From: a halophilic archaeon SHRA6
GTDB lineage: Archaea; Halobacteriota; Halobacteria; Halobacteriales; Haloferacaceae
NCBI GenBank assembly: GCA_005239175.1
Contig: SOPS01000001.1
Span: forward strand, 930,001-994,000
Reading direction: 5' to 3'
DNA length: 64,000 nt
Made by a program: the position numbers and the translations under genes. The notes beneath the pieces are model-generated. The model ran no database searches, was not told the origin of the DNA, and saw only the letters and a list, made by a program, of their open reading frames with translations. How positions within the stretch are numbered: position 1 is the stretch's first letter; the number at the start of each line of letters is the position of its first letter. Positions 1-64,000 of the stretch are shown here, in pieces.

Positions 1-747
1 CGTTTCGGGATCTGTCGAGAGCGCCTCTTCGGTGTCGGCGTCAAGTACGTCTCCAAGTTCGACGGGCGCGTCCTCGATCGCATCCTCGATTGGCTCGCTA
101 AGCGGGTTTGTCGGGTACGCGCCACCGGCCAGCAACACGTCGGTCCCATCGTGCCAGACTCCCACGCGTGCCTGTATTTCTATCTCATCGTCGAACGACT
201 GAGTGAATCCTTCGAACGAGAATTCACCGGCGATCGGATACGTCCCTGAAAACCCAAATAGCGTGGCTTCGTATCCCGTGTCAACCTCGATCGTCCGCGT
301 ATCGGTCGTCTCAACGTTCTCAATCCCGCCGTTTTCGAGTTCCGATCGGAACGCCTCCTCAGCGGCAGCTTCGACCTCTGTCATGACGCGATCGCGGCCG
401 AGCCCGAACGGAAGCGAGTCGATCGCCGGACGGAGGTCGATCCGTGTCGAGAAAAACAGGACAGGCGAACCCTCAGCGTCGAATGTGTCGGCGATCACCT
501 CGGCCACGCTCACGTACTCGTAGACCATCGCTCGGGATAGCGCTTGGACGGTCACCGGTCCGTAGGATTCCTCGAACACCTGTTCGCTTGATTCATCGAC
601 CAATCGCCACTCGTCTTCGATTCGATCGTCGGTAACCGTCGGCACTGGAACCGCCCCCTCACGTGTTCCCAGACACCCGGCAGCAGCGACGGCACCGGCG
701 GTTGCACCTGCGGCTAGCAGCTGTCGACGTCGGTACGATTGATCCAT
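1..747 (-). CDS. Tat-exported lipoprotein, C-terminus beyond the window edge
   Basis: Read on the minus strand from ATG at 747, the frame stays open for 249 codons to base 1, so the gene is cut by the window edge. The N-terminus has a twin-arginine stretch (YRRRQLLAAG), an alanine-rich hydrophobic core and a lipobox ending AAGC near residue 25, so it is probably exported folded by Tat and lipid-anchored on the outer face of the membrane. The mature part is acidic, and I do not recognise a catalytic motif. It might belong to one of the haloarchaeal lipoprotein DUF families, but I cannot assign one. A TATA-like TATATAC lies about 25 bases before the start, fitting a leaderless mRNA. Confidence 0.8.
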   Translation of the reverse strand, partial: MDQSYRRRQLLAAGATAGAVAAAGCLGTREGAVPVPTVTDDRIEDEWRLVDESSEQVFEESYGPVTVQALSRAMVYEYVSVAEVIADTFDAEGSPVLFFSTRIDLRPAIDSLPFGLGRDRVMTEVEAAAEEAFRSELENGGIENVETTDTRTIEVDTGYEATLFGFSGTYPIAGEFSFEGFTQSFDDEIEIQARVGVWHDGTDVLLAGGAYPTNPLSEPIEDAIEDAPVELGDVLDADTEEALSTDPET

Positions 748-1193
748 ATCGATGAGTGTCTGCACAATAGTATATACCTGTTGGAGAGAAATTCTTCTTG
801 TCGTTTACGACGGAGATCCCGCAAGCCGAGGCGTGCTGATGTCGAAACGTCCGTTCACGGGGAAACGTCCGTTCCCGGGGAAACGTCCGTTCCCGGGGAG
901 TGCGGGCCCACGCGATCGACCACCGAAACCGTTCGTACAGCAATGCATGACCGGGTCCAGAACAAAAAGTAGGTGTACAAGACAGACCCAAAGCGCCTCT
1001 TCAAAACCTAAAGGGCCGGATTCTCCCGCCGAAGGAAATATCGGAGCGTTTACAATTATTTTCCCCACTAGCTGATCAGGAACTGTTGGATCAAACGCTC
1101 TCAAGTCGAATATCGTCCCATCTGCTGCAAAGAGTTGCAAACGCTACTATAGCAAGTAAACAGCGTTAAACCGATTCGAGAGATAGTATACCT
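748..1193. other. Divergent intergenic region
   Basis: This 446-base stretch separates the leftward lipoprotein from the rightward KH gene. It holds the TATA box for the lipoprotein near 769-776, a perfect tandem repeat at 845-898, and a TTAAAC-like box near 1164 that could serve the KH gene. The short frames within it lack typical start context and run through the repeat, so I call no gene here. Confidence 0.6.
845..898. repeat. Three tandem 18-bp units
   Basis: Three adjacent copies of AAACGTCCGTTCCCGGGG; the first copy differs at one base (A for C at position 13). Each unit contains the palindromic CCCGGG or its variant. It sits in the promoter-side spacer, unlike the other host tandem repeats in this window, which lie at gene 3' ends. 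Confidence 0.9.
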
Positions 1194-1736
1194 ATGCAAC
1201 ACGTCACGATTCCGCAGGACCGGATCGGCGTCCTCATCGGCGAGGGTGGCGAGACGATGCGGGAAATCGAATCCCGCGCAGAGGTCCGTCTCGACATCGA
1301 TTCGGAATCTGGCTCCGTCGCCGTTGAATCCGTCGGCGATCCAGTCACGGCACTCGACGCACCCGACATCGTCCGGGCGATCGGCCGTGGATTTAAACCC
1401 GAAACCGCCTTGACGCTTCTGGACGGCGATCTGCGGATGTTCGATCTGATCAAACTCGACGCCCAGACCCGAAACAAAAACGACCTCCGTCGACAGAAGG
1501 GTCGGCTGATCGGCGAGAACGGCCGAACCAGAGAGCTGATGGAGGAACTCACCGGCGCACACGTCGTGATCTACGGCTCAACCCTCGGGATTATCGGCGA
1601 ACCAGAGGAAGTCGAAGCCGTTAGACAGGCGGTTTCGATGATCCTCGACGGCGCGCCGCACGGTGCCGTGTACTCGTTCCTCGAACGCAAACACAACGAG
1701 CTCACCGGCGGTCCCGATATCGGACAGCCCCGGTGA
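1194..1736 (+). CDS. KH-domain RNA-binding protein (archaeal Dim2/Pno1 type)
   Basis: The 180-residue protein has two KH modules: the first around residues 5-60 with GEGG at 16-19, the second around 95-160 with GENG at 107-110. This length and double-KH layout fit the archaeal homologue of Pno1/Dim2, which binds near the 3' end of 16S rRNA during small-subunit maturation and can bind aIF2alpha. The role is inferred from the family. It is transcribed ahead of and in the same direction as the thermosome gene, but that gene has its own promoter. Confidence 0.88.
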   Translation: MQHVTIPQDRIGVLIGEGGETMREIESRAEVRLDIDSESGSVAVESVGDPVTALDAPDIVRAIGRGFKPETALTLLDGDLRMFDLIKLDAQTRNKNDLRRQKGRLIGENGRTRELMEELTGAHVVIYGSTLGIIGEPEEVEAVRQAVSMILDGAPHGAVYSFLERKHNELTGGPDIGQPR

Positions 1737-1870
1737 TTTGTGCGGATAGCTGCGCAGTCGGTACCGCATTTGGCGGATCCCCGCTAACAAGTACCATACA
1801 TATGCGGCCGTCCATGCCATAGGTAACCACGCCCACGTATGGCGATTAGCGATCCATTTTTCGAAGCCCT

Positions 1871-1877
1871 TTTATAG
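1871..1877 (+). promoter_or_regulatory. TATA box of the thermosome gene
   Basis: TTTATAG is centred 29 bases before the ATG at 1903, the normal distance for a transcript that begins at or within a few bases of the start codon. This supports ATG 1903 over the in-frame GTG at 1897. Confidence 0.7.
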
Positions 1878-1902
1878 AAGCACAAACAATCGGTGAGTGA
1901 TT

Positions 1903-3582
1903 ATGTCTCAGCGACAGCGGATGGGCAATCAGCCCATGATCGTACTCTCGGAGGACAGCCAGCGCACATCCGGTAAAGACGCGCAGACAATGAACATCTC
2001 CGCGGGCAAGGCCGTCGCGGAGTCGGTCCGCACCACGCTCGGACCGAAAGGAATGGACAAAATGCTCGTTGACTCGGGTGGCTCGGTCGTCGTCACAAAC
2101 GACGGCGTCACTATCCTCAAAGAGATGGACATCGACCACCCGGCGGCGAACATGATCGTCGAGGTCTCCGAGACCCAAGAGGACGAGGTCGGCGACGGGA
2201 CCACGTCCGCTGTCGTCATCGCCGGCGAACTCCTCGATGAGGCAGAAGACCTGCTCGATTCGGACATCCACGCGACGACGATCGCACAAGGGTTCCGACA
2301 GGCCGCCGAGAAGGCCAAAGAGATCGTCGAGAACGAAGCAATCGACGTTGGCACCGACAACCGCGAGGTGCTTGTCGAGATCGCAAAGACGGCAATGACC
2401 GGCAAGGGCGCCGAAGGCGCGAAGGACCTGCTCGCCGACCTGGTCGTTGACGCTGTCTTGGCCGTGCAGGACGACGACGATATCGACACCGACAACGTCA
2501 ACGTCGAGAAGGTCGTCGGCGGCTCGATCGACACCTCCGAGCTCATCGAGGGTGTCGTCGTCGACAAAGAGCGCGTTCACGACAACATGCCATACGGCGT
2601 CGAGGACGCCAACGTGGCCGTTTTCGATGGCGCACTCGAGATCAAAGAGACCGAGATCGACGCCGAAGTCAACGTCACCGATCCCTCCCAGCTGCAGGAG
2701 TTCCTCGACCAGGAGGAAGCCCAGCTCAAGGAGATGGTCGATCAGCTCGTTGATGTCGGCGTTGACGTCGTCTTCGTCGGCGACGGTATCGACGACATGG
2801 CCCAACACTACCTCGCCGAGGAGGGCATCATCGCGGCCCGCCGCGTCAAGGACTCTGACCTGAAGGCACTCGCGCGATCGACCGGCGCTCGCGTCGTTGC
2901 CAACCTCGACGACATCACCGAGGACGACCTCGGCTTTGCGGGCTCGGTCGCCCAGAAGGACATCGGCGGCGACGAGCGGCTCTTCGTCGAGGACGTCGAG
3001 GACGCAAAGAGCGTCACCCTCGTCGTCCGCGGCGGCACCGAACACGTCGTTGACGAGGTCGAACGCGCGATCGAGGACTCCCTCGGCGTTGTTCGCACCA
3101 CGCTCGAAGATGGCAAGGTCCTGCCCGGCGGCGGCGCAGCTGAGACCGAACTCGCTCTGCAGCTTCGCGACTTCGCGGACTCTGTCGGCGGTCGCGAACA
3201 GCTCGCTGTTGAGGCGTTCGCCGACGCGCTCGAAGTCATCCCACGTACCCTCGCAGAGAACGCGGGTCACGACCCGATCGACTCGCTCGTTGATCTGCGC
3301 TCGCGCCACGACGCCGGCGAGTTCGGTGCTGGCCTCGACGCGTACAGCGGCGATGTGATCGACATGGAGGCCGAAGGCGTCGTTGAGCCGCTCCGTGTCA
3401 AGACCCAGGCGATCGAATCGGCCACCGAGGCGGCCGTCATGATCCTCCGAATCGACGATGTCATCGCCGCGGGCGACCTCCGCGCGTCGACCGACGACGA
3501 TGACGACGACATGCCAGCCGGCGGCGGTATGGGTGGCATGGGCGGCATGGGCGGTATGGGTGGCATGGGCGGCGCGATGTAA
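1903..3582 (+). CDS. ths: Thermosome subunit (group II chaperonin)
   Basis: 559 residues, full length for a haloarchaeal thermosome subunit. It forms double-ring ATP-driven folding chambers with a built-in lid. Seen directly: the N-terminal nucleotide-binding segments [12 protein letters not shown] and [15 protein letters not shown], the C-terminal equatorial segment with [10 protein letters not shown], and a glycine/methionine tail of GGM repeats ending at the C-terminus, typical of cytosolic-cavity tails in this family. The domain order is equatorial, intermediate, apical, intermediate, equatorial. The preceding GTG (1897) would add only two residues; ATG 1903 matches family starts and the TATA spacing. 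Haloarchaea usually have two or three paralogues; which one this is cannot be settled here. Confidence 0.97.
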
Positions 3583-3673
3583 GCGCGGCCACACTAGCCT
3601 ACACCACACCCTCATCCCACGTATCGGCTTTCGATCGTCGGCCCACGGCGCACACGCGTCAGTTCCGATCGAA

Positions 3674-3679
3674 TTTTTT
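3674..3679 (+). terminator. Oligo-T run downstream of the thermosome gene
   Basis: Six T residues about 90 bases after the thermosome stop, in otherwise GC-rich sequence; archaeal RNA polymerase terminates at such runs. No strong hairpin was seen. Confidence 0.35.
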
Positions 3680-3748
3680 GCAGGCTACTCCTCGAAGCGG
3701 GAGCTACAGCGCTCGTGATTACAGCACGTGTACAAAAGGCGGGACTGC

Positions 3749-4228
3749 TCAGACAGCCGTTGCGATATCAGCGTTCGCTTCGATACTCTCCCAGACCGCC
3801 TGCATCCGATCGCCGGTGAATGAAACGAGTTCCTCGACATCACCCGCTGCCTCGGCATCCGCACAGCCGAGATCACGGATCGCCTTCGTGGCGGACACGT
3901 GGTGGACGTGAACATAGGGATCGTCTGGGCGCTCGTAGACGACCGTCGTACACGGAAGCATCCCCGCGAGCGTCTGGTCGATCGCCAGCGCGTCGCGAGC
4001 GATCTCCGGGTGACAGACGACGAGCAACGCGGTACGTTCAACTTCTTCTCCAAGCATCCCTTCGATCATCTCATCAAGCCGCGTGAGTTTGACGGTCTCA
4101 AAGTCCGCGAGTTCGTGTTCGAGCTGGACGAAGGGGACTGCATCCTCAAACGGCATATCGAGTGTAAGATGCATCGCCTCCTCAGCGGTGGGTGAGCGAT
4201 TGCTAGCCGAAACCGATTGGTCACTCAT
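3749..4228 (-). CDS. DUF302 domain protein
   Basis: 159 residues from ATG 4228. The central part (about residues 20-140) reads like a DUF302 domain, with the characteristic hydrophobic strand LLVVCHPEIARDAL, acidic surface and the PYVHVHHVSA segment. The biochemical role of DUF302 is unknown; some members occur in redox or metal-stress loci. An upstream ATG at 4285 is possible in frame, but a TATATT-like box centred 26 bases before 4228 supports the shorter form. The gene lies downstream of, and in the same direction as, the helicase, separated from it by a tandem-repeat spacer. Confidence 0.82.
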   Translation of the reverse strand: MSDQSVSASNRSPTAEEAMHLTLDMPFEDAVPFVQLEHELADFETVKLTRLDEMIEGMLGEEVERTALLVVCHPEIARDALAIDQTLAGMLPCTTVVYERPDDPYVHVHHVSATKAIRDLGCADAEAAGDVEELVSFTGDRMQAVWESIEANADIATAV

Positions 4229-4307
4229 ACTTGTTCTGTCTCGTTTGTGAATATAAACGTTGATGTCGATCGACGGCGCCTTCACGCGGTGTCAACGCAG
4301 ACAGTCG

Positions 4308-4404
4308 TTATTCTCAGTCATCTCAGACTGCTGGTGTTTCGAAGCGATCCCAGACTGCTGGTGATTCTTAGTCATCCCAGACAGTCGTGTTTCGAAGCGA
4401 TCCC
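4308..4404 (-). repeat. Two degenerate 53-bp units abutting the helicase stop codon
   Basis: TTTCGAAGCGATCCC occurs at 4337-4351 and 4390-4404, and CAGAC-ATTCT-AGTCATC-CAGAC modules recur between them with the sub-motifs AGTCGT and TGCTGGTG swapped. The right-hand unit runs into the stop codon of the helicase gene (4404-4406). No gene is visible within it. Confidence 0.75.
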
Positions 4405-6467
4405 TACAGCTCGTCGTCGACCAATTCCTGCTCGGCGACGATCGCGTACGGATCAAGCCCATTTCGAATCCCATCGAGCAGCCGAAACGCGTCGTCCGGT
4501 GCGAGGAAATGTCGACAGACGGCTCGCCCCAGCGGTGTCGGCGCAAGGCCGTCGATGAACTTCCATTCCAGTAGTCGGCCGACGGCTCGGGTCGTGTCTA
4601 TCTCGCCAAGCATTCGATCGTTCAGTCGCTTGGCCTTCTTGCCGGCGACGACGATGTTCGCGAGCGTTTCTTCGCCGGCGGCGTGATCGTCGTAGACGTT
4701 TTTGACGTCTTCCATCTCGCCTTTCAGGAGTTTGAACGCGACTTCGTCTTCTGTCATCTCCATCGAGTTGTGATACGAACAGTCCGGCTCGACGAGCATG
4801 TAGACCGTCCCGCGATCGTGGTAGTCCGGCCGGCCGGCCCGTCCGAGCATCTGGCTGAACTCCTGTACGGAGAGCCACTCAATCCCCATCGCAAGCGTGT
4901 CAAAAATCACCTGCGAGGCGGGGAAGTCAACGCCGGCCGCCAGCGCTGCGGTCGTGACGACCGCCGCGAGATCCTGGTCGGCAAACTGTCGTTCGACCTG
5001 CTTTCGGCGCTTATAATCGAGCCCAGCGTGATACGGCGCGGAGCTGTACTGCAGCTTTCGGCTAATCTCGTGGCAGCGACGTCGGGAGTTAGTGAAAATG
5101 ATCGTCTGGCCGCGGTAGCCTTTCGAGGATTTCGTGTCGAACTCGCGTTTGACCAGCCGGTTTTCGATGCGGGTCTTCTCTAAGGCGTCTGCGAAGGTGA
5201 CGTGGCGATCGATCGGCACGGGCCGCTCTTCGAATTCGATCAGCGTCGCCTCCAGCTGTCGCGCAAGCCACTCCGGATTGCCAACCGTTGCTGACAGGTA
5301 GATCCACTGCGCGCCGTCGTAGTTGTCCGATCGGCCTGCACGCCGCTCAGCGTAGTACTTCAGCCGCGAGATCAGCCCGTCGAGGCGGTGGCCACGCTCA
5401 GGCTCTTTCAGCGTGTGCACCTCGTCAATGACCACGGTACCGATGTCGCCGAGATTTTTCCCGGTTCGTAGCGCGTGGTCGATCCCCTCGTACGTGCCGA
5501 CGATCACGTCCGCGCTCGGATCAAAGCTGCTCCCCGAGCCGCTGATCCGGCTCGCGCCGACTCGAATCGTCACGTCGAGGCCGAGCTGGCTGTACCGATC
5601 GGTGAAATCCTCGTGTTTCTGATTCGCAAGGGCAACGAGCGGCACGAGGAACAGCAGCTTTCCGTTGCCTTTCAGCGCGCGATCGATCCCTGCAAGCTCA
5701 CCGACGAGGGTTTTGCCGGTCGCAGTCGCACTGACCACCAGCTGGTCGTCACCGGCTAACAGCCCGTTGCGGACAGATAGACTCTGGACGGGCAACAGCG
5801 AGTCGAAGCGGTCTTCGAGCATCGACTGGAGCTTCGGGTGTAAATCGAGCTCGCTCGTGGGATAGGGATCGACATCCTCCACCGTCGCGGAGATTTCGTC
5901 GAACTTCGTGAGCTCGGGGTCGAGTTGACCCGAAAGGAGGTTGACGATCCGCTCGAGATCCTGCACCTCAAAGAGGAGGTCTTCAAGCCGCTCGCGGGCC
6001 GCGGCTGTGAACTCTCCTTTGTACGAGAGTTCGCGTTCGAGTTCGCGGGTGGCACAGTCCGGACAGATGTACTCGTGATCGGTCGCGATCGCCGTCTCGT
6101 CAGTGATTGGCGAATACCGCCCGTTGCGCGCACAGAGCCGACACGTCCGGACGACGAGCGCCTCCAGTTGGTAACCATCCAGTAGCTCCTGTAGCTCGTT
6201 TCGACCCGTTGGAGAGGTCTGCTGGGAGATTCGGATCCGATCGGCGTTTCGGGCGAGTTCGACGAACTCCTCGGGCCGGCGGGGCTCTTCGGTTGAGGAC
6301 TGCTTTTTGACGAACTTCCCGGGACGGGGCCCAGCACTTGTCTCTTTGACCGTGAGCTGGCCGCGGAACACCCGATCGCCGTCTTGCATGACGACGACCT
6401 GGTAGTTGTCGCGGGCTTCGTGGAGGAACAACGTCCCGACGCGTGCGACCTGCTGAGACACGACCAA
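4404..6467 (-). CDS. Superfamily 2 DEAD/DEAH-type helicase, Hel308-like
   Basis: 687 residues. The N-terminal 200 residues are family-specific and include a zinc-ribbon-like CxxC at 109/112 and CxxC at 135/138. The helicase core follows: Walker A ATATGKT at 246-252, Walker B DEVH at 348-351, a SAT motif (YLSATVGN), and motif VI QMLGRAGRP. The QMLGRAGRP and the following ratchet-like region resemble Ski2/Hel308 helicases, which unwind DNA or RNA with 3'-5' polarity; the substrate here is inferred only. The start is TTG at 6467; no ATG or GTG lies upstream before an in-frame stop, which makes this rare start plausible. The upstream cupin gene points the same way but 100 bases away. Confidence 0.9.
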   Translation of the reverse strand: MVVSQQVARVGTLFLHEARDNYQVVVMQDGDRVFRGQLTVKETSAGPRPGKFVKKQSSTEEPRRPEEFVELARNADRIRISQQTSPTGRNELQELLDGYQLEALVVRTCRLCARNGRYSPITDETAIATDHEYICPDCATRELERELSYKGEFTAAARERLEDLLFEVQDLERIVNLLSGQLDPELTKFDEISATVEDVDPYPTSELDLHPKLQSMLEDRFDSLLPVQSLSVRNGLLAGDDQLVVSATATGKTLVGELAGIDRALKGNGKLLFLVPLVALANQKHEDFTDRYSQLGLDVTIRVGASRISGSGSSFDPSADVIVGTYEGIDHALRTGKNLGDIGTVVIDEVHTLKEPERGHRLDGLISRLKYYAERRAGRSDNYDGAQWIYLSATVGNPEWLARQLEATLIEFEERPVPIDRHVTFADALEKTRIENRLVKREFDTKSSKGYRGQTIIFTNSRRRCHEISRKLQYSSAPYHAGLDYKRRKQVERQFADQDLAAVVTTAALAAGVDFPASQVIFDTLAMGIEWLSVQEFSQMLGRAGRPDYHDRGTVYMLVEPDCSYHNSMEMTEDEVAFKLLKGEMEDVKNVYDDHAAGEETLANIVVAGKKAKRLNDRMLGEIDTTRAVGRLLEWKFIDGLAPTPLGRAVCRHFLAPDDAFRLLDGIRNGLDPYAIVAEQELVDDEL

Positions 6468-6567
6468 TCGTACGCGAAGTGGGTATTTCAGATGTTCGGC
6501 TCTTTGCGGCTGCGGGATGCAGTGGCAGGGGCTAGCCGGCTATGCTACGCGACAGAATCGGCGTCTG

Positions 6568-6972
6568 CTACTCGTCGACGACCTCGATCGAGTCCTCGCC
6601 GTTCGGAACCGCACACAGAAACGACCCCTGCGTATCCGATTCGTTTCGATACCAGTGGACCGTCCCGGCGGGAACAAATATCGAATCGCCGGACGCGACA
6701 GTCTGTTCTGTCTCTTCGCCAGTCTCGGGATCGCGAAATCCGACGGTGTACGTGCCCGAGAGGACATGTTGTTCGTGTTCGACCGCGTTCGTGTGTTTCG
6801 GCACCTCAGTGGACGGATCGATCGTGAACCGGCGAATCGCGAAGGTCGGCGCGCCGTCTGATTCGTCGATCAACACGCCTTTGCGTAGTCCCTCGGCGGC
6901 GTCGACCGTCTCGTAGTCGATCTCGTCGGCCGCTCTGACAAATGCTCCTGATGGGGTATCCGTGTTATCCAT
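6568..6972 (-). CDS. Cupin domain protein
   Basis: 134 residues forming a single small beta-barrel. The two cupin motifs are visible: PKHTNAVEHEQHVLSG with its histidine/glutamate metal ligands, and PAGTVHWYRNES with the second-motif histidine. It probably binds a divalent metal; substrate unknown. The start ATG 6972 faces the divergent site-2 protease gene at 7027, so both promoters share 54 bases. Confidence 0.9.
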   Translation of the reverse strand: MDNTDTPSGAFVRAADEIDYETVDAAEGLRKGVLIDESDGAPTFAIRRFTIDPSTEVPKHTNAVEHEQHVLSGTYTVGFRDPETGEETEQTVASGDSIFVPAGTVHWYRNESDTQGSFLCAVPNGEDSIEVVDE

Positions 6973-7026
6973 GTCGAGACCATCGGACGGGCCGCGCTTA
7001 AGAGGATGGGACGAGAAGATTCAGGT

Positions 7027-8205
7027 ATGCGTGGAATACGGATCGGAACCGCGTTCGGCATTCCGATTCAGCTCAACTGGACGTTCCTGTTGATCCTCCC
7101 GATCTTCGCGTGGATCATCGGGGGAAGTATCGGACAGATTGTCGAGCTTCTGACCCTCGCATTTGGGACTAGCCTCGACGGCGAGGCGCTGTCGACCGGA
7201 AACACACGATGGCTTCTCGGCATTGGCGCGGCCGTGGGGCTGTTTTTCGGCGTCTTGCTCCACGAGTTCGGCCACTCGCTGGTCGCGATGCGGTATGGCT
7301 TCGAGATCGAGTCGATCACGCTCTGGCTGCTCGGCGGCGTGGCGAGCTTCCGTGAGATGCCCGAAGACTGGAAACAGGAGTTCAACATTGCGATCGCTGG
7401 GCCTGTCGTGAGCGTGCTCGTCGGCATCATTTCTTACGTTGGGTTCGTACTCACCCCAGCAGGGCTCCCCGAAGCGAAGTTCGTGCTCGGCTATCTGGCG
7501 TTCATGAACGTCGCGCTCGCGGGGTTCAACATGCTTCCTGGCTTCCCGATGGATGGTGGTCGCGTCCTGCGGGCACTGCTCGCGCGCAATCGCCCACACG
7601 CAAAGGCAACTCAGCAAGCTGCCGAGGTTGGGAAGATATTCGCGTTTTTGATGGGGATCTTCGGACTGTTTACATTCCAGCTATTCTTGATCCTCCTGGC
7701 GTTTTTCATCTACATGGCCGCCTCAGGAGAGGCCCAGCAGTCTACGCTCAAAGCGGCGTTCCAAGATATCACGGTCGGGGACATCATGACGCCCGGATCT
7801 GAGCTACAAACGGTCGATCCCCGGACGACGGTTGCTGAACTCCTCAACCGGATGTTCCAAGAGCGCCACACGGGCTATCCAGTACTGCAGAACGGCGACC
7901 TTGTCGGAATGGTTACGCTTGACGACGCCAGGACGGTCCGTGAAGTCGAACGCGACGCCTACATCGTCGAAGAGATCATGTCGAATGACATCGCAAGTGT
8001 CACGCCCGATGCCGATGCGATCGTCGCCCTACGGACCATGCAAGAACACGACGTCGGCCGATTGCCCGTCGTCAACGCCAACGGCGAGCTGGTGGGGATC
8101 CTCTCGCGAACCGATCTCATGACGGCGTTCAATATCATCCAATCCGGCGGCAGCGTGTCGTTACTCCAGCGGAACGATCCCGCCTCGCTCACGTCGATAC
8201 GGTGA
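7027..8205 (+). CDS. Site-2 protease family zinc metalloprotease with two CBS domains
   Basis: 392 residues. Membrane segments carry the zinc site HEFGH at 79-83 and the third ligand in NMLPGFPMDGGR (Asp 176), so it should cut substrates within the membrane. After the last membrane segment (about residue 235) come two CBS domains (about 250-305 and 315-375) that usually sense adenine nucleotides. This fold order is the common archaeal S2P-CBS form. Target proteins are unknown. A CTTAAGA box at 6997-7003 lies 27 bases before ATG 7027, favouring this start over the in-frame ATG at 7006. Confidence 0.95.
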   Translation: MRGIRIGTAFGIPIQLNWTFLLILPIFAWIIGGSIGQIVELLTLAFGTSLDGEALSTGNTRWLLGIGAAVGLFFGVLLHEFGHSLVAMRYGFEIESITLWLLGGVASFREMPEDWKQEFNIAIAGPVVSVLVGIISYVGFVLTPAGLPEAKFVLGYLAFMNVALAGFNMLPGFPMDGGRVLRALLARNRPHAKATQQAAEVGKIFAFLMGIFGLFTFQLFLILLAFFIYMAASGEAQQSTLKAAFQDITVGDIMTPGSELQTVDPRTTVAELLNRMFQERHTGYPVLQNGDLVGMVTLDDARTVREVERDAYIVEEIMSNDIASVTPDADAIVALRTMQEHDVGRLPVVNANGELVGILSRTDLMTAFNIIQSGGSVSLLQRNDPASLTSIR

Positions 8206-8459
8206 TTGTGCAGTCACCAATAAAACGAGGCGATCAGCGAATTCTGGGAAGTGCACATATCCTCCTGACAGTGGTACGTACGAAGGTGAGTTCAACCGGC
8301 AAATATACAGAGAAGGTATCCAACAAAATCGGAGACAGCTAGATTGGGCTGCCGTTTTCCAACCGATCGCGGCCCACCCCAAATCAGGCCCCACCGTGGC
8401 GATCTATATTCGGCGCAGCACTGGGCATTGTCAGATAGGTGTTTATTTTTCGTCCAGCG

Positions 8460-8714
8460 TCATTCCTGCCGGACGATACCGGGATCGTGTTTCACACCGT
8501 CAACAAATATTGTTCCATCGTGCGTCAGTCGCACCTGATGGTCGGAGACACGAAACGTGAATTCCCAGACGCCCTCGTCCATGTCGGCTAATTTCTCCAA
8601 CACGTTGGGATCGATATAGTCCGCAAGGATGAAATCGACCGCTGATGGATCGCGATTATCCGCGTGGGCTATCGCTTCGATCACCGCAACGACGATGCTA
8701 CTGTCTGGTGTCAT
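8460..8714 (-). CDS. HalOD1 output-domain protein
   Basis: 84 residues from ATG 8714, made up almost entirely of a HalOD1 domain: an N-terminal helix segment (SIVVAVIEAIA), a middle helical part and a C-terminal beta segment (FTFRVSDHQVRLTHDGTIFVDG). The domain is a haloarchaeal output module with no known activity, often in signalling loci. Its start overlaps the end of the upstream DUF7344 gene by 17 bases, so the two are probably co-translated and act together. Confidence 0.85.
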   Translation of the reverse strand: MTPDSSIVVAVIEAIAHADNRDPSAVDFILADYIDPNVLEKLADMDEGVWEFTFRVSDHQVRLTHDGTIFVDGVKHDPGIVRQE

Positions 8715-9096
8715 AGTACAGTTCCTCATAGATCTCACAGCCGGTGATCAGCGACTCAGGAAATCGACCGATCGACTCGTGGATGAGCGTAAAAAGCACT
8801 TCGGCCTCCGCAAAACGGGGTCCGCGTTGGACACAGAACGGATTACGCTCCCAGCGGATGTAGCCAGCGTCGGCCAGTTTTGGGAGATGGTGGTGCTGGA
8901 GGCGAATACTCGCTTTCTCAGGATCCCACGACGACTCAGGCGTCATCGCAGCCTCCGGGAGCGGGATTCGCCTCTCATCTGGCACATCGCGCAACGAGTA
9001 GAGTATCATTCGACGCTCCTGAGAGGCAAGAGCCTCGTGGAGCAGATTCCATCGATCGATCGCGGATCCCTCCCACTTGGATGGGTCAATTGCCAT
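8698..9096 (-). CDS. DUF7344-type winged-helix regulator
   Basis: 132 residues. The N-terminal half resembles a winged helix: ALASQERRMILYSLRDVPD, then an LQHHHLPKLADAGYIRWE recognition/wing segment, as in haloarchaeal DUF7344 proteins placed beside HalOD1 genes. It likely binds DNA; no sensor domain is present. An AT-rich stretch with TATA-like sequence lies just before ATG 9096. DUF7344 membership is from memory of the family pattern. Confidence 0.78.
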   Translation of the reverse strand: MAIDPSKWEGSAIDRWNLLHEALASQERRMILYSLRDVPDERRIPLPEAAMTPESSWDPEKASIRLQHHHLPKLADAGYIRWERNPFCVQRGPRFAEAEVLFTLIHESIGRFPESLITGCEIYEELYYDTRQ

Positions 9097-9310
9097 ATAT
9101 GTGTGTACAAAATATGAGATGAATTAAATGTTAGTGTGGAACGTGTTTTGTGCAAACTGCGTGCACGGAAAGTCCCCCCAGCGTCTAAAACGGGATGTTT
9201 CATCAGTTTTGTTAAACGGCAAATGATACAGCGCAAGCTGTGTCGCTATTTTTCGCTAAGAGCCGAGAGAGGACCGAAACCAGGAGCAAAAAGAAAGCAA
9301 AAATGTGCGC

Positions 9311-10114
9311 TCACGCGATCGCAGCTGACAACACGGTGCGATCGATCGCGCCGAACTCCGCCTTCCGGTGACAGGAGCCACACAGTGAGATCAGGTTCTC
9401 GAGATAATGTGCATCCTCGACGGTCGTCACCGGCGTTTCGACAAACGCCCGGACGGGAATGATGTGGTGAACGTCAGGATTGCGGCCTAACTCGTCGGCG
9501 GTCGCCCCACAGTGCTGGCAGATATAGTCGTCCCGTTCGAGCGCTTGTCGGCGGATGCGAGTCCAGGACGAGCCGTAGGAGCCGATCGTGCCGCCCTTCC
9601 AGTGGGGGTGATCCTCGCCGACATAGGTTTCGGCGATCCAGTCGCCGCGGCACTTGTCGCTACAGAAGACGCCGTGTTCGCCGACGTTGCTCGGGTATCG
9701 CTTTACGGGTGCGTTGCAGGTTTCACACTGGAGATCGAGTTTGCCGCCGTTCCAGCGTGGGTGTTCTTGCCCACGCAACTCCGGTATATGTCGCCACTGC
9801 GCCGTCTCAACACAGTCAGAACAATACAATCCTTTCTTTGCAGACGGATAATATTCGAAAGACGAGCCACAGATAACGCAGTCAGTGGTCTCTTTTCCAC
9901 CGCGGTAGTTCGGATTATTTTCACCGGCGCGGGAGACTGCGTTCTGGTAGCACTCGTCTGAACAGTACGTTTTTTGATAATCCGATCGGAACTTTGTTCC
10001 ACAGTGCTCACAGGTTCGGTTTGGAAGTTTCTCGTCGTGAACTCGTGTGTGATGTACTGAGAGTCCTCGATGTGTGCTGTACTGCTTGTTGCAGGAGGGG
10101 CAATCAAACGGCAC
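9311..10114 (-). CDS. HNH endonuclease with multiple zinc fingers
   Basis: 267 residues. It begins with a C2H2-like finger (FDCPSCNKQYSTHRGLSVHH), followed by three treble-clef or ribbon-like CxxC/CSDxC units, each followed by a short N/HPxWxGG-like repeat (NNPNYRGG, EHPRWNGG, DHPHWKGG). The C-terminal HNH nuclease has ICQHCG, NPDVHHIIPVR and LCGSCH, a complete metal-dependent nicking/cutting site. Such proteins in haloarchaea are often selfish or host-defence nucleases; no direct evidence for either here. I choose GTG 10114 because a TAGATTA box lies 24 bases before it; TTG 10129 would add five residues. Confidence 0.88.
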   Translation of the reverse strand: MPFDCPSCNKQYSTHRGLSVHHTRVHDEKLPNRTCEHCGTKFRSDYQKTYCSDECYQNAVSRAGENNPNYRGGKETTDCVICGSSFEYYPSAKKGLYCSDCVETAQWRHIPELRGQEHPRWNGGKLDLQCETCNAPVKRYPSNVGEHGVFCSDKCRGDWIAETYVGEDHPHWKGGTIGSYGSSWTRIRRQALERDDYICQHCGATADELGRNPDVHHIIPVRAFVETPVTTVEDAHYLENLISLCGSCHRKAEFGAIDRTVLSAAIA

Positions 10115-10210
10115 AAATAGAGATCGCAAGACACTAATCTAGCAGTTTGGATATCGGAAAATACTGCTGTAAATCTGAATCGGTGCCGACCTCACTTGAG
10201 GAATTATGTC

Positions 10211-10215
10211 AAAAA
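10211..10215 (-). terminator. Oligo-T terminator after tRNA-His
   Basis: On the minus strand five T residues follow the tRNA 3' end by about ten bases, inside an AT-only stretch (TATATAAAATTTTT). This is a typical archaeal tRNA terminator; the same stretch could also be a distant TATA box for the HNH gene. Confidence 0.45.
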
Positions 10216-10224
10216 TTTTATATA

Positions 10225-10297
10225 GTCCGGATGCGGAAATCGAATCCGCTTCTCAGCCTCCACAAGGCTGAAGGATAACCATTACCCCAATCCGGAC
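10225..10297 (-). tRNA. tRNA-His (GTG)
   Basis: Minus-strand sequence folds as a full cloverleaf: acceptor TCCGGAT/ATCCGGA with an encoded extra G at position -1 opposite C73, the hallmark of tRNA-His; D arm in GGGGTAATGGTTATCC; anticodon loop TTGTGGA between CAGCC and GGCTG, giving anticodon GTG; T arm GCGGA/TCCGC with a TTCGATT loop. No intron and no encoded CCA. I found no second copy of its 3' end in the window, so it does not appear to carry an integrated element here. Confidence 0.95.
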
Positions 10298-10521
10298 ACG
10301 CAATCTCACATACCGCGTCAGACTGTATATTCGTTACGACTCCGATCGCCACTGCCTCCTACTCACACACTCCGGGCCTACACGGCACACACCGATCGGC
10401 GAGCGCCCACATCATAAACGATCGCCAATGGCTTGTTCCCTAGTATCGATCGACACGCAACTCGTCCAGAGACACCGTTTCGCGGCGCTTTTGTTGTCCG
10501 ATCGACTACACACCACTACCT

Positions 10522-10977
10522 GTGGCCATCACCGACAAGATCTACGTCAAGAATCACCGCCAGATCGCCTCCCAGCTGGAGACGAGTTTTCCGAAGAGCG
10601 CCTTCGCTGGCGCGACGCTTGACGTGTTGTTCACCGGAGAGGGCCTCTCGAAGCTCGATAGCGCGACCCGCGATCGAGCGCTCGACTTCGCCGAGGACTT
10701 TCTGGACTGCGACTGCCAGTCAAATCCCTACTGTGGCTGTGCAGAGCGCAAGTTCATTTCCTACCTGCTCGAGCTACGCGCACAGGGGTTAGGACCGGAC
10801 GCGATCGTCGACGTGATGGGCGACGAGTACATGCTGTATGCGTACTCTGGAGATATCCTCTCGTTTCTCGATCAGTCCGTACGGACGCTCGAGGCCGTCG
10901 AGACACTCGCTGATGTGGAAGGCGATCGGGAGATGTCCGAGCGGGCGCGGCAGGCAAAGCGTGAGCTAACCGGCTGA
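10522..10977 (+). CDS. Conserved haloarchaeal protein with CDC-CxC motif (possibly DUF5814)
   Basis: 151 residues, GTG start giving the family-typical N-terminus MAITDKIYVKNHRQIASQL. A tight cysteine cluster CDCQSNPYCGC near residues 60-70 suggests a metal site. The rest is acidic and helical, with no membrane segment. I recall this pattern from the family named DUF5814, but the name is not verified. Function unknown. It stands alone between tRNA-His and the leftward RHH gene. Confidence 0.8.
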   Translation: MAITDKIYVKNHRQIASQLETSFPKSAFAGATLDVLFTGEGLSKLDSATRDRALDFAEDFLDCDCQSNPYCGCAERKFISYLLELRAQGLGPDAIVDVMGDEYMLYAYSGDILSFLDQSVRTLEAVETLADVEGDREMSERARQAKRELTG

Positions 10978-11012
10978 TTCGGCGCGTCGATCGAGACAAG
11001 AAGTTACCGCGA

Positions 11013-11426
11013 TCAGCCGAGCTGGTAGGGCTGATCGTCGTCGTCCCCATCGAGTTCTTCGAGGAAGATGACCTCCTCGTCGCGATCCATCTCGGCGAGC
11101 TGTTCTTGTAAGTAGTTCACGTACGCCTTGTGCTCGTTGAGCTGTTCGCGGAGGTGTTCGGCTTCTAGCTCTAACCGCTCGTGTTCGCGGACGAAGCTCT
11201 TTGGGACCTCCACCCGCGGCGGGAACGGCTCGCCGTCATCGTCCTCGACAGCCTCGTAGTCGTTTTCGGGCACGACACGGACTCGGCCGTCGTGGGCAAC
11301 GAGCGAGTCAACGTAGTCGCGGAACACCGCCGACAGCGACAGGTCGCGCGCTTCGGCGATCTCTCTCAGCCGCTCAAAGGTATCCTCGTTGACGCGAAAG
11401 GAGATCGTCTTGTTTTTGTTGCCCAT
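11013..11426 (-). CDS. Ribbon-helix-helix (CopG-like) regulator with coiled-coil tail
   Basis: 137 residues. The N-terminal 45 residues form a ribbon-helix-helix (ISFRVNEDTFERLREIAEA then LSLSAVFRDYVDSLV). Residues about 80-120 are a heptad-like coiled coil, and the end is very acidic. It lies immediately downstream of the RPA pair, in the same direction with a 63-base gap; it might regulate that operon, but this is inference from position only. Confidence 0.82.
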   Translation of the reverse strand: MGNKNKTISFRVNEDTFERLREIAEARDLSLSAVFRDYVDSLVAHDGRVRVVPENDYEAVEDDDGEPFPPRVEVPKSFVREHERLELEAEHLREQLNEHKAYVNYLQEQLAEMDRDEEVIFLEELDGDDDDQPYQLG

Positions 11427-11489
11427 CTCACCAGAATATGTCGGGCGATCGGCTTAAACGTTCGTCAGACGGACCGCCGGCAGAGCCGA

Positions 11490-12134
11490 TTACATCGACT
11501 CTGGCGGACTAGCGTCGGTATCGGTATCGGTATCGGTATCAGCGTCTGCGTCTGCCTCCTCGTCGAGGCTTTCCAGCGCCGACAGCGCCATCGTCTTGTA
11601 CGACTCGAGGTCGAGTTCGTACTGCTCGGCGGCCATCCGGCCGTACTCGTTGGCCTCGTCGTCTGCGTGATCGATCCGTTCGAGCGTCCGCTGGGCCGTT
11701 TCGGTGACCCACCGATCGCGGGTGCCGTCGTCGACCTCGGTGATCGATTCGGGTCGCAGCGAGACGTTCACTGTGCCGTCGTCGGTTTCGTACGTTCGTG
11801 GCTTGCCGACGATCGACACGTAGGCAGGTGATTCCAGTTCACGCAGCGTGCTCGCGGCCTCTGGCTGATACTGGCCGGCGTACACGAAGAACGTCCCCGT
11901 CGGATCGACGATCCGGCCACGCCAGTACTCGCTGTCTTCGCCGACATCCTCGGTCTCGGTGAGCGTCCCGACGACGAACACCCGGTTGGCGCGTTCGCCT
12001 GTCGGTAACAGCAGGTACAGCGGAGCGCGATCGTCGTCAGACTCTTTGAACGTGTAACTCGCGTCGTTGAACTCACGGGCGAACACACGCCGGGCGACCT
12101 CGCGGGTCGGAACAGATTCGTCTTGGGCGCTCAT
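11490..12134 (-). CDS. rpap3: RPA-associated protein (OB fold)
   Basis: 214 residues. The N-terminal 150 residues look like an OB-fold (RVFVVGTLTETEDVG, YWRGRIVDPTGTFFVYAGQY), as in haloarchaeal RPA-associated proteins that bind specifically to their partner RPA. The C-terminus is a low-complexity acidic tail with an Asp-Thr repeat encoded by TCGGTA hexamers (about 11513-11540). The ATG follows the RPA3 stop codon with no gap, so translation is probably coupled. Naming as rpap3 rests on the partner being RPA3. Confidence 0.88.
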   Translation of the reverse strand: MSAQDESVPTREVARRVFAREFNDASYTFKESDDDRAPLYLLLPTGERANRVFVVGTLTETEDVGEDSEYWRGRIVDPTGTFFVYAGQYQPEAASTLRELESPAYVSIVGKPRTYETDDGTVNVSLRPESITEVDDGTRDRWVTETAQRTLERIDHADDEANEYGRMAAEQYELDLESYKTMALSALESLDEEADADADTDTDTDTDASPPESM

Positions 12135-13064
12135 TTAGATCGACCTCGCTTTAATGAGGGTGTCCTCATGATCTGTCGGCGCACCCAGGCGCTCGAACTC
12201 ATCGGCGAGCACGTAGCGGCCGAGCGTCGGCCCAGTGATCCGGTAGTACCGCCCGAGCAGCGCGCCGCGCATCTCGTCGGCGACGACAGACGTGTCAAGC
12301 GCGTCCATTGCCATCGACTTTGCTTCCTCAAGTTCGATGCCAGTGAGCTCCTCGGTTCGCTCGCGGTTGAATATCACCTCGTGAACCTCCGCGCCATCGT
12401 CGAGGACAGCTTTGATCCGGAGGTCGAACTCGCCATCGACGTTGCCGTGTTCCGAACACCGACCGTTCTGGAGCACGCGGGTACAGCCCTCTTCGGGGCA
12501 GCGTTTGATCAGCCCAGAGCCCGATTGGATGTCGACCATCGCGCCCTCGACCTCGATCGCATTGTCGCCGACCTCGATATCCTCCTCAAGTTCGGTGATC
12601 GTGGTCGTGCGGTTGAGCTTCACCGAGTACCGTCCCTGGTACTCGTCGGTCACGACGTTACCCAGTCGGTAGACGGACCCCTCTTCGAGCAACGGTAGCT
12701 CGGAGGTCGAAAACGAGACGAACTTGATCGTTCCCGACTCGTCGCCGAGGAGTCCGACCTGCGAGATCGCATCGCTGCCGGGTTCCCAGAGATCGACGAC
12801 CTTCGCGGTGATGTCGACCCACTGTTCGTCCTCGTCGATGTCGTTCACGAGGACTTCCTCGGTGCCGCCTGCGGAGATCTCTTCGCGATCGAGTCCGGCC
12901 TCGTTGAGGTAGCTGTTCGTGACGCTGCGTCGGGCCTCGTCGATCGGGACCTTGTACTGTGTGACGAGGTTGTCGAGTTTCTCCTCGACCTCGGCTTCGG
13001 ATACGTCTAAGTGGTCTGAGAACTGTGCCGCAATCTCGGCTGCGTGTGTCTGCAATTCGCTCAT
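12135..13064 (-). CDS. rpa3: Replication protein A, RPA3 type single-strand DNA binding
   Basis: 309 residues. An N-terminal helical segment is followed by OB folds (WVDITAKVVDLWEP, IKFVSF, GRYSVKLNRTT) and a zinc finger CPEEGCTRVLQNGRCSEHG, and a third C-terminal domain. This arrangement matches haloarchaeal RPA3, which coats single-stranded DNA in replication and repair. I start at ATG 13064 (MSELQTHAAEI), the family start; an in-frame start at 13103 would add 13 residues that look like leader. The two-gene operon without a phosphoesterase gene also fits the rpa3 rather than rpa1 locus. Confidence 0.93.
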   Translation of the reverse strand: MSELQTHAAEIAAQFSDHLDVSEAEVEEKLDNLVTQYKVPIDEARRSVTNSYLNEAGLDREEISAGGTEEVLVNDIDEDEQWVDITAKVVDLWEPGSDAISQVGLLGDESGTIKFVSFSTSELPLLEEGSVYRLGNVVTDEYQGRYSVKLNRTTTITELEEDIEVGDNAIEVEGAMVDIQSGSGLIKRCPEEGCTRVLQNGRCSEHGNVDGEFDLRIKAVLDDGAEVHEVIFNRERTEELTGIELEEAKSMAMDALDTSVVADEMRGALLGRYYRITGPTLGRYVLADEFERLGAPTDHEDTLIKARSI

Positions 13065-13211
13065 GGTCTCACTGCCTCCGCGGTGTTTTTCAATGGGAGA
13101 CATACGACGGTTGGAGCCTCATCGCATAAAAGGTACCGCTAGGGCAGTGAAAGTGAAACTCGACGACGTTCCGACGACCCACAAAACACCCCGCCCTCGG
13201 GCAACGGACCT

Positions 13212-13535
13212 ATGTCGATCCAGCCCAAATCCGAATCGATGAGCGATCGGATCGGCAAGTTCCTCCGCGATCGAATCCGCGAGGCCGGCCGTGGGTACGA
13301 GCGGGCCAAACACGCCTACGTCGACGGAAAGACCAACGATCCGAGCGGATCGGATCCGACAGCGCGGCTGCCAGTCGACGACGCCGGTCGATCAAAGATT
13401 GTCTGCCGCCGCCACGCCGAGCGGCGAGCAGTTCCGGTCAATGAGGCCGGCCGACCCGCCTGCTATGACGCCGATCATCCAGACTGTCAGGGCTGTGTCG
13501 AGGATATCAACGACGGCTCAATCGAAGTGTGGTGA
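13212..13535 (+). CDS. Small conserved haloarchaeal protein (DUF7091-like)
   Basis: 107 residues. The N-terminus is basic and helical (RIGKFLRDRIREAGRGYERA); the C-terminal half has KIVCRRHAERRAV and YDADHPDCQGCVEDI, giving a conserved set of cysteines and histidines that could bind zinc. The pattern agrees with my memory of the haloarchaeal DUF7091 family. No function is known. It ends 34 bases before the convergent ferredoxin. Confidence 0.78.
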   Translation: MSIQPKSESMSDRIGKFLRDRIREAGRGYERAKHAYVDGKTNDPSGSDPTARLPVDDAGRSKIVCRRHAERRAVPVNEAGRPACYDADHPDCQGCVEDINDGSIEVW

Positions 13536-13569
13536 GCGCCACAGTCTGCGTGCAGGCCGATTCGGGAGG

Positions 13570-13929
13570 CTACTTTCGGCTTGCGTCCACGTCGATCGCG
13601 TCGACCGGACAGATATCAACACAGAGCATACAGTCGATACACTGATCCTCGCGGGTTGGTTCAACCTTCGTTTCGCTCTCGGGGTGGTCAGGTGTCTCGA
13701 CCCACGTGAACACATCCACCGGACAGTTTTCCAGACAGGCTCCGTCGGCTATACAGATGTCATAGTCGACTGCGACGTGAGTGCCGTGAATGCCAAGCTT
13801 CTCGGGCGGCTCGATCGGCCCCCACACGTCGACATCTGAGTCGAACTCGACACCCGCCTCGGTGAACTTCAGCAGATCCTCGTCGTCGGCCCGCTCGCGG
13901 TTCGCGTCGAAGTTCGGATCAATTCCCAT
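13570..13929 (-). CDS. Seven- or eight-iron ferredoxin, zinc-ferredoxin-like
   Basis: 119 residues. The N-terminal half is an extension with a histidine pair before the cluster domain. Cluster ligands are CIADGACLENCP (Cx5Cx3CP, typical of a [3Fe-4S] site) and CIDCMLCVDICP (Cx2Cx2Cx3CP, [4Fe-4S]). The region between them, DVFTWVETPDHPESE, and overall layout match the archaeal zinc-containing ferredoxins, low-potential electron carriers for oxidoreductases. Zinc binding is inferred. The N-terminal His ligands are only partly recognisable. Confidence 0.9.
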   Translation of the reverse strand: MGIDPNFDANRERADDEDLLKFTEAGVEFDSDVDVWGPIEPPEKLGIHGTHVAVDYDICIADGACLENCPVDVFTWVETPDHPESETKVEPTREDQCIDCMLCVDICPVDAIDVDASRK

Positions 13930-13954
13930 CAGCGGTACTCCGTTGGACGGACAC

Positions 13955-14695
13955 TTAAACGCCCGCGTTCGTGCTGTCCTCGATCGCCGCGCGCTCGTGT
14001 GTCATTGTATCTGCGTCGGTGAGCGATCGGACGTACTCGGTGAAATTGTCGAAAATAACCTTCGCCTCGCAGGCAGCCGCGTAGTTCTCGGGCGTGATCT
14101 CTTCGAGAGTCTGTGCAACCCGATCGGGCGCAATTCGCTCTTTTTTCCCCTCGGTTACCGTCCGAGCGGTCTGCATGTCGTACTCAGGGTGGAACTGGAC
14201 GCCGAAGCAGTGCCCGCGGCGGAACGCGTGAATGCCATACTCGTTTTGAGCGATCACCTGTGAGCCTGGTGGCAGTTCGATGACCGCGTCGCCGTGGGTC
14301 GTAAAGGCGGTGAACTCACGATCCAGTCCGTCAAACAGTTCATCATCGGTGAGTCGTTCGATCGTGTTGTAGCCGATTTCGAAGCCATCCATTGCCGCGA
14401 CGTGCCCGCCGAGCGCTTCTGCGAGTACTTGGTGGCCGTAACAGACCCCGAGGATCGGCAAGCCGTGCTCAGCTGCGTCAGCGACGTACTCGATCAGCGG
14501 GTCGATCCACGGCTCGTCCCAGTAGACAGACGATCGCGAGCCAGTGACGACAAGGCCGTCGTAGTCATATCCCCTCGGTCGTTCTCCCTCAGTCACGTTG
14601 AATTCGACGAGATCAGCGTCCAGCTCCCGGCGGAAGTTCCGTCGGGTATTGTCGCCCCCGTGGGCGGCGTTCAACAGCGCGAGTCGCGGTTTCAT
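13955..14695 (-). CDS. Class I glutamine amidotransferase (GMP-synthase-like)
   Basis: 246 residues. The nucleophile elbow GVCYGHQ and the His-Glu pair in GVQFHPEYD are both present, so the glutaminase triad is complete. It has no synthetase domain, so it is a free-standing amidotransferase; relatives are annotated GMP-synthase-like or gamma-glutamyl-gamma-aminobutyrate hydrolase-like. ATG 14695 is chosen; an in-frame ATG at 14713 adds six residues. The substrate is unknown. Confidence 0.9.
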   Translation of the reverse strand: MKPRLALLNAAHGGDNTRRNFRRELDADLVEFNVTEGERPRGYDYDGLVVTGSRSSVYWDEPWIDPLIEYVADAAEHGLPILGVCYGHQVLAEALGGHVAAMDGFEIGYNTIERLTDDELFDGLDREFTAFTTHGDAVIELPPGSQVIAQNEYGIHAFRRGHCFGVQFHPEYDMQTARTVTEGKKERIAPDRVAQTLEEITPENYAAACEAKVIFDNFTEYVRSLTDADTMTHERAAIEDSTNAGV

Positions 14696-14862
14696 ATTAT
14701 ATGCTATGTTCATCTACCGCTCGTGAGTAAATGCCTTGCGGCCGCTACGCGTGTTGCCAGTCTTGTGGACCAGCGATCGCTCAGACACCCACATTGACTC
14801 TGGGAGCCACGGTATCACGCCACTTGCGAGGCGCTTATTGGTGTGTACCATCTATAGCCGCC

Positions 14863-15864
14863 GTGTTTATCGGTCACGCCCTCCTCGCGTTCGCGATCGC
14901 TGCGGTCTGTGCCAACCGGTTCGGTTGGTCGAGCGAGCGATCGCTCGCCTTCGGCGTCCTCGCAGGGGCGTTCGGGGCACTTCCCGACGTCGATATCGTG
15001 TACGCGGTCGCGACGGTCGACGCCGGTCAGCTACTGATCGGAGCGGACCCAACCGTCTTTTGGGCCGCTAGTGAGGGCGTCCACCGCGCAATGACGCATT
15101 CGATCGTGATTGCGGCCGTTGCCGCACCCGCGTTCGCGCTGCTCGTCTCTCGAGGGACTGGGCTTCAATCGATCGACAACAGGCGTCTCCTCGGGGCTGC
15201 CGCACTCGGGGGGCTCGTCGTCGTCGCAACCGCTGTGAGCGGGCCGGTCGGCGCACTCGTGATGAGTGCGTTCGCACTCGGCGGCGCAGCGATCGCGATC
15301 GCCGCACGACGACGGACCGACCTGTCGCCGCTCGCAATCGCACTTGCGGCGATCATCGGGCTCGCCAGCCATCCGTGGGGCGATCTGGTCACTGGCGAGC
15401 CGCCGTGGCTCCTGTATCCGTTCGACGTCGCCGCCGTTGGCACGCGGGTGATGTTACACACCGACCCGACGCTGCACCTCCTTGCAGCGTTTTCGATCGA
15501 GCTTGCGATCATCTGGGCGGCCGTTCTCGCGTTCGCACACGTCGCGGGCTGGTCGCTGTGGACCCACTCGGATCCGAGCGCGTCGATCGGGGCAACCTAC
15601 AGCCTCGCAGCGATCGTACTGGTCCCGCCGACGCTCGAAGTCTCGTACCACTTCGTGTTCTCAATTCTCTTGGTTGGCATCCTCTGTGGGACGGTGTCGT
15701 GGCTACGATCGAAACGGCGATGGCCACGTGGCAGATCGCTTCGCTTGACGCGGACGGAGTTCTCTATTGGACGATCGACCCCGGCGTTGACCGCAGTCGT
15801 TACGGCGCTTGCCGGCACGACGATCGCCCTCGTCGGGTACGGGGCCGCCTACCTCGCGCTGTGA
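14863..15864 (+). CDS. Membrane metal-dependent hydrolase (YdjM/DUF457 type)
   Basis: 333 residues with about eight to nine membrane segments. It starts at GTG 14863, giving MFIGHALLAFA, the common start of this family, and a TTATT box lies 27 bases upstream; longer readings add a cysteine-rich tail with poor composition. Conserved polar motifs are GALPDVD near residue 45, HRAMTHS, and SHPWGDL, which carry the Asp/His residues of a possible metal site. Family members are called inner-membrane metal-dependent hydrolases; the substrate is not known. Confidence 0.85.
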   Translation: MFIGHALLAFAIAAVCANRFGWSSERSLAFGVLAGAFGALPDVDIVYAVATVDAGQLLIGADPTVFWAASEGVHRAMTHSIVIAAVAAPAFALLVSRGTGLQSIDNRRLLGAAALGGLVVVATAVSGPVGALVMSAFALGGAAIAIAARRRTDLSPLAIALAAIIGLASHPWGDLVTGEPPWLLYPFDVAAVGTRVMLHTDPTLHLLAAFSIELAIIWAAVLAFAHVAGWSLWTHSDPSASIGATYSLAAIVLVPPTLEVSYHFVFSILLVGILCGTVSWLRSKRRWPRGRSLRLTRTEFSIGRSTPALTAVVTALAGTTIALVGYGAAYLAL

Positions 15865-15935
15865 TCGCTTGCGCCGTGACCCGTAACGCTTCCTGACCAG
15901 CCAATTTACCCGTCTCGGGAGGCTACCAAGCGCGT

Positions 15936-16544
15936 ATGAGTGCGATCGACAACGTTCTCGCCGACAGCCGCCGGAATGCGGCGCTCTCGTGGCTGGTTGT
16001 GCTCGTCCTCCTCGGCGTCTGGTCCGGCGAAGTGTTGACGGGTCGGTTCCTCTGGTCGGCGTTTTCGCTCGTCGTGATTGCGTTGGCGATCGTCCCACCG
16101 ATTGCGTACCGATCGTCGTACGTAATGCTGCCGTGGGAGGTGCTCGTGCTGGCAGCGCTGCCGGTGTTAGGGTTGGCGATTGGAACCGAACTGTTCACCG
16201 GTCCGGTGTGGACGTACCTGGCAGTCGCGGCGATCGGACTCGTGCTTGCGGTCGAACTGCAGTCGTTCACCGCGATTCGGTTTTCGACGAGCTTCGCGAT
16301 CGTGCTCGTGGCCGCCTCAACCATGGCCGCCGCGGGCCTGTGGGCGCTCGTCCGCTGGGGATTCGAGGTGTTGTTTTCTCGACCCTTCGAGATCACGAAC
16401 GAGGCGTTGATGCTCGAGTTCTTCTACTCAATGATCGCAGGGATCGGTGCGGGCGTGATCTTTGCAGGCTACTTTCGGCGGTTCGTCTCCGCGAGAGATC
16501 GGCTCCCGTCGTCGGTGAAAGCGGAGGTGTTCGAGGAGCCATGA
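15936..16544 (+). CDS. Six-helix membrane protein of unknown function
   Basis: 202 residues with about six hydrophobic segments (near 18-36, 42-60, 67-85, 90-108, 115-135 and 160-180) and a short cytoplasmic tail ending FEEP. I do not recognise the family. Its stop overlaps the start of the next membrane gene (ATGA at 16541), so the two are one translation unit and probably work together. Confidence 0.82.
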   Translation: MSAIDNVLADSRRNAALSWLVVLVLLGVWSGEVLTGRFLWSAFSLVVIALAIVPPIAYRSSYVMLPWEVLVLAALPVLGLAIGTELFTGPVWTYLAVAAIGLVLAVELQSFTAIRFSTSFAIVLVAASTMAAAGLWALVRWGFEVLFSRPFEITNEALMLEFFYSMIAGIGAGVIFAGYFRRFVSARDRLPSSVKAEVFEEP

Positions 16545-17200
16545 GCCGGTTTAACCGTCTTCGACTGTCCAGACGAAAACAGCAGCAGCTCTCGTACGGG
16601 ATGACGTTATGCCTTGTTGGGCTGTTTTTTGTCGGGCTCGAACGCGGCAGCATTGGGGTGATCGTCAACACGCTCGTCGCCCTCGCGGTCACCCAGCTCC
16701 CGACTGTCCTCAAACGCGACTATGGCCTTCCGATGGACCCGCGGTTGACACTGTGGATCACGAGTGCCGCGTTTTTGCATACAATCGGTACCGTTGGCAT
16801 TCCTGGCGCCAGCGCGAATCTCTACGTGCAGATCTGGTGGTGGGATCACATGACCCATGCGCTGTCGGCGTCGGTTGTCGCCGCCGCCGGCTACGCGACC
16901 GTGCGGGCGATCGACGAACACTCCGAGGCGGTTCACATCCCGCCGCGGTTCATGCCGATCGTCATCCTAGTTTTCGTGCTCGCGTTCGGCGTGCTCTGGG
17001 AACTCCTCGAGTTCGCACTCGGCATCGCCGCCGGGGCACTGGGAATGCAGGCGGTGTTGACCCAATACGGCACGATAGACACGCTCAAGGACCTGCTTTT
17101 CAATAGTATCGGCGGGCTCGTCGTGTCGATCTGGGGCGGGATCTACCTCTCAGACCTTTCTGCGAGTCTTGCTGCACGGTTCGGTACCGACCGACGGTAG
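16541..17200 (+). CDS. DUF2238/YjdF-like membrane protein
   Basis: 219 residues, four to five membrane segments. Motifs WWWDHMTHALSA, ELLEFALG and TLKDLLFNSIGG resemble the DUF2238 (YjdF) family, where conserved Asp, His and Glu sit near membrane faces. Function unknown. It starts inside the stop codon of the preceding gene. The next gene is convergent with an 18-base gap. Confidence 0.8.
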   Translation: MSRFNRLRLSRRKQQQLSYGMTLCLVGLFFVGLERGSIGVIVNTLVALAVTQLPTVLKRDYGLPMDPRLTLWITSAAFLHTIGTVGIPGASANLYVQIWWWDHMTHALSASVVAAAGYATVRAIDEHSEAVHIPPRFMPIVILVFVLAFGVLWELLEFALGIAAGALGMQAVLTQYGTIDTLKDLLFNSIGGLVVSIWGGIYLSDLSASLAARFGTDRR

Positions 17201-17218
17201 CCGATTCGTGGCTGGCGC

Positions 17219-18019
17219 TCAGTGACTGTTTGCTGAATCGAGAAAGCCGAACAGCCGATCGGCCACCGCCTGTGATCGCTCGATCTGTGGAAGGTGACCA
17301 GCGCCATCGACGGCGAAGAATTCCCCCCGAGGAAGCGCGTCAGCCAGCGAGCGGCCAGCCTCAATCGGAACGATCGCGTCCTCGCTGCCGTGGACGACGA
17401 GCGTCGGCACGGTCACCTCGTAGAGTGGGCCAGGATCGTACGTTTCGAGCGCGGCAACGAGGTCGTCCCACACACTGAGCGGCGCATCTTCGTCGGCGCG
17501 CATGTTGACGATGTCGTCGATCGCAGTCGGTGTGTCTTCGGCGAAGGTAGCCGAGACGGCCGATCGGGTTGTCTCCCGAATCGCCGTCTCGTCATCGGGA
17601 GATGCACGGAGGTGGCGGAGATCGTACGCGTCGGCGCTGCGAGCAGCGCCGATAAGGGTGAGCGATCGCACCCGGTTCGTGTCCGCGGCCGCCTGCAAGG
17701 CCGTCGCCGCACCAAGCCCGCAGCCAACGAGATGGGCTCGACGAACGTTCGCCGCCCGGAGCACTTCGACGAGATCGGCAACGAGATCAGCAAGCGTAAA
17801 CGGACCCGTTGGGGCGCTCGATCGCCCACAGCCGCGAGTGTCGTAGGCGATCGTCCGAAACGGCCCCGTTAGCGCGTCGTGTTGCCAACTCCACGCCCAC
17901 ACGCCGAGGCCGATCTCGCCGAGAAAGACGACCGGATCATCCGCGCGGTCAGTACCCTCGTCGATACCGTCGCTGGCCTCGTAGTACAGGGTTGCGCCGT
18001 TCGATTGGACCGTTGGCAT
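17219..18019 (-). CDS. Alpha/beta-hydrolase-fold protein lacking the nucleophile
   Basis: 266 residues with the whole fold readable: oxyanion strand VVFLGEIGLG, the AYDTRGCGRS turn, acid HGSEDAIVP and base GAGHLPQIER. The nucleophile elbow, normally GxSxG, reads G99-C100-G101-L102-G103, so the serine position is glycine. Either the protein is catalytically inactive, or another residue such as Cys100 takes part. I recall haloarchaeal relatives with a similar GAGLGG elbow, so this may be a family trait. The role is unknown. Confidence 0.85.
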   Translation of the reverse strand: MPTVQSNGATLYYEASDGIDEGTDRADDPVVFLGEIGLGVWAWSWQHDALTGPFRTIAYDTRGCGRSSAPTGPFTLADLVADLVEVLRAANVRRAHLVGCGLGAATALQAAADTNRVRSLTLIGAARSADAYDLRHLRASPDDETAIRETTRSAVSATFAEDTPTAIDDIVNMRADEDAPLSVWDDLVAALETYDPGPLYEVTVPTLVVHGSEDAIVPIEAGRSLADALPRGEFFAVDGAGHLPQIERSQAVADRLFGFLDSANSH

Positions 18020-18042
18020 GGAAGTGAATTGATGTGCGAAGC

Positions 18043-20811
18043 CTACGCGTCGAGGAGCCGGGCGAGCACGTCCGCAGCGCTGTCAAGCGCGTCATCAAGC
18101 GCGTCGACGTCCGGCCCGCCCCCTTGTGCGAAGTCTGGGGGGCCACCACCGCCGCCGCCAACCATCCCAGCGAGTTGGCTGACGACTTCACCGGCGTTGA
18201 TCGCAGAGTCTTCGGGCGCACCGACCACGAACTGCGCACTGCCGCCTGCCCCGGAGCCGAGCACCGCGACGGTCCCATCGTCGACGATCGCGTTTGCCAT
18301 CGCTCGCAACTCGTCTGAAACGCTGTCGACGCGCCGAATAACGACCGGAGTACCGTTGATTGTTACCTCGTCGTCGTCGCTTGCGGCGCGGGCGGCCGCG
18401 AGCTCTTCGGTGAGTCGATCGATCTCCTTGCCCCGAGCTTTCCACTCGGTGAAAAAGCGCTCGGCAGTCTCTGGGACGTCGAGCGGATCGACGTCCAACA
18501 CGTCCGCAGCGTCGTAGAGCGCGTCTTCGGTTCGCTGGGTGGTTTCGATCGCTGCATCCCCAGCTGCGAAGACGATCCGTTCAACACCGTCCTGGACGGG
18601 CTCTGTCTTCAGGATCTTGATCGCGCCAATATCGCCGGTCCGATCGACGTGAGTTCCACCGCAGGCCTGGACATCGTCACCGACGTGGATCAGCCGAATG
18701 TTCGTTCCCGGCGGGATACCACCCTGATAGAGGTCAAATCCGTATTCAGCTTCGGCGTCGTTTCTGTGGGGCCACTCTTGACTGACAGACAGGTTCTCGC
18801 GGACGAGTCGGTTGGCGACCGCCTCGATTTCTGTTACTTCCTCGCGGGAGATCCGATCGTAGTGGCGCACGTCGAGCCGCGAGCTGGTCGTGCCCTTCTG
18901 TGCGCCGGCCTGTCTGATGTGTTCGCCGAGCACCTGTCGGGCCGCGTAGCCGATGATGTGCGTCGCAGTATGGTGTCGCATGAGCCGGCGGCGACGATCG
19001 CTGTCTACGTACCCGTGAACAAACTCGCCGGTTCCGGGGTTGCGATCGGTTCGGTGGAGGATCACGCCGTCGACGATCTGGACGTCGGTTACCTCTGCGG
19101 TGAGGTCGTCGGTGACAAGTGTCCCGTGATCGGCCGGTTGCCCACCGCCTTCGGGGTAGAACATCGTCTGGTCGAGCACCACATCGTAGCCGTCCGCACG
19201 CTCGAAGACGTCGAGTACGACGGCCTCGAACTCCGTGCGCTGTTGGTTGTCGTAGTACAGCTTCTCCGTCTCGGGGAGATCTGCGACGCGATCGTCTTCC
19301 TCGGTCCGGCTTGCGGCACCGCTGGCGTCGTCGTGTCTGGCCGCCACGAGCGAATGGAAGTCGTCGGGAATCTCGACGGTGGCACCCCGCTCTTCGGCGA
19401 TCTCTTCGACCATATCCGGCTGGATACCGTGAGAGTCGTACAGTTCGATCAGTTCGTCGAGCGGAATCGCCTCGCCGCTTGCGGCGTACTCGTCGGCCAG
19501 CGCTTCGACCTTTCGGCCGCCGCGTTCGAGGGTCTTTTCGTACTTTTGGACCTCGCTTCGGACGATTTCGCGGATCGTATCGCGGTTCTCGTACCCGAGG
19601 CGCTCGGCCTGCATATCGACCAGTTCGTCGAGCGGCGCGTCGACTCCGACGCTCTCGACGAGCCGTTTTGTCCGCCGAAGCACCATCCGCGCGAGGTAGC
19701 CCGTCGAGACGTTCGAGGGGACGATGCCATCGCCGAACATGTACGCGAGCGTCCGGCAGTGGTCGGCGATCGCGTAGATGTCTTCGAGCGGCTGCATCAG
19801 CGCTTCGAGTTCGTCGACCGGCACGTCGAGCTTCTCGGCGATGTCGCCGCGGGCAGACTCCATGTCCTCTGCCTCGTCAATGTCCATCCGCCCGGCGAGC
19901 TTGGCGGCGCGATGGATGAGTTGCTCTTCCTCGTCGGTGTGTTCGATTCCAGCGTGATTTTTGAGGAATCCGATCGTCTCGGGATAGACGGCCTCGTACA
20001 CGGTCGGCGTTCCCTGGCTCATCCAGGTCCACCGTTCGAGCCCGTAGCCGGTGTCGACGATGTAGGTGTCCATGTACGAGTAGCGGTTGCCGTCTTTCAT
20101 CTCGTACTCGCCGTCGGGGTCCTGTTCCATGCACATGAAGACGAGGGTGGCGAGTTCCGCGCCGCGGTAGATGACCTCGATCGCCGGCCCGGCGTTGCCG
20201 CCGCCGACCCACGGATCTTCGATGTAGGTGATCTCTTCGAGATCCGCCCCGAGCGATTCGAACAGGCCGTCACAGTAGCGAACCGTCTCGCTCTTCCAGT
20301 ACACCTCGCCCTCGTAGGCGTACTCTTCCTCTGCGTCCTCACGAACGTTGAACGCGTGGTGGGCCATCATTTCGAAGGCCATCGTGTGGCGGCCGGTTTT
20401 CCCGACGTTGTCAATGTCCTGCATCCGGATACACGGCTGGGAGATCGCAAGCGGGTTCGCCGGCGGTGGTGTCTGCCCGGAGGTGACCAGCGGCTGGAAG
20501 TCGTAAATTGACGCCTGCGTCAACAACACGTCGTCGCGCCAGCGGTTCGCCGCGACCGGGTAGGGTTCGATCCGAGTGTGATCGTTGGCTTCGAAATACG
20601 AGAGGAACGCCTCGCGCATCTCGGTGAGCGAGAACGACTCGTCGAAGCCCGGGTTGTCGATGAAACTGTAGTCCTCACAGGGTGGTTCTCCACAGAGCTC
20701 GCGATCGTGATCACGAGTCCAAAAATGCGCTCCACAGGAGGAACACTCCTTTCGTTCGAAGCCTTCCTCCGCGAAGTACTCGAGGCGATATTCCTCCTCT
20801 AACGTGCTCAT
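18043..20811 (-). CDS. alaS: Alanyl-tRNA synthetase
   Basis: 922 residues, full length. It contains the archaeal N-terminal zinc element ([15 protein letters not shown]...CGEPPC), the class II catalytic core ([36 protein letters not shown]), the HHTATHI editing motif with [10 protein letters not shown], and a C-terminal DHHA1-like glycine-rich segment before the end. It charges tRNA-Ala and removes misacylated Ser or Gly. The start at ATG 20811 gives the conserved [16 protein letters not shown] 20829 adds six residues. It is divergent from the histidine kinase gene. Confidence 0.97.
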
Positions 20812-20994
20812 TATCTCTTTTTGGCTCATGAGCGTGCAAAGAACTTTCGAGGTGGCGGTCACCGTGTTCGAGGTGACGATCTGGCTGAATCTGTCGATCG
20901 ACACTTCGTGGAGGACCCGATTCTCAACATTGTGAAAGCGGACGAAACGATTATAACCGTTCTTCACATCGGTCACTTCAGTAAGAGCTCCTAC

Positions 20995-23289
20995 ATGTCC
21001 GATCGCACCAAGCGCGTGCTTCTCGTCGCGTCGGAGGCTGCCGAGCGGCATCTCAAAACGCACCTCGCGCAGCGCTACGGAGTGGTGACGGCTGCCCAGC
21101 CGATCGACCGATCGACGCTCGTCCGCGTTGACTGTGTTGTCACCACCGAACTGATCGAGACAGATATCGAGACACCGATCGTGTACTGTGCGGACACCGA
21201 CCCGACCGACATTGATCGCAAATACCGCATTGACGGATTCACGCGGCTAGACAACCCCACTGCCATCGTCGACCAGGTCGCGATCGCGATCCGAAACAAT
21301 CGTCCAGAGCGGTCTCGGATTGGTGCACTCCACGAGACAGCGACGGAACTCGTTGCGGCACAATCCCGCGAGGAGTTGTTCGAGCGAACCGCACGGGTCG
21401 CAAAGCAGGTACTTGCGTTCGAGCAGTGTTTTCTCGCGATTGTTGAAGACGACCAGTTCGTCCCGAAGATCACCACACACAGAGACGAAGCGCCACAACC
21501 GCTCGACTATGGAACGATGGGCAAAACGTTTCAGACGGGTGAATCGACGATCGTACGCGATTTTACAGCAGACACCGAGGCGAATCCGACACATGAAACG
21601 TACCGATCGGGAATCAGCGTCCCGATCGGCGAGTTCGGCGTATTTCAGGTGATCTCGACCGAACCGGACGCGTTCACCGAATGGGATCTCGAGCTGACTG
21701 AACTGCTTGTCGGATACGTGACCGCGACGCTATCGCGGATCGAGTCGGAGGACGCACTCCGTGAAAGCCGCTTTCGAATCGAGCGGCTCCAAAGCGGCGC
21801 CGCCGACCTAGCGACGATCGTCGACGAGGCGACTGCCTTCGAGAAGATGGCCGAAATTGCCGAAGAGATCCTCTCGCTCGATCGTTGTGCAGTGATGCGC
21901 GTGGAAGATGAGTACCTTGTTCCCGCCGCCTACTCCTCTAACGCCGAACCTGACGACGCACGGCGGATGCACGTTAGCGAGGGGCTCGCCGGGTGGACCT
22001 ACCGGACCGGACAATCGAAGATCGTCGAAAACGTCTCCGAGTCCAAAGAGTCCGAACCAGCCAAAGACGAGTATCGTTCCGGCCTGAGTGTCCCGATCGG
22101 TGAGTTTGGTGTGTTCCAGGCGGTCTCGACCAGCACGGCCGATTTCGATCAGCGTGATCTCGAGCTCACAGAGTTGCTCGCGATGCACGTCCGCGAGACG
22201 ATCGAGCGGATCGTCACAGAGCGAAAGCGAAACGCCGAACGCGACCGGCTCGCGGCGTTGTTCGAGAATATCCCGGACGCAGCCATCGCGTTCGAGTTCG
22301 TCGACGGCGAGCCGATCGTTCGGCGAACAAACGCGGCGTTCGAGGAGACCTTCGGCTATCCAGAGTCGACGGTCCGCGGCGAGAGCATCGACGACTACGT
22401 CTTGCCGGCCGACGGGCAGGCAGACCACGACGAGGCCGATCGATTCAATCAGAAACTGCAGTCTGGCGAGAGCGTCAAAGCCGCGGTGACTCGCCAGACC
22501 GCCGATGGGCTAGGATACTTTTTGTTGCACGTGATCCCGCTGCAGTTGGGTGAGGCAAACGTCAGCGGCTACGCAATATACACCGATATCACGGAACAAA
22601 AACAGCGCGAGGAGGAGCTTCGGACGCAGAACGAACGGCTTGACGAGTTCGCTGGGATCGTCAGCCACGACCTCCGCAACCCGATCAACGTCGCCAGCGG
22701 CTACATCGACTTGGCACTCACCACCGGCGAAACTGACCATCTCACCCGGGCTGCCGAAGCGATCGACCGGATGGATTCGCTTGTCTCTGACCTGTTGTTG
22801 CTCGCGCGAAAGGGTTCTGCGATTAACGAGACCATTCCGGTCGACTTAGAGACGATTACACGGCGGGCGTGGGCAAACGTGGAGACAGCGGAGGCGACGC
22901 TCTCGGTGGCAGATTCGATCGAATTTGACGCCGACCCCGGCCGGATCACCGAGCTTTTTGAGAATCTCGTTCGCAACAGCGTGGAACACGGTTCCACGGG
23001 CAGTCGGGCTCCGCCCGGCGACGCAATCGAACACGCGGGGGCAACTGTCACGGTGACTGTCGGCTCGCTGCCGGATAAAGACGGATTTTTTTTCGAGGAT
23101 GATGGTCCTGGGATCGATCCCGAACTGCGCTCGAAGGTGTTCGAAACGGGATACACGACCGATAACGACGGGACTGGGCTTGGATTGGCGATCATAAAAC
23201 GGATTGCTGACGCCCACGGGTGGGACGTGACGATCACCGAAGGCGACGACGGCGGCGCGCGGTTTGTGTTTCGGTTCGACGATCGGTGA
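20995..23289 (+). CDS. Sensor histidine kinase: GAF-GAF-PAS-HisKA-HATPase
   Basis: 764 residues, soluble. The first 100 residues look receiver-like but lack a clear acceptor Asp. Two GAF domains follow (about 105-250 and 265-405), each ending with nearly the same segment, [17 protein letters not shown], showing internal duplication. A PAS domain (about 412-530) precedes HisKA with the phospho-acceptor His558 in VSHDLRNP. The ATP-binding domain has [22 protein letters not shown] and GTGLGLAI. Ligand and partner are unknown; no receiver gene adjoins. A TTATAA box near 20951 precedes ATG 20995 by about 45 bases. The last four codons are the first copy of a tandem repeat. Confidence 0.92.
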
Positions 23290-23396
23290 GTGAGTTTCTC
23301 TGACGATCGGTGAGTGAGTTTCTCTGACGATCGGTGAGTGAGTTTCTCTGACGATCGGTGAGTGAGTTTCTCTGACGATCGGTGAGTGAGTTTCTC
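23278..23396. repeat. Five tandem 24-bp units starting in the kinase stop region
   Basis: Five copies of a 24-bp unit beginning GACGATCGGTGAGTGAG; the last copy differs only in its final base. Copy one encodes the last residues and stop (Asp-Asp-Arg-TGA) of the histidine kinase; every later copy keeps the same three codons and TGA in register, since 24 is a multiple of three. The array fills the whole gap to the convergent threonine aldolase stop. Confidence 0.95.
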
Positions 23397-23400
23397 GAAT

Positions 23401-24426
23401 CTACGCGCTCGCAAGCGCGGTTTCGATCCGATCGACCGCCGTCTCGATATCCGCGCGATCGACATCCCAGTTTGTACAAAACCGCGTGGTGTACTCGCTG
23501 AACGCGCCACCCAGCACGTCGACGTCCCCGCAGCGATCGACAAATTCCTCGGCGGGCAGCCCTGCCTCACTGCTGTCGACGACAACGATGTTCGTCTCCG
23601 GGTCGGGAACCGAGAGACCGTCGATCGCGTCGAGTCCTGCTGCCAGTGCTGACGCGTTGTCGTGATCGGTTGCGAGGCGATCGACGTTCTCGAGCGCAAG
23701 CAGGCCGGGTGCAGCGATCATGCCAGCCTGCCGCATCCCGCCGCCGAGCAGCTTGCGGATCCGTCGTGCGTCGTCGATGAACGCCGACGAGCCGGCGAGA
23801 ATCGAGCCAACCGGCGCGCCGAGGCCCTTCGAGAGACAGAACATAACCGAATCGACCGAGTCGACCAGCGCTGATGCAGGTGTATCGAGCGCCACGGCGG
23901 CGTTGAAAAGCCGCGCGCCGTCGAGGTGAACGGGCACGCCGAGATCGTGGGCTGCGTCTGCAGCGGCATCAATGTGGGCTTTTTCGACGGCGATCCCGCC
24001 GCGGTAGTTGTGGGTATTTTCGAGCGTGAGCAGTCCCGTGCCCGGCCGGTGGAGATCCTCGGCGACGTAGTTTTCACGGATCTGTGCGGGAGTTGGGACG
24101 CAACGATCGCCCGCATCCACGATGCGGGTCTGCACCTGAGAGAGCTGCGCCGCGCCCGCCACCTCCCAGCGGTAGATGTGTGCTTCCGAATCCAAGAGGA
24201 GTTCGTTGCCGCGATCGGTGTGGACCCGAACGGCGATCTGATTGCCCATCGTCCCCGAAGGAACGAAGAGCGCTGCCTCGGTGCCGACCGCTTCTGCGGC
24301 CCGACGCTCCAGTTCGTTCACCGTTGGATCGTCTCGGTAGACGTCGTCGCCGACGTCGGCGTCTCGTGCGGCCTCCCGCATGGCGTCGCTCGGTTTCGTT
24401 ACGGTGTCGCTGCGGAGATCGATCAT
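23401..24426 (-). CDS. ltaE: Low-specificity threonine aldolase
   Basis: 341 residues, full length. A PLP-dependent fold-type I enzyme that splits L-threonine or allo-threonine into glycine and acetaldehyde. It starts MIDLRSDTVTKPSDAM, a family signature, and carries GTMGNQIA, ENTHNYRGG, HLDGARLFNA (cofactor Asp and Arg) and the cofactor lysine in SKGLGAPVG. No operon partner. Its 3' end faces the tandem-repeat array of the kinase gene. Confidence 0.95.
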   Translation of the reverse strand: MIDLRSDTVTKPSDAMREAARDADVGDDVYRDDPTVNELERRAAEAVGTEAALFVPSGTMGNQIAVRVHTDRGNELLLDSEAHIYRWEVAGAAQLSQVQTRIVDAGDRCVPTPAQIRENYVAEDLHRPGTGLLTLENTHNYRGGIAVEKAHIDAAADAAHDLGVPVHLDGARLFNAAVALDTPASALVDSVDSVMFCLSKGLGAPVGSILAGSSAFIDDARRIRKLLGGGMRQAGMIAAPGLLALENVDRLATDHDNASALAAGLDAIDGLSVPDPETNIVVVDSSEAGLPAEEFVDRCGDVDVLGGAFSEYTTRFCTNWDVDRADIETAVDRIETALASA

Positions 24427-24509
24427 ACCAAACCCACTCTATCAGCGGGCAAATACCCAGCGGTCGGCGCATCGAAAAGGTTTCCTCAGCGTGCTTGCTG
24501 GTCACATGC

Positions 24510-25589
24510 ATGGACCCACGCATCCGCGACCACGCGGAAACGATCGTCGAGCACTCTGTGAGTCTTGAGGCGGGTGACAACGTTGTTATCCAACTGCCCC
24601 CCGCGGCTGAGGACCTCGCGACCGCCCTCTACGAGCTGTGCGGTGATATCGGCGCGAATCCCGTCTGGCTTGCCTACAGCGATCGGGCGTCCAGAGCCCA
24701 CCTGCTGGCAGCCGACGACTTCGAAACCCCACAACACCAGCTTGCGTTCTACGAACAGACAGACGCGTTCATTATCGCCCGTGGCGGCTCGAACGTGACC
24801 GAAACGAGCGACGTGCCTCCGGAGGCGAATGCGGCTCACCGGCGGGCGATGAAGCCGGTGCAAACCGAACGGCTCTCGAAACGGTGGTGTCTGACGCAGT
24901 TTCCGACGAGCGGACACGCCCAGCTTGCGGGCATGAGCACCGAAGCCTACGAGAACTTCGTCTGGGACGCGGTCTCGTTAGACTGGGACAAACAGCGGGC
25001 GTTCCAGGCGCAGATGGTCGAGATCCTCGATCCTGCCGACGAGGTGCGGATCACTGCTGGCGAGGAGACCGACGTGACGATGTCCGTCGCCGGCAACCAG
25101 ACGATCAACGACTACGGCGAAAAGAACCTTCCCGGCGGCGAAGTCTTCACCGCACCCGTGAAAGACAGCGTGAACGGGACCGTCTACTTCGACATGCCGC
25201 TGTACCGCTACGGCCGCGAGATCGAAGACGTCCGCGTGCGGTTCGAGGATGGGAAGGTCGTCTCTCACAGCGCCGGCCGCAACGAGGAGCTGTTGACGGG
25301 TATTTTAGACACCGACGACGGATCGCGGTTCCTCGGCGAACTCGGGATCGGGATGAATCGGGCGATCGACCAGTTCACGTACAACATGCTCTTCGATGAA
25401 AAGATGGGCGACACCGTCCACATGGCCGTCGGCGCGGCGTACCCAGAGACGGTCGGCGAGGAGAACGAACTGAACGAGTCCGCAGAACACGTCGATATGA
25501 TCGTCGACATGAGCGAGGATTCGACGATCGAGGTCGACGGCGAGGTCGTCCAGCGAAACGGGACGTTCGTGTTCGAAGACGAGTTTTGA
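24510..25589 (+). CDS. M29 aminopeptidase (aminopeptidase T / AmpS type)
   Basis: 359 residues from ATG 24510, full length for the family. M29 enzymes use a two-metal (Co or Zn) site to remove N-terminal residues from peptides. Seen: DPRIRDHAETIVEHS at the start, PNVTETSDVP-like substrate region, NLPGGEVFTAP, the Glu/His/Tyr ligands around GRNEELL, LGELGIGMNRAI, HMAVGAAYPET and a C-terminal HVDMIVDM. Divergent from threonine aldolase with 83 bases between starts. The longer open frame upstream is an antisense reading of that gene. Confidence 0.93.
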   Translation: MDPRIRDHAETIVEHSVSLEAGDNVVIQLPPAAEDLATALYELCGDIGANPVWLAYSDRASRAHLLAADDFETPQHQLAFYEQTDAFIIARGGSNVTETSDVPPEANAAHRRAMKPVQTERLSKRWCLTQFPTSGHAQLAGMSTEAYENFVWDAVSLDWDKQRAFQAQMVEILDPADEVRITAGEETDVTMSVAGNQTINDYGEKNLPGGEVFTAPVKDSVNGTVYFDMPLYRYGREIEDVRVRFEDGKVVSHSAGRNEELLTGILDTDDGSRFLGELGIGMNRAIDQFTYNMLFDEKMGDTVHMAVGAAYPETVGEENELNESAEHVDMIVDMSEDSTIEVDGEVVQRNGTFVFEDEF

Positions 25590-25638
25590 GTTGGTCGGAT
25601 TCAACTCACGATTTTGAAGGCGATCGGACAGCTATCGC

Positions 25639-25944
25639 TCAGCGACGATCGGCTGGCCCGTCGTCGTCAGTATGATGCTCGTCAGCGCTCGTATTTGATT
25701 CAGTGTCACGATCTGTACCGTAGATCGCGTCGATATCGTCGGGACCAAGTGCCATGTTTCGTCGGTGCTCTGCTTTGATCGCCTCGTCGACGCCGAACGG
25801 GTGCTCAGGGACGTCTTCGGCGCGCTCGACCGCTGCCGCTCGCTTTTCGATGTATTTCACCCCCATCCAAAAGCCGATGAGAACGAATAACAGCGAAAAA
25901 AAGAACGGCGCGACGATCGCGTACGCCGGCACGGTAAAGGACAT
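25639..25944 (-). CDS. Small single-span membrane protein
   Basis: 101 residues starting MSFTVPAYAIVAP at ATG 25944. One membrane helix near residues 8-28 (IVAPFFFSLLFVLIGFWMGV), then a charged region and a hydrophilic acidic/His tail. No recognised domain. It lies between the convergent aminopeptidase and the same-direction lrp gene; I infer no function. Confidence 0.72.
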   Translation of the reverse strand: MSFTVPAYAIVAPFFFSLLFVLIGFWMGVKYIEKRAAAVERAEDVPEHPFGVDEAIKAEHRRNMALGPDDIDAIYGTDRDTESNTSADEHHTDDDGPADRR

Positions 25945-26023
25945 ACATGTCCCTACGAAGTCACCGCAGAAATGGGTATTGTCCGGGACGCCAGGCGCTC
26001 TCCTGCGATATCTGCGCGGCAGC

Positions 26024-26482
26024 TTACTCGCGGACTTCGAGATCGAACTGCTCGTTCTCCGAGACCGCATTTAACACGACGCTCGTGTTCGATTCGCGGA
26101 TGTCGGCATCTGTGAGCAGCTCCTTGATCTGCCGGTTCATCCCATCGGTATCGGTGAACTTCCCGATCGCGATGATGTCGTAGTCGCCAGTCACCTCGTA
26201 GACGCTTATCATCTGTTTTTGTTCACGGAGCCGCTCGGTGATCTCCGGCAGCGCACTGCCTTCGACCTTCAGCTGGACGATCGCCGTCACGTCGTAGCCG
26301 AGCGCGTCGTAATCAATGATCGGCGTGTACCCGCGGACGACACCCTCTGATTCGAGATCTCGGAGGTGGTTTGAGACGGTCGTCACGGAGACATCGAGCT
26401 CCTCGCCGAGGCTCCGAAGACTCGCTCGTCCGTTACCCAACAGCGCGTTGATCAGCTTCGCATCGAGATTTTCATACGTCAT
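26024..26482 (-). CDS. lrp: Lrp/AsnC family transcription regulator
   Basis: 152 residues. N-terminal winged helix (about 4-55; [23 protein letters not shown]) and C-terminal RAM/ligand-binding ferredoxin-like domain ([22 protein letters not shown]). It is divergent from glnA, 125 bases apart, an arrangement conserved in haloarchaea where this Lrp type controls glutamine synthetase and other amino-acid genes. It probably binds within the shared spacer and represses or activates both genes; the effector is unknown. Confidence 0.93.
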
Positions 26483-26607
26483 TACACTTTGACACTCACC
26501 GAGGGGTTTAGAATTTTACGAATATCCAATTTCATTGCGCAACCGGGGTAATTGCACCAAGCGACAAGGTCTTTATACTGGCAGTTTTCGTAGTAGTTGT
26601 TCAGAAG
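26483..26607. promoter_or_regulatory. Shared lrp/glnA promoter region
   Basis: TTTATAC at 26572-26578 is a TATA box about 32 bases before the glnA ATG. On the other strand a TAAAATTC-like box lies about 28 bases before lrp. The spacer is much richer in A and T than the adjoining genes and is the natural site for Lrp control. Confidence 0.65.
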
Positions 26608-27978
26608 ATGACGGACAAAAACGTCGAACCAGATGGAGGATTGTCCACAAAAGAACAGGAAGTCGTTGACAAAATCGAGGAAGAGGGGGTCGACTTCCTC
26701 AGATTGCAGTTTACGGATATTCTCGGAACAGTTAAAAACGTCTCCGTCCCGGCCCGCCAGGCCGAGAAGGCGTTTACCGAGGGAATCTACTTCGACGGCT
26801 CCTCGATCGAGGGCTTCGTCCGCATCCAGGAGTCGGACATGCGGCTCAAACCGGATCCGGATACGTTCGCGATCTTGCCGTGGAGACAGAAAGAAGACAG
26901 TGCCGCCGCACGGCTCATCTGTGACGTGATCGACACCTCGACGGGCGAGCCGTTCGAGGGCGATCCGCGCTACGTCCTCAAGCAGGCGCTCGAACGCGCC
27001 GAGGAGATGGGATACACCGTCAACGCCGCGCCCGAACCGGAGTTCTTCCTCTTCGAGGAAGACGAAGACGGCCGTGCAACGACGAAGACTAACGACGCTG
27101 GCGGCTACTTCGATCTCGCGCCGAAGGACCTCGCACAGGACGTGCGCCGTGACATCATCTACGGGCTCGAATCGATGGGATTCGAGGTCGAAGCCAGCCA
27201 CCACGAGGTCGCCCAAGGCCAACACGAGATCAACTTCACATACGACGACGCACTCTCGACGGCCGATAACGTCGGGACGTTCCGGACGGTCGTCCGTGCG
27301 ATCGCCGCCCAGCACGGCCTGCACGCGACGTTCATGCCCAAGCCGATCGCCCGGATCAACGGGTCGGGGATGCACACCCACATGTCGCTGTTCGACGAAG
27401 ACGGAAACGTGTTCCACGACGATGACGGTCAGTTCAACCTCTCGGAGACGGCTCGATCGTTCATCGCCGGCATCCTCGAACACGCCCCGGCGATCACCGC
27501 CGTCACCAACCCGACAGTCAACAGCTACAAGCGGCTCGTTCCCGGGTACGAAGCACCAGTCTACGTCGCGTGGTCCGATCGCAACCGCTCGGCACTGATC
27601 CGCAAGCCAGCCGCCCGCGTCCCTGCGGCCAGTCGGGTCGAGGCACGGTTCCCTGATCCGTCCTGTAACCCGTACCTTGCGTTCGCCGCGCTCATCAACG
27701 CTGGTCTGGATGGAATCGAGCAGGGGCTCGACTGCGACGACCCAATCCGCGAGAACATCTACGACTTCGACGAGGCCAAACGCGAGGAGTACGGCATCAC
27801 CACGCTGCCGTCGAACCTCGGTGAGGCGATCGACGCGCTCGAGGAGGACGAGGTCGTCCTTGACGCACTCGGAGAACACATCGCCGAGAAGTTCATCGAG
27901 GCCAAGACGCACGAGTTCAGCGAGTACATCGTCGAAGTTTCTCAGTGGGAACTCGACCAGTACCTCGAAACGTTCTGA
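26608..27978 (+). CDS. glnA: Glutamine synthetase, type I
   Basis: 456 residues, full length. It joins ammonia to glutamate with ATP hydrolysis. Visible are the beta-grasp N-terminus ([13 protein letters not shown]), FDGSSIEGF, the metal site EPEFFLF, GQHEINF, the HAT-like [18 protein letters not shown], and NRSALIRKP arginine site. The segment near residue 390 lacks an obvious NLY adenylylation tyrosine, as in other haloarchaeal enzymes, so control is probably by Lrp and feedback or PII rather than adenylylation. Confidence 0.97.
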
Positions 27979-28016
27979 GACGGCCTCGATACGATCGCTT
28001 CGGACTCGAACCGCGT

Positions 28017-28928
28017 TCACCCACTGATTTTTTTGCGACCACGATCGACCGCGAGCGGCGCGATCAGTATGAGAAACATGCCGAGTGCACTCGCCGCCAC
28101 GGCGACAACTACCGTTGACGCTCCGGCGTAGGCGAACGCCCACAATCCGCCAGATACAACGAGGGCCCCAAGCGCCGACAGCGGTCCGAGCGCGGGCGCG
28201 ACAATCGCGCTCACACCGTAGCGGACCCAGCCAACGACGCCGCCGATCGCCGTGCCAGCCGCGACCGACGCCTGTGTGACCTCGTCTGCGTGGCCGGTCG
28301 TTACAGCGATCGCAAGCCCGACAAACGCGGCGACCGCGCCTACGGCGAACGCGCGATCGGGACGGAGTTCTCCGTCGGCCGTTCGAGCGACGAGCCACAC
28401 AACCGCCAACAGCGTTGCACCCAGCGCAATGCCGACAACGACGTCGACGACGTAGTGAACGCCAATGAGTACCCGTGAGGTGCTCACCGCGAGGATGAGT
28501 GTGCCGGCAATCGCGGCGCGCCGACGGGCAGACCACACCCTGGCGAACAGTGCGAGGCCGCCGTAAAACAGGGTCGACGCGATCGCGTGGCCGCTCGGAA
28601 AGCCGAAGCCATCGGCGGCTGTTTCGCTGGCAACAATTTGCTCGACGATCGGAATGCCGACCGACGTGGCCGGCTCGTAAGGTGGACGAGGGAGTGCGAA
28701 GGTGGCCTTGCTGGCAACAACCATCCCGAATCCAGCGACCGCGAGAGCAACCACGATGAGCGCGACACGGCGACCGTCAGGGATTGATTTCGGATCGAAC
28801 CAGTACAAGAGCGACAAACTCACCAGGAGCAAAACAGCGTCGCCAAGCAGTGTCACGAAGACGAAGAACGCGACAATCGGGTCGGGTAGAGCGGCGACGA
28901 GTTCGGCTTCGCCGATTCCGCGGGTCAT
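28017..28928 (-). CDS. PAP2-family membrane phosphatase
   Basis: 303 residues, multi-span. The three PAP2 motifs are complete: KATFALPRPP, PSGHA and SRVLIGVHYVVDV, giving the His-Asp phosphatase site. It probably removes phosphate from a lipid such as polyprenyl pyrophosphate or phosphatidate outside the membrane. After the core come four or five more hydrophobic segments of unknown role, making the protein longer than the minimal PAP2 form. ATG 28928 gives MTRGIGEAELV. Confidence 0.92.
   Translation of the reverse strand: MTRGIGEAELVAALPDPIVAFFVFVTLLGDAVLLLVSLSLLYWFDPKSIPDGRRVALIVVALAVAGFGMVVASKATFALPRPPYEPATSVGIPIVEQIVASETAADGFGFPSGHAIASTLFYGGLALFARVWSARRRAAIAGTLILAVSTSRVLIGVHYVVDVVVGIALGATLLAVVWLVARTADGELRPDRAFAVGAVAAFVGLAIAVTTGHADEVTQASVAAGTAIGGVVGWVRYGVSAIVAPALGPLSALGALVVSGGLWAFAYAGASTVVVAVAASALGMFLILIAPLAVDRGRKKISG
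28028..28034 (+). terminator. Oligo-T run after glnA
   Basis: Seven T residues 50 bases after the glnA stop, on the glnA sense strand. They also encode lysine codons at the end of the convergent PAP2 gene, so the run may be coding chance. Confidence 0.3.
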
Positions 28929-28992
28929 AGGGGTCGAACGGGGACCGCTCAATTAACTCCGACGATCGCAGATGACGGAAGACCGCAACTGA

Positions 28993-30327
28993 TCAGTTTC
29001 GTCGATCGCGAACAAACTCGATGATCCGGCGGGGTCCCCCGGCGAGGTTCAGCCCGACACCGAACAGGACGAACAGCACGTACAGCCCCAGTGTCGACAG
29101 GAAGATGATGAGCATAGCGACGATCGCGAGCAGATCGCTCGAAAAGAAATAAAATGCCCCGAGGGTGAGCGCGGTTCCGTACAGTAACACGAGATATGGC
29201 CCCCAGCCTCTGGCGTGACCGCGGCGCATCCGCCTGCGGACGTAGCGTTTGAGTTCCGCTTCGAGGGCGGGTTTCTCGACGGTTCGATCGGTCACATCGT
29301 CTTCGAACGCGTCAAGATCCGCTCGCAGTTCGGCAAGCTGTTCGTCAAGGTCCGCAATGTCCGGCGCTCCCGACGGGGAGACGCTCTCGCGTTTGTCGGA
29401 CGATTCCTCGTCGGCACCGATATCGGTCGTTGATTCGCGATCCGTTCGCTCGCGGCCCATGTACCCGGTACCTCGTTGCGGTCCCTGTTGTAGTTGCCGA
29501 TCCGTCTCGCCTGCGGGACCGATCACATCCGATGCGTCCATGCCGACGCTTCCCCCGAGCACTGCGTTGACGACCGCCCCAATCATGACGAGTGTCGCCG
29601 CGAGATACAACCAGGTAACGAGCAACAAGATCCCACCGAGTACCCCATACAGCTGATACTGTGCGGCATTCACCGCATAGAGCTGAAAGCCCGCCTGCAA
29701 GAGCGTCCAGCCGATCGCCGCGACGATCGCGCCGGGCACCGCAGCGCGGGTCGAAATCGGCGGATTCGGAAACTGCCGGTACAGCGGTAAAAAGACGACA
29801 AACAACACACCTGGAAGCGCGAGAACCCCGACGAGTCGACTGAACCCCCCTAGCGGAACCGTGGTGATTGCGACGCCGACAATAATCATACTGAGGACGC
29901 CGATACCGATCGAGGCGAGCACAATGATGGCATCGCGAAATTGGTCGAGAATTGACGCGGACTGTGTCTGTCCGTAAACCATGAGGAAGGCGGTATCAAG
30001 CGCTCGGAAAACCTTGAGCGTCCCCCACACGAGGAGGACGACGCCGACGATCGTCACGCCCCCGCGCCCAGCGGTACTTTCGAGCGCAGTCACGATGGTC
30101 TCCTGTCCCGCAGGGGTAAGAACGCCCTGCGTCGCGGACAGGAGGCTGTTGGCAAAGGCGTCTCCGCCGATGGTGCTCGCAACAATAAACGCCAAGAGTA
30201 ACGACGGGACCAACGAGACAAACGCGTAGTAGGCGATACTGGCCGCGAGGAAGGTAATCTGGGTCCGCTGTGCGACGGCGACGATCGTCTTGAGCTGTTC
30301 GACTAGGGAAGAACGCGAATCTGACAC
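28993..30327 (-). CDS. YihY/BrkB-type membrane protein with cytoplasmic coiled-coil extension
   Basis: 444 residues from GTG 30327; TATTTAT lies about 26 bases upstream. The first 270 residues are a YihY/BrkB domain with six membrane segments (TQITFLAASIAYYAFVSLVP, then the GTLKVFRALDTAFLMVYG signature). An acidic hydrophilic loop with coiled-coil propensity (about 290-370) follows, then a basic stretch and two more membrane helices near the C-terminus. YihY proteins have no proven activity. The C-terminal extension with extra helices is a haloarchaeal addition. Confidence 0.88.
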   Translation of the reverse strand: MSDSRSSLVEQLKTIVAVAQRTQITFLAASIAYYAFVSLVPSLLLAFIVASTIGGDAFANSLLSATQGVLTPAGQETIVTALESTAGRGGVTIVGVVLLVWGTLKVFRALDTAFLMVYGQTQSASILDQFRDAIIVLASIGIGVLSMIIVGVAITTVPLGGFSRLVGVLALPGVLFVVFLPLYRQFPNPPISTRAAVPGAIVAAIGWTLLQAGFQLYAVNAAQYQLYGVLGGILLLVTWLYLAATLVMIGAVVNAVLGGSVGMDASDVIGPAGETDRQLQQGPQRGTGYMGRERTDRESTTDIGADEESSDKRESVSPSGAPDIADLDEQLAELRADLDAFEDDVTDRTVEKPALEAELKRYVRRRMRRGHARGWGPYLVLLYGTALTLGAFYFFSSDLLAIVAMLIIFLSTLGLYVLFVLFGVGLNLAGGPRRIIEFVRDRRN

Positions 30328-30430
30328 GACCGCTACTTCGTCACACCGATAAATAGTAATTCGGACCGTTTCGACAGCAGGCGTGGCGGCCGAACACAGC
30401 GAACGGCATTGGATGAAGTGCCGATCGCTG

Positions 30431-30566
30431 CTCACCACGCGGTTGGCCCTACTCACCGCCGGACCGATCGCCACTCACCGCCGGACCGATCGCCACTCAC
30501 CGCTAGACCGATCGCCACTCACCGCTCGGTTGGTCGCTGCTGAGCCGACGGGGCAATCACTGCTCA
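30431..30566 (-). repeat. Degenerate 22-bp tandem repeat after trm1
   Basis: CTCA boundaries recur at 30431, 30452, 30474, 30496, 30518, 30540 (as CTGA) and 30563, spacing 21-23. The core (30456-30521) is three near-identical units containing GGACCGATCGCCACTCACC. On the trm1 sense strand each good unit contains TGAG, and the trm1 stop (30598-30600) is also TGAG. Copies closer to the gene are more diverged. Confidence 0.85.
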
Positions 30567-30597
30567 CCGCTGAACCGATCGCTAGAGAGCCGACGGC

Positions 30598-31725
30598 TCA
30601 ATCCGGATGCGGCGCGGCTGCCTGTCGGATCGTCTCGATCGATTCGGGACACTTGAACGCCGTCCCCCGATAGTGGGCGTGGCTCGCCTCGTAGCCTGCC
30701 GCCTGAAGCGAGCCGATAAATTCGTCCATACTGTTGGCGGGGACGCCCCACAGTTCACACAGGCGGTGTTGGTCGTAGTGCGTTGGAGTGTCGATTTCGC
30801 CTTCGATCGTCTCAAGAAGTCGATCGGCCCGTTTTTGTGTGCCCATCTCCGCCGAGAGGGTCGATCGAACCGCGGAGGTGAACTCCCGTTCGGCGATCGA
30901 GCCGAGCCAGAGGGGGCCGGCCGTGAGTGTCCGATTGCCGCCGCAGTGTGGACACGACTCCCAAACGGCCGTCGAAATCAGCCCATACTCGTGATCGCGT
31001 TCGAGACAGTCTTCGCAGTGGTGAATGTAGCCGAGGTCGTCGATCGCCGCGTCGGCCTGTGTGGCGCGGTTGTCGAGTTCGAGGTACGTACGGACGTAAT
31101 GACGGCTTACGTGCGAGAGGATTGGCGTTGCCGCGGTGTCGTATCGCGCGGCCGTCCGAACGAGCGCACCGATGAGCGTCCGAAGTCCCATCTCGGGATG
31201 ATAGTCGGTGTTCTGTGGGACCGCACTGTACTTTCTGATTCCGCTTCGTTGGTGGGCGCCACACAGCGGGGCGGTGTCAGTCGCAGTGACACAGACCAGA
31301 TCGCGAGCATTCGCAAACGCAGCATCCGCAAACGGGATGGGAGTCCCAAAAGGGTCGAGATCGATGATATCGAAGTACCCCTGATGCATGACGGCGTTGG
31401 CGTCGCCGTGAATCGTCTCGCCGTCGAGGTCGTTCGCCGCAAGATTTTGTTCTGCGAGTGCGATCGCGTCGGGGTCGATGTCCGCGCAGGTGACGTCGTA
31501 GCCCGCTGCGGCCGCACGGACGCCACGGATGCCGGAGGCCGCCATCGCATCGAGGTAGGTGCTCGCGCGCGGCTCGCGATCGGCGTAGGCCCGCAGAACG
31601 CCCACCGTGATGTCGCGGTTCAGCTCCTGGGTCGGGTTGTAGAAGACGTCGTCACCGCTGCCCTGACTGGCGCCGTCGCGCTCGCTCGGGGTTTCGATAT
31701 CGATTCCACCCTCGGTAATTCGCAT
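30598..31725 (-). CDS. trm1: tRNA (guanine26-N2)-dimethyltransferase Trm1
   Basis: 375 residues, full length. It methylates G26 of tRNA with S-adenosylmethionine. The N-terminal half is a Rossmann methyltransferase ([37 protein letters not shown]). The C-terminal half has the Trm1 zinc-binding pairs HHCEDC and ESCPHCGG. Divergent from the SWIM gene at 31796. Its 3' spacer holds a tandem repeat. Confidence 0.96.
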
Positions 31726-31795
31726 ACCTGTCCTCCCGTGGCGGGCGCGAAAGATCCATCGAACCTGTTTTGCTCACGCCGTGAGAATGCCCTGT

Positions 31796-32143
31796 ATGCG
31801 CGAGACCCCGCCGTGGCTCGATCGGCTCGAAAACGCCGGCGAGCTGACCCCCGACGCCGTCGAGGCGATTCTCTCCGCACACGGCGACCGGGGACAGCGG
31901 GCGATCGAAGCGGTCTCAGAACGACGAATTAAACGCTACCTGGATTTTGTCGTCGTCGTCGGCTACGGCGACGAGTACGTCGTCGAGGATGGCGGCTGTA
32001 CCTGCGAGGATTCGATGTATAACCTCGATCAGACCGACCCTGAACAGCGGTGTTGGCACGCGATCGCGGTCGACATCGCCGAGGCGATCGATGCGGTTGA
32101 TCACCACGATATGTGGTACTCAGAAGTGCGAGAGTTCATCTGA
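31796..32143 (+). CDS. Small SWIM zinc-finger protein
   Basis: 115 residues from ATG 31796. The C-terminal half has a SWIM pattern CxCx(n)CxH: CTCEDSMYNLD and QRCWHAIAVDIAEAI. SWIM fingers bind DNA or proteins; in archaea, small SWIM proteins are seen near recombination genes, but no such neighbour is here. Its end overlaps the convergent membrane gene by eight bases. Confidence 0.85.
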   Translation: MRETPPWLDRLENAGELTPDAVEAILSAHGDRGQRAIEAVSERRIKRYLDFVVVVGYGDEYVVEDGGCTCEDSMYNLDQTDPEQRCWHAIAVDIAEAIDAVDHHDMWYSEVREFI

Positions 32144-32807
32144 CCGCGTCGATCGTCGTTGCATACCCGACTGCTGGCGCGGCGATCGAGACGACAGCGG
32201 ACGCGAGCCACGAGTCAAGCGGGCCGGCAGTCCAGATCCCGAGTGCGAGGAGGACGACCGCGAACCCAATGCCGATCGGGACGATGAGTCGGCGGCGATA
32301 GGCGATAACTGGTCCGCGGCGGCTCCCGTAACGAATCCCGGCGATAATGAGGAGGCCGCCACCGATCGCGCCTGCAGGCGGGCCGCCGAGTGCGGGGTTT
32401 GCGACCAGTGCAACTGCACCGACGAGGAGGCCCGTGGCCGCGCCGATCGCTGGATTCAGCGCTGCTGGCGGGCTCCCGTATCGCGCGCCATAGGCTGCCG
32501 GCGGGAGCGACACCACGATCGCGAGCGAGAACGCGTAGACGAGGTCTGTGCACGGCAGACGACGGACGCTGTCGACGAGAACGATCACGCCTGCGATTGC
32601 ACCCAGCCCGACGATGACGCGTGGCAGCAAGATCGCCGCCGGATCGTCGTCGTGGTGTATTGCGTATGCGGCAAAGGGATAACAGCCGATCGCAAACAGC
32701 AGAATCGACCGCCCGGGACCGACACCGAAAGCGAGCCCTGTTGCGAGCGCTGTCGTTCCTAATACCAGCCCGACCAACAGGACGAGTTCGGGGGCACGAT
32801 CGGCCAT
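32136..32807 (-). CDS. Multi-span membrane protein of unknown function
   Basis: 223 residues, about six to seven hydrophobic segments, rich in Ala, Gly and Ile, with few conserved polar residues. No family recognised. Convergent with and slightly overlapping the SWIM gene; divergent from the TRAM gene. No adjoining gene suggests a role. Confidence 0.75.
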   Translation of the reverse strand: MADRAPELVLLVGLVLGTTALATGLAFGVGPGRSILLFAIGCYPFAAYAIHHDDDPAAILLPRVIVGLGAIAGVIVLVDSVRRLPCTDLVYAFSLAIVVSLPPAAYGARYGSPPAALNPAIGAATGLLVGAVALVANPALGGPPAGAIGGGLLIIAGIRYGSRRGPVIAYRRRLIVPIGIGFAVVLLALGIWTAGPLDSWLASAVVSIAAPAVGYATTIDAVR

Positions 32808-32925
32808 AGCTGCCGTTGGGATCGATCGCAGAAATACCTCGTGTTAGGGCCTCGGTGGGTGCCCGCGTCGTTGTCAGACCGGGTGAGACGGAAGCGTAAA
32901 GTCGCCTCCTCCAGTATCGGCTGGC

Positions 32926-33372
32926 ATGGCTAACTGTCCATTGGCGGAAGACTGTCCACAGTTCTCCGAACAGATCAACGGGATGGGCTGTCAACACTAC
33001 GGCGACAAAGGCGGCGCAGAGTGGTGTAACCACTACGAAATGCCGATCAACGAGCTGAAACAACAGCCCGTGAGACCCGGCGAGGAGGTCGTCGTCGACA
33101 TCACAGACATCCACGAAAGCGGTGCCGGCGTCGGCCGAACAGAGGACGGCTTCATTGTCCTCGTCGACGGCGTCTTGCCCGATGCCCGGGCGAAGGTTCG
33201 GATCGACCGGGTCAAATCGAACCACGCCAAATCGAAGGTCGTCGTCGAACGGCTGCCGATGGAGGATGAAGAGGACAGTGATCCAGAAGAGTCGGGGTAT
33301 CAGGGTCGAAACGATCGCCGCGATCGCCGTGGCGAGGCGCTCGGCAGCCGCGACAACTTCTGGGGCAAGTAA
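32926..33372 (+). CDS. TRAM-domain RNA-binding protein; integration target
   Basis: 148 residues. An N-terminal cysteine cluster (CPLAEDCPQF, GCQHYG, WCNHYE) may bind zinc. The TRAM beta-barrel runs about 45-110 (VVVDITDIHESGAGVGRTEDGFIVLVDGVLP), an RNA-binding module that works as an RNA chaperone in some archaea. An acidic/arginine linker leads to the terminal NFWGK. The codons for FWGK and the stop are the left attachment repeat of the integrated element, so insertion leaves the protein intact. Confidence 0.9.
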   Translation: MANCPLAEDCPQFSEQINGMGCQHYGDKGGAEWCNHYEMPINELKQQPVRPGEEVVVDITDIHESGAGVGRTEDGFIVLVDGVLPDARAKVRIDRVKSNHAKSKVVVERLPMEDEEDSDPEESGYQGRNDRRDRRGEALGSRDNFWGK

Positions 33373-33374
33373 CT
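33358..33374. repeat. Left attachment repeat (attL)
   Basis: TTCTGGGGCAAGTAACT, identical to 42940-42956; the match extends to 20 bases (33355-33374) with one mismatch. It spans the last four codons and stop of the TRAM gene. Confidence 0.88.
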
Positions 33375-33375
33375 G

Positions 33376-33396
33376 AATATAGGTGTATCCGATACA
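33376..33396. repeat. Left-end palindrome and inverted end motif
   Basis: Just inside attL, GTGTATC-C-GATACAC is a 15-base near-perfect palindrome. AGGTGTATC within it recurs inverted just inside attR as GATACACCT (42919-42927). Such inverted end motifs could be arm sites for the integrase, an excisionase site, or an operator for the gene at 33432. Confidence 0.6.
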
Positions 33397-33431
33397 CAAG
33401 AACAAAGTAGTTGGGCTGTGGACAGTTATGT

Positions 33432-34007
33432 ATGGCCCGATTGAATCTGACGGTTCCTGAAAAGAAGAAGAAGAAGTGGGAACAAGCCGCCAAAGAGCAT
33501 CCTGAGGCCGGTGGAAATCTTAGCGCGTTAGTTCGTCACTCTGTCGAGAAAGAAATCTCCGATAGTAATTCTACTGAAAATATTTCTGAAGAAGTGCTAA
33601 TTAAACTCGGGAAGTTAGGAGATCAACTTACCGAAGTCACCGAACGAATTGAATTGATGGAAACCCGGCTTACCTCTTTGGAGAGCCAATCCACGGACGA
33701 ACCCGACATAGCGGATCTTACTGGGGAGGTGTTTGACGTTCTCCCGAACGAGAAACCGGGAACACCTGAATGGATATCCAAACGGAAAGAACTGGATGAC
33801 GAACTACAGGCTATTGAACAAGGACTGATTGATGACAAATCCGAAAGTGTACGTAAGTCTCGATATGGATGGGAGGGTGACATAGAAGGATTAGTTCAAG
33901 CCCTTGACAAACCCAAATATATGGTTCAGAAAGCGATTGACAAGCTCCGGGAGAATACGCATTTAGTTCGTTCAACTGACGACGGACGCTATTACAAGGT
34001 AGATTAG
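33432..34007 (+). CDS. Ribbon-helix-helix / winged-helix regulator beside the integrase
   Basis: 191 residues from ATG 33432. The first 45 residues look like a ribbon-helix-helix (ARLNLTVPEKKKKKWEQAA, then GGNLSALVRHSVEKEI). A coiled coil (about 60-95) follows, and the C-terminus is winged-helix-like (GDIEGLVQALDKPKYMVQKAIDKLRE). It ends one base before the integrase ATG, so the two are co-translated. I infer a role in control or direction of integration/excision. The palindrome at 33381-33396 upstream may be its operator. No named family recognised. Confidence 0.8.
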   Translation: MARLNLTVPEKKKKKWEQAAKEHPEAGGNLSALVRHSVEKEISDSNSTENISEEVLIKLGKLGDQLTEVTERIELMETRLTSLESQSTDEPDIADLTGEVFDVLPNEKPGTPEWISKRKELDDELQAIEQGLIDDKSESVRKSRYGWEGDIEGLVQALDKPKYMVQKAIDKLRENTHLVRSTDDGRYYKVD

Positions 34008-34008
34008 C

Positions 34009-34998
34009 ATGTCAGTCCAATCTAAGCCACTTCAGTCCTTCCTAGAAAGGGAGAAAGAGAAACAAAAAAAGAACACATACAACAACCGTAAGTCGGGAAT
34101 CAAAGCCTTTGACACATGGCTACAATCAACTGAATATACAGTTGATGATGTTGGGTTTGAGGAGATCGAGGATTTCGCTACTTGGCTAACTACAAAGAAA
34201 GGGAATAACGGGATATCGGACCAATCCGCTAACCTGTATATTCAACAAGTCGATCTGTTCTATTTCCGTAAAATCAAAAAAGAGCGTGTAGCTGAAGCCG
34301 ATGGAAGAAGAGTCAAAGAGTCCGAGATTTTTACTCCCGTGGATAATGCTCAACTCAATCTGAATCTTACAGAGTCCGAACGGGCTAGGCATACGCATGA
34401 ACGGGATCGCAAAGGACTCACAGTTGAGCAAATGGAGCGTATGATTGAAGCCGGCGATAGTTTCAAATCACAACTATGTCTGAAGCTGCTGGGTGGAACT
34501 GGTTGTAGGCCTTCAGGACTCCGGGATCTACGAGTTCAAGATGTAGATTTGGAAACGGAGAGGGTCAAGATCCGATCGACAAAGACGACTAACTCAAGAG
34601 AGGTGCCAATATCAGAATCTGTCTTGGAGTATCTGAATCTATGGATTAATCATGGACGCAGGGACGGATGTTATTATGCAGAGTCGACCGACTATCTAAT
34701 ACCGGGAGAGCAATCTGAGCAAATCGGACGGACGTATTTGCGTGATACTGTAGATAGATTAGCCAGAGAAATCGGTATTCAAGAGGACATCTACACAGAC
34801 GGGGCAGGACGGACCCGAAAAAAGTACAATCCCAAGAGCTTCAGAGTAGGTTACATTAGCCATATGAAAGACAAAGTAAGCCCCAAAGAATGTCAGTATC
34901 TCGCCGGTCACAAGGATATTGAGACGACGCTTACGTACTACACAGAGGTTTCAGACGACGACTTGGACAATATCCAGTCCAAGGTACCTGAAATATAA
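34009..34998 (+). CDS. Tyrosine recombinase (integrase)
   Basis: 329 residues. N-terminal SAM-like DNA-binding half (FLEREKEKQKKNTYNNRKSG...) and C-terminal catalytic half. Catalytic residues seen: Arg167 in GTGCRPSGL, Lys192, Arg279 in NPKSFRVG, His301 in LAGHKD, and Tyr310 in TTLTYY. The usual HxxR box reads KSFR, so the first histidine is lysine. It should cut and join the 17-bp core. The intact gene inside the element, not split by att, sets it apart from SSV-type integrases whose gene is disrupted on insertion. Confidence 0.94.
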   Translation: MSVQSKPLQSFLEREKEKQKKNTYNNRKSGIKAFDTWLQSTEYTVDDVGFEEIEDFATWLTTKKGNNGISDQSANLYIQQVDLFYFRKIKKERVAEADGRRVKESEIFTPVDNAQLNLNLTESERARHTHERDRKGLTVEQMERMIEAGDSFKSQLCLKLLGGTGCRPSGLRDLRVQDVDLETERVKIRSTKTTNSREVPISESVLEYLNLWINHGRRDGCYYAESTDYLIPGEQSEQIGRTYLRDTVDRLAREIGIQEDIYTDGAGRTRKKYNPKSFRVGYISHMKDKVSPKECQYLAGHKDIETTLTYYTEVSDDDLDNIQSKVPEI

Positions 34999-35492
34999 TA
35001 ATAGTAGTACAAAATAGGGATTCGATCGACTGTAACTCTCTGTTCTCTCTTTGGTTCTCTCTCAAGTCACAATCAATCTGAGAGTAGCTGAGTTACTTTG
35101 TATGCCGTTCTATGAGATTCGTTGTGGTAAGTAGTGGTTTGGGCCATATCGTCTTAGAGAGTCACTCAGTTTCTTTGTATGCTGTTCTGTGAGATTTGAG
35201 AGGAAGAGATATAGAATACCTACTTGTCGATCGACTGAGAATCGAATTTTGTTGAGTGTGAGAAGATAGAATTAGAATGAGAAAATTAGAACAGAGAAGA
35301 GAAGCAGAAATTAGCTAAGAAATAGTCTTGGAAAGGTTAGAAAAGGATTGCTCAAACTTTAGTCAAGCGTATCAAATCACATTTTTCCCCGAGCAAAAAG
35401 TGTTAGTCAAATGTCTATTAATTGGTGCCGTTTTTTATACAAGTAATATTTCTCAACCAGCTATGACCGGTTTAAACCCCTGAAAAGTAAGC
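34999..35492. other. AT-rich intergenic region of the element
   Basis: 494 bases without a convincing gene. It holds an imperfect 41-base direct repeat (35081-35121 and 35158-35198), and two CGATCG sites. It is bounded by the integrase stop and the leftward AN1 gene stop, so it is a convergent 3' spacer. Confidence 0.55.
35081..35198. repeat. Imperfect direct repeat, two 41-base units 77 bases apart
   Basis: Both units read AGAGT-n-CTTTGTATGC-n-GTTCT-n-TGAGATT, about 80 percent alike by eye, at 35081-35121 and 35158-35198. Confidence 0.6.
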
Positions 35493-36089
35493 TTAGAACA
35501 TCCAGAACCACAAGACTGCGGCTATCAGTACAATAGCCAACAGTACAATCAGCCACCGTGAATTTTGATCCGTATCTTCCTCGGTGCCATGGTCTTCTGT
35601 TTTTTGGCTCCCTGCAACTGAGCCATCAGGATTAACATCAGGCGACGCAGCATAGTCGGGCTCGACCGTTTTGCCGGGCAAAGACCCTAGTTCGACTGTT
35701 TCGTAACTACTGTCAGGCCCATGATCGCTGGATTCGATCGTTTTTCGTCTTGATTGGATTTTATCCGTTCGATCGACAGAGGATTGTGATAGGTTTGAGG
35801 GGTTATGGGCTTCTGCGGTCGTTTCATCATCGGGTTGTTTAGGCGATGATTCTGATTGAGATTGGTTTTGACCAACAGCTTTTCTAATATCCTGAATCTG
35901 TTCGACAAATTCGGATTTGTCAGTATCATCTTCTGCGGAAAACCATGCTTCAGTATTATCGAACTTTAACAACCCAACGCAACTGTGTTTTTCCGGCAAA
36001 CGGTGGTCTACACAGAACTTCTGATTGCAGTAGTTACAGGTGTACGACAAATCTCGCATATTCTGCTCGCAGACCTTACACTCTACCAT
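35493..36089 (-). CDS. AN1-type zinc-finger protein with C-terminal membrane anchor
   Basis: 198 residues. Residues 4-37 form an AN1 finger: C4, C7, C18, C21, C26, H29, H35, C37. A long disordered linker rich in Ser, Gln, Asp and Pro follows (about 55-175), and the last 20 residues (RWLIVLLAIVLIAAVLWFWM) are one membrane helix, so the finger should be held at the inner face of the membrane by a tail anchor. AN1 fingers in eukaryotes bind ubiquitin-system partners; in haloarchaea they occur in short proteins of unknown role. An element-borne cargo gene of unknown purpose. Confidence 0.85.
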   Translation of the reverse strand: MVECKVCEQNMRDLSYTCNYCNQKFCVDHRLPEKHSCVGLLKFDNTEAWFSAEDDTDKSEFVEQIQDIRKAVGQNQSQSESSPKQPDDETTAEAHNPSNLSQSSVDRTDKIQSRRKTIESSDHGPDSSYETVELGSLPGKTVEPDYAASPDVNPDGSVAGSQKTEDHGTEEDTDQNSRWLIVLLAIVLIAAVLWFWMF

Positions 36090-36354
36090 TTGTCTGAGTA
36101 TCTACGTACAAACTATTAGTTACTGTGAAAGTTCACTATTCATGGATGTTGGAATTTTATGTTGCTCTGAAACCCCTAAAACATCTGTTGTTGCCAAATT
36201 GAATCTTTTTATTTTGATATTCAATTAACTTGTATACTGTTACCGAGCACTTAAATAGTTTAAGATACAAAGTTAAACAAGCACAAACAATACAATTGTC
36301 TAACTGAGATCGAAAAAAGCGGGTTGTTACCAGCAACCCGGAAGATGCCAAATT

Positions 36355-37926
36355 ATGTCAACAATTAAATCTAACGGGACGTTTATTCATAAACCTGTCG
36401 GTCGTGAAACAGGTTCTAATGGTAGTATAGGATCTAAAAATATTTATAATCAATTTGTTCGGTATGCTAGTTCAAACGCCAAACAAGAACCTGAGCTTCG
36501 ACATATTGATGATAAGATACCTGATAATGCTTGTTTTGTTTCTCCAATATACAACTTGAACAAGAGTCAAATATCAGAACAACATAACTTGTCGAACCCG
36601 CATGCAGTATCTGATCGAAACATCGCTAACAAGCTACAGAATATAGCACAAGAGCAACAGACGGTATTATATCCTGTTTATGTTGAGTCAGATGCCCCGG
36701 TATCATTTAACGAGCAAATTGATTGGATTCAGGGATTCTGTCGGGAGTATCTTAACGTCGAACCAGATCGTTGTAGTTGGTACTACTCCGGTAACCGTTC
36801 GATTCATGCTCACGTACCATTATTAGCGACAGAGATACAGATTGATAGCCTTAGAGAGTACGGTAAGCAGTATGAGTATGACATTGATGCTCAAGTCTAC
36901 TCCCGAAAGCGACAGTTTAGGCTCCCCGGAGTAGAACACACCAAGACTGGATTACGAAAGGTACGGATTCAACCGGATTGGAACAACGACAGGATCATTC
37001 GAAAAGCGACTACAACGGACGTGAGTACACCGGAGACGTTTCGGGATATATTGAACCATACGTTCGGTTCGGACTTATTGCAACGACCACAAAGGTATCT
37101 GTGGGAGCCTGCAGACAGTAGTGAACCAATCGACCCGGGATTGAACGATTGGGAGTCACACTATACGCATATGCCGTGGTCAACTCTCCAGAAGTGGAAA
37201 GCACACTATTCGACCCCGGTATCTCCCTATGCTAATGCTGGTAATGGTAATCGTTCGTTGCTCGTTGCAAAAATAGTAGATGGGGAGTATGGAGAGAAAA
37301 GAAAAAAACTTGGAGAGTATGAAGGTGAACAACCCTACACCTTCGTCCCCTCAGGTGTGTTGAAATTTTTCGGTTGCGATAGGGAATACACTACTACAGC
37401 TGATTACCGTCCCGTCAAACTCTCCAAGGCAGACTATGAGAAGTTTGCTGATCTGGATATTGAACCGGGAGATATGTATGCTGTAATCGGCGGTAAATCT
37501 CGCAAGAGTCGAGTATTCAAGCTCTCTACCTTTGAAGCAAACACTATAGCCAGAGGTGAGAGGTTTAGAGGTTGTTTAGATGTACTTGAATACTTTGAAT
37601 ATGAAACTGGCCAAGCTGGATTGGATGGATCGGGACGGACGGGAGAGATCGGTGTAAATGAAATTGAGGATACCAAAGCGCACACTCTACAAAAACAAGC
37701 AGAGAATAAAGGTATTGACACTCTCACACACGTTGAACGAACGACAGTGGCAAACAGGTTGCTACAGATTCGTGGAGTCGATGAAACGAGAAAGTGGTTT
37801 AAACAGCAGTATGGGGAAGACTTTGACAGAGAGTTAACCGATAATCAGCTACGGAGTATTTGTGATAGATTTGAAGATTTGCCAGACTATGATTGTACTA
37901 GTAATGTTGAGAGTCTAGAGATATGA
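36355..37926 (+). CDS. Primase-polymerase-like replication protein
   Basis: 523 residues. The N-terminal 210 residues carry three segments that fit archaeo-eukaryotic primase/PrimPol motifs: VESDAP (acidic pair 111/113), SGNRSIHAHVPL (146-155), and YDIDAQVYSRKRQFRLPG followed by HTKTGL (176-200). The remainder is not recognised; it ends with helical segments (LLQIRGVDETRKWFKQQYG). I infer that it primes or copies element DNA during replication. The gene has element-type AT-rich codon use. No separate Rep or helicase gene is present, so this is the sole replication candidate. Confidence 0.7.
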   Translation: MSTIKSNGTFIHKPVGRETGSNGSIGSKNIYNQFVRYASSNAKQEPELRHIDDKIPDNACFVSPIYNLNKSQISEQHNLSNPHAVSDRNIANKLQNIAQEQQTVLYPVYVESDAPVSFNEQIDWIQGFCREYLNVEPDRCSWYYSGNRSIHAHVPLLATEIQIDSLREYGKQYEYDIDAQVYSRKRQFRLPGVEHTKTGLRKVRIQPDWNNDRIIRKATTTDVSTPETFRDILNHTFGSDLLQRPQRYLWEPADSSEPIDPGLNDWESHYTHMPWSTLQKWKAHYSTPVSPYANAGNGNRSLLVAKIVDGEYGEKRKKLGEYEGEQPYTFVPSGVLKFFGCDREYTTTADYRPVKLSKADYEKFADLDIEPGDMYAVIGGKSRKSRVFKLSTFEANTIARGERFRGCLDVLEYFEYETGQAGLDGSGRTGEIGVNEIEDTKAHTLQKQAENKGIDTLTHVERTTVANRLLQIRGVDETRKWFKQQYGEDFDRELTDNQLRSICDRFEDLPDYDCTSNVESLEI

Positions 37927-38038
37927 TGATGAGAAAGAAGAGTGTAGAATCAGTTATACTGCAAGAGATGTAAGTAGAGAGTCTAAAAATGCAAAATTCG
38001 GGTGTCAGTTACTTCAAGAATATATAAAGGAGTAAACT

Positions 38039-38226
38039 ATGAATGTAACCATAAACGGACATAGTCACAATGAACCGACATATAAACAGCTTCGACTAAC
38101 TATTTCAAACGGTACTTTGTATTGTGCTAATGAGGATCTTCAGAGAGAAACTGGTATGTCTGAACGGAAGATTGCGTAAAAGCGACTATCCATTATTTAC
38201 GAGAAGAAAATTACGTGATATCATAA
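38039..38226 (+). pseudogene. Small winged-helix-like gene broken by a frameshift
   Basis: From ATG 38039 a 46-codon frame reads to TAA at 38177-38179, ending LQRETGMSERKIA. Moving to the next frame at 38176 gives VKATIHYLREENYVIS and a stop at 38224-38226, which completes a helix-turn-helix plus wing pattern. So one base appears gained or lost around 38174-38178. A TATATAA box (38020-38026) and an AAGGAG ribosome site eight bases before ATG show a normal gene start. It could alternatively be an authentic 46-residue peptide. Confidence 0.55.
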
Positions 38227-39090
38227 TTGTTCTAATGTATCTAAAATTTTATTTTTTAATTCACTCTCACTAATTTCATCGTCTGAATAGGCAATTGCCC
38301 ATTCATTTTCAATTCTAAACCTACCGACTGGTTCTTCTCCGGGTTCAGACATTTCAGCAATTAGTTGTTTAGTGGGAATCCCCTGAAGGATTGCGCTGTA
38401 ATATACTTCTTCAACATTCATAATATCGTGAACAATTTCATTAGGCTCTGTGGATGTTGTTTCATAATGAATATGTAGGTCATCTTCTTCAATAGAGTGA
38501 TCTGCAAGGTTCAAACCGAAAACCTCCAACTGTAAGTCAAAGATTTCCATTATATTTTCATTTGTTGACCTGATTTCAATAGTTGAAGTTATTTCATCAT
38601 CTTCCGAATGTATTCTGAGATCGTACTCATCCGGTCCAATTTTTGATGTATCTATATTAATTATATGTATTTCTTCTTCATTTGGCTCAATTGTATATTC
38701 TTTTGTATTAACTATCTCTCCCGCAAATTCTGTTGTTATCTTTTTAGTTCCTTCAACGTTTCCTCTATTTTTGATATCTACAGACACTTCTATAGTTTTT
38801 CCTTGTACAAATATTTCGTCTTTCGGTGATATCCCTGATAATGAAAATATTGATAGTTGTTCTTCCTCTTCTTCTTGATTTGCTTCCTCATCTTCTGTAG
38901 CTTGCTCTTCTTCCTCAGTTTCTTGCTCTTCTTCCTCAGTTTCTTCCTCAGTTTCTTCCTCTTCAGATTCAGTTGATGTTTCTTCTTCTGATTCCTCTTC
39001 TTGATCTGGTTCTTCAGAGTCGTCACCAGTACATCCAGCTAATGCAATTGTTCCACCCAGTCCAATCAGGACTTTGCGACGGTTTAGCAT
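38221..39090 (-). CDS. Tat lipoprotein with Glu-rich linker and CARDB-like domain
   Basis: 289 residues. N-terminus LNRRKVLIGLGGTIALAGC is a Tat signal with lipobox. Residues about 22-80 are nearly all Glu, Thr and Ser, a flexible acidic spacer. The next 90 residues (VQGKTIEVSVDIKNRGNVEGTKKI) look like a CARDB/Ig-like adhesion-type fold. The C-terminal 100 residues are unrecognised. It is anchored outside the cell. The signal peptide is shared in style with the two other lipoproteins of the element. Confidence 0.85.
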   Translation of the reverse strand: MLNRRKVLIGLGGTIALAGCTGDDSEEPDQEEESEEETSTESEEEETEEETEEEEQETEEEEQATEDEEANQEEEEEQLSIFSLSGISPKDEIFVQGKTIEVSVDIKNRGNVEGTKKITTEFAGEIVNTKEYTIEPNEEEIHIINIDTSKIGPDEYDLRIHSEDDEITSTIEIRSTNENIMEIFDLQLEVFGLNLADHSIEEDDLHIHYETTSTEPNEIVHDIMNVEEVYYSAILQGIPTKQLIAEMSEPGEEPVGRFRIENEWAIAYSDDEISESELKNKILDTLEQL

Positions 39091-39228
39091 AGAAGATAGT
39101 GATATTTCATTAATAATAAACGTAGAAGATAGTTACAATCAATTTATTATTGATATTCCAGAGTATGTGGTGATTTCTTGTATGGATTTTTCATATAAAT
39201 TGTATTGATGAAGTATCGTAACCGGAGT

Positions 39229-39651
39229 TCAGTCTACGAGTTTAATATCTACTAACTCAATCTCGGGTACAGTCCTTTCTCCCGTTAATGAAGTATAGGT
39301 ATGTAATCCTTGTACGGTTCCCCAGATATTGACGTTATCACCACCTTGGAATGGGTCTCCATCCCACCGACAGAACAGATATTTGTCACCTAACATCTCC
39401 TGATCGGGGTGGGAAATAATCAAGGTAAATTCGCCACCCTCATCATTAAAATCTGCTACACGCACATCCGAATAATGAACTGGCTCTCCCTCCCAATCGC
39501 TAATATTTCTGAAAAGCTCTTCCCATCCCGGAGACTCAGCTTCTTCTTTGACTTCTTCTTCGCTCGGTGGAATAAGTTGTTCAAGTTCAGAACAGCCAGA
39601 TAGTGCGCTTATCCCGCCAAGAGCAATCAGGACTTTACGACGCTTTGGCAT
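39229..39651 (-). CDS. Short Tat lipoprotein, OB-fold-like
   Basis: 140 residues. KRRKVLIALGGISALSGC is a Tat lipoprotein signal. The mature part of about 120 residues (GEPVHYSDVRVADF, GGEFTLIISHP, NVNIWGTVQGLHTY) reads like a small beta-barrel resembling an OB fold. No catalytic residues stand out. The signal-peptide DNA is nearly identical to that of the lipoprotein at 41894, and the upstream noncoding block is shared too, so the two loci are duplicates with different mature domains. Confidence 0.82.
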   Translation of the reverse strand: MPKRRKVLIALGGISALSGCSELEQLIPPSEEEVKEEAESPGWEELFRNISDWEGEPVHYSDVRVADFNDEGGEFTLIISHPDQEMLGDKYLFCRWDGDPFQGGDNVNIWGTVQGLHTYTSLTGERTVPEIELVDIKLVD

Positions 39652-39735
39652 ACGATTCCCAACTTATCCTATAATCTTAGTTTTTGTGACTTTCTATATA
39701 ATTTATAAGTCTTATAGAGTCTATCGTCTTTATAC

Positions 39736-40132
39736 TCACCTTTCTAAATAATAGAAATACGAATATTTCTTTCTGATTATACTTGCAATGTTATCCCCTA
39801 TCCCTCTACATATATCCGATTTAACGATTTATTTATTTATTGATTCCACTGTAATTCTTATTGTTCGCTCACTATGGATCTAGTGATTATCATTAGTAAT
39901 CTAGTTGTTCTAGATATGGTCTTAAATTTAGACAAGTAGAGTATAAGTTCCTAATAAGTTCCCAACTAGATAGTATATATTTCTATAATTCCTTTCTTCT
40001 TTTTCCTTCCTTTACAAAAATATATAAAAAGTTTTTTCCTTCCTTTTCCTTCCTTATCACTAGCCAGACTGAACGATATGCCAACAGCAAACTAAATCCG
40101 AAACTCACGGTGGTGCCTCATAGAGCATGTCC
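39736..40132. repeat. Duplicated noncoding block, copy A
   Basis: About 400 bases matching 42170-42559 (copy B). Strongest identity is over the palindrome TCACTA-TGGAT-CTAGTGA (39869-39886), the following TTCTAGATATGGTCTTAAAT, and the tract TTCCTTTACAAAAATATATA. Each copy lies upstream of one lipoprotein gene. Confidence 0.88.
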
Positions 40133-40264
40133 ATTCTAAGGTCACTAAATGTGCTTCTAAGACACATATTATGAGATCGATCTTGCTCCGAGGGGTATCC
40201 ATCGTCTCAAGCAAAGGAGCCACAAATTATGGGTGCTACATACCAATAATTGAACCTCTGAGAG
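40133..40264. repeat. 130-bp unit, copy 1
   Basis: Begins ATTCTAAGGTCA, contains GTGCTTCTAAGACACATATT and CTTGCTCCGAGGGGTATCC, and ends near TTGAACCTCTGAGAG. Directly continues block A. Confidence 0.9.
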
Positions 40265-40370
40265 AGGCAGTCGTTAAATTGTGCAAGACGGGTCGGTATA
40301 TGGGGACAATTGAAACTCTAAGAGAAGCTATCAACGGCCAAGATGGATTCACCGCAGTACATAGAGATCG

Positions 40371-40504
40371 ATTCTAAGGTCAATAAATGTGCTTCTAAGA
40401 CACATATTATGAGATCGATCTTGCTCCGAGGGGTATCCATCGTCTCAAGCAAAGGACTCACAGATTATGGGTTCTACATACAAAATAATTGAAACTCTGT
40501 GAGG
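40371..40504. repeat. 130-bp unit, copy 2
   Basis: Same unit, 238 bases downstream of copy 1 in direct orientation, nearly identical over its first 100 bases. It lacks the 400-base block in front, so the unit can be copied alone. Confidence 0.9.
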
Positions 40505-40676
40505 ATACTGCTAGCTACTATCTCAATGACGATGTTATAATAATCAGAGACAATTCCCTTAGTGAACATTGGTCTTACAGCATCAGACAGTCTTGTGGTC
40601 GTACTCCCATGTTTGACGAAGAGGAAATGAATATTATGTCCTTTCTGTGAGCAACAGTCGATTTTTAATTACTAAT

Positions 40677-40820
40677 ATGACTTTTCCAACTCCAGTACGA
40701 GCGACTTTAACTGACGAACAGCTTATTCAGGAGTACGAGAACGAACTATACGATAGCGATCTATCAGAACGTGAGTTAATCAGAATGGCTCTGAAAATCT
40801 ACTTTGGTGAAAAGAATTAG
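40677..40820 (+). CDS. Tiny ribbon-helix-helix-like protein
   Basis: 47 residues. A short strand (VRATLTDEQ) is followed by two predicted helices (LIQEYENELYD and SERELIRMALKIYF), the size and pattern of a minimal CopG/RHH DNA-binding protein. ATG 40677 follows an AT-rich box (TTTTTAATTA). It ends 33 bases before the convergent lipoprotein stop. It could control copy number or the element's own genes. Called from pattern only. Confidence 0.55.
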   Translation: MTFPTPVRATLTDEQLIQEYENELYDSDLSERELIRMALKIYFGEKN

Positions 40821-40853
40821 AAACGTGAAAAGAATAGTATTTTTGTTAATTAA

Positions 40854-41894
40854 TTATCTTAACTGCCAGAATGTCTTATCTCCAGTAGAAAAGAGGCCAA
40901 ATTCAAACACCCAATAAAGCGGTGATAGTCCTTCTTCAACTTCATATACCAATTCACCTCTCCGGGTTTCGCCGTCTGATAGTGGGGTTCCTTCATCAAA
41001 TCCACGATCAAGTTGACTAGAAGCCGATAGATCTTCTTGATAAGTATATCCTTGCTCATCTTTTATCATCATCTGTAGAATTGTTGAGAATCTTTCTTCT
41101 TCACCCGTATTGTTTGTGATTGATATATTCACAATCACATACTCATTACCACTATCTGGTTCAGCAAACATACCTAGTTCCGACTCTGTGCGAATCTCAT
41201 TAACAGCTACTTCCACATCTCCAAATTCAATAGTATCACCAACATCATATACATCAATAGCTAGTTCTTGGGTAAGTTCGTGGATACTATCTGCTTCTTC
41301 TTCTAAATTAATCGTTGCTCGTTCGATTCCGCCGAAGATAGATACATCAAAGTCAAAAACAAGTTCTAAACCGCTGGAATCTTCTGGAATCTCAAATGGG
41401 ATACCCCCACGTTCGACTTCACCGGGGACAAATTGACCGTCATTAAATGTCGCTTCATCACCCGGAGCAAAGGTTTGGTCGTATTGGTAATCTTCGTCAT
41501 CTCTCATTCGAGTCTGAAGTAGGTTACTGACAGATAGATAATCATCTGACGTGTTCTTGAGGGCTATCTGAACAAGGGCAAATTCATTCCCGGCATCAGC
41601 ATCATAGAAATCACCGAAATCAACCCCACGATCAAATGATTCAACCACTAGCTCCATCTGATCGCCTGAAACAAGATCTCCTACTGCAGCAGTAACAGAT
41701 TCTGCTTCAGGCTCTGTCTCTTCATCATTACCATTCCCGGTGTCATCATTACCATTCCCGGTGTCATTATTACCATTCCCGGTGTTACCATCATTCTCTT
41801 CATCTGCGGGCTCTGGTTCTTCATCTGTCTCCCCACTACATCCAGCTAGTGCTACCATTCCACCAAGACCAATCAGGACTTTACGACGCTTCAC
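40854..41894 (-). CDS. Tat lipoprotein with two DUF4352-like domains
   Basis: 346 residues from GTG 41894. KRRKVLIGLGGMVALAGC is a Tat lipoprotein signal; a linker with three DTGNGND repeats follows. The mature protein holds two DUF4352-type immunoglobulin-like domains (about 65-190 and 195-330), each with the FALVQIALKNTSDD / YVIVNISITNNTGEE strand. DUF4352 lipoproteins are surface proteins of unknown role. GTG 41894 is chosen because DNA alignment with the paralogue at 39651 places its start there; ATG 41918 upstream is an alternative. Confidence 0.85.
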   Translation of the reverse strand: MKRRKVLIGLGGMVALAGCSGETDEEPEPADEENDGNTGNGNNDTGNGNDDTGNGNDEETEPEAESVTAAVGDLVSGDQMELVVESFDRGVDFGDFYDADAGNEFALVQIALKNTSDDYLSVSNLLQTRMRDDEDYQYDQTFAPGDEATFNDGQFVPGEVERGGIPFEIPEDSSGLELVFDFDVSIFGGIERATINLEEEADSIHELTQELAIDVYDVGDTIEFGDVEVAVNEIRTESELGMFAEPDSGNEYVIVNISITNNTGEEERFSTILQMMIKDEQGYTYQEDLSASSQLDRGFDEGTPLSDGETRRGELVYEVEEGLSPLYWVFEFGLFSTGDKTFWQLR

Positions 41895-42169
41895 TATACG
41901 ATTTCCAGTTAATAGCATAGTTTTAATTTCGTGACTTTCGCTATAATTGATGAATAGGCAGTATCAGAGATTTTCACAGATATTTGTCTGTATATCATAG
42001 GAAGATTTTAGTATGAAACATAATAAGTAATTTTATCAGAATGCCTTACTCTCTCAGATTCGAGGATCTGATGCATTGCAGTGAAATTATCTTATATTAT
42101 TAATTTTATGTGCTCTATAAAAGCTAAATGTACAATTTTTAAGTTCTATAGCCCCTATTTTCTTGATAC

Positions 42170-42559
42170 CTACCTTTCTAAGTAACGGGAGTAGAGTCGT
42201 CTATTTGGATTACACTTGCAATGTTCTCTCCTATCCCCCTAGATATATCCGATTTAACGATTTATTTTACTATCTGTCAATTCTCCTGTAACTATACTGC
42301 TCGCTCACTAGGGATCTAGTGATTATCATTAGTACTCTAGTTGTTCTAGATATGGTCTTAAATTTAGACAAGTAGAGTATAAGTTCCTAACTAGATAGTA
42401 TATAATTCTATTATTCCTTTCTTCTTTTTCCTTCCTTTACAAAAATATATAAAAAGTTTTTCCTTCCTTTTCCTTCCTTGCTTATCACTATCCAGACTGA
42501 ACGATATGCCAACAGCAAACTAAATCCGAAATCACGGTTGTGCCTCATAGAGCATGTCC
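42170..42559. repeat. Duplicated noncoding block, copy B
   Basis: Partner of 39736-40132. Its palindrome TCACTAG-GGAT-CTAGTGA (42303-42320) is more perfect than that of copy A. Lies upstream of the DUF4352 lipoprotein. Confidence 0.88.
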
Positions 42560-42690
42560 ATTCTAAGGTCAATAAATGTGCTTCTAAGACACATATTATG
42601 AGATCGATCTTGCTCCGAGGGGTATCCATCGTCTCAAGCAAAGGACTCACAAAAAATGTACATAGATGCTATAATTTGAACCTCTGAGAG
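42560..42690. repeat. 130-bp unit, copy 3
   Basis: Continues block B as copy 1 continues block A; the last 35 bases have diverged but the end TTGAACCTCTGAGAG is kept. Confidence 0.88.
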
Positions 42691-42939
42691 AATTCAAGCC
42701 ATGGATGTCTAATGTGCTTCTGAAGCAAATGAGAGGATTTCTAAAAAGAAATCTCCTTGAGCTTTTGACGGAGTCGTTCTCTCTTTCTATGTAGAATCAT
42801 TATGTAAGATTTAGATAATAGCATGATTTATACTAATCGCTATACGAAATAGGGGTGTGGATTTGAGAGAGTGTTATTAGAATATTTCGCTATTTCTAAT
42901 GTGGTTGAATGTGTGTTTGATACACCTAATATAAGTAAT

Positions 42940-42956
42940 TTCTGGGGCAAGTAACT
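42940..42956. repeat. Right attachment repeat (attR)
   Basis: TTCTGGGGCAAGTAACT, exact copy of 33358-33374. GC-rich host sequence resumes immediately after it. Confidence 0.88.
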
Positions 42957-43055
42957 AACCGGCCGGAGATCCCGGTCGTTCCCCTGGACAGTCAATTCTC
43001 CGGACAGTGATCGGACGTGTGTAGCTTTTTCAGCGTGTACCTCGTAGCTTGCTTT

Positions 43056-43553
43056 ATGGCAGATGGCGGGAGCGATCGAGCGGTGGCCTCCGACGAGAGT
43101 GCCGACGTCGATGTCGACGAGCTTCTCGCGGCGGTTGGGTTCGATCCGGAGACGAACGTGCTCACAGCACGACAGGCGGAGGTGCTCGCGCTGCGCGAAC
43201 AGGGAATCAAACAGCAGACGATCGCCCGGATGCTCGGCACCTCGCGGGCGAACGTCTCGAGCGTGGAATCGAGCGCCCGCGAGAACATCGAGAAAGCGAA
43301 AGAAACGGTGGCCTTCTCGGAGGCGTTATCAGCACCCGTCCGGCTGACGATCGAGGCCGGGACGGACCTGTACGACGTGCCGAAACAGGTGTACGACGCC
43401 TGCGACGAAGCCGGCGTGAAGGTCAACTACACCGCGCCGGACCTCATGAAGGTCGTCAGCGACGCTGCCGGCAAGGCTGTCGAAGGCCGAGAAATCAAAC
43501 AACGGGTGTCGATCGGGGTCACGAGCGACGGAACCGTCCGAGTGCGCAGGTAG
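43056..43553 (+). CDS. Tfx family DNA-binding protein
   Basis: 165 residues from ATG 43056. The N-terminal helix-turn-helix (LTARQAEVLALREQGIKQQTIARMLGTSRANVSSVE) is typical of Tfx, first described as an activator of the molybdenum formylmethanofuran dehydrogenase operon in a methanogen. The C-terminal half is the conserved Tfx domain (LYDVPKQVYDACDEAGVKVNY). The target in haloarchaea is unknown; a MOT1-like transporter gene lies 13 kb away. Its 3' end is duplicated. Confidence 0.93.
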   Translation: MADGGSDRAVASDESADVDVDELLAAVGFDPETNVLTARQAEVLALREQGIKQQTIARMLGTSRANVSSVESSARENIEKAKETVAFSEALSAPVRLTIEAGTDLYDVPKQVYDACDEAGVKVNYTAPDLMKVVSDAAGKAVEGREIKQRVSIGVTSDGTVRVRR

Positions 43554-43582
43554 ACGACGGAACCGCCCGCGTGCGCAGGTAG
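43527..43582 (+). repeat. Duplication of the last codons and stop of the Tfx gene
   Basis: GACGGAACCGTCCGAGTGCG with the following CAGGTAG at 43527-43553 is repeated with two changes at 43556-43582, period 29. Both copies end in TAG. Confidence 0.9.
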
Positions 43583-43605
43583 CTTTACGCTGCGGCGCTG
43601 GCCGA

Positions 43606-45810
43606 TCAGTCCGCAGCGGCTGGCCCCGAGCCGTCTTCAGTTGACGAGTCAGCGGCGTCCTCGGCGTCCGCGTCAGTTGCGCCAGCCGGCTCGATCGCGC
43701 CCTTCGTTTCGAGCGCCTCCAACAGGAGTTCGGCCACGTCGACGATTTCGAGATCGTCCTCGAAGCCGCCGGTTTTGCGGCCGTCTTCAAACATCGTCGT
43801 ACACATCGGGCAGGCAACGACAAATTTCTCGATGCGATCGCCCGCGGCGGTGTCTTCGAGCGCCTCACGCAGGCGCTCTTCGCTCGGTTTCGTCTCTTCG
43901 TCGATGTCCATCCAGAGGCCACCGCCGCCGCCGCCACAACAGAACGAGTCCTCGTGGCTGCGTGGCATCTCGTGTAACTCTGCGCCGGTCGCACGGATCA
44001 GTTCGCGGGGTGCCTCGTACTCGCCGTTGTAGCGGCCAAGATGGCACGGATCGTGATACGTGACGGTGTAATCGAGCTCAGTCCCGGAGAGATCGAGCCG
44101 GCCATCGTTGACAAGCCGTTCGACGACCTGCGTCCAGTGGAACACACCAATCTCGCCGTCTTCGTTCCACGCGTCGTCGTACTCGAAGGGCATCACCGGA
44201 TCGTCGGCGAACGCCGCGAAGTCGATCTCGGGATACTCGTTTTTCATCGTGTTGTACGAGTGTGGATCCGTACAGACGATGTGTTCGAAGTCGCAGGCCT
44301 CGAAAGATTCGACGTGGTGGCCCGCCAGTTCGAGGTAGAGGAACTCCTCGCCGACGCGGCGGATGTCGTTGCCGTCGTACTTCTCGTCGTCAAAGAGGAT
44401 GCCGTAGGAGACGTCTGCGGCCTCGAAGATCCGCGCGAGCGATCGCGCCACCCGCTTGTTCCGATCGTCGAAGCTCGGATAATCGCCCACGTACCAGAGA
44501 TACTCGACTTCGGTCTCACGGGCGTCGTCGATCTCGAAGTCGAGTTCGTCGGCCCAGTCGGCTCGTTTCGTCTGCGGATCGCCGAACGTGTTGCCCTTCT
44601 GCATGAGATTGCCGAAGACGTCCTGCATGCTCGGGGCGATCGCCCCCTCGTCGGTGAGTTGGCGGTTCATTCGCGTGAAGCTCGAGAGGTGTTCGATCTC
44701 GACCGGACAGGCGTCCATGCAGGCCATACACGCCATGCAGGACTCCATCGTCTCGGCGTCGATGACCGAAGTGCCGCCGTCGGCGACGATCGGTTGCTGT
44801 TCGCTGCCGGCGTCGAGCGCCTCGCGATAGGCTTTCAGATCGAGGATGACGTCTCGGGGGTCGAGCGGTCGCCCGGAGGCCTTGGCCGGACAGACCGACG
44901 AACAGCGCCCACACTTCGTGCAGGCGTCCTGGTCGAGCAACTCTTTCCACGTGAAATCGTCGATCGAGTCAGCGTTGGCGTGATCCAGATCGGCTGGCAC
45001 GCCCGGCAGCCGCGAACCGGCCTTCTCGTCGCGAACGACGACGTTCGCGAACGACGAGAGCATGTGGAACGGCTTCGCGTAGGGGATCCACGCGATGAAT
45101 GCGAACGCCAAAAGCGAGTGGCTCCACCACAGCGCGGGGTATGTCGTTGCGGCCATCGCGGCGTCAAACCCGATCGCGCGGAGGGCTTCAGCCATCGCGT
45201 AGCCGAGGAAGCTCACCGTCTCGGCCGATCGCTGCGGTTGGCCAACCATTGACACTGCTTGTACGAGGAAGCCGCCGACGCCCAACAGGAATAGCGACCA
45301 GACAAAGAAGTCGTCTTCGCGAGCCGTGTGTTTGCCCCACAGCCGGGCGTTGCCAACGACGTAGCGGCGGTACATCGCCATCGAGATGCCGATCACGAAC
45401 AACAGCCCGAACGCATCGACAACGAACTGGTAGGCGAGATAGAAGTCCCCAACCCAGAATGACTCCCCAGTCAGTGGGCGATACAGGTCGATGTCGATCC
45501 CGAGGATCGTCGTTGCGACGACCAACACGAGAAAGCCCCAGAGAATGAAGGTGTGCATCACGCCGGCGTAGACGTCTCGATCGAACTGTTTCTCATTCGT
45601 GGCGACGATTTTGACGGCGCTCACGAACCGCGCGGGCAACTCGCTCAGTCGATCGATCGGCTCGTCGCTCCCTCGGGTGTATCTCGTAAACCGCTCGTAC
45701 ACGCCGTACAGAAAGACGAGAATCGCGACCGACGCCAAAAAGTAGAAGGCGGCTTTTCCCGTCGGCCCGATCAGCCAGAACGTCTCTCGGGTCGCCTGGA
45801 GAACTGTCAT
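43606..45810 (-). CDS. Membrane-bound Fe-S oxidoreductase, HdrD/NarI-like
   Basis: 734 residues from ATG 45810. The first 280 residues contain five or six membrane helices like the NarI cytochrome b subunit, with His residues (VMHTFILWG, WWSHSLLAF) that could bind heme. The middle holds two [4Fe-4S] motifs, CTKCGRCSSVCP and CMACMACMDACP. The C-terminal part has one full CCG domain (DPCHLGRY, FCCGGGGGG, CPMCTTMF) preceded by a degenerate first copy. It probably passes electrons between a soluble donor (for instance ETF or lactate/acyl-CoA oxidation) and quinone. Partner not adjacent. The tail is acidic and disordered. Confidence 0.9.
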   Translation of the reverse strand: MTVLQATRETFWLIGPTGKAAFYFLASVAILVFLYGVYERFTRYTRGSDEPIDRLSELPARFVSAVKIVATNEKQFDRDVYAGVMHTFILWGFLVLVVATTILGIDIDLYRPLTGESFWVGDFYLAYQFVVDAFGLLFVIGISMAMYRRYVVGNARLWGKHTAREDDFFVWSLFLLGVGGFLVQAVSMVGQPQRSAETVSFLGYAMAEALRAIGFDAAMAATTYPALWWSHSLLAFAFIAWIPYAKPFHMLSSFANVVVRDEKAGSRLPGVPADLDHANADSIDDFTWKELLDQDACTKCGRCSSVCPAKASGRPLDPRDVILDLKAYREALDAGSEQQPIVADGGTSVIDAETMESCMACMACMDACPVEIEHLSSFTRMNRQLTDEGAIAPSMQDVFGNLMQKGNTFGDPQTKRADWADELDFEIDDARETEVEYLWYVGDYPSFDDRNKRVARSLARIFEAADVSYGILFDDEKYDGNDIRRVGEEFLYLELAGHHVESFEACDFEHIVCTDPHSYNTMKNEYPEIDFAAFADDPVMPFEYDDAWNEDGEIGVFHWTQVVERLVNDGRLDLSGTELDYTVTYHDPCHLGRYNGEYEAPRELIRATGAELHEMPRSHEDSFCCGGGGGGLWMDIDEETKPSEERLREALEDTAAGDRIEKFVVACPMCTTMFEDGRKTGGFEDDLEIVDVAELLLEALETKGAIEPAGATDADAEDAADSSTEDGSGPAAAD

Positions 45811-45887
45811 AGTTAATGGGGCGAATACGAGGCTGTTAAAAGTTCCTGCTAGAACGTCCGGGCGATTATTACTGAGGTAGACGCTGA

Positions 45888-46595
45888 TCAGACAACGACT
45901 GCAGCAGCGAGGAGCCCGATCGCCGTCGCAAAAACAGGGATATCGAGCCGTGTGAACGATAGCTGTGGTAGCGTCGGGTTCCACGCGAAACAGCGGGCAG
46001 AGAGCGCGACAGAGAGCCGATCGGCGCGGGTGAACGATCGGTTGACGCCCACGACCACGAGCCGGCGGATTCGATCGACGAGCGGGCGCTCAGTTCCAAG
46101 TCGGGCGGCGGATGCGGCCCGAACCGTCGTTAGCTCGCGGCGGAGCACCGGCAGAAACCGGAACACGAGCGAGACCCCGACGCCGAGGAGCACACCCGGG
46201 CGGCCCGGTATCGTTCGCTGAATCGCCGCGCGGGACTCTCGTACCGAGGTCGTGTGGACGTACGCCGCGGCAACAATGAAAACAAGAAGCACCCGATAGC
46301 TCGCTAGCGCCGGCTGGATGGCCGCTGTGAGATCGATCGCGGGCGGAGAGAGCCTGATCGCCGCGACGAGCGGCGCAGCGATGAGAAACGGCGCGAGGAC
46401 GCGAACGGACAGGATCGCTCGGACCACAGACACAGACGCGAGTCGCGCGATCGCGAGTGCGAGGATCGTCAGTGCGGCCAGTCCGCGCGGCGTGGTATGG
46501 GCGAACGCCGCGATCGCGAACGCCAACTGGACGGCGAGCTTTCCTCGTGGATCGAGGCGGTGGACGATCGTCGAGCCGGGGGTGTAGCCGATCAT
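45888..46595 (-). CDS. ecfT: ECF transporter membrane subunit EcfT
   Basis: 235 residues with about five to six helices, starting MIGYTPGSTIVHRLDPRGKL, the family N-terminus. The coupling helix motifs AASAARLGT and ALSARCF (Ala-Arg-Gly/Cys type) contact the ATPase. Its ATG overlaps the end of ecfA by four bases. With BioY and EcfA it makes a vitamin uptake complex, here most likely for biotin. Confidence 0.9.
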   Translation of the reverse strand: MIGYTPGSTIVHRLDPRGKLAVQLAFAIAAFAHTTPRGLAALTILALAIARLASVSVVRAILSVRVLAPFLIAAPLVAAIRLSPPAIDLTAAIQPALASYRVLLVFIVAAAYVHTTSVRESRAAIQRTIPGRPGVLLGVGVSLVFRFLPVLRRELTTVRAASAARLGTERPLVDRIRRLVVVGVNRSFTRADRLSVALSARCFAWNPTLPQLSFTRLDIPVFATAIGLLAAAVVV

Positions 46596-47347
46596 CGGCC
46601 CGCTGCGTCGCGGTGATCTCGATCGGGATCGCGGACAGGCTCGTCGGTCGGCGGGACGTACACATCCAGCGACCGAAGCTGTTGTCGCGCCGTTGCCGGC
46701 GGCGCGTCGAGAACAATCGATCCTGCCGACAGCGCGAGGACCCGATCGCACCGTTCGAGCACCCCGCGCAGGTCGTGTGTGACAACAATAATCCCCGTTC
46801 CATCCGACGACAGCGAATCCAGGTGCGACAACAGCGATCGGCGGGCCGGCTCGTCAAGTCCCGAGAAGGGCTCGTCGAGGACCAGATGATCGGGCTCCAT
46901 CGCCAGCGCACCGGCGATCGCGACCCGTGCCTGTTCCCCGCCGGAAAGCGCGTCGATCCGCTCGTTACCGCGTCCCGAGAGATTGACCGCCGCAAGCGCG
47001 GTTTCGACCCGCCGATCGATCTCCTCGTGTGACAGCCCGAGGTTTTCGGGTCCGAACGCGACGTCGGCGGCGATCGTCGCCGCGACAAAGCTGTCTTCCG
47101 GGCGTTGAAATACCATACCGACAGCCGTCCGCGCCGCAACGAGGTCCGACTCGACCGGGGTGCCGTTGACCCGAACGTTGCCGGTTGTCGGCGTGTGGAG
47201 GCCGTTGAAGTGGCGTACGAGCGTGGTCTTCCCGGAGCCGTTTGGTCCGGTGAGAACGACGAATTCGTCGTCGTCGATCGACAGCGAGATCGAGTCGAGG
47301 ACGACGGTCTCACCGAAGGCGTGGGTGAGGTTGTCGACGGAGATCAC
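46592..47347 (-). CDS. ecfA: ECF transporter ATPase EcfA
   Basis: 251 residues. Complete ABC ATPase: Walker A GPNGSGKTT, Q-loop VFQRPEDSF, signature LSGGEQARVA, Walker B HLVLDEPFSGLD and switch VTHD. The Q-loop with RPEDSF is typical of ECF-type ATPases. Only one ATPase gene is in the operon, so it likely works as a homodimer (BioM-type). The C-terminal 30 residues form an extra hydrophilic tail. Confidence 0.94.
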   Translation of the reverse strand: MISVDNLTHAFGETVVLDSISLSIDDDEFVVLTGPNGSGKTTLVRHFNGLHTPTTGNVRVNGTPVESDLVAARTAVGMVFQRPEDSFVAATIAADVAFGPENLGLSHEEIDRRVETALAAVNLSGRGNERIDALSGGEQARVAIAGALAMEPDHLVLDEPFSGLDEPARRSLLSHLDSLSSDGTGIIVVTHDLRGVLERCDRVLALSAGSIVLDAPPATARQQLRSLDVYVPPTDEPVRDPDRDHRDAAGR

Positions 47348-47356
47348 GCGAAGGGG

Positions 47357-47956
47357 TCAGGCCGCGGCGATCGCGTCGCTTTTGACGATCCCGACCGCGG
47401 CGGCGATCTTCACCGCCTCGACCGGAATGAACGGGAGCGAGGAGACGACGAACGCCCGTCCGAGCGACGCGTACCACGGGTCGTACTGGATGACCGCGAA
47501 GCCGACGGTGCCGAGCGCGTAGATGATCGCGGTTCCAAGAACCATCGCGCCGACGAGTGTCGGGGTCGAGCCAGATTTGTACTCGGTGAGTTCGACACCG
47601 CGGTGAACGACGAGGCCAACGGCCGCTGCGGCGATCGGATACGACCACAGGAAGCCGAGCGTCGGACTGGCGATTAGGTGCCCAATGCCTGCGGCACCGC
47701 CCGAAAAGATCGGCGCACCAATTGCTCCAGCGAAAAGGTACAGCACCATCGCGATCGCACCCCAGACTGGTCCGAGCATGATCCCCGCGAGAAAGACTCC
47801 CAGAACCTGTAGCGTGATCGGCACGCCCGCAGCGAGTGGGTTCGGGAACGAGACGTACGCAAACGCGCCCATGAGTGCGGCAAAAAGCGCCGCGCGAGCG
47901 ATGTTTGCGACCGTTTCGTCACCGACGAGATCGACCGACTCCGTATTGGTTGCCAT
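47357..47956 (-). CDS. bioY: Biotin transporter substrate-binding subunit BioY
   Basis: 199 residues, six membrane helices. Family signatures are FPNPLAAGVPITLQVLGVFLAG, LGPVWGAIAMVLYLFAGAIGAPIFSGG and IASPTLGFLWSYP. First gene of the bioY-ecfA-ecfT operon, with 9 bases to ecfA. Possible control: an imperfect inverted pair AACC...GGTT lies just upstream of the start (about 47976-47998), but no known biotin repressor site could be named. Confidence 0.95.
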   Translation of the reverse strand: MATNTESVDLVGDETVANIARAALFAALMGAFAYVSFPNPLAAGVPITLQVLGVFLAGIMLGPVWGAIAMVLYLFAGAIGAPIFSGGAAGIGHLIASPTLGFLWSYPIAAAAVGLVVHRGVELTEYKSGSTPTLVGAMVLGTAIIYALGTVGFAVIQYDPWYASLGRAFVVSSLPFIPVEAVKIAAAVGIVKSDAIAAA

Positions 47957-48078
47957 CGATCGATCGTTTTCGTCAACCCATATTACTGTACTGGTTTACG
48001 AGCTACGTCAACCGATTGTCGCTGTGGTAAGTAGTCTATAACTATCCAGTTAGGTACCACAAAACTATCAGAACCCAC

Positions 48079-48567
48079 ATGTCAACTAAGTCACCTTCCG
48101 ATGACGAGATGGCCCCGTCCGATTCGAGAGCGTCGAGTGAATCGGTGAATGCTGATCGATCGGCGACTACGGACGGATCGGTAGACGCGACCGCTGCGTC
48201 CTCTGGCACGGGATTGGATTCAAACGTCGCGGGCGCGCTCGCGTATCTGTTGGGACCGATCACGGGTATCGCATTATACGTACTCGAGCCTGACGACGAG
48301 TTCGTCCGGTTCCACGCAGTCCAAAGTATCGCTGTCTTTGGGGGATTTTTTGTCCTGAGTATCGTGTTGAGCGTTGTTTTTGGCGCGCTCTCGCTCATTC
48401 CGGGAATTGGGTGGATTATCGGGATCGTATTGGGACTCGGGAGCTTCCTCCTTGCGCCGATCGGGCTCGTCGTATGGGCGTTCCTCATGTACAAAGCCTA
48501 CAATAACGAGCGGTACGCCGTGCCAGTCGTCGGGCGATATGCTGAGCGCTACGCCACGGAGTCGTGA
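48079..48567 (+). CDS. DUF4870 membrane protein
   Basis: 162 residues. The first 45 residues are disordered (Ser, Asp, Ala). The DUF4870 core has VAGALAYLLGPITGIALYVLEPDDEFVRFHAVQS and three to four helices, with FHAVQS the family signature. Function unknown. Divergent from bioY, with its own AT-rich promoter. Confidence 0.93.
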   Translation: MSTKSPSDDEMAPSDSRASSESVNADRSATTDGSVDATAASSGTGLDSNVAGALAYLLGPITGIALYVLEPDDEFVRFHAVQSIAVFGGFFVLSIVLSVVFGALSLIPGIGWIIGIVLGLGSFLLAPIGLVVWAFLMYKAYNNERYAVPVVGRYAERYATES

Positions 48568-48650
48568 TAAAATGCGGCCTGATCGGCAGCTGATGAGAGG
48601 ACACCCAATGAGGACACAAATATACGTATGTCGCACCCCTAACACAACCC

Positions 48651-49250
48651 ATGGATGACAAAACGGCGGAGCTACGGGACATCTTCGTCGACGCAACCGG
48701 CGCCGAGGAGGTGACAGAACGACAGGCGGAGTCACCGGGATCGCTCACCGACGAGCCCACAGACATCGACGATCGGGTCTCCGAACTGATCGAAACCATG
48801 CGAGAGCGGTACGATTTCCAGACCGAGTTCGACGACGAGGCGCTCAAGACGATCGTCTACGGCTTCCACGACGGGGACAGCGACGCCGACCTTGCCGATC
48901 GCCTCGACGTGTCGACCGAATCAATACGGGCTGCGCGGCTGGGCCTCCACCTCGTCCGCGAGGACGATCGGGACGCACCCTTCGAGATCGACGCGCTCAG
49001 ACAGCGTATCGTTGCGGGGGAGTCAATCGACGACTGTGCAGCCGAACTCGACGCTCCGGTCGACACAGTCGAACACTACAGCGCCGTCGTTGAGGCGGAC
49101 CTCCGGTCCACGCGGGCAAACGATCGATTCCGCGACGGCTTCCGGGAGCTTTTGACCGACGCAGATCTGGCTGGGATGCTCGCGCGGGACGCCCGCGAAG
49201 ACGGACTGCGAGACGCCACCGAAGATATCGAGACTGACGTCTCGTTGTGA
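48651..49250 (+). CDS. Conditioned medium-induced protein 4 (Cmi4)-like
   Basis: 199 residues, very acidic, soluble. MDDKTAELRDIFVDATGAEEVTE at the start and STRANDRFRDGFRELLTDADL followed by a conserved acidic end match haloarchaeal Cmi4, found among genes induced by conditioned medium in Haloferax. The middle contains two weak helix-turn-helix-like segments (DADLADRLDVSTESIRAARL; IDDCAAELDAPVDTVEHY), suggesting DNA binding. Biochemical role unknown. Confidence 0.85.
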   Translation: MDDKTAELRDIFVDATGAEEVTERQAESPGSLTDEPTDIDDRVSELIETMRERYDFQTEFDDEALKTIVYGFHDGDSDADLADRLDVSTESIRAARLGLHLVREDDRDAPFEIDALRQRIVAGESIDDCAAELDAPVDTVEHYSAVVEADLRSTRANDRFRDGFRELLTDADLAGMLARDAREDGLRDATEDIETDVSL

Positions 49251-49302
49251 CCGGGGCTACTGCCGGCTACGGTTCAAATACGATGGCGGCCCCACGCCGC
49301 CC

Positions 49303-49977
49303 GTGGACACTGTCAGCTTCAGCGACCTCGCCCGCGCCGCGTACTGCCCCAGACAGCTCTACTACGCCCGCAAGTCAGACGATCGATCGCTGCCCGCGGA
49401 TGCAACCGCCCGGATCGAACTCGCGTTTCGCTACCGTGAGCTGCGAGCTTCGCCGAGCCAAATGACCGAGGTACCGATCGACGTATCCGTCGAGACGTAT
49501 CGTCGCCGACTCGAATCGCTCGAAGCGCGGCCATGGTGGCCGGCGATCGCCGAGCCCGCACGGACCGAGGTGTTTCTTTCGGGTCGTGACTGCCACGGCG
49601 TAGCAACGAAGATACTCGAGCCGACGCAGTTGCCAGCCAGCGACACAGCGGTGCCGACGATCGCAACGCCGGGGGCGCCGCCGGAGTCGGGCGTCTGGGA
49701 GCCGCAATCGGTCCGTGCGGTTGCCGTCGCGCTGGCACTTTCGTGGGAGCGCGAGCAGTCGATCGATCGGTGTCTGGTTGAATATCCCGCCCACGGCGTC
49801 GTCCGGGACGTTCGACTCACCGTCCGACGGAAGGCAACGTACAGACGGACGCTGCGGGCGGTTCGATCGATGGATGGCCCGCCGCCACGGGTCGACGACG
49901 ATCGCTGTACGTCCTGTTCGTATCGGGATACCTGCGGTGTTCGGACGCGATCGCTCTCGTCCCTCCTCGGACTGTGA
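49303..49977 (+). CDS. Stand-alone Cas4-like protein, nuclease site eroded
   Basis: 224 residues, GTG start. The N-terminal AYCPRQLYYAR with Cys15 and the C-terminal RCTSCSYRDTCGV give the four cysteines that hold the Fe-S cluster in Cas4/Dna2-type nucleases. The helix RAVAVALALSWE fits the region of motif QxxxY. The acidic DxExK nuclease residues are not evident between them. No other cas gene or CRISPR is in the window. It may be an inactive or altered relative. Confidence 0.75.
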   Translation: MDTVSFSDLARAAYCPRQLYYARKSDDRSLPADATARIELAFRYRELRASPSQMTEVPIDVSVETYRRRLESLEARPWWPAIAEPARTEVFLSGRDCHGVATKILEPTQLPASDTAVPTIATPGAPPESGVWEPQSVRAVAVALALSWEREQSIDRCLVEYPAHGVVRDVRLTVRRKATYRRTLRAVRSMDGPPPRVDDDRCTSCSYRDTCGVRTRSLSSLLGL

Positions 49978-49995
49978 TCGTACAGACAGACAATA

Positions 49996-50115
49996 GGGAC
50001 GTCCAGCTACCGGTCGACCAGCTACCGGGACGTCCAGCTACCGCTCGACCAGCTACCGGGACGTCCAGTTACCGCTCGGCCAGCTACTGGGATGTCTAGC
50101 TACCCCTCGGCCAGC
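49996..50115 (-). repeat. Four 31-bp tandem units including the yrdC stop codon
   Basis: Units start at 49996, 50027, 50058 and 50089 (last one partial), each GGGACGTCCAGCTACCG-like followed by CTCGACCAGC. On the minus strand each carries the last codons of yrdC (Leu-Ala/Val-Glu/Asp-Gly/Arg) and a stop: TAG, TAA, TAG, TAG from gene outward. Copies diverge gradually. Confidence 0.92.
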
Positions 50116-50744
50116 CAGCATTCGACCTCGTCGGCGATCGCCCCCCGGCGATGGATTGTCTCTCGCTCGATATCGACAACAGTGCTCCCGACACCGCCGG
50201 GAGTGGTGCCGGCGTCGACGATCGCTGCGACGCCCGCACGGATCGACGCTGGGAGATCTACGGGATTTCTGACGCTCGGCTCCCCGCTTCGGTTCGCGCT
50301 CGTTGCGGTCACGGGTGTCGGTGCGGTTTCCGCGAGCAGCGATCGCGCAACCGGGTGATCGGGAATCCGGATGCCGACGCGATCGCCGCCGGCGGTGAGT
50401 CGGGGTGGTAAGGAGGGATTTCGCTCGACGACGACGGTCACCGGACCAGGGAGGAACGATCGCATGAACGCTCGATCTCGATCGGTCAGGTGTGCCCAGC
50501 GCTCGGCAGTCTCGATATCGGGGACAGCGATCGACAGCGGCTTGTCGGCCGATCTGTCCTTGAGTTCGTACACGCGTGAAACGGCGTCGGCGTCGCTGCC
50601 GTCTGCGCCCAACCCGTAGACCGTCTCGGTCGGATAGACGATCGCCTCGCCCTCCGCTACCGCCTCGGCTGCGGCGACGATTTCATGTCGAGGAACAGCC
50701 GTCTGCATGCGCTCGTCGGGTGCCGATCCGTCGTCCGGTTGCAT
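50100..50744 (-). CDS. L-threonylcarbamoyladenylate synthase (YrdC/Sua5)
   Basis: 214 residues. It makes the threonylcarbamoyl-AMP used for the t6A37 base of ANN-decoding tRNAs. Core motifs are AIVYPTETVYGLGADG, VYELKDRSADKPLSI, GPVTVVV, RVGIRIPDHP, TSANRSGEPS, and STVVDI. It has only the YrdC domain, without the Sua5 C-terminal extension. Its last codons are the first unit of a tandem repeat. Confidence 0.95.
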   Translation of the reverse strand: MQPDDGSAPDERMQTAVPRHEIVAAAEAVAEGEAIVYPTETVYGLGADGSDADAVSRVYELKDRSADKPLSIAVPDIETAERWAHLTDRDRAFMRSFLPGPVTVVVERNPSLPPRLTAGGDRVGIRIPDHPVARSLLAETAPTPVTATSANRSGEPSVRNPVDLPASIRAGVAAIVDAGTTPGGVGSTVVDIERETIHRRGAIADEVECWLAEG

Positions 50745-50810
50745 ACCTCTCGGTGGGCGATCGGGATGAAAAAGCGTAGCGGAACCCGGGTGTCGCTGTC
50801 AGGGCCTCCG

Positions 50811-51326
50811 TCAGATAGCGGACTCGATCGCCGCTTCGAGTTCGTCGTAATCAGGGAACTCTGGCCACTCAGAGGCGACCCAGGCGTGTTCGACGGTGCG
50901 ATCGTCGTCGAGAAGGAAAAACGACAGCCGAGGCTCGCTCACGCCGGTCATCCCGTCGAGGTCGTGGGCGATGCCGTACGTTTCAGCGACCTCGTTCGAC
51001 GGATCCGAAAACAGCGACACGTCGAGGTCGCGGTCTTCGAGGAACGTCTTGTGGTCATACGGCGTCGAGATCGTCACCCCGACGACTGTGAGCAGGTCGG
51101 TCCACCCGCGATCGCGAATCTCGTTCCAGACGTACGTCGCCGGAAACGCGCCGTTCATCGAGTAGAAAACGAGCAACGTCGGGCCCTCTGCCGTGACCGA
51201 CGACAACGATGTGTCTTCCCAGTACTCTGCGGAAACGAACGGGCGGGTGAAATCAGGAGCCGTCTCGCCAACGGCGGGGTGGTCCGCCGGTGCAAACTCG
51301 ACGACGTCGAAATCGAGGTCGACCAT
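50811..51326 (-). CDS. Redoxin/AhpC-TSA-fold protein without cysteines
   Basis: 171 residues with a peroxiredoxin-like fold: VGETAPDFTRPFVS, the strand LLVFYS, DRGWTDLLTVVGVT, SDPSNEVAETYG. The active-site loop, normally PxxxTxxC, reads MNGAFPATYVW, and the whole protein has no cysteine. It therefore cannot act as a thiol peroxidase. I recall haloarchaeal relatives with a similar loop. Its ATG overlaps the stop of the glutaredoxin-like gene by one base, so they are translated together. Confidence 0.88.
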   Translation of the reverse strand: MVDLDFDVVEFAPADHPAVGETAPDFTRPFVSAEYWEDTSLSSVTAEGPTLLVFYSMNGAFPATYVWNEIRDRGWTDLLTVVGVTISTPYDHKTFLEDRDLDVSLFSDPSNEVAETYGIAHDLDGMTGVSEPRLSFFLLDDDRTVEHAWVASEWPEFPDYDELEAAIESAI

Positions 51327-51637
51327 CAGGCCGCACCTCCATCAGTCACGTCGCGGTCGGAGTCGTCGACGCGACCCCCGTCGGTTTGTGCGCCGTAGGT
51401 TCGATCGAGGTAGTCGACGATGTTTCCGCTCTCGGACATCGTGACGCCGGTGGCCTCGTCGACGATCGCCGGCACCGATCGCTTGCCGCTGACGCGTTTG
51501 ACGACGTTCCGCTCCGAATGCATCGGCTCGACAAAGCGCGAACGGTACGACAGGTCGTACTCCTCAAGCTTTCGGACGACCCGCTCGCAGAATGGACACG
51601 CCTGCAATCGGTACAGGGTAATCTGTGGCGCTGACAT
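51326..51637 (-). CDS. Glutaredoxin / GST-N-domain protein
   Basis: 103 residues from ATG 51637. Active site CPFC in LYRLQACPFCERVVRKL, cis-proline in RSVPAIVDEAT, and SESGNIVDYLD, which fits the glutathione S-transferase N-domain/glutaredoxin class. Haloarchaea use gamma-glutamylcysteine, a likely partner thiol. Followed directly by the cysteine-free redoxin; they may form one complex. Confidence 0.9.
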   Translation of the reverse strand: MSAPQITLYRLQACPFCERVVRKLEEYDLSYRSRFVEPMHSERNVVKRVSGKRSVPAIVDEATGVTMSESGNIVDYLDRTYGAQTDGGRVDDSDRDVTDGGAA

Positions 51638-51775
51638 AGCCACAGATTGGAGACAGAGCCCCCTAACCGCTTCGCTCTGGGTACCGTCGAACGAGCGTTG
51701 GTCGTCGATCTCGAGCTGGTGTCGACAAACGGAGGGCAATCCTTAATTTCGGTCGCGGAAAACGATGTAGGGTAT

Positions 51776-53170
51776 ATGGGGTTATTGCTGTCTTCAACCG
51801 TCGTTCAGCTAGGTGCGATCGCGCTGCAGACCTCTCTCGACGCGTCGATCGACGATGGAACGCTGACGATCATCGGCGCAGCGACGATCGTCGTGCTGAT
51901 TGCGCTCTCTGGGTTTTTCTCCTCCTCTGAAATTGCGTTCTTCTCGCTGCCACAGCACCGGATCGACTCGATGGTCGAAGAGGGCATTCCGCACGCTGAG
52001 ACGGTACGAGCGCTCAAAGAGAATCCTCATCGGCTCCTCGTGACGATCCTCGTCGGGAACAACATCGTTAATATCGCGATGTCGTCGATCGCAACGACGC
52101 TGTTTGCAATCTACCTCAGCCAAGGACAGGCAGTCCTCGCGGCGACGTTCGGGATCACCGCAGTCGTGTTGTTGTTCGGCGAGAGTGCACCCAAATCCTA
52201 CGCGGTCGAACACACCGAATCGTGGGCGCTTCGGATCGCGAAGCCGCTGAAGTACTCCGAGTACGCACTCTTCCCGCTCGTCGTAATTTTCGATCGATTG
52301 ACCCGACTGGTCAACCGCCTCACTGGCAGCGATACCGCCATCGAGTCGCCGTACGTCACCCGCGACGAAATTCAAGACATTATCCAAACCGGCGAGCGTG
52401 AGGGCGTCATTGATGAAGAAGAACGGGAGATGCTCGATCGGATCTTCCGGTTCAACTCGACGATCGCGAAAGAGGTGATGACCCCACGATTAGACATGAC
52501 TGCCGTCGAGACGACCGCAACGCTCGAGGAGGCAATTGAGACCTGCGTCTCATACGAGCACGTCCGCGTCCCGGTGTACGAGGGTAACCTCGACAACATC
52601 GTCGGGATCGTCAACGTCGGCGATCTCGTCCGTGAGCGCTACTATGGGGAAGGCCAGGGCGATCTGACTGACGTGGTGAAACCGACGCTGCACGTCCCCG
52701 AATCAAAGAACGTCGACGAACTGATGACCGAGATGCAAGAAAATCGGCTCCAGATGGTGATCGTCATCGACGAGTTCGGGACCACCGAGGGACTCATTAC
52801 GCTCGAAGACATGGTCGAAGAGATCGTCGGCGATATCCTCGAAGGCGACGAAGAAGAGCCCTTCGAGCGGGTCGACGAGCAGACGACGATCATCCGCGGC
52901 GAACTAAACATCGACGAGGTCAACGAGCTGCTGGAAATCGATCTCCCCGAAGGCGAAGAGTTCGAGACCCTCGCAGGCTTCATCTTCAACCGTGCTGGCC
53001 GACTCGTTGAGGAGGGCGAGGAGTTCGAGTACGACGGGGTCGTGATTCGGATCGAACAGGTTGACAACACGCGAATTCTGAAAGCTCGGGTGACCGTAAC
53101 AGACGAGTACCCAACCGAAGAAACAGCGGCGTTCGTCGAGGCCGACGACACGGAAGCCGACGCGCAGTGA
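51776..53170 (+). CDS. CNNM/CorC-HlyC family membrane protein with CBS pair
   Basis: 464 residues from ATG 51776. N-terminal DUF21/CNNM membrane domain, four helices (FFSSSEIAFFS, LLVTILVGNNIVNIAMSS, FGESAPKSYAVEH). A CBS pair (about 215-330) begins EVMTPRLDMTAV. The C-terminal CorC_HlyC domain (about 345-435) has GFIFNRAGRLVEEGEEFEYDG. Likely Mg2+ or other cation efflux/homeostasis. A TTAATT box lies about 31 bases upstream. Convergent with the PiT gene, 3 bases apart. Confidence 0.93.
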   Translation: MGLLLSSTVVQLGAIALQTSLDASIDDGTLTIIGAATIVVLIALSGFFSSSEIAFFSLPQHRIDSMVEEGIPHAETVRALKENPHRLLVTILVGNNIVNIAMSSIATTLFAIYLSQGQAVLAATFGITAVVLLFGESAPKSYAVEHTESWALRIAKPLKYSEYALFPLVVIFDRLTRLVNRLTGSDTAIESPYVTRDEIQDIIQTGEREGVIDEEEREMLDRIFRFNSTIAKEVMTPRLDMTAVETTATLEEAIETCVSYEHVRVPVYEGNLDNIVGIVNVGDLVRERYYGEGQGDLTDVVKPTLHVPESKNVDELMTEMQENRLQMVIVIDEFGTTEGLITLEDMVEEIVGDILEGDEEEPFERVDEQTTIIRGELNIDEVNELLEIDLPEGEEFETLAGFIFNRAGRLVEEGEEFEYDGVVIRIEQVDNTRILKARVTVTDEYPTEETAAFVEADDTEADAQ

Positions 53171-53173
53171 ATC

Positions 53174-54367
53174 CTACACGATCGCTGTGACGGCGGTGTA
53201 TATCCCAAAGCTCAGCCCGAACGAGAGTATTAACGATCCAATCCACGCCAAAACGGTGTAGCCCATCTTCCGTCGGCTGACCCCGGCATCGCCTGCTGCG
53301 AGACCGCTGCCGACGATCGCTGAGACAATAATCTCGTTGAACGAGACAGGGATCCCAAATGCGACGGCGATCTGGGCGATCGCAAATGAGGGAATGAGCG
53401 CCGCGATCGAGCGGCGTGGTCCCATCGAGGCGTAATCCTGGGCGATCGCTTTGATCATCCGTGGCGCGCCCGTCCACGAGCCCAACAGTAACCCAAAGCC
53501 ACCACCAGTGAGAAGCGCCCACAGCGGAATTCCTGTGTCACCCATGATCGGCACGAGTGGGCCGATCGCCAATCCGACCTGACTGCCACCCGCCGAGAAG
53601 GCAACAAGCGCGCCCAGCACCAACAGGAAATGCCGTTGGCCGACGGCGCGGTCGCGGTTGAGATCGGCCCACAGCACGATGGCGGCGATCGCGGCGATCA
53701 CGACTGTCATGACCACTCGTCCGAGCTCGATGTCTGCGACTGCCGGCAGGGCGAGCCCTGCCCCAAGCGTACTGGCGATCGAACCCTGTCCGTCTGATGG
53801 CCCGAGGAACGCAAAGCCGATATTGGCGATAATCGCGCCGATCAGGCCCCCCAATCCAGCGGTCACGAGCCGTTCAGGAACTGACTCCTTGCGGAGGAGT
53901 CGGGCTGTCGCGAACGCCGCGCCGCCACCCACAAACGGAGTCAGTATCCACAGCGTCAGGATTTCGATATACTTTGCCCACGCGGGATCGCCACCCATCG
54001 CAAGCCCGACACCGACGACCGCGCCGGTGACGGTGAACGCTGTCGCGATCGGGTAGCCGGCGAAGACGCCGATCGCGACGAGGATCGCCGCGGTGAGCAG
54101 TCCAATGATCGCCGCACTCGCCGAGAGCGTCACCCCGCCGACGAGTTCTGCGCCGACGGCTTCGGTGACATTTGCCCCCTGTAACACCGCCCCGAGAAAT
54201 CCCAACACCCCGACGACGAGCCCCGCACGCATGATCGAAATCGCGTTCGCGCCAACGGCAGGTGCAAACGGAGTTGAGCCAGAGGACCCCGCACCGATCG
54301 CCCACGCCATAAACAGGCTGGCGATCGCAGCGACGGCAAACGTGGCGATCGCTTCAGGACTTGTCAT
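53174..54367 (-). CDS. PiT family inorganic phosphate transporter
   Basis: 397 residues, about ten membrane helices, inverted-repeat fold. The two PHO4 signatures are present as GANAISIMRAGLVVG near residue 39 and the C-terminal half segment GDAGVSRRKMGYTVLAWIGS. In this haloarchaeal branch the second GANDV-like motif is weak (SAGGSQVGLAIGPL). It takes up phosphate with Na+ or H+. No phoU-like gene adjoins. Confidence 0.92.
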   Translation of the reverse strand: MTSPEAIATFAVAAIASLFMAWAIGAGSSGSTPFAPAVGANAISIMRAGLVVGVLGFLGAVLQGANVTEAVGAELVGGVTLSASAAIIGLLTAAILVAIGVFAGYPIATAFTVTGAVVGVGLAMGGDPAWAKYIEILTLWILTPFVGGGAAFATARLLRKESVPERLVTAGLGGLIGAIIANIGFAFLGPSDGQGSIASTLGAGLALPAVADIELGRVVMTVVIAAIAAIVLWADLNRDRAVGQRHFLLVLGALVAFSAGGSQVGLAIGPLVPIMGDTGIPLWALLTGGGFGLLLGSWTGAPRMIKAIAQDYASMGPRRSIAALIPSFAIAQIAVAFGIPVSFNEIIVSAIVGSGLAAGDAGVSRRKMGYTVLAWIGSLILSFGLSFGIYTAVTAIV

Positions 54368-54434
54368 GGGTGTCTCTCACCAACTGATCCGTCGAAACGA
54401 CTGACGCACGGCTGTGCTAGAATGCATACCACGA

Positions 54435-54569
54435 TTATTTTTGTCCGTCCTTGTAGCCTTCCCGAAGCCCGAGCACGGTTCGACGGACGAGGAGGTAGCC
54501 AAAGAAGAAAAACGCCACCAAGACCAGCAGTATCCCGAGAAATATCGGGTCGATCCGGTCGAGCACCAT
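54435..54569 (-). CDS. 44-residue single-span membrane protein
   Basis: ATG 54569 to TAA 54435: a short N-terminus, one helix (FLGILLVLVAFFFFGYLLV) and a basic cytoplasmic tail (RRTVLGLREGYKDGQK). Small membrane proteins like this recur in haloarchaeal genomes, but no function is known. A TATAC box lies about 15 bases upstream. It is separated from PiT by 67 bases. Confidence 0.65.
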   Translation of the reverse strand: MVLDRIDPIFLGILLVLVAFFFFGYLLVRRTVLGLREGYKDGQK

Positions 54570-54664
54570 ACCACCGGTATACTGGGGAGGATCAAATGCG
54601 TTTCGACACCGCGGTGGGCCACTCGAGGAGTTGCAGTAGGTGCTGGGAGATCGACAATCCCGCC

Positions 54665-55177
54665 CTACTGCTGGCGGAGTTCGAACGTATCGAACGTCTC
54701 ACCGTCCGGGGTTCGAAGCCGTCCGCGGAGCCGATCGCCGATCGGTTCCAACACGGCGTATCCGGGGCGGTAGCCTCGCGGCTGGGCGTGGCTCCCCGGG
54801 TTCAAAAGCGGGATCGGCCCCGTCGCTTCGAACGTCGGTTTGTGGCTGTGGCCGAACAGTACCGCGTCAGCCTCGCGTTCGCGGCCGAACAGCGCAAGAG
54901 CAGTGTGCCCGCCGCGTTGGGTGTGGGTGAGGGCGAACCGAAACCCCTCGTAGGTGACGGTTCGGGCCGAGGGAAGCCGCGATCGGATCGCCTCGTCGTC
55001 GTTGTTGCCGTAGACGCCACGAAAGGTATCCGCACGAGAAATGAACGCGTCGAGGACGGGTTCGCGCATGAAATCGCCGGCGTGGACCACAACGTCAGCC
55101 ATCTCGATCATCGATTCGAGATGGTCCGTTAACTGCGGCCCACCAGTGCTGTGGGTATCGGAGAGAACAACGAGCAT
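54665..55177 (-). CDS. YfcE/MJ0936-type metallophosphoesterase
   Basis: 170 residues from ATG 55177. Metal-site motifs LSDTHSTGG, VHAGDF, GVYGNNDD, LTHTQRGGH and FGHSHKP are all present, and GSHAQPRGY closes the fold. It acts as a phosphodiesterase on small substrates in the family; its natural substrate is unknown. Same direction as rfcS upstream, 95 bases apart. Confidence 0.92.
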   Translation of the reverse strand: MLVVLSDTHSTGGPQLTDHLESMIEMADVVVHAGDFMREPVLDAFISRADTFRGVYGNNDDEAIRSRLPSARTVTYEGFRFALTHTQRGGHTALALFGREREADAVLFGHSHKPTFEATGPIPLLNPGSHAQPRGYRPGYAVLEPIGDRLRGRLRTPDGETFDTFELRQQ

Positions 55178-55272
55178 ATTCACGGTGCGATCGGCGCGCA
55201 GTAAGCGGTTTCGGTGCTGTGACGGCAATTGGTGGTTTCGGTGCCGCGGGCGGTCGCTGGTGGGTTCGGCGG

Positions 55273-56247
55273 CTACTCCTCAATCGCGAGCGAGGCCAAC
55301 AACGCCTCGAGTTGGACCTGTTCGTTCGCCCCCTCCGTGATCCGGTAGTCGGCCTCGCCGATCCGCTCCATGAGTTGGACCGCCTCGCGTTCGGTGAGGT
55401 CGAACTCCCAGACCGATCGGTGAAGCTGATCGATGATGTCGCCGCCGGCCATGCCGGTCTCGGTCAACAGGGTGTCAAGGGTCGAACGGGACTTCGAGAA
55501 GTCGCCGTCGATCGCGTCGGTGATCATCGATTCGATCACCTCCGGACGGGCCGTCGAGGTGATCGCGTAGACGGCCTCCTCGTCGACGATCTCGCCGGTG
55601 GTCGCAGCCGCCTGCAAGGAGTTGATTCCGCGGCGCATGTCCCCGCCCGCAGCGTAGATGAGTGCCTCGCGGCCGTCTTCGGTGAGTTCGATCCCTTCGG
55701 CCTCGGCGATACGATCGATCTGTTCGCCGACCGCCTCGTCGGACAGCGGCGAGAACCGAAATACTGCACACCGCGACTGGATCGGATCGATAATTTTTGA
55801 GGAGTAGTTACACGAGAGGATGAAGCGGGTGTTGTCCGAAAACTGCTCCATCGTCCGGCGCAGTGCGGATTGTGCGTCGGAGGTAAGTGAGTCGGCTTCA
55901 TCAAGGAATATAATCCGGTAATCAGCACCGCCGAACGAGGATCGCGCGAAGTTCTTGATTCGATCGCGAACCACGTCGATCCCGCGCTCGTCTGAGGCGT
56001 TCAACTCGAGGAAGTTCCCGCGCCAGTCCTCGCCGTACAATTCGCGGGCGATCGCGGTGGCAGCGGTCGTCTTGCCCACGCCCGCGGGGCCCGAAAACAA
56101 CAGATGTGGGAGTTCTCGTCTCGAAATGTAGCTTTCGAGTCGCTCGACGATGTCGGTCTGTCCGGAGATTTCCGCGAGCCGCTGGGGGCGGTACTTCTCG
56201 ATCCAGATCTCTCGCCCGGGCGCGGTCGTCTCCGCTGCGTCGCTCAT
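55273..56247 (-). CDS. rfcS: Replication factor C small subunit
   Basis: 324 residues. Clamp-loader AAA+ ATPase that opens PCNA. Walker [10 protein letters not shown], Walker [13 protein letters not shown]-type motif [12 protein letters not shown], and the C-terminal collar helices. No intein, which some archaeal rfcS genes contain. Divergent from samp2, 87 bases between starts. Confidence 0.97.
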
Positions 56248-56334
56248 GGAAACTGGTCGGATCGGATCACCAATAAACTCCCCGAGATGCGCGCCGATCG
56301 ACCGGCTTTTGTCGCGGCCGAGCAGAGCCCCGAT

Positions 56335-56535
56335 ATGGACGTGACCGTGGAGGTCGTCGGCGAGGACACCCGCGAGGTTGTTATCGACGACGGCGAAACG
56401 TACGCGGATCTGGTTCGGGCGATCGGCCGAAGCCCACAGGAAGTAACGGTCCTCGTCGATGGCTCGCCAGTGCCGGAAGACCAGCCGGTGACCGCAGACT
56501 CGGTGACGGTGCTTCGGCTGATCAAAGGCGGGTAG
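56335..56535 (+). CDS. samp2: Ubiquitin-like small archaeal modifier protein SAMP2
   Basis: 66 residues from ATG 56335, the exact SAMP2 length. Beta-grasp fold starting [19 protein letters not shown], ending VLRLIKGG with the diglycine used for isopeptide links by UbaA. In Haloferax, SAMP2 both modifies protein lysines, including by chain formation, and provides sulfur for tRNA thiolation. The gene faces rfcS. Upstream readings to 56104 overlap rfcS and are not real. Confidence 0.95.
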
Positions 56536-56556
56536 TCCCGGCGATCGCGACGAGGA

Positions 56557-57678
56557 TCACTCTGGAGCGACAGCCGTCTTCAGTGGTTTCTCAGCGCGGT
56601 ACCGGTCGACGAGCCGATCGACAATTGCCCCAATCACGAAGACGACTCCGAGGTTCGTTACGAGCGCGGCGAGGCCGATCGCGACCGAAAGCCACAGTCG
56701 ATCGGACTCGCGGACGTGGCTCGCGAGCGATACCGACACCACGCCCAAGAGGACGCCGAGAATCGCGAGCGGGAACGCCGACAGGACGGCCGTGGTGAGC
56801 ACGAACGCCGCGCCGACGTAGACCACACCGAGCACCAGATTCGCCCCACCAGTCCGTGCGCCGAAGGCGTGCTTGCCGGCGACGCCGTCACAGCCGTGAC
56901 ACATCGGAATGCCGCCGATCGGCACCGCAAGGAGGTTCATCACGCCCATACTGGCCGACAGCCGATCGGGTGAGACCTCCCGATCGAACAGATCCGACAC
57001 GAGAAGCGATGTCGCCAGCGCCGCGTTGCCGATCGTCATCGCCAGTTGGGCGGCGATCCCATCAGCGGCCGATCGAGAAACGCCTGCCGCAAGCGTCGGC
57101 ACCGCTGGCAGCCCGGGTAATCGGGGGACAGGGAGGCCCGTAGCCATAAATGCGATCGCGAGTCCGGCCGCGAGCAAGACGATCGCAACCGCGTTCTGGC
57201 GGCCAGCGAGCGTAAAGACGGCAGCCACGACGACGGCGATCGCCGCGAGTGCTGGCGAGGAGAGACTCAGATCGACGGCGGTTTCGAGCAAGACCAACCC
57301 GACCGCGAACTGGATGCCACGGATAACCGGCCTGCCGATCCAGCGTTCGACGATCGACAGCGTTTGGCTCGCGCCAATTGCCAACAGTACGAGACCCAGT
57401 ACGACGCCTGCAAGCGCGAGTTCAGCGTAGCCGAGTGCGCCGGCGATCGCGAGTGCCGCGAGCGCCTTCATCGGCTCGACGGACATCGGGAGGCCGTAGA
57501 TGAGGCCCCAGACGATCTGAAAGAGTCCGAACGCGATGAGCACGTGCGGCAGTGAGATGTCGGTGACGATCGCCAGCGCGACGACGATCGGCAACACCGT
57601 TAGCGAGTCGCCGGCTGCGCCGGTCAGTTCACCCCGAGAGATCGAAATCGATCGGGTCGATGCCACGTGCGGAGCCAC
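56557..57678 (-). CDS. MOT1-like sulfate/molybdate transporter
   Basis: 373 residues, about ten helices. The two MOT1 motifs are SVEPMKALAALA near residue 66 and PMCHGCDGVAGKHAFGARTGG near 250. MOT1 proteins take up molybdate at low concentration. The start is GTG 57678 or the in-frame GTG 57666; neither has a perfect TATA spacing. Convergent with samp2, 21 bases. A role in molybdate supply fits molybdoenzymes of haloarchaea. Confidence 0.9.
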   Translation of the reverse strand: MAPHVASTRSISISRGELTGAAGDSLTVLPIVVALAIVTDISLPHVLIAFGLFQIVWGLIYGLPMSVEPMKALAALAIAGALGYAELALAGVVLGLVLLAIGASQTLSIVERWIGRPVIRGIQFAVGLVLLETAVDLSLSSPALAAIAVVVAAVFTLAGRQNAVAIVLLAAGLAIAFMATGLPVPRLPGLPAVPTLAAGVSRSAADGIAAQLAMTIGNAALATSLLVSDLFDREVSPDRLSASMGVMNLLAVPIGGIPMCHGCDGVAGKHAFGARTGGANLVLGVVYVGAAFVLTTAVLSAFPLAILGVLLGVVSVSLASHVRESDRLWLSVAIGLAALVTNLGVVFVIGAIVDRLVDRYRAEKPLKTAVAPE

Positions 57679-57772
57679 TACCTATTAGTTTGGCTGTGCG
57701 CACTTTAGGTTTCGTAGAAACCAAAATTCAGTATATAGCCAAAATAAGAAACTAAATTACATTACACCGCAG

Positions 57773-58420
57773 TTACCGGAGCGTGTTGAGCGTCTCGGCC
57801 GCCTCACGGGCAGCTTCGAGCAGATCGCGGGCGCGATGGGGATCGTCTGTCTGTTCGGCGGCGGTCGTGAACTTCGTGATCGTCCGACCGAGCGATTGCC
57901 GAGCCGCCGAGAGGTCAACATCGCCGGAAGCCGATGCCGCCGGCTGCGTGGTCCGGTTGGGCTGGTCGGTCTGGGAGGCCGATCGCCGGGGCGGATCGGC
58001 CCGAACGGTGTTCGGCTGCTCGACATCGGAGGAAGACGCATCCTGAGGAGATGGCCCATCGGTATCCGATCGAGCTGGTGAGGGTGAGACTGTTGTTTCG
58101 CTGTTTTCAGCCGTGTTTGGAGCCGCATTGTTCGGTTGTGGCTGTTGGGCAGCCGAGTCGTCGGGACTCGTTTCGTGGGCTGGCTGTGATGGCTGTGCGG
58201 ATTGTGGATCGTCGACGCCTTCTGCTCGACAGGTCGCACAGAACTCCTCGCCGTTGTGTCGAAACAGCGGATCGCCACAGCGATCGCAGTGCTTGTTGGT
58301 CATCGTTGCCCCCTGCAGGAGCAACTCGCTCATCCGCTGGGTCTGTTTTCGCTTCTCTTCGTCTTTCGCGAACTTCTTTCGAAGCTTCTCGCGTTCGGCC
58401 TCCTTGTCGAAGTCGCTCAT
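57773..58420 (-). CDS. Sjogren's syndrome autoantigen 1 (ZNRD2)-type zinc protein
   Basis: 215 residues from ATG 58420. Residues 1-75 carry the family domain: MSDFDKEAEREKLRKKFAKDE, SELLLQGATMTNKHCDRCG and PLFRHNGEEFCATC, a four-cysteine zinc ribbon. A long disordered Ser/Pro/Gln/Asp linker leads to a C-terminal helical domain (ARQSLGRTITKFTTAAEQT). Role in archaea unknown. The gene faces mdh. Confidence 0.92.
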   Translation of the reverse strand: MSDFDKEAEREKLRKKFAKDEEKRKQTQRMSELLLQGATMTNKHCDRCGDPLFRHNGEEFCATCRAEGVDDPQSAQPSQPAHETSPDDSAAQQPQPNNAAPNTAENSETTVSPSPARSDTDGPSPQDASSSDVEQPNTVRADPPRRSASQTDQPNRTTQPAASASGDVDLSAARQSLGRTITKFTTAAEQTDDPHRARDLLEAAREAAETLNTLR

Positions 58421-58548
58421 ACGCGGATCAACGACGCTCAGTCCAAAAAACACAGCGGGACCGCGACGACTGTCGCGTGGTCACCACAGCTCTCGAAGTC
58501 GGCCGTTTCGAAACGTTTACTCGCAATCCGATCACTTGTTGACGTATA

Positions 58549-59463
58549 ATGACGAAAGTTAGTGTCATCGGTGCGGCTGGGACGGTCGGCGCTGCTGCGG
58601 GGTACAATCTCGCACTTCGGGACATCGTCGACGAGTTGGTGTTCGTCGACATCCCGGATATGGAAGACAAGACCGTCGGGCAGGCGGCAGATACCAACCA
58701 CGGGATCGCCTACGGCTCGAACACGGTGGTCCGACAGGGGGGGTACGACGCGACAGCTGGCTCCGATGTCGTCGTCATCACCGCCGGCATTCCACGCAAG
58801 CCAGGGCAGACCCGGATCGATCTTGCGGGCGACAACGCCCCGATCATGGAAGACATTGGCTCCTCGATCGCCGAGTACAACGACGACTTCGTCACCGTCA
58901 CCACGTCGAACCCCGTCGACCTGCTCAACCGCCATCTCTACGAGGCCGGCGATCGCGATCGCCACCAAGTCGTTGGTTTTGGCGGCCGACTCGACTCTGC
59001 GCGGTTCCGCTACGTGTTGAGCCAGCGCTTCGACGCACCCGTCAAGAACGTCCAGGCGACGATCCTTGGCGAACACGGGGACGCACAGGTACCCGTCTTT
59101 TCGAAAGTACGTGTTGACGGCCGCGATCCGTCCTTTGACGCCGACGAGAAAGAGGAGATTCTTGGCGACCTTCAGGAGTCGGCGATGGACGTGATCGAGC
59201 GCAAGGGTGCGACCCAGTGGGGGCCTGCAACGGGCGTCGCGCATACGGTCGAAGCGATTCTCGACGACACTGGCGAGGTGCTGCCGTGTTCTCTCGTCCT
59301 CGATGGGGAGTTCGGGTACAAGGATACCGCCTTCGGCGTCCCGGCGAAGCTTGGCTCGAACGGCGTCGAGGAAGTCGTCGAGTGGGAGCTCGACGAGTAC
59401 GAACGCGAGCTGATGGACGACGCCGCTGAAAAGCTCTCGACGCAGTACGAGAAGCTCTCCTGA
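58549..59463 (+). CDS. mdh: Malate dehydrogenase
   Basis: 304 residues, the LDH-like tetrameric type of haloarchaea. Rossmann start [24 protein letters not shown]-selecting acid in [10 protein letters not shown], Arg loop [22 protein letters not shown], and catalytic [14 protein letters not shown] with His. It oxidises malate to oxaloacetate in the citric acid cycle. Confidence 0.97.
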
Positions 59464-59525
59464 GCGATTTCGAACCGTCACTCCCGGAACCCTTTTGCGG
59501 CGGCTTCACGTACCGATTTTCAACA

Positions 59526-59948
59526 ATGGGACTCGGATCAGACATGTACCGCCAGCAGATTCTGGATCACTACAAGAGTCCTCGCAACTACGGGGAGATG
59601 GAGGAGCCGACGTTCTCACACGTCGGTGAGAATCCCTCCTGTGGGGATACGATCCAGGTCGACGTGCGGCTCGAAGACGACGAAGAGACGATCGAGTACG
59701 TGAGCTTCACCGGCGACGGCTGTGCGATCTCACAGGCGTCCGCTAGCATGCTATCTGAGCGGCTGCAGGGCATGACACTCAGCGAACTGCACGAACTCGA
59801 CACCGATGACATCACCGAGATGCTCGGTGTGACGATCTCGCCGATGCGCGTGAAGTGTGCAGTGTTGGCCCGACAGGTCGCCCAGGACGGCGCGAAGCTA
59901 CACAACGGCGATATCGACGATCTCGAACTCACCAACCTCGAAGACTGA
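59526..59948 (+). CDS. sufU: SufU/IscU-type Fe-S cluster scaffold
   Basis: 140 residues. YRQQILDHYKSPRNYGEM at the start, then the three cluster cysteines in ENPSCGDTIQV, GDGCAISQASASM and MRVKCAVLA. The 19-residue insert before the third Cys, typical of SufU rather than IscU, is seen in part (LSELHELDTDDITEML). It accepts or transfers sulfur for cluster assembly. No suf operon adjoins. 62 bases after mdh. Confidence 0.92.
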   Translation: MGLGSDMYRQQILDHYKSPRNYGEMEEPTFSHVGENPSCGDTIQVDVRLEDDEETIEYVSFTGDGCAISQASASMLSERLQGMTLSELHELDTDDITEMLGVTISPMRVKCAVLARQVAQDGAKLHNGDIDDLELTNLED

Positions 59949-59977
59949 GTAAGCTAGCAATTTTCGGCACCTACGTC

Positions 59978-60964
59978 TCAGAGCCGATCGGCGAGCTCTT
60001 CAGCAAAGTAGGTCAGAATTAAGTCCGCGCCAGCACGCTTGATCGACAGCAGCGATTCGTAGGCCGTCTCCTCGAGATCGAGCCAGCCCTTCTCGCTTGC
60101 GGCGTGTATCATTGCGTACTCACCAGAGACATTGTAGGCGGCCACCGGCTGGTCGAACGATCGCCGGACTGCGGAGACGATGTCGAGATATGGCAGCGCG
60201 GGTTTGACCATGAGCACGTCCGCGCCCTGTTCGACGTCAAGTTCGACCTCGCGGATCGCCTCGCGGGCGTTGGCGGGATCCATCTGGTAGTGACGCCGAT
60301 CGCCGAACGCTGGCGCGCCGTCGGCGGCATCTCGAAACGGCCCGTAAAACGAGGATTCGTATTTCGCCGCGTAGCTCATAATCGGTACGCTCGCGTACCC
60401 CTCGTCGTCTAACGCCGCGCGAATCGCACCGACCATCCCGTCTGTCATCGACGAGGGTGCGACCATATCTGCGCCGGCGTCAGCCTGTGAGACTGCCGTT
60501 TTGGCGAGCAGCTCCAGCGTCTCGTCGTTTTTTACCGTCAGCGTTGGGTCTGTAGCGGCGCTGGATTCGACGATACCGCAGTGGCCGTGGTCTGTGTACT
60601 CACAGAGACAGACATCGCCGATGAGGTACATATCCGTCTCGGCGCTAATCGCTCTCATCGCCCGCTGAACGACGCCGTCTTCGGCGTACGCTCGGCTGCC
60701 GACCGCGTCTTTCGATTTGGGGATACCGAACACCATGACCGCCGAGACGCCGGTGTCGGCGATCTCTTCAACGCGATCGACTGCCTCGTCGACGGGGACG
60801 CGCTCGTGACCGGGCATCGACTCGATCGGGATCCGTTCGTCGGTCGTCGCGTCGACAAACACCGGGGCGATCAGGTCCTCGGGAGTCACGGTCGTCTCAC
60901 GGACGAGCGGGCGCACCCCGTCGGTCCGGAGCCGCCGTGGGCGGGCCTGGGGCTCGAACTCCAT
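59978..60964 (-). CDS. hemB: Delta-aminolevulinic acid dehydratase
   Basis: 328 residues from ATG 60964 (a GTG two codons upstream is possible). It joins two aminolevulinate molecules into porphobilinogen. Zinc ligands [12 protein letters not shown], Schiff-base lysines in [15 protein letters not shown] and [10 protein letters not shown]. It is separate from other hem genes here. Confidence 0.97.
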
Positions 60965-61029
60965 AGGCACAGTCGGCGAGCGAGTGAAAAAACCGTGTCG
61001 TTCGGCTGCGGGTGTTCGAAACTGCGAGA

Positions 61030-61194
61030 CTAATCGGTTCGGGTAACGTCGAGCTGTTCGCGGAGGGCTGCAAGCTCTTCTGAGTCAGATAACTCCGCGA
61101 GTCGCTCGCGGAAGTGCTCCGAACAGAGACCGACGGAAATGCCGTCGCTCTTTGCGGCGTAGGCAGCCTCGCGGTCACAGTAATGACAGCGCAT
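61030..61194 (-). CDS. Small zinc-ribbon-like protein (DUF6757-like)
   Basis: 54 residues from ATG 61194: [18 protein letters not shown] followed by [11 protein letters not shown], so a CxxC and C-x2-H pair probably binds zinc; the remainder is helical and acidic. I recall this pattern as DUF6757. It lies between PHP phosphoesterase (7 bases upstream) and hemB in the same direction, so it may be in an operon with the PHP gene. Confidence 0.8.
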
Positions 61195-61201
61195 ATCGGA
61201 G

Positions 61202-62020
61202 CTATGACCCCGACGAGGTATAAGGTTGCGCTCGGGGGATCGCCGCTCGAACCGCAGCCGCGTCCGCACCGTCGATCGAGACAATCCCCAGCCGCTCGTC
61301 GTGGGCGTCACTCCCCCCGGTTGCGAGGAGCCCGTGGCGATCGATCGCCGCATCGAGCCGATCGGTGTCGACGTCGAAGCCGTAGGGATAGTACCGCTCG
61401 ACGCCGTCGAGTGAGTCCAGCCGTGAGAGTGCAGCAGCCGGGTCCGGATACCGGAACGGGTGTGCGAGCGAGACGAACGCACAGGCGTCTGTGAGCAACT
61501 CGAGTCCTCGATCGAACGGCGTTACATCACGGGCGACGTAACACGGACCGTCGTTGCCGATCAGCTCGTCGAAGGCACCGTCGAAATCGTAGGGTGCGTC
61601 GCTGTCGGCAATTGCCCGCGCGATGTGTGGTCGGCCGATCCCTGCGCGTGGCTCAATGCCGAGTTCGATGCCAAGGCGGCTCTCGACGGCGTCGATGATG
61701 CGCGCGCCGCGATCGATCCGGTCTCGCTGGAGTCGGTCAAGCTCGTCGACGAGATCGCGGGTGCGGCTGACCGCGTAGCCGAGCAGATCAAGCTGTTGAA
61801 CGGGCGTCTGTACCCGGAGTTCGATGCTTCTGACGACCACAATCCCGTCGATCGAAACAACCGGTTCGGGCAGTTCTGGATGAATCACGTCGTGATCTGT
61901 CACCGCAACGAGATCGACGCCGCCAGCAGCGGCGGCCGCAGGAAGACCATCGATCGTCAACGTCCCGTCAGAGGCAGTCGTATGAACGTGTAAATCCGCA
62001 CGCGAAGGACCAGAGTCCAT
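61202..62020 (-). CDS. PHP-domain phosphoesterase
   Basis: 272 residues. Metal motifs DLHVHTTASDGTL, VAVTDHDV, SLAHPFRYPD and ATGGSDAHDE match PHP phosphoesterases acting on nucleotide or histidinol-phosphate-type substrates. A Glu is seen in SIELRV. An insertion around residues 85-135 is helical. Substrate unknown. Confidence 0.92.
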   Translation of the reverse strand: MDSGPSRADLHVHTTASDGTLTIDGLPAAAAAGGVDLVAVTDHDVIHPELPEPVVSIDGIVVVRSIELRVQTPVQQLDLLGYAVSRTRDLVDELDRLQRDRIDRGARIIDAVESRLGIELGIEPRAGIGRPHIARAIADSDAPYDFDGAFDELIGNDGPCYVARDVTPFDRGLELLTDACAFVSLAHPFRYPDPAAALSRLDSLDGVERYYPYGFDVDTDRLDAAIDRHGLLATGGSDAHDERLGIVSIDGADAAAVRAAIPRAQPYTSSGS

Positions 62021-62194
62021 ACAGTCATCACAGGAGCCACCGCAAAACCGCTATCGGCCGCTTGCTCGATTACTCTCTTGAGGCATCCGAGGTCGGTGTG
62101 ATTGATACTGCCTTAACGATAATTAAGGACTACATAAGACACCATATACATACATGGAAAATCATTAAGAACCACTGTCGGATAGCAGTAATTG

Positions 62195-62479
62195 ATGCGA
62201 TTGCACAGCACCGACGACCTGCTGACAGCCCATGAGTATCCCGCGACAACCACCGAGTTGATCACCGCCTACGGTGACAGCCAGATCGAACTCCAGAACG
62301 GAACCGAGACGCTCGGAGATGTACTCTCACGTCTCAGTGAGGAGACCTATCACGATTCGGACGATGCGCGGGCAGCAGTCATGTCGGCGCTGAGCCACAA
62401 GGCGATCGGCCGTCGCTTCTACAGCGACCGCGACCAGTACGCCCTCGGCGAGAACGGTCACGATCCGGTGTCGTTCTGA
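62195..62479 (+). CDS. DUF5789 family protein
   Basis: 94 residues from ATG 62195. MRLHSTDDLLTAHEYPATTTELI, a middle helical part with LQNGTETLGDVLSRL, and HKAIGRRFYSDRDQY at the end are characteristic of DUF5789, a widespread small haloarchaeal family of unknown function. Its upstream AT-rich spacer holds ATACATAC-like promoter sequence. Confidence 0.9.
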   Translation: MRLHSTDDLLTAHEYPATTTELITAYGDSQIELQNGTETLGDVLSRLSEETYHDSDDARAAVMSALSHKAIGRRFYSDRDQYALGENGHDPVSF

Positions 62480-62563
62480 AGCCGACGACGAGCGCCAACA
62501 ACAACTTTTTCGATCAATTTCGTCCAGTAGCAGCAGCTGTGGGGGCGACGCTGCGCTGACCGG

Positions 62564-63619
62564 CTACTCGCTGCGGTTCGAAAAGATGGCAGCGATGTCC
62601 AGCGGCATCCGGCCGATCGTGTATCCCTCGTAGGAGCCGTCCGGACGGGCGCGGAAGACGATCGCCGGCTTGTGTCGGACCGCAGGCTGTTCGGCGAGCA
62701 CGGCAGCCCAGTCGTCATCGGGAAACGACGAGCAATCGACACAGAGGACGACGCCGCCGGCGTGATGGGTAAGCTGGCCGCTGGTTTTCGACTCCGCGGT
62801 GTCTCGAACCGCCGTCACCGGCGAGTTGGCCGATCGACGGTTCGGCGGCAGCGGACGGGTGACTTCAACGAGGACACCGTCGCTGCCGTCGGAATCAATC
62901 GGGTCCGCGCGGTAGTCGATCGAGTGGCCGGTCGTCACCGCAATTTCGGGCGTGATCTCATAGCCAGCGTCGACGAGGAGTCGGCCGACGACAAACTCGC
63001 CCATCGCCGCGGCCATTCGGGTTCGATCGAGGTACTGTGAGGTGCCAAGCTTGCCGGCCATCACGTCGCGGTGGGGATCGAGCGCGCCCGTGTTCAAGAA
63101 TGACTCGAAGAATTCAAGGGCGGCGTCTCGGGTCGTGTCGGGGAAGCCAGCGTGGTGCTCCGAAAAGAACTGCCGTGTCGTCTCACGGCCGTCCTTCGAA
63201 AGGAACACTGGCAGAAAGAACCACGAGATGTGCGGATACGATTCGAGCCACGGGGACTCTTCGTGGAGTTGTTTGAGCAGTTCGCGTTGGGCCCACCGGG
63301 CGATCGGATACGGCACCTCCTCGAAGCCGTACTTGTTGGTCCGCCACAGTGTTTCGGGCGTTTCGGTATTCCCGAGCCAGTAGCCTGCTGGGGCAGCGTC
63401 GACGCCGTCAGGGCCAATGTCTCCATCACTCCAGCAAAACAGCGCGATGTCGCCGTTGTCCATCTCGAACCGTCGTGCCTCGTAGCCAGACGGTGCCGAG
63501 AAGTGCGGCGATCGCTGTGTCGCACCGAGATTGCGATCCAGCGGCTCGAAGAGGTCGCGGTTGACCCGATCGGGGGTCCACGACCCGCGAGCGTATCGGA
63601 AGCGAAGCGGCTTTGCCAC
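62564..63619 (-). CDS. DUF5784 family protein
   Basis: 351 residues from GTG 63619, giving MAKPLRFRYARGSWTPDRV. No membrane segments. I recall this as the haloarchaeal DUF5784 family. The segment with VAVTTGHSIDYRADPID and VLVEVTRPLPPNRR (Asp, then Glu and Arg about 15 residues apart) resembles a PD-(D/E)xK-type nuclease fold, but this is only a guess. Divergent from DUF5786. Confidence 0.85.
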   Translation of the reverse strand: MAKPLRFRYARGSWTPDRVNRDLFEPLDRNLGATQRSPHFSAPSGYEARRFEMDNGDIALFCWSDGDIGPDGVDAAPAGYWLGNTETPETLWRTNKYGFEEVPYPIARWAQRELLKQLHEESPWLESYPHISWFFLPVFLSKDGRETTRQFFSEHHAGFPDTTRDAALEFFESFLNTGALDPHRDVMAGKLGTSQYLDRTRMAAAMGEFVVGRLLVDAGYEITPEIAVTTGHSIDYRADPIDSDGSDGVLVEVTRPLPPNRRSANSPVTAVRDTAESKTSGQLTHHAGGVVLCVDCSSFPDDDWAAVLAEQPAVRHKPAIVFRARPDGSYEGYTIGRMPLDIAAIFSNRSE

Positions 63620-63733
63620 AGATAGGCCCAGTCGTCTAACGCAGAAACGTGTTTGGATCGCCGCGCATGTATATATAATGAACATTCACAACCGTTAGAT
63701 ATATAGCGGACAGTTTCCAAGTCAAGGTATACC

Positions 63734-63907
63734 ATGTCAATGGGTGCCTACGACGAAGATGAACACGAGCGGCGCGAACAGAAGACGAGTACGATCGACG
63801 CGGATTTCGATAGTGGTCGACCAGAGTACGAGGGAACGGTGTCCTACGACACCGGCGAGTCCGCAGAGGCACTATTGGACCAGTTCAAACAGCTCCAAGG
63901 TAAGTGA
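63734..63907 (+). CDS. DUF5786 family small protein
   Basis: 57 residues: MSMGAYDEDEHERREQKTST, an acidic middle and EGTVSYDTGESAEALLDQFK, the pattern of DUF5786, a short conserved haloarchaeal protein likely disordered in part. Function unknown. A GTATAC-like sequence precedes the start. The 93 bases after it to the window end show nothing I recognise. Confidence 0.85.
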   Translation: MSMGAYDEDEHERREQKTSTIDADFDSGRPEYEGTVSYDTGESAEALLDQFKQLQGK

Positions 63908-64000
63908 ACGGCGACGATTTTGTTCGCTGTGTTTCTGCTGCGTACCAGTGAGAGAGGGTAGTTTCGCGATCGAAAGGGGAATCGAAACGGACCATAATAG

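Follow-up and report, generated by a model that had tools for sequence, protein, structure and literature searches.

A plasmid-like element integrated at the 3' end of a haloarchaeal TRAM-domain gene carries a regulator-integrase module associated with protein-coding sites

The window examined here, a 64,000-nucleotide stretch of DNA from the haloarchaeon SHRA6 (contig SOPS01000001.1, positions 930,001 to 994,000 of the forward strand), contains a block of 9,582 bp (~9.6 kb) between two short direct repeats at the 3' end of a gene for a TRAM-domain protein. Attachment (att) repeats, one of which rebuilds the target gene, an empty site in a relative and an intact integrase gene inside the block confirm, at the level of sequence, that it is an integrated, site-specific element of the tyrosine-integrase type and presumably a mobile one. 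It is very probably a cryptic integrative plasmid, whose integrase belongs to a group that, judging from mapped relatives, recombines at short (10-20 bp) protein-coding sites rather than at tRNA genes.

The element and its TRAM target

A 17-bp sequence (TTCTGGGGCAAGTAACT) is present in exact copies at 33358-33374 and 42940-42956. It extends to 20 bp with one mismatch (AACTTCTGGGGCAAGTAACT at 33355-33374 versus AATTTCTGGGGCAAGTAACT at 42937-42956). The true pair has an ungapped repeat score of 17, versus 13 for the best chance pair, and no third site is found across the 3.36-Mb genome, even allowing two mismatches. The element has ~40% G+C in a chromosome of ~62%, with values of 0.34-0.44 inside the repeats and ~0.62 outside. 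An earlier note on this DNA had described a repeat of this kind around an AT-rich block that begins with a regulator-integrase pair. The exact coordinates and the G+C steps agree with this description, and the regulator and integrase genes follow the left repeat. The features are as follows.

32926-33372, + strand: TRAM-domain protein gene, 148 amino acids, the target, intact (PF01938, E 4e-11)
33355-33374, + strand: attL, AACTTCTGGGGCAAGTAACT, which agrees with the empty site of H. salinum
33380-33389, + strand: inner inverted arm TAGGTGTATC, a candidate integrase-binding arm that pairs with 42919-42928 (shuffle p 0.01)
33432-34007, + strand: regulator, 191 amino acids, with an N-terminal RHH-like part, a coiled coil and a C-terminal winged-helix-like part (AlphaFold model, pLDDT 74)
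34009-34998, + strand: tyrosine integrase, 329 amino acids (PF00589, E 1e-24, and a SAM-like N-domain)
35493-36089, - strand: AN1-type zinc finger protein with a C-terminal hydrophobic helix (PF01428, E 4e-9; sequence)
36355-37926, + strand: archaeo-eukaryotic-type primase, probable replication protein (phrog_16345 primase, E 1.6e-6; PriS/Pri1 fold alignment)
38221-39090, - strand: predicted Tat/lipobox lipoprotein, RRKVLIGLGG..LAGC (sequence)
39229-39651, - strand: second predicted Tat/lipobox lipoprotein (sequence)
40133-40224, + strand: 92-nt non-coding repeat, copy 1
40371-40462, + strand: 92-nt non-coding repeat, copy 2
40677-40820, + strand: small ORF of 47 amino acids, weakly RHH-like by sequence alone, without a family match
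40854-41918, - strand: lipoprotein with DUF4352 domains (PF11611, E 3e-42, two stretches)
42560-42651, + strand: 92-nt non-coding repeat, copy 3
42919-42928, + strand: inner inverted arm GATACACCTA, which pairs with 33380-33389
42937-42956, + strand: attR, AATTTCTGGGGCAAGTAACT
43056-43553, + strand: TFX-type regulator gene outside the element, the usual neighbor adjoining TRAM across haloarchaea (PF14601, E 2e-31)

The left repeat comprises the last codons and the stop codon of the TRAM gene (NFWGK-TAA at attL). Because the stop codon falls within the repeat, the TRAM protein is unchanged, as the earlier note had proposed from its FWGK-stop reading. The att copies differ in that attL carries AAC, as does attB, and attR carries AAT, which fits Campbell recombination inside the repeat. 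A hidden tRNA target was rejected, the window's sole tRNA gene lying at 10 kb.

The TRAM gene is found in 382 of the 392 genomes of the order and is single-copy in nearly all of them. Two genomes represent the genus in this set, and the empty site that the earlier note had asked for is present in the sole congener, Halalkalirubrum salinum N1521 (G328). There, TRAM and TFX are adjacent, with one repeat copy (AACTTCTGGGGCAAATAACC), and the sequence is contiguous over the joined window flanks (86% overall, 92-93% for each longer flank). The evidence for an empty TRAM site comes from this one congener. The search it had proposed, for TRAM genes followed by an integrase, revealed none at ~50 loci in other haloarchaea, half of which reach only 1.5 kb past the gene. 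TFX, where it is detected at these loci, lies close downstream of TRAM, usually within a few hundred bases. Given the H. salinum empty site and the ~50 integrase-free TRAM-TFX loci, this adjacency is, on sequence comparison, ancestral and the insertion derived, and TRAM was rejected as a recurrent hotspot. In Haloterrigena salina (L157, 10507-12300), ~1.8 kb with a metallo-beta-lactamase-like ORF and without an integrase lies between TRAM and TFX, reflecting either another insertion or the gain of a gene.

The regulator-integrase module and its sites

Alignment with relatives places the candidate catalytic residues of the window integrase at R167, K192, K276xxR279, H301 and Y310. The full-length integrase described in the earlier note is present, with R, K, R, H and Y aligned and with the box II histidine changed to lysine. 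Its box II reads KxxRV (K276, V280) versus HxxRH in most relatives and YxxRH in one (G320). Because of this replacement, activity of the enzyme is not assured. The R..KxxR..Y pattern of SSV-type integrases is present through K276xxR279 but is not diagnostic, as relatives have HxxR or YxxR. Assignment to the suicidal SSV type was rejected because the integrase gene (34009-34998) is intact and attL (33355-33374) lies outside it. XerA was rejected on a score of 100 bits with the NCBIfam XerA_Arch model versus a cut-off of 220. The SNJ2 type was likewise rejected: tblastn to phages at 1e-3 yields no SNJ2-type virus for the window integrase, whereas it does for the integrase of locus L075, discussed below.

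The integrase is 24-31% identical to its eight nearest relatives. In these eight, the regulator gene ends within ~30 nt of the integrase start; its product begins with an RHH-like part, continues with a coiled coil and in most cases has a winged-helix-like C-terminal part. A second round took the 20 further best profile matches. The regulator lies directly upstream of the integrase in all 20 of these and in 29 of 29 modules overall. No tRNA gene is found at the integrase end in any of the 29, or in the 3 kb upstream of the 20 second-round modules. The integrase profile matches 109 of the 392 genomes at E 1e-35, and the modules examined are the best of these matches rather than the outer part of the group. 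Since a fold search with the regulator gave no confident match, its RHH-like and winged-helix-like parts are recognized from sequence pattern and secondary-structure prediction. The protein probably acts as an integrase helper or as a repressor.

Candidate att sites in relatives were derived from pairs of short repeats at G+C steps. A clear pair is absent from most of the 20 second-round loci, and 'coding' refers here to 13 mapped sites, window included. All 13 elements for which both att copies could be mapped are inserted in coding sequence; they have repeats of 10-20 bp and lengths of 3.6-15.6 kb. Their targets are as follows.

RHH gene, start codon (MPKISVEVPEELL, PF01402): G187, G146, G209, G160, G198
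rfcL, start region: G106, G128
PLD-family gene, interior: G320
Volactin gene, interior: G386
Eco57I-type methylase gene, interior: G061
Type II/IV secretion ATPase gene, interior: G331
Enoyl-CoA hydratase gene, 3' end: G153
TRAM gene, 3' end: the window

Empty sites were found for three targets, TRAM, volactin and the RHH gene. The volactin site is intact in eight congeners (88-97% over the joined 353 bp), and the RHH site in G392 is contiguous over the joint with a single ATGCCTAAGATA. The sites in G153, G331 and G128 are defined by a repeat and a G+C step, without an empty site, and those in G160 and G198 rest on 10 bp, supported by their common RHH target. The script that joins flanks takes the longest ORF on any strand; gene-start sites, for which its output was antisense noise, were read in the known frame. 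CdrS was rejected as the identity of the RHH target gene, because the gene downstream is transporter-like and not ftsZ2.

At the PLD, volactin, methylase and secretion ATPase sites, the joined flanks give an open frame through the site, and for volactin and PLD both gene halves match the same Pfam family. These interior insertions break their target genes. The volactin gene, which encodes an actin homologue, is split in one haloarchaeon (G386:C54; L097, L140). In another (G061:C6; L138), the insertion disrupts the gene for an Eco57I-type restriction-modification methylase at a YNGGL site, which would silence a defense-type gene. At the 3'-end site in G153, TAT TAA from the element follows TGG CAC, and W-H-Y-stop is kept. 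The frame is also kept at the RHH start-codon sites, where the DNA upstream of the ATG is replaced by element DNA; a Shine-Dalgarno-like GGTGAG stretch precedes the ATG in G187, G146, G209 and G160. In G106, rfcL begins with ATG GTA from the element instead of ATG ACC. A 105-bp imperfect repeat beside a window-type integrase in G005 (L208, 2236-2340 and 11155-11259) spans the start of a type IV pilin-like gene. It may represent an att pair or two pilin paralogues, and was left out of the mapped sites.

Excision of the window element would yield a circle with the predicted attP junction AATTTCTGGGGCAAGTAACTGAATATAGG. Inverted arms exceed shuffles in five of 14 attP sequences rebuilt from element-side flanks (the window, p 0.01, and G106, G128, G331 and G153). 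In these five, the chromosomal flanks score lower than the attP arms. Because the other nine do not exceed shuffles, attP symmetry appears to be a property of some members only.

Backbone, proposed route and alternatives

The predicted structure of the 36355-37926 protein, together with its motifs, places it in the archaeo-eukaryotic primase superfamily. Residues ~30-245 of the model (pLDDT 72) align to PriS/Pri1 with a VIA-align Z of 9.9 over 161 residues, and its relatives share the conserved blocks ESD, SGxRSIH and D..RLPG..H. A sequence search of the PDB with the primase profile gave no useful match. Relatives occur in 23 of the 392 genomes, its own included. No match was found in plasmid or phage collections and no close relative in IMG/VR viral contigs. 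Viral contigs gave no close relative of the integrase either, and a set of profile hits is partial (21-46%).

Twenty primase relatives were fetched with their flanks and, with G329, form the backbone sample. A direct repeat of 21-62 bp overlaps a tRNA gene end in 11 of these. The repeats in G329 and G160, of 60 and 53 bp, lie at the 5' end of the gene for the HFX_2341 regulator, which in G329 scores 573 bits with NF051475. The integrases of these two elements are 72% identical to each other, and that of G329 (L075) is SNJ2-type, with 46% identity to SNJ2. The element in G386 has a window-type integrase. Because primase relatives carry tRNA-site, SNJ2-type or window-type integrases, the plasmid backbone swaps integrases. 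The closest primase relative (49%) is that of G329, whose element (L075, 3005-3064 and 12453-12512; L166) lies ~5 kb downstream of TRAM in the same genome. Thus, two related elements with unrelated integrases are found in the same neighborhood.

The three 92-nt blocks are near-identical and lie inside a longer duplication of ~560 bp (39.7-40.26 and 42.13-42.69 kb). They have no copy elsewhere in the genome, fold no better than shuffles and are possibly origin- or partition-related; Rfam gave no match over the element. Profile searches, with libraries that are incomplete for virus genes, recognized no structural or spike protein in the element. The presence of a primase, a tyrosine integrase and three lipoproteins, with no recognizable virus gene, argues for an integrative plasmid.

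In the route envisaged for this plasmid, the circular form would carry an attP in which short inverted arms flank a copy of the final five codons and the stop codon of TRAM. The integrase would recombine it conservatively with the same sequence in the chromosomal gene, and the neighboring RHH-like/coiled-coil regulator would serve as an accessory factor or repressor. At the left junction, TRAM is restored complete with its stop codon, and TFX retains ~100 bp of upstream sequence. Once excised, the circle would be replicated by the primase.

The size of the element and the placement of its integrase at one end resemble small haloarchaeal proviruses, and some primase relatives are accompanied by SNJ2-type integrases (46% to SNJ2). 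It is nevertheless unlikely that a decayed, pleolipovirus-like provirus rather than a plasmid integrated at TRAM, as no structural protein is recognized, neither phage records nor IMG/VR contigs contain a relative of the primase and the window integrase does not match SNJ2-type viruses. It is highly improbable that the repeat is incidental and the block an assembly artifact or a genomic island that homologous recombination fixed. Although only one occupied TRAM site is known, the repeat is unique in the genome and coincides precisely with both the stop codon and the G+C steps, the congener has a single-copy empty site, an integrase lies at the edge and the same architecture recurs in other genomes.

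A more serious alternative, though still a doubtful one, accepts integration by the proposed route and holds that the element has been stuck since box II changed to KxxRV, with K276 and V280 in place of the usual histidines. Yet SSV-type integrases use R..KxxR..Y and pNOB8-type enzymes R..YxxR..Y (PMC8371274), and the G320 relative has YxxRH. All ORFs of the element are also intact, and its att copies are one base apart in 20. The integrative plasmid is the preferred reading.

Relation to known systems and implications

Archaeal integrases have been described as users of tRNA genes, with scattered exceptions. Protein-gene attB sites in archaea were already reported for BJ1, Msmi-Pro1 and NitGar-E6 (PMC8371274, section 19). 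Among thaumarchaeal elements, 14 of 68 lie in protein genes, at sites described as 3'-distal (PMC6563490). The 2021 review states that coding-gene sites were never tested and asks about dyad symmetry (PMC8371274). Novelty lies in the regulator-integrase module. Open PMC texts yielded no description of haloarchaeal integrases that form a group with a constant RHH-like/coiled-coil partner and use coding sites wherever these were mapped. The window integrase may belong to one of the unnamed families of the 2021 review (PMC8371274). The earlier note had suggested a distinct family of integrative plasmids that target protein tails. The integrated element and its protein-gene site stand, but TRAM is not a family target, the backbone is common to tRNA-gene elements and relatives' sites also include gene starts and interiors; the distinct part is the module.

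Thaumarchaeal elements such as NitEve-E2, with a 13-bp att, similarly combine a tyrosine integrase, a short att at a conserved gene 3' end and an empty-site check in a relative (PMC6563490). Unlike the 14 that are all 3'-distal, the window group is haloarchaeal, has an RHH-like/coiled-coil partner and also uses gene starts and interiors. SNJ2-type systems, also small haloarchaeal elements, have an integrase in an operon with coiled-coil and DNA-binding helpers (PMC8371274; PMC13107129). However, SNJ2 uses a tRNA end, the window integrase is not SNJ2-type by sequence and its one partner protein seems to combine the RHH, coiled-coil and winged-helix parts, in contrast to separate helpers. Bacterial dusA-associated integrases use a gene 5' end, where element sequence may restore the gene (PMC4482086); they mainly target one gene in Proteobacteria, whereas at least eight different genes serve as targets for the haloarchaeal group. 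Halorubrum virus BJ1 likewise has its att in a haloarchaeal protein-coding gene, with the HMG-CoA reductase gene as candidate attB (PMC8371274, section 19), but is a virus where the window element is plasmid-like. PrimPol-PV1 elements (PMC5862659) are likewise integrated and encode both an AEP-type primase and a tyrosine integrase, whereas the window primase family was found here solely in haloarchaeal genomes.

A widespread and coherent haloarchaeal group in which each mapped site is coding offers many natural att pairs. These can serve to probe specificity, the role of the helper and the consequences for host genes in organisms that can be cultured. We tentatively suggest, as a less probable extension, that the regulator-integrase group is a class specialized for short coding-sequence sites that readily retargets and, at gene starts such as those of the RHH gene and rfcL, swaps the host promoter and leader for element sequence. 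If so, integration could be a reversible means of rewiring or silencing host genes, for example those for the clamp loader, volactin or a DNA methylase.
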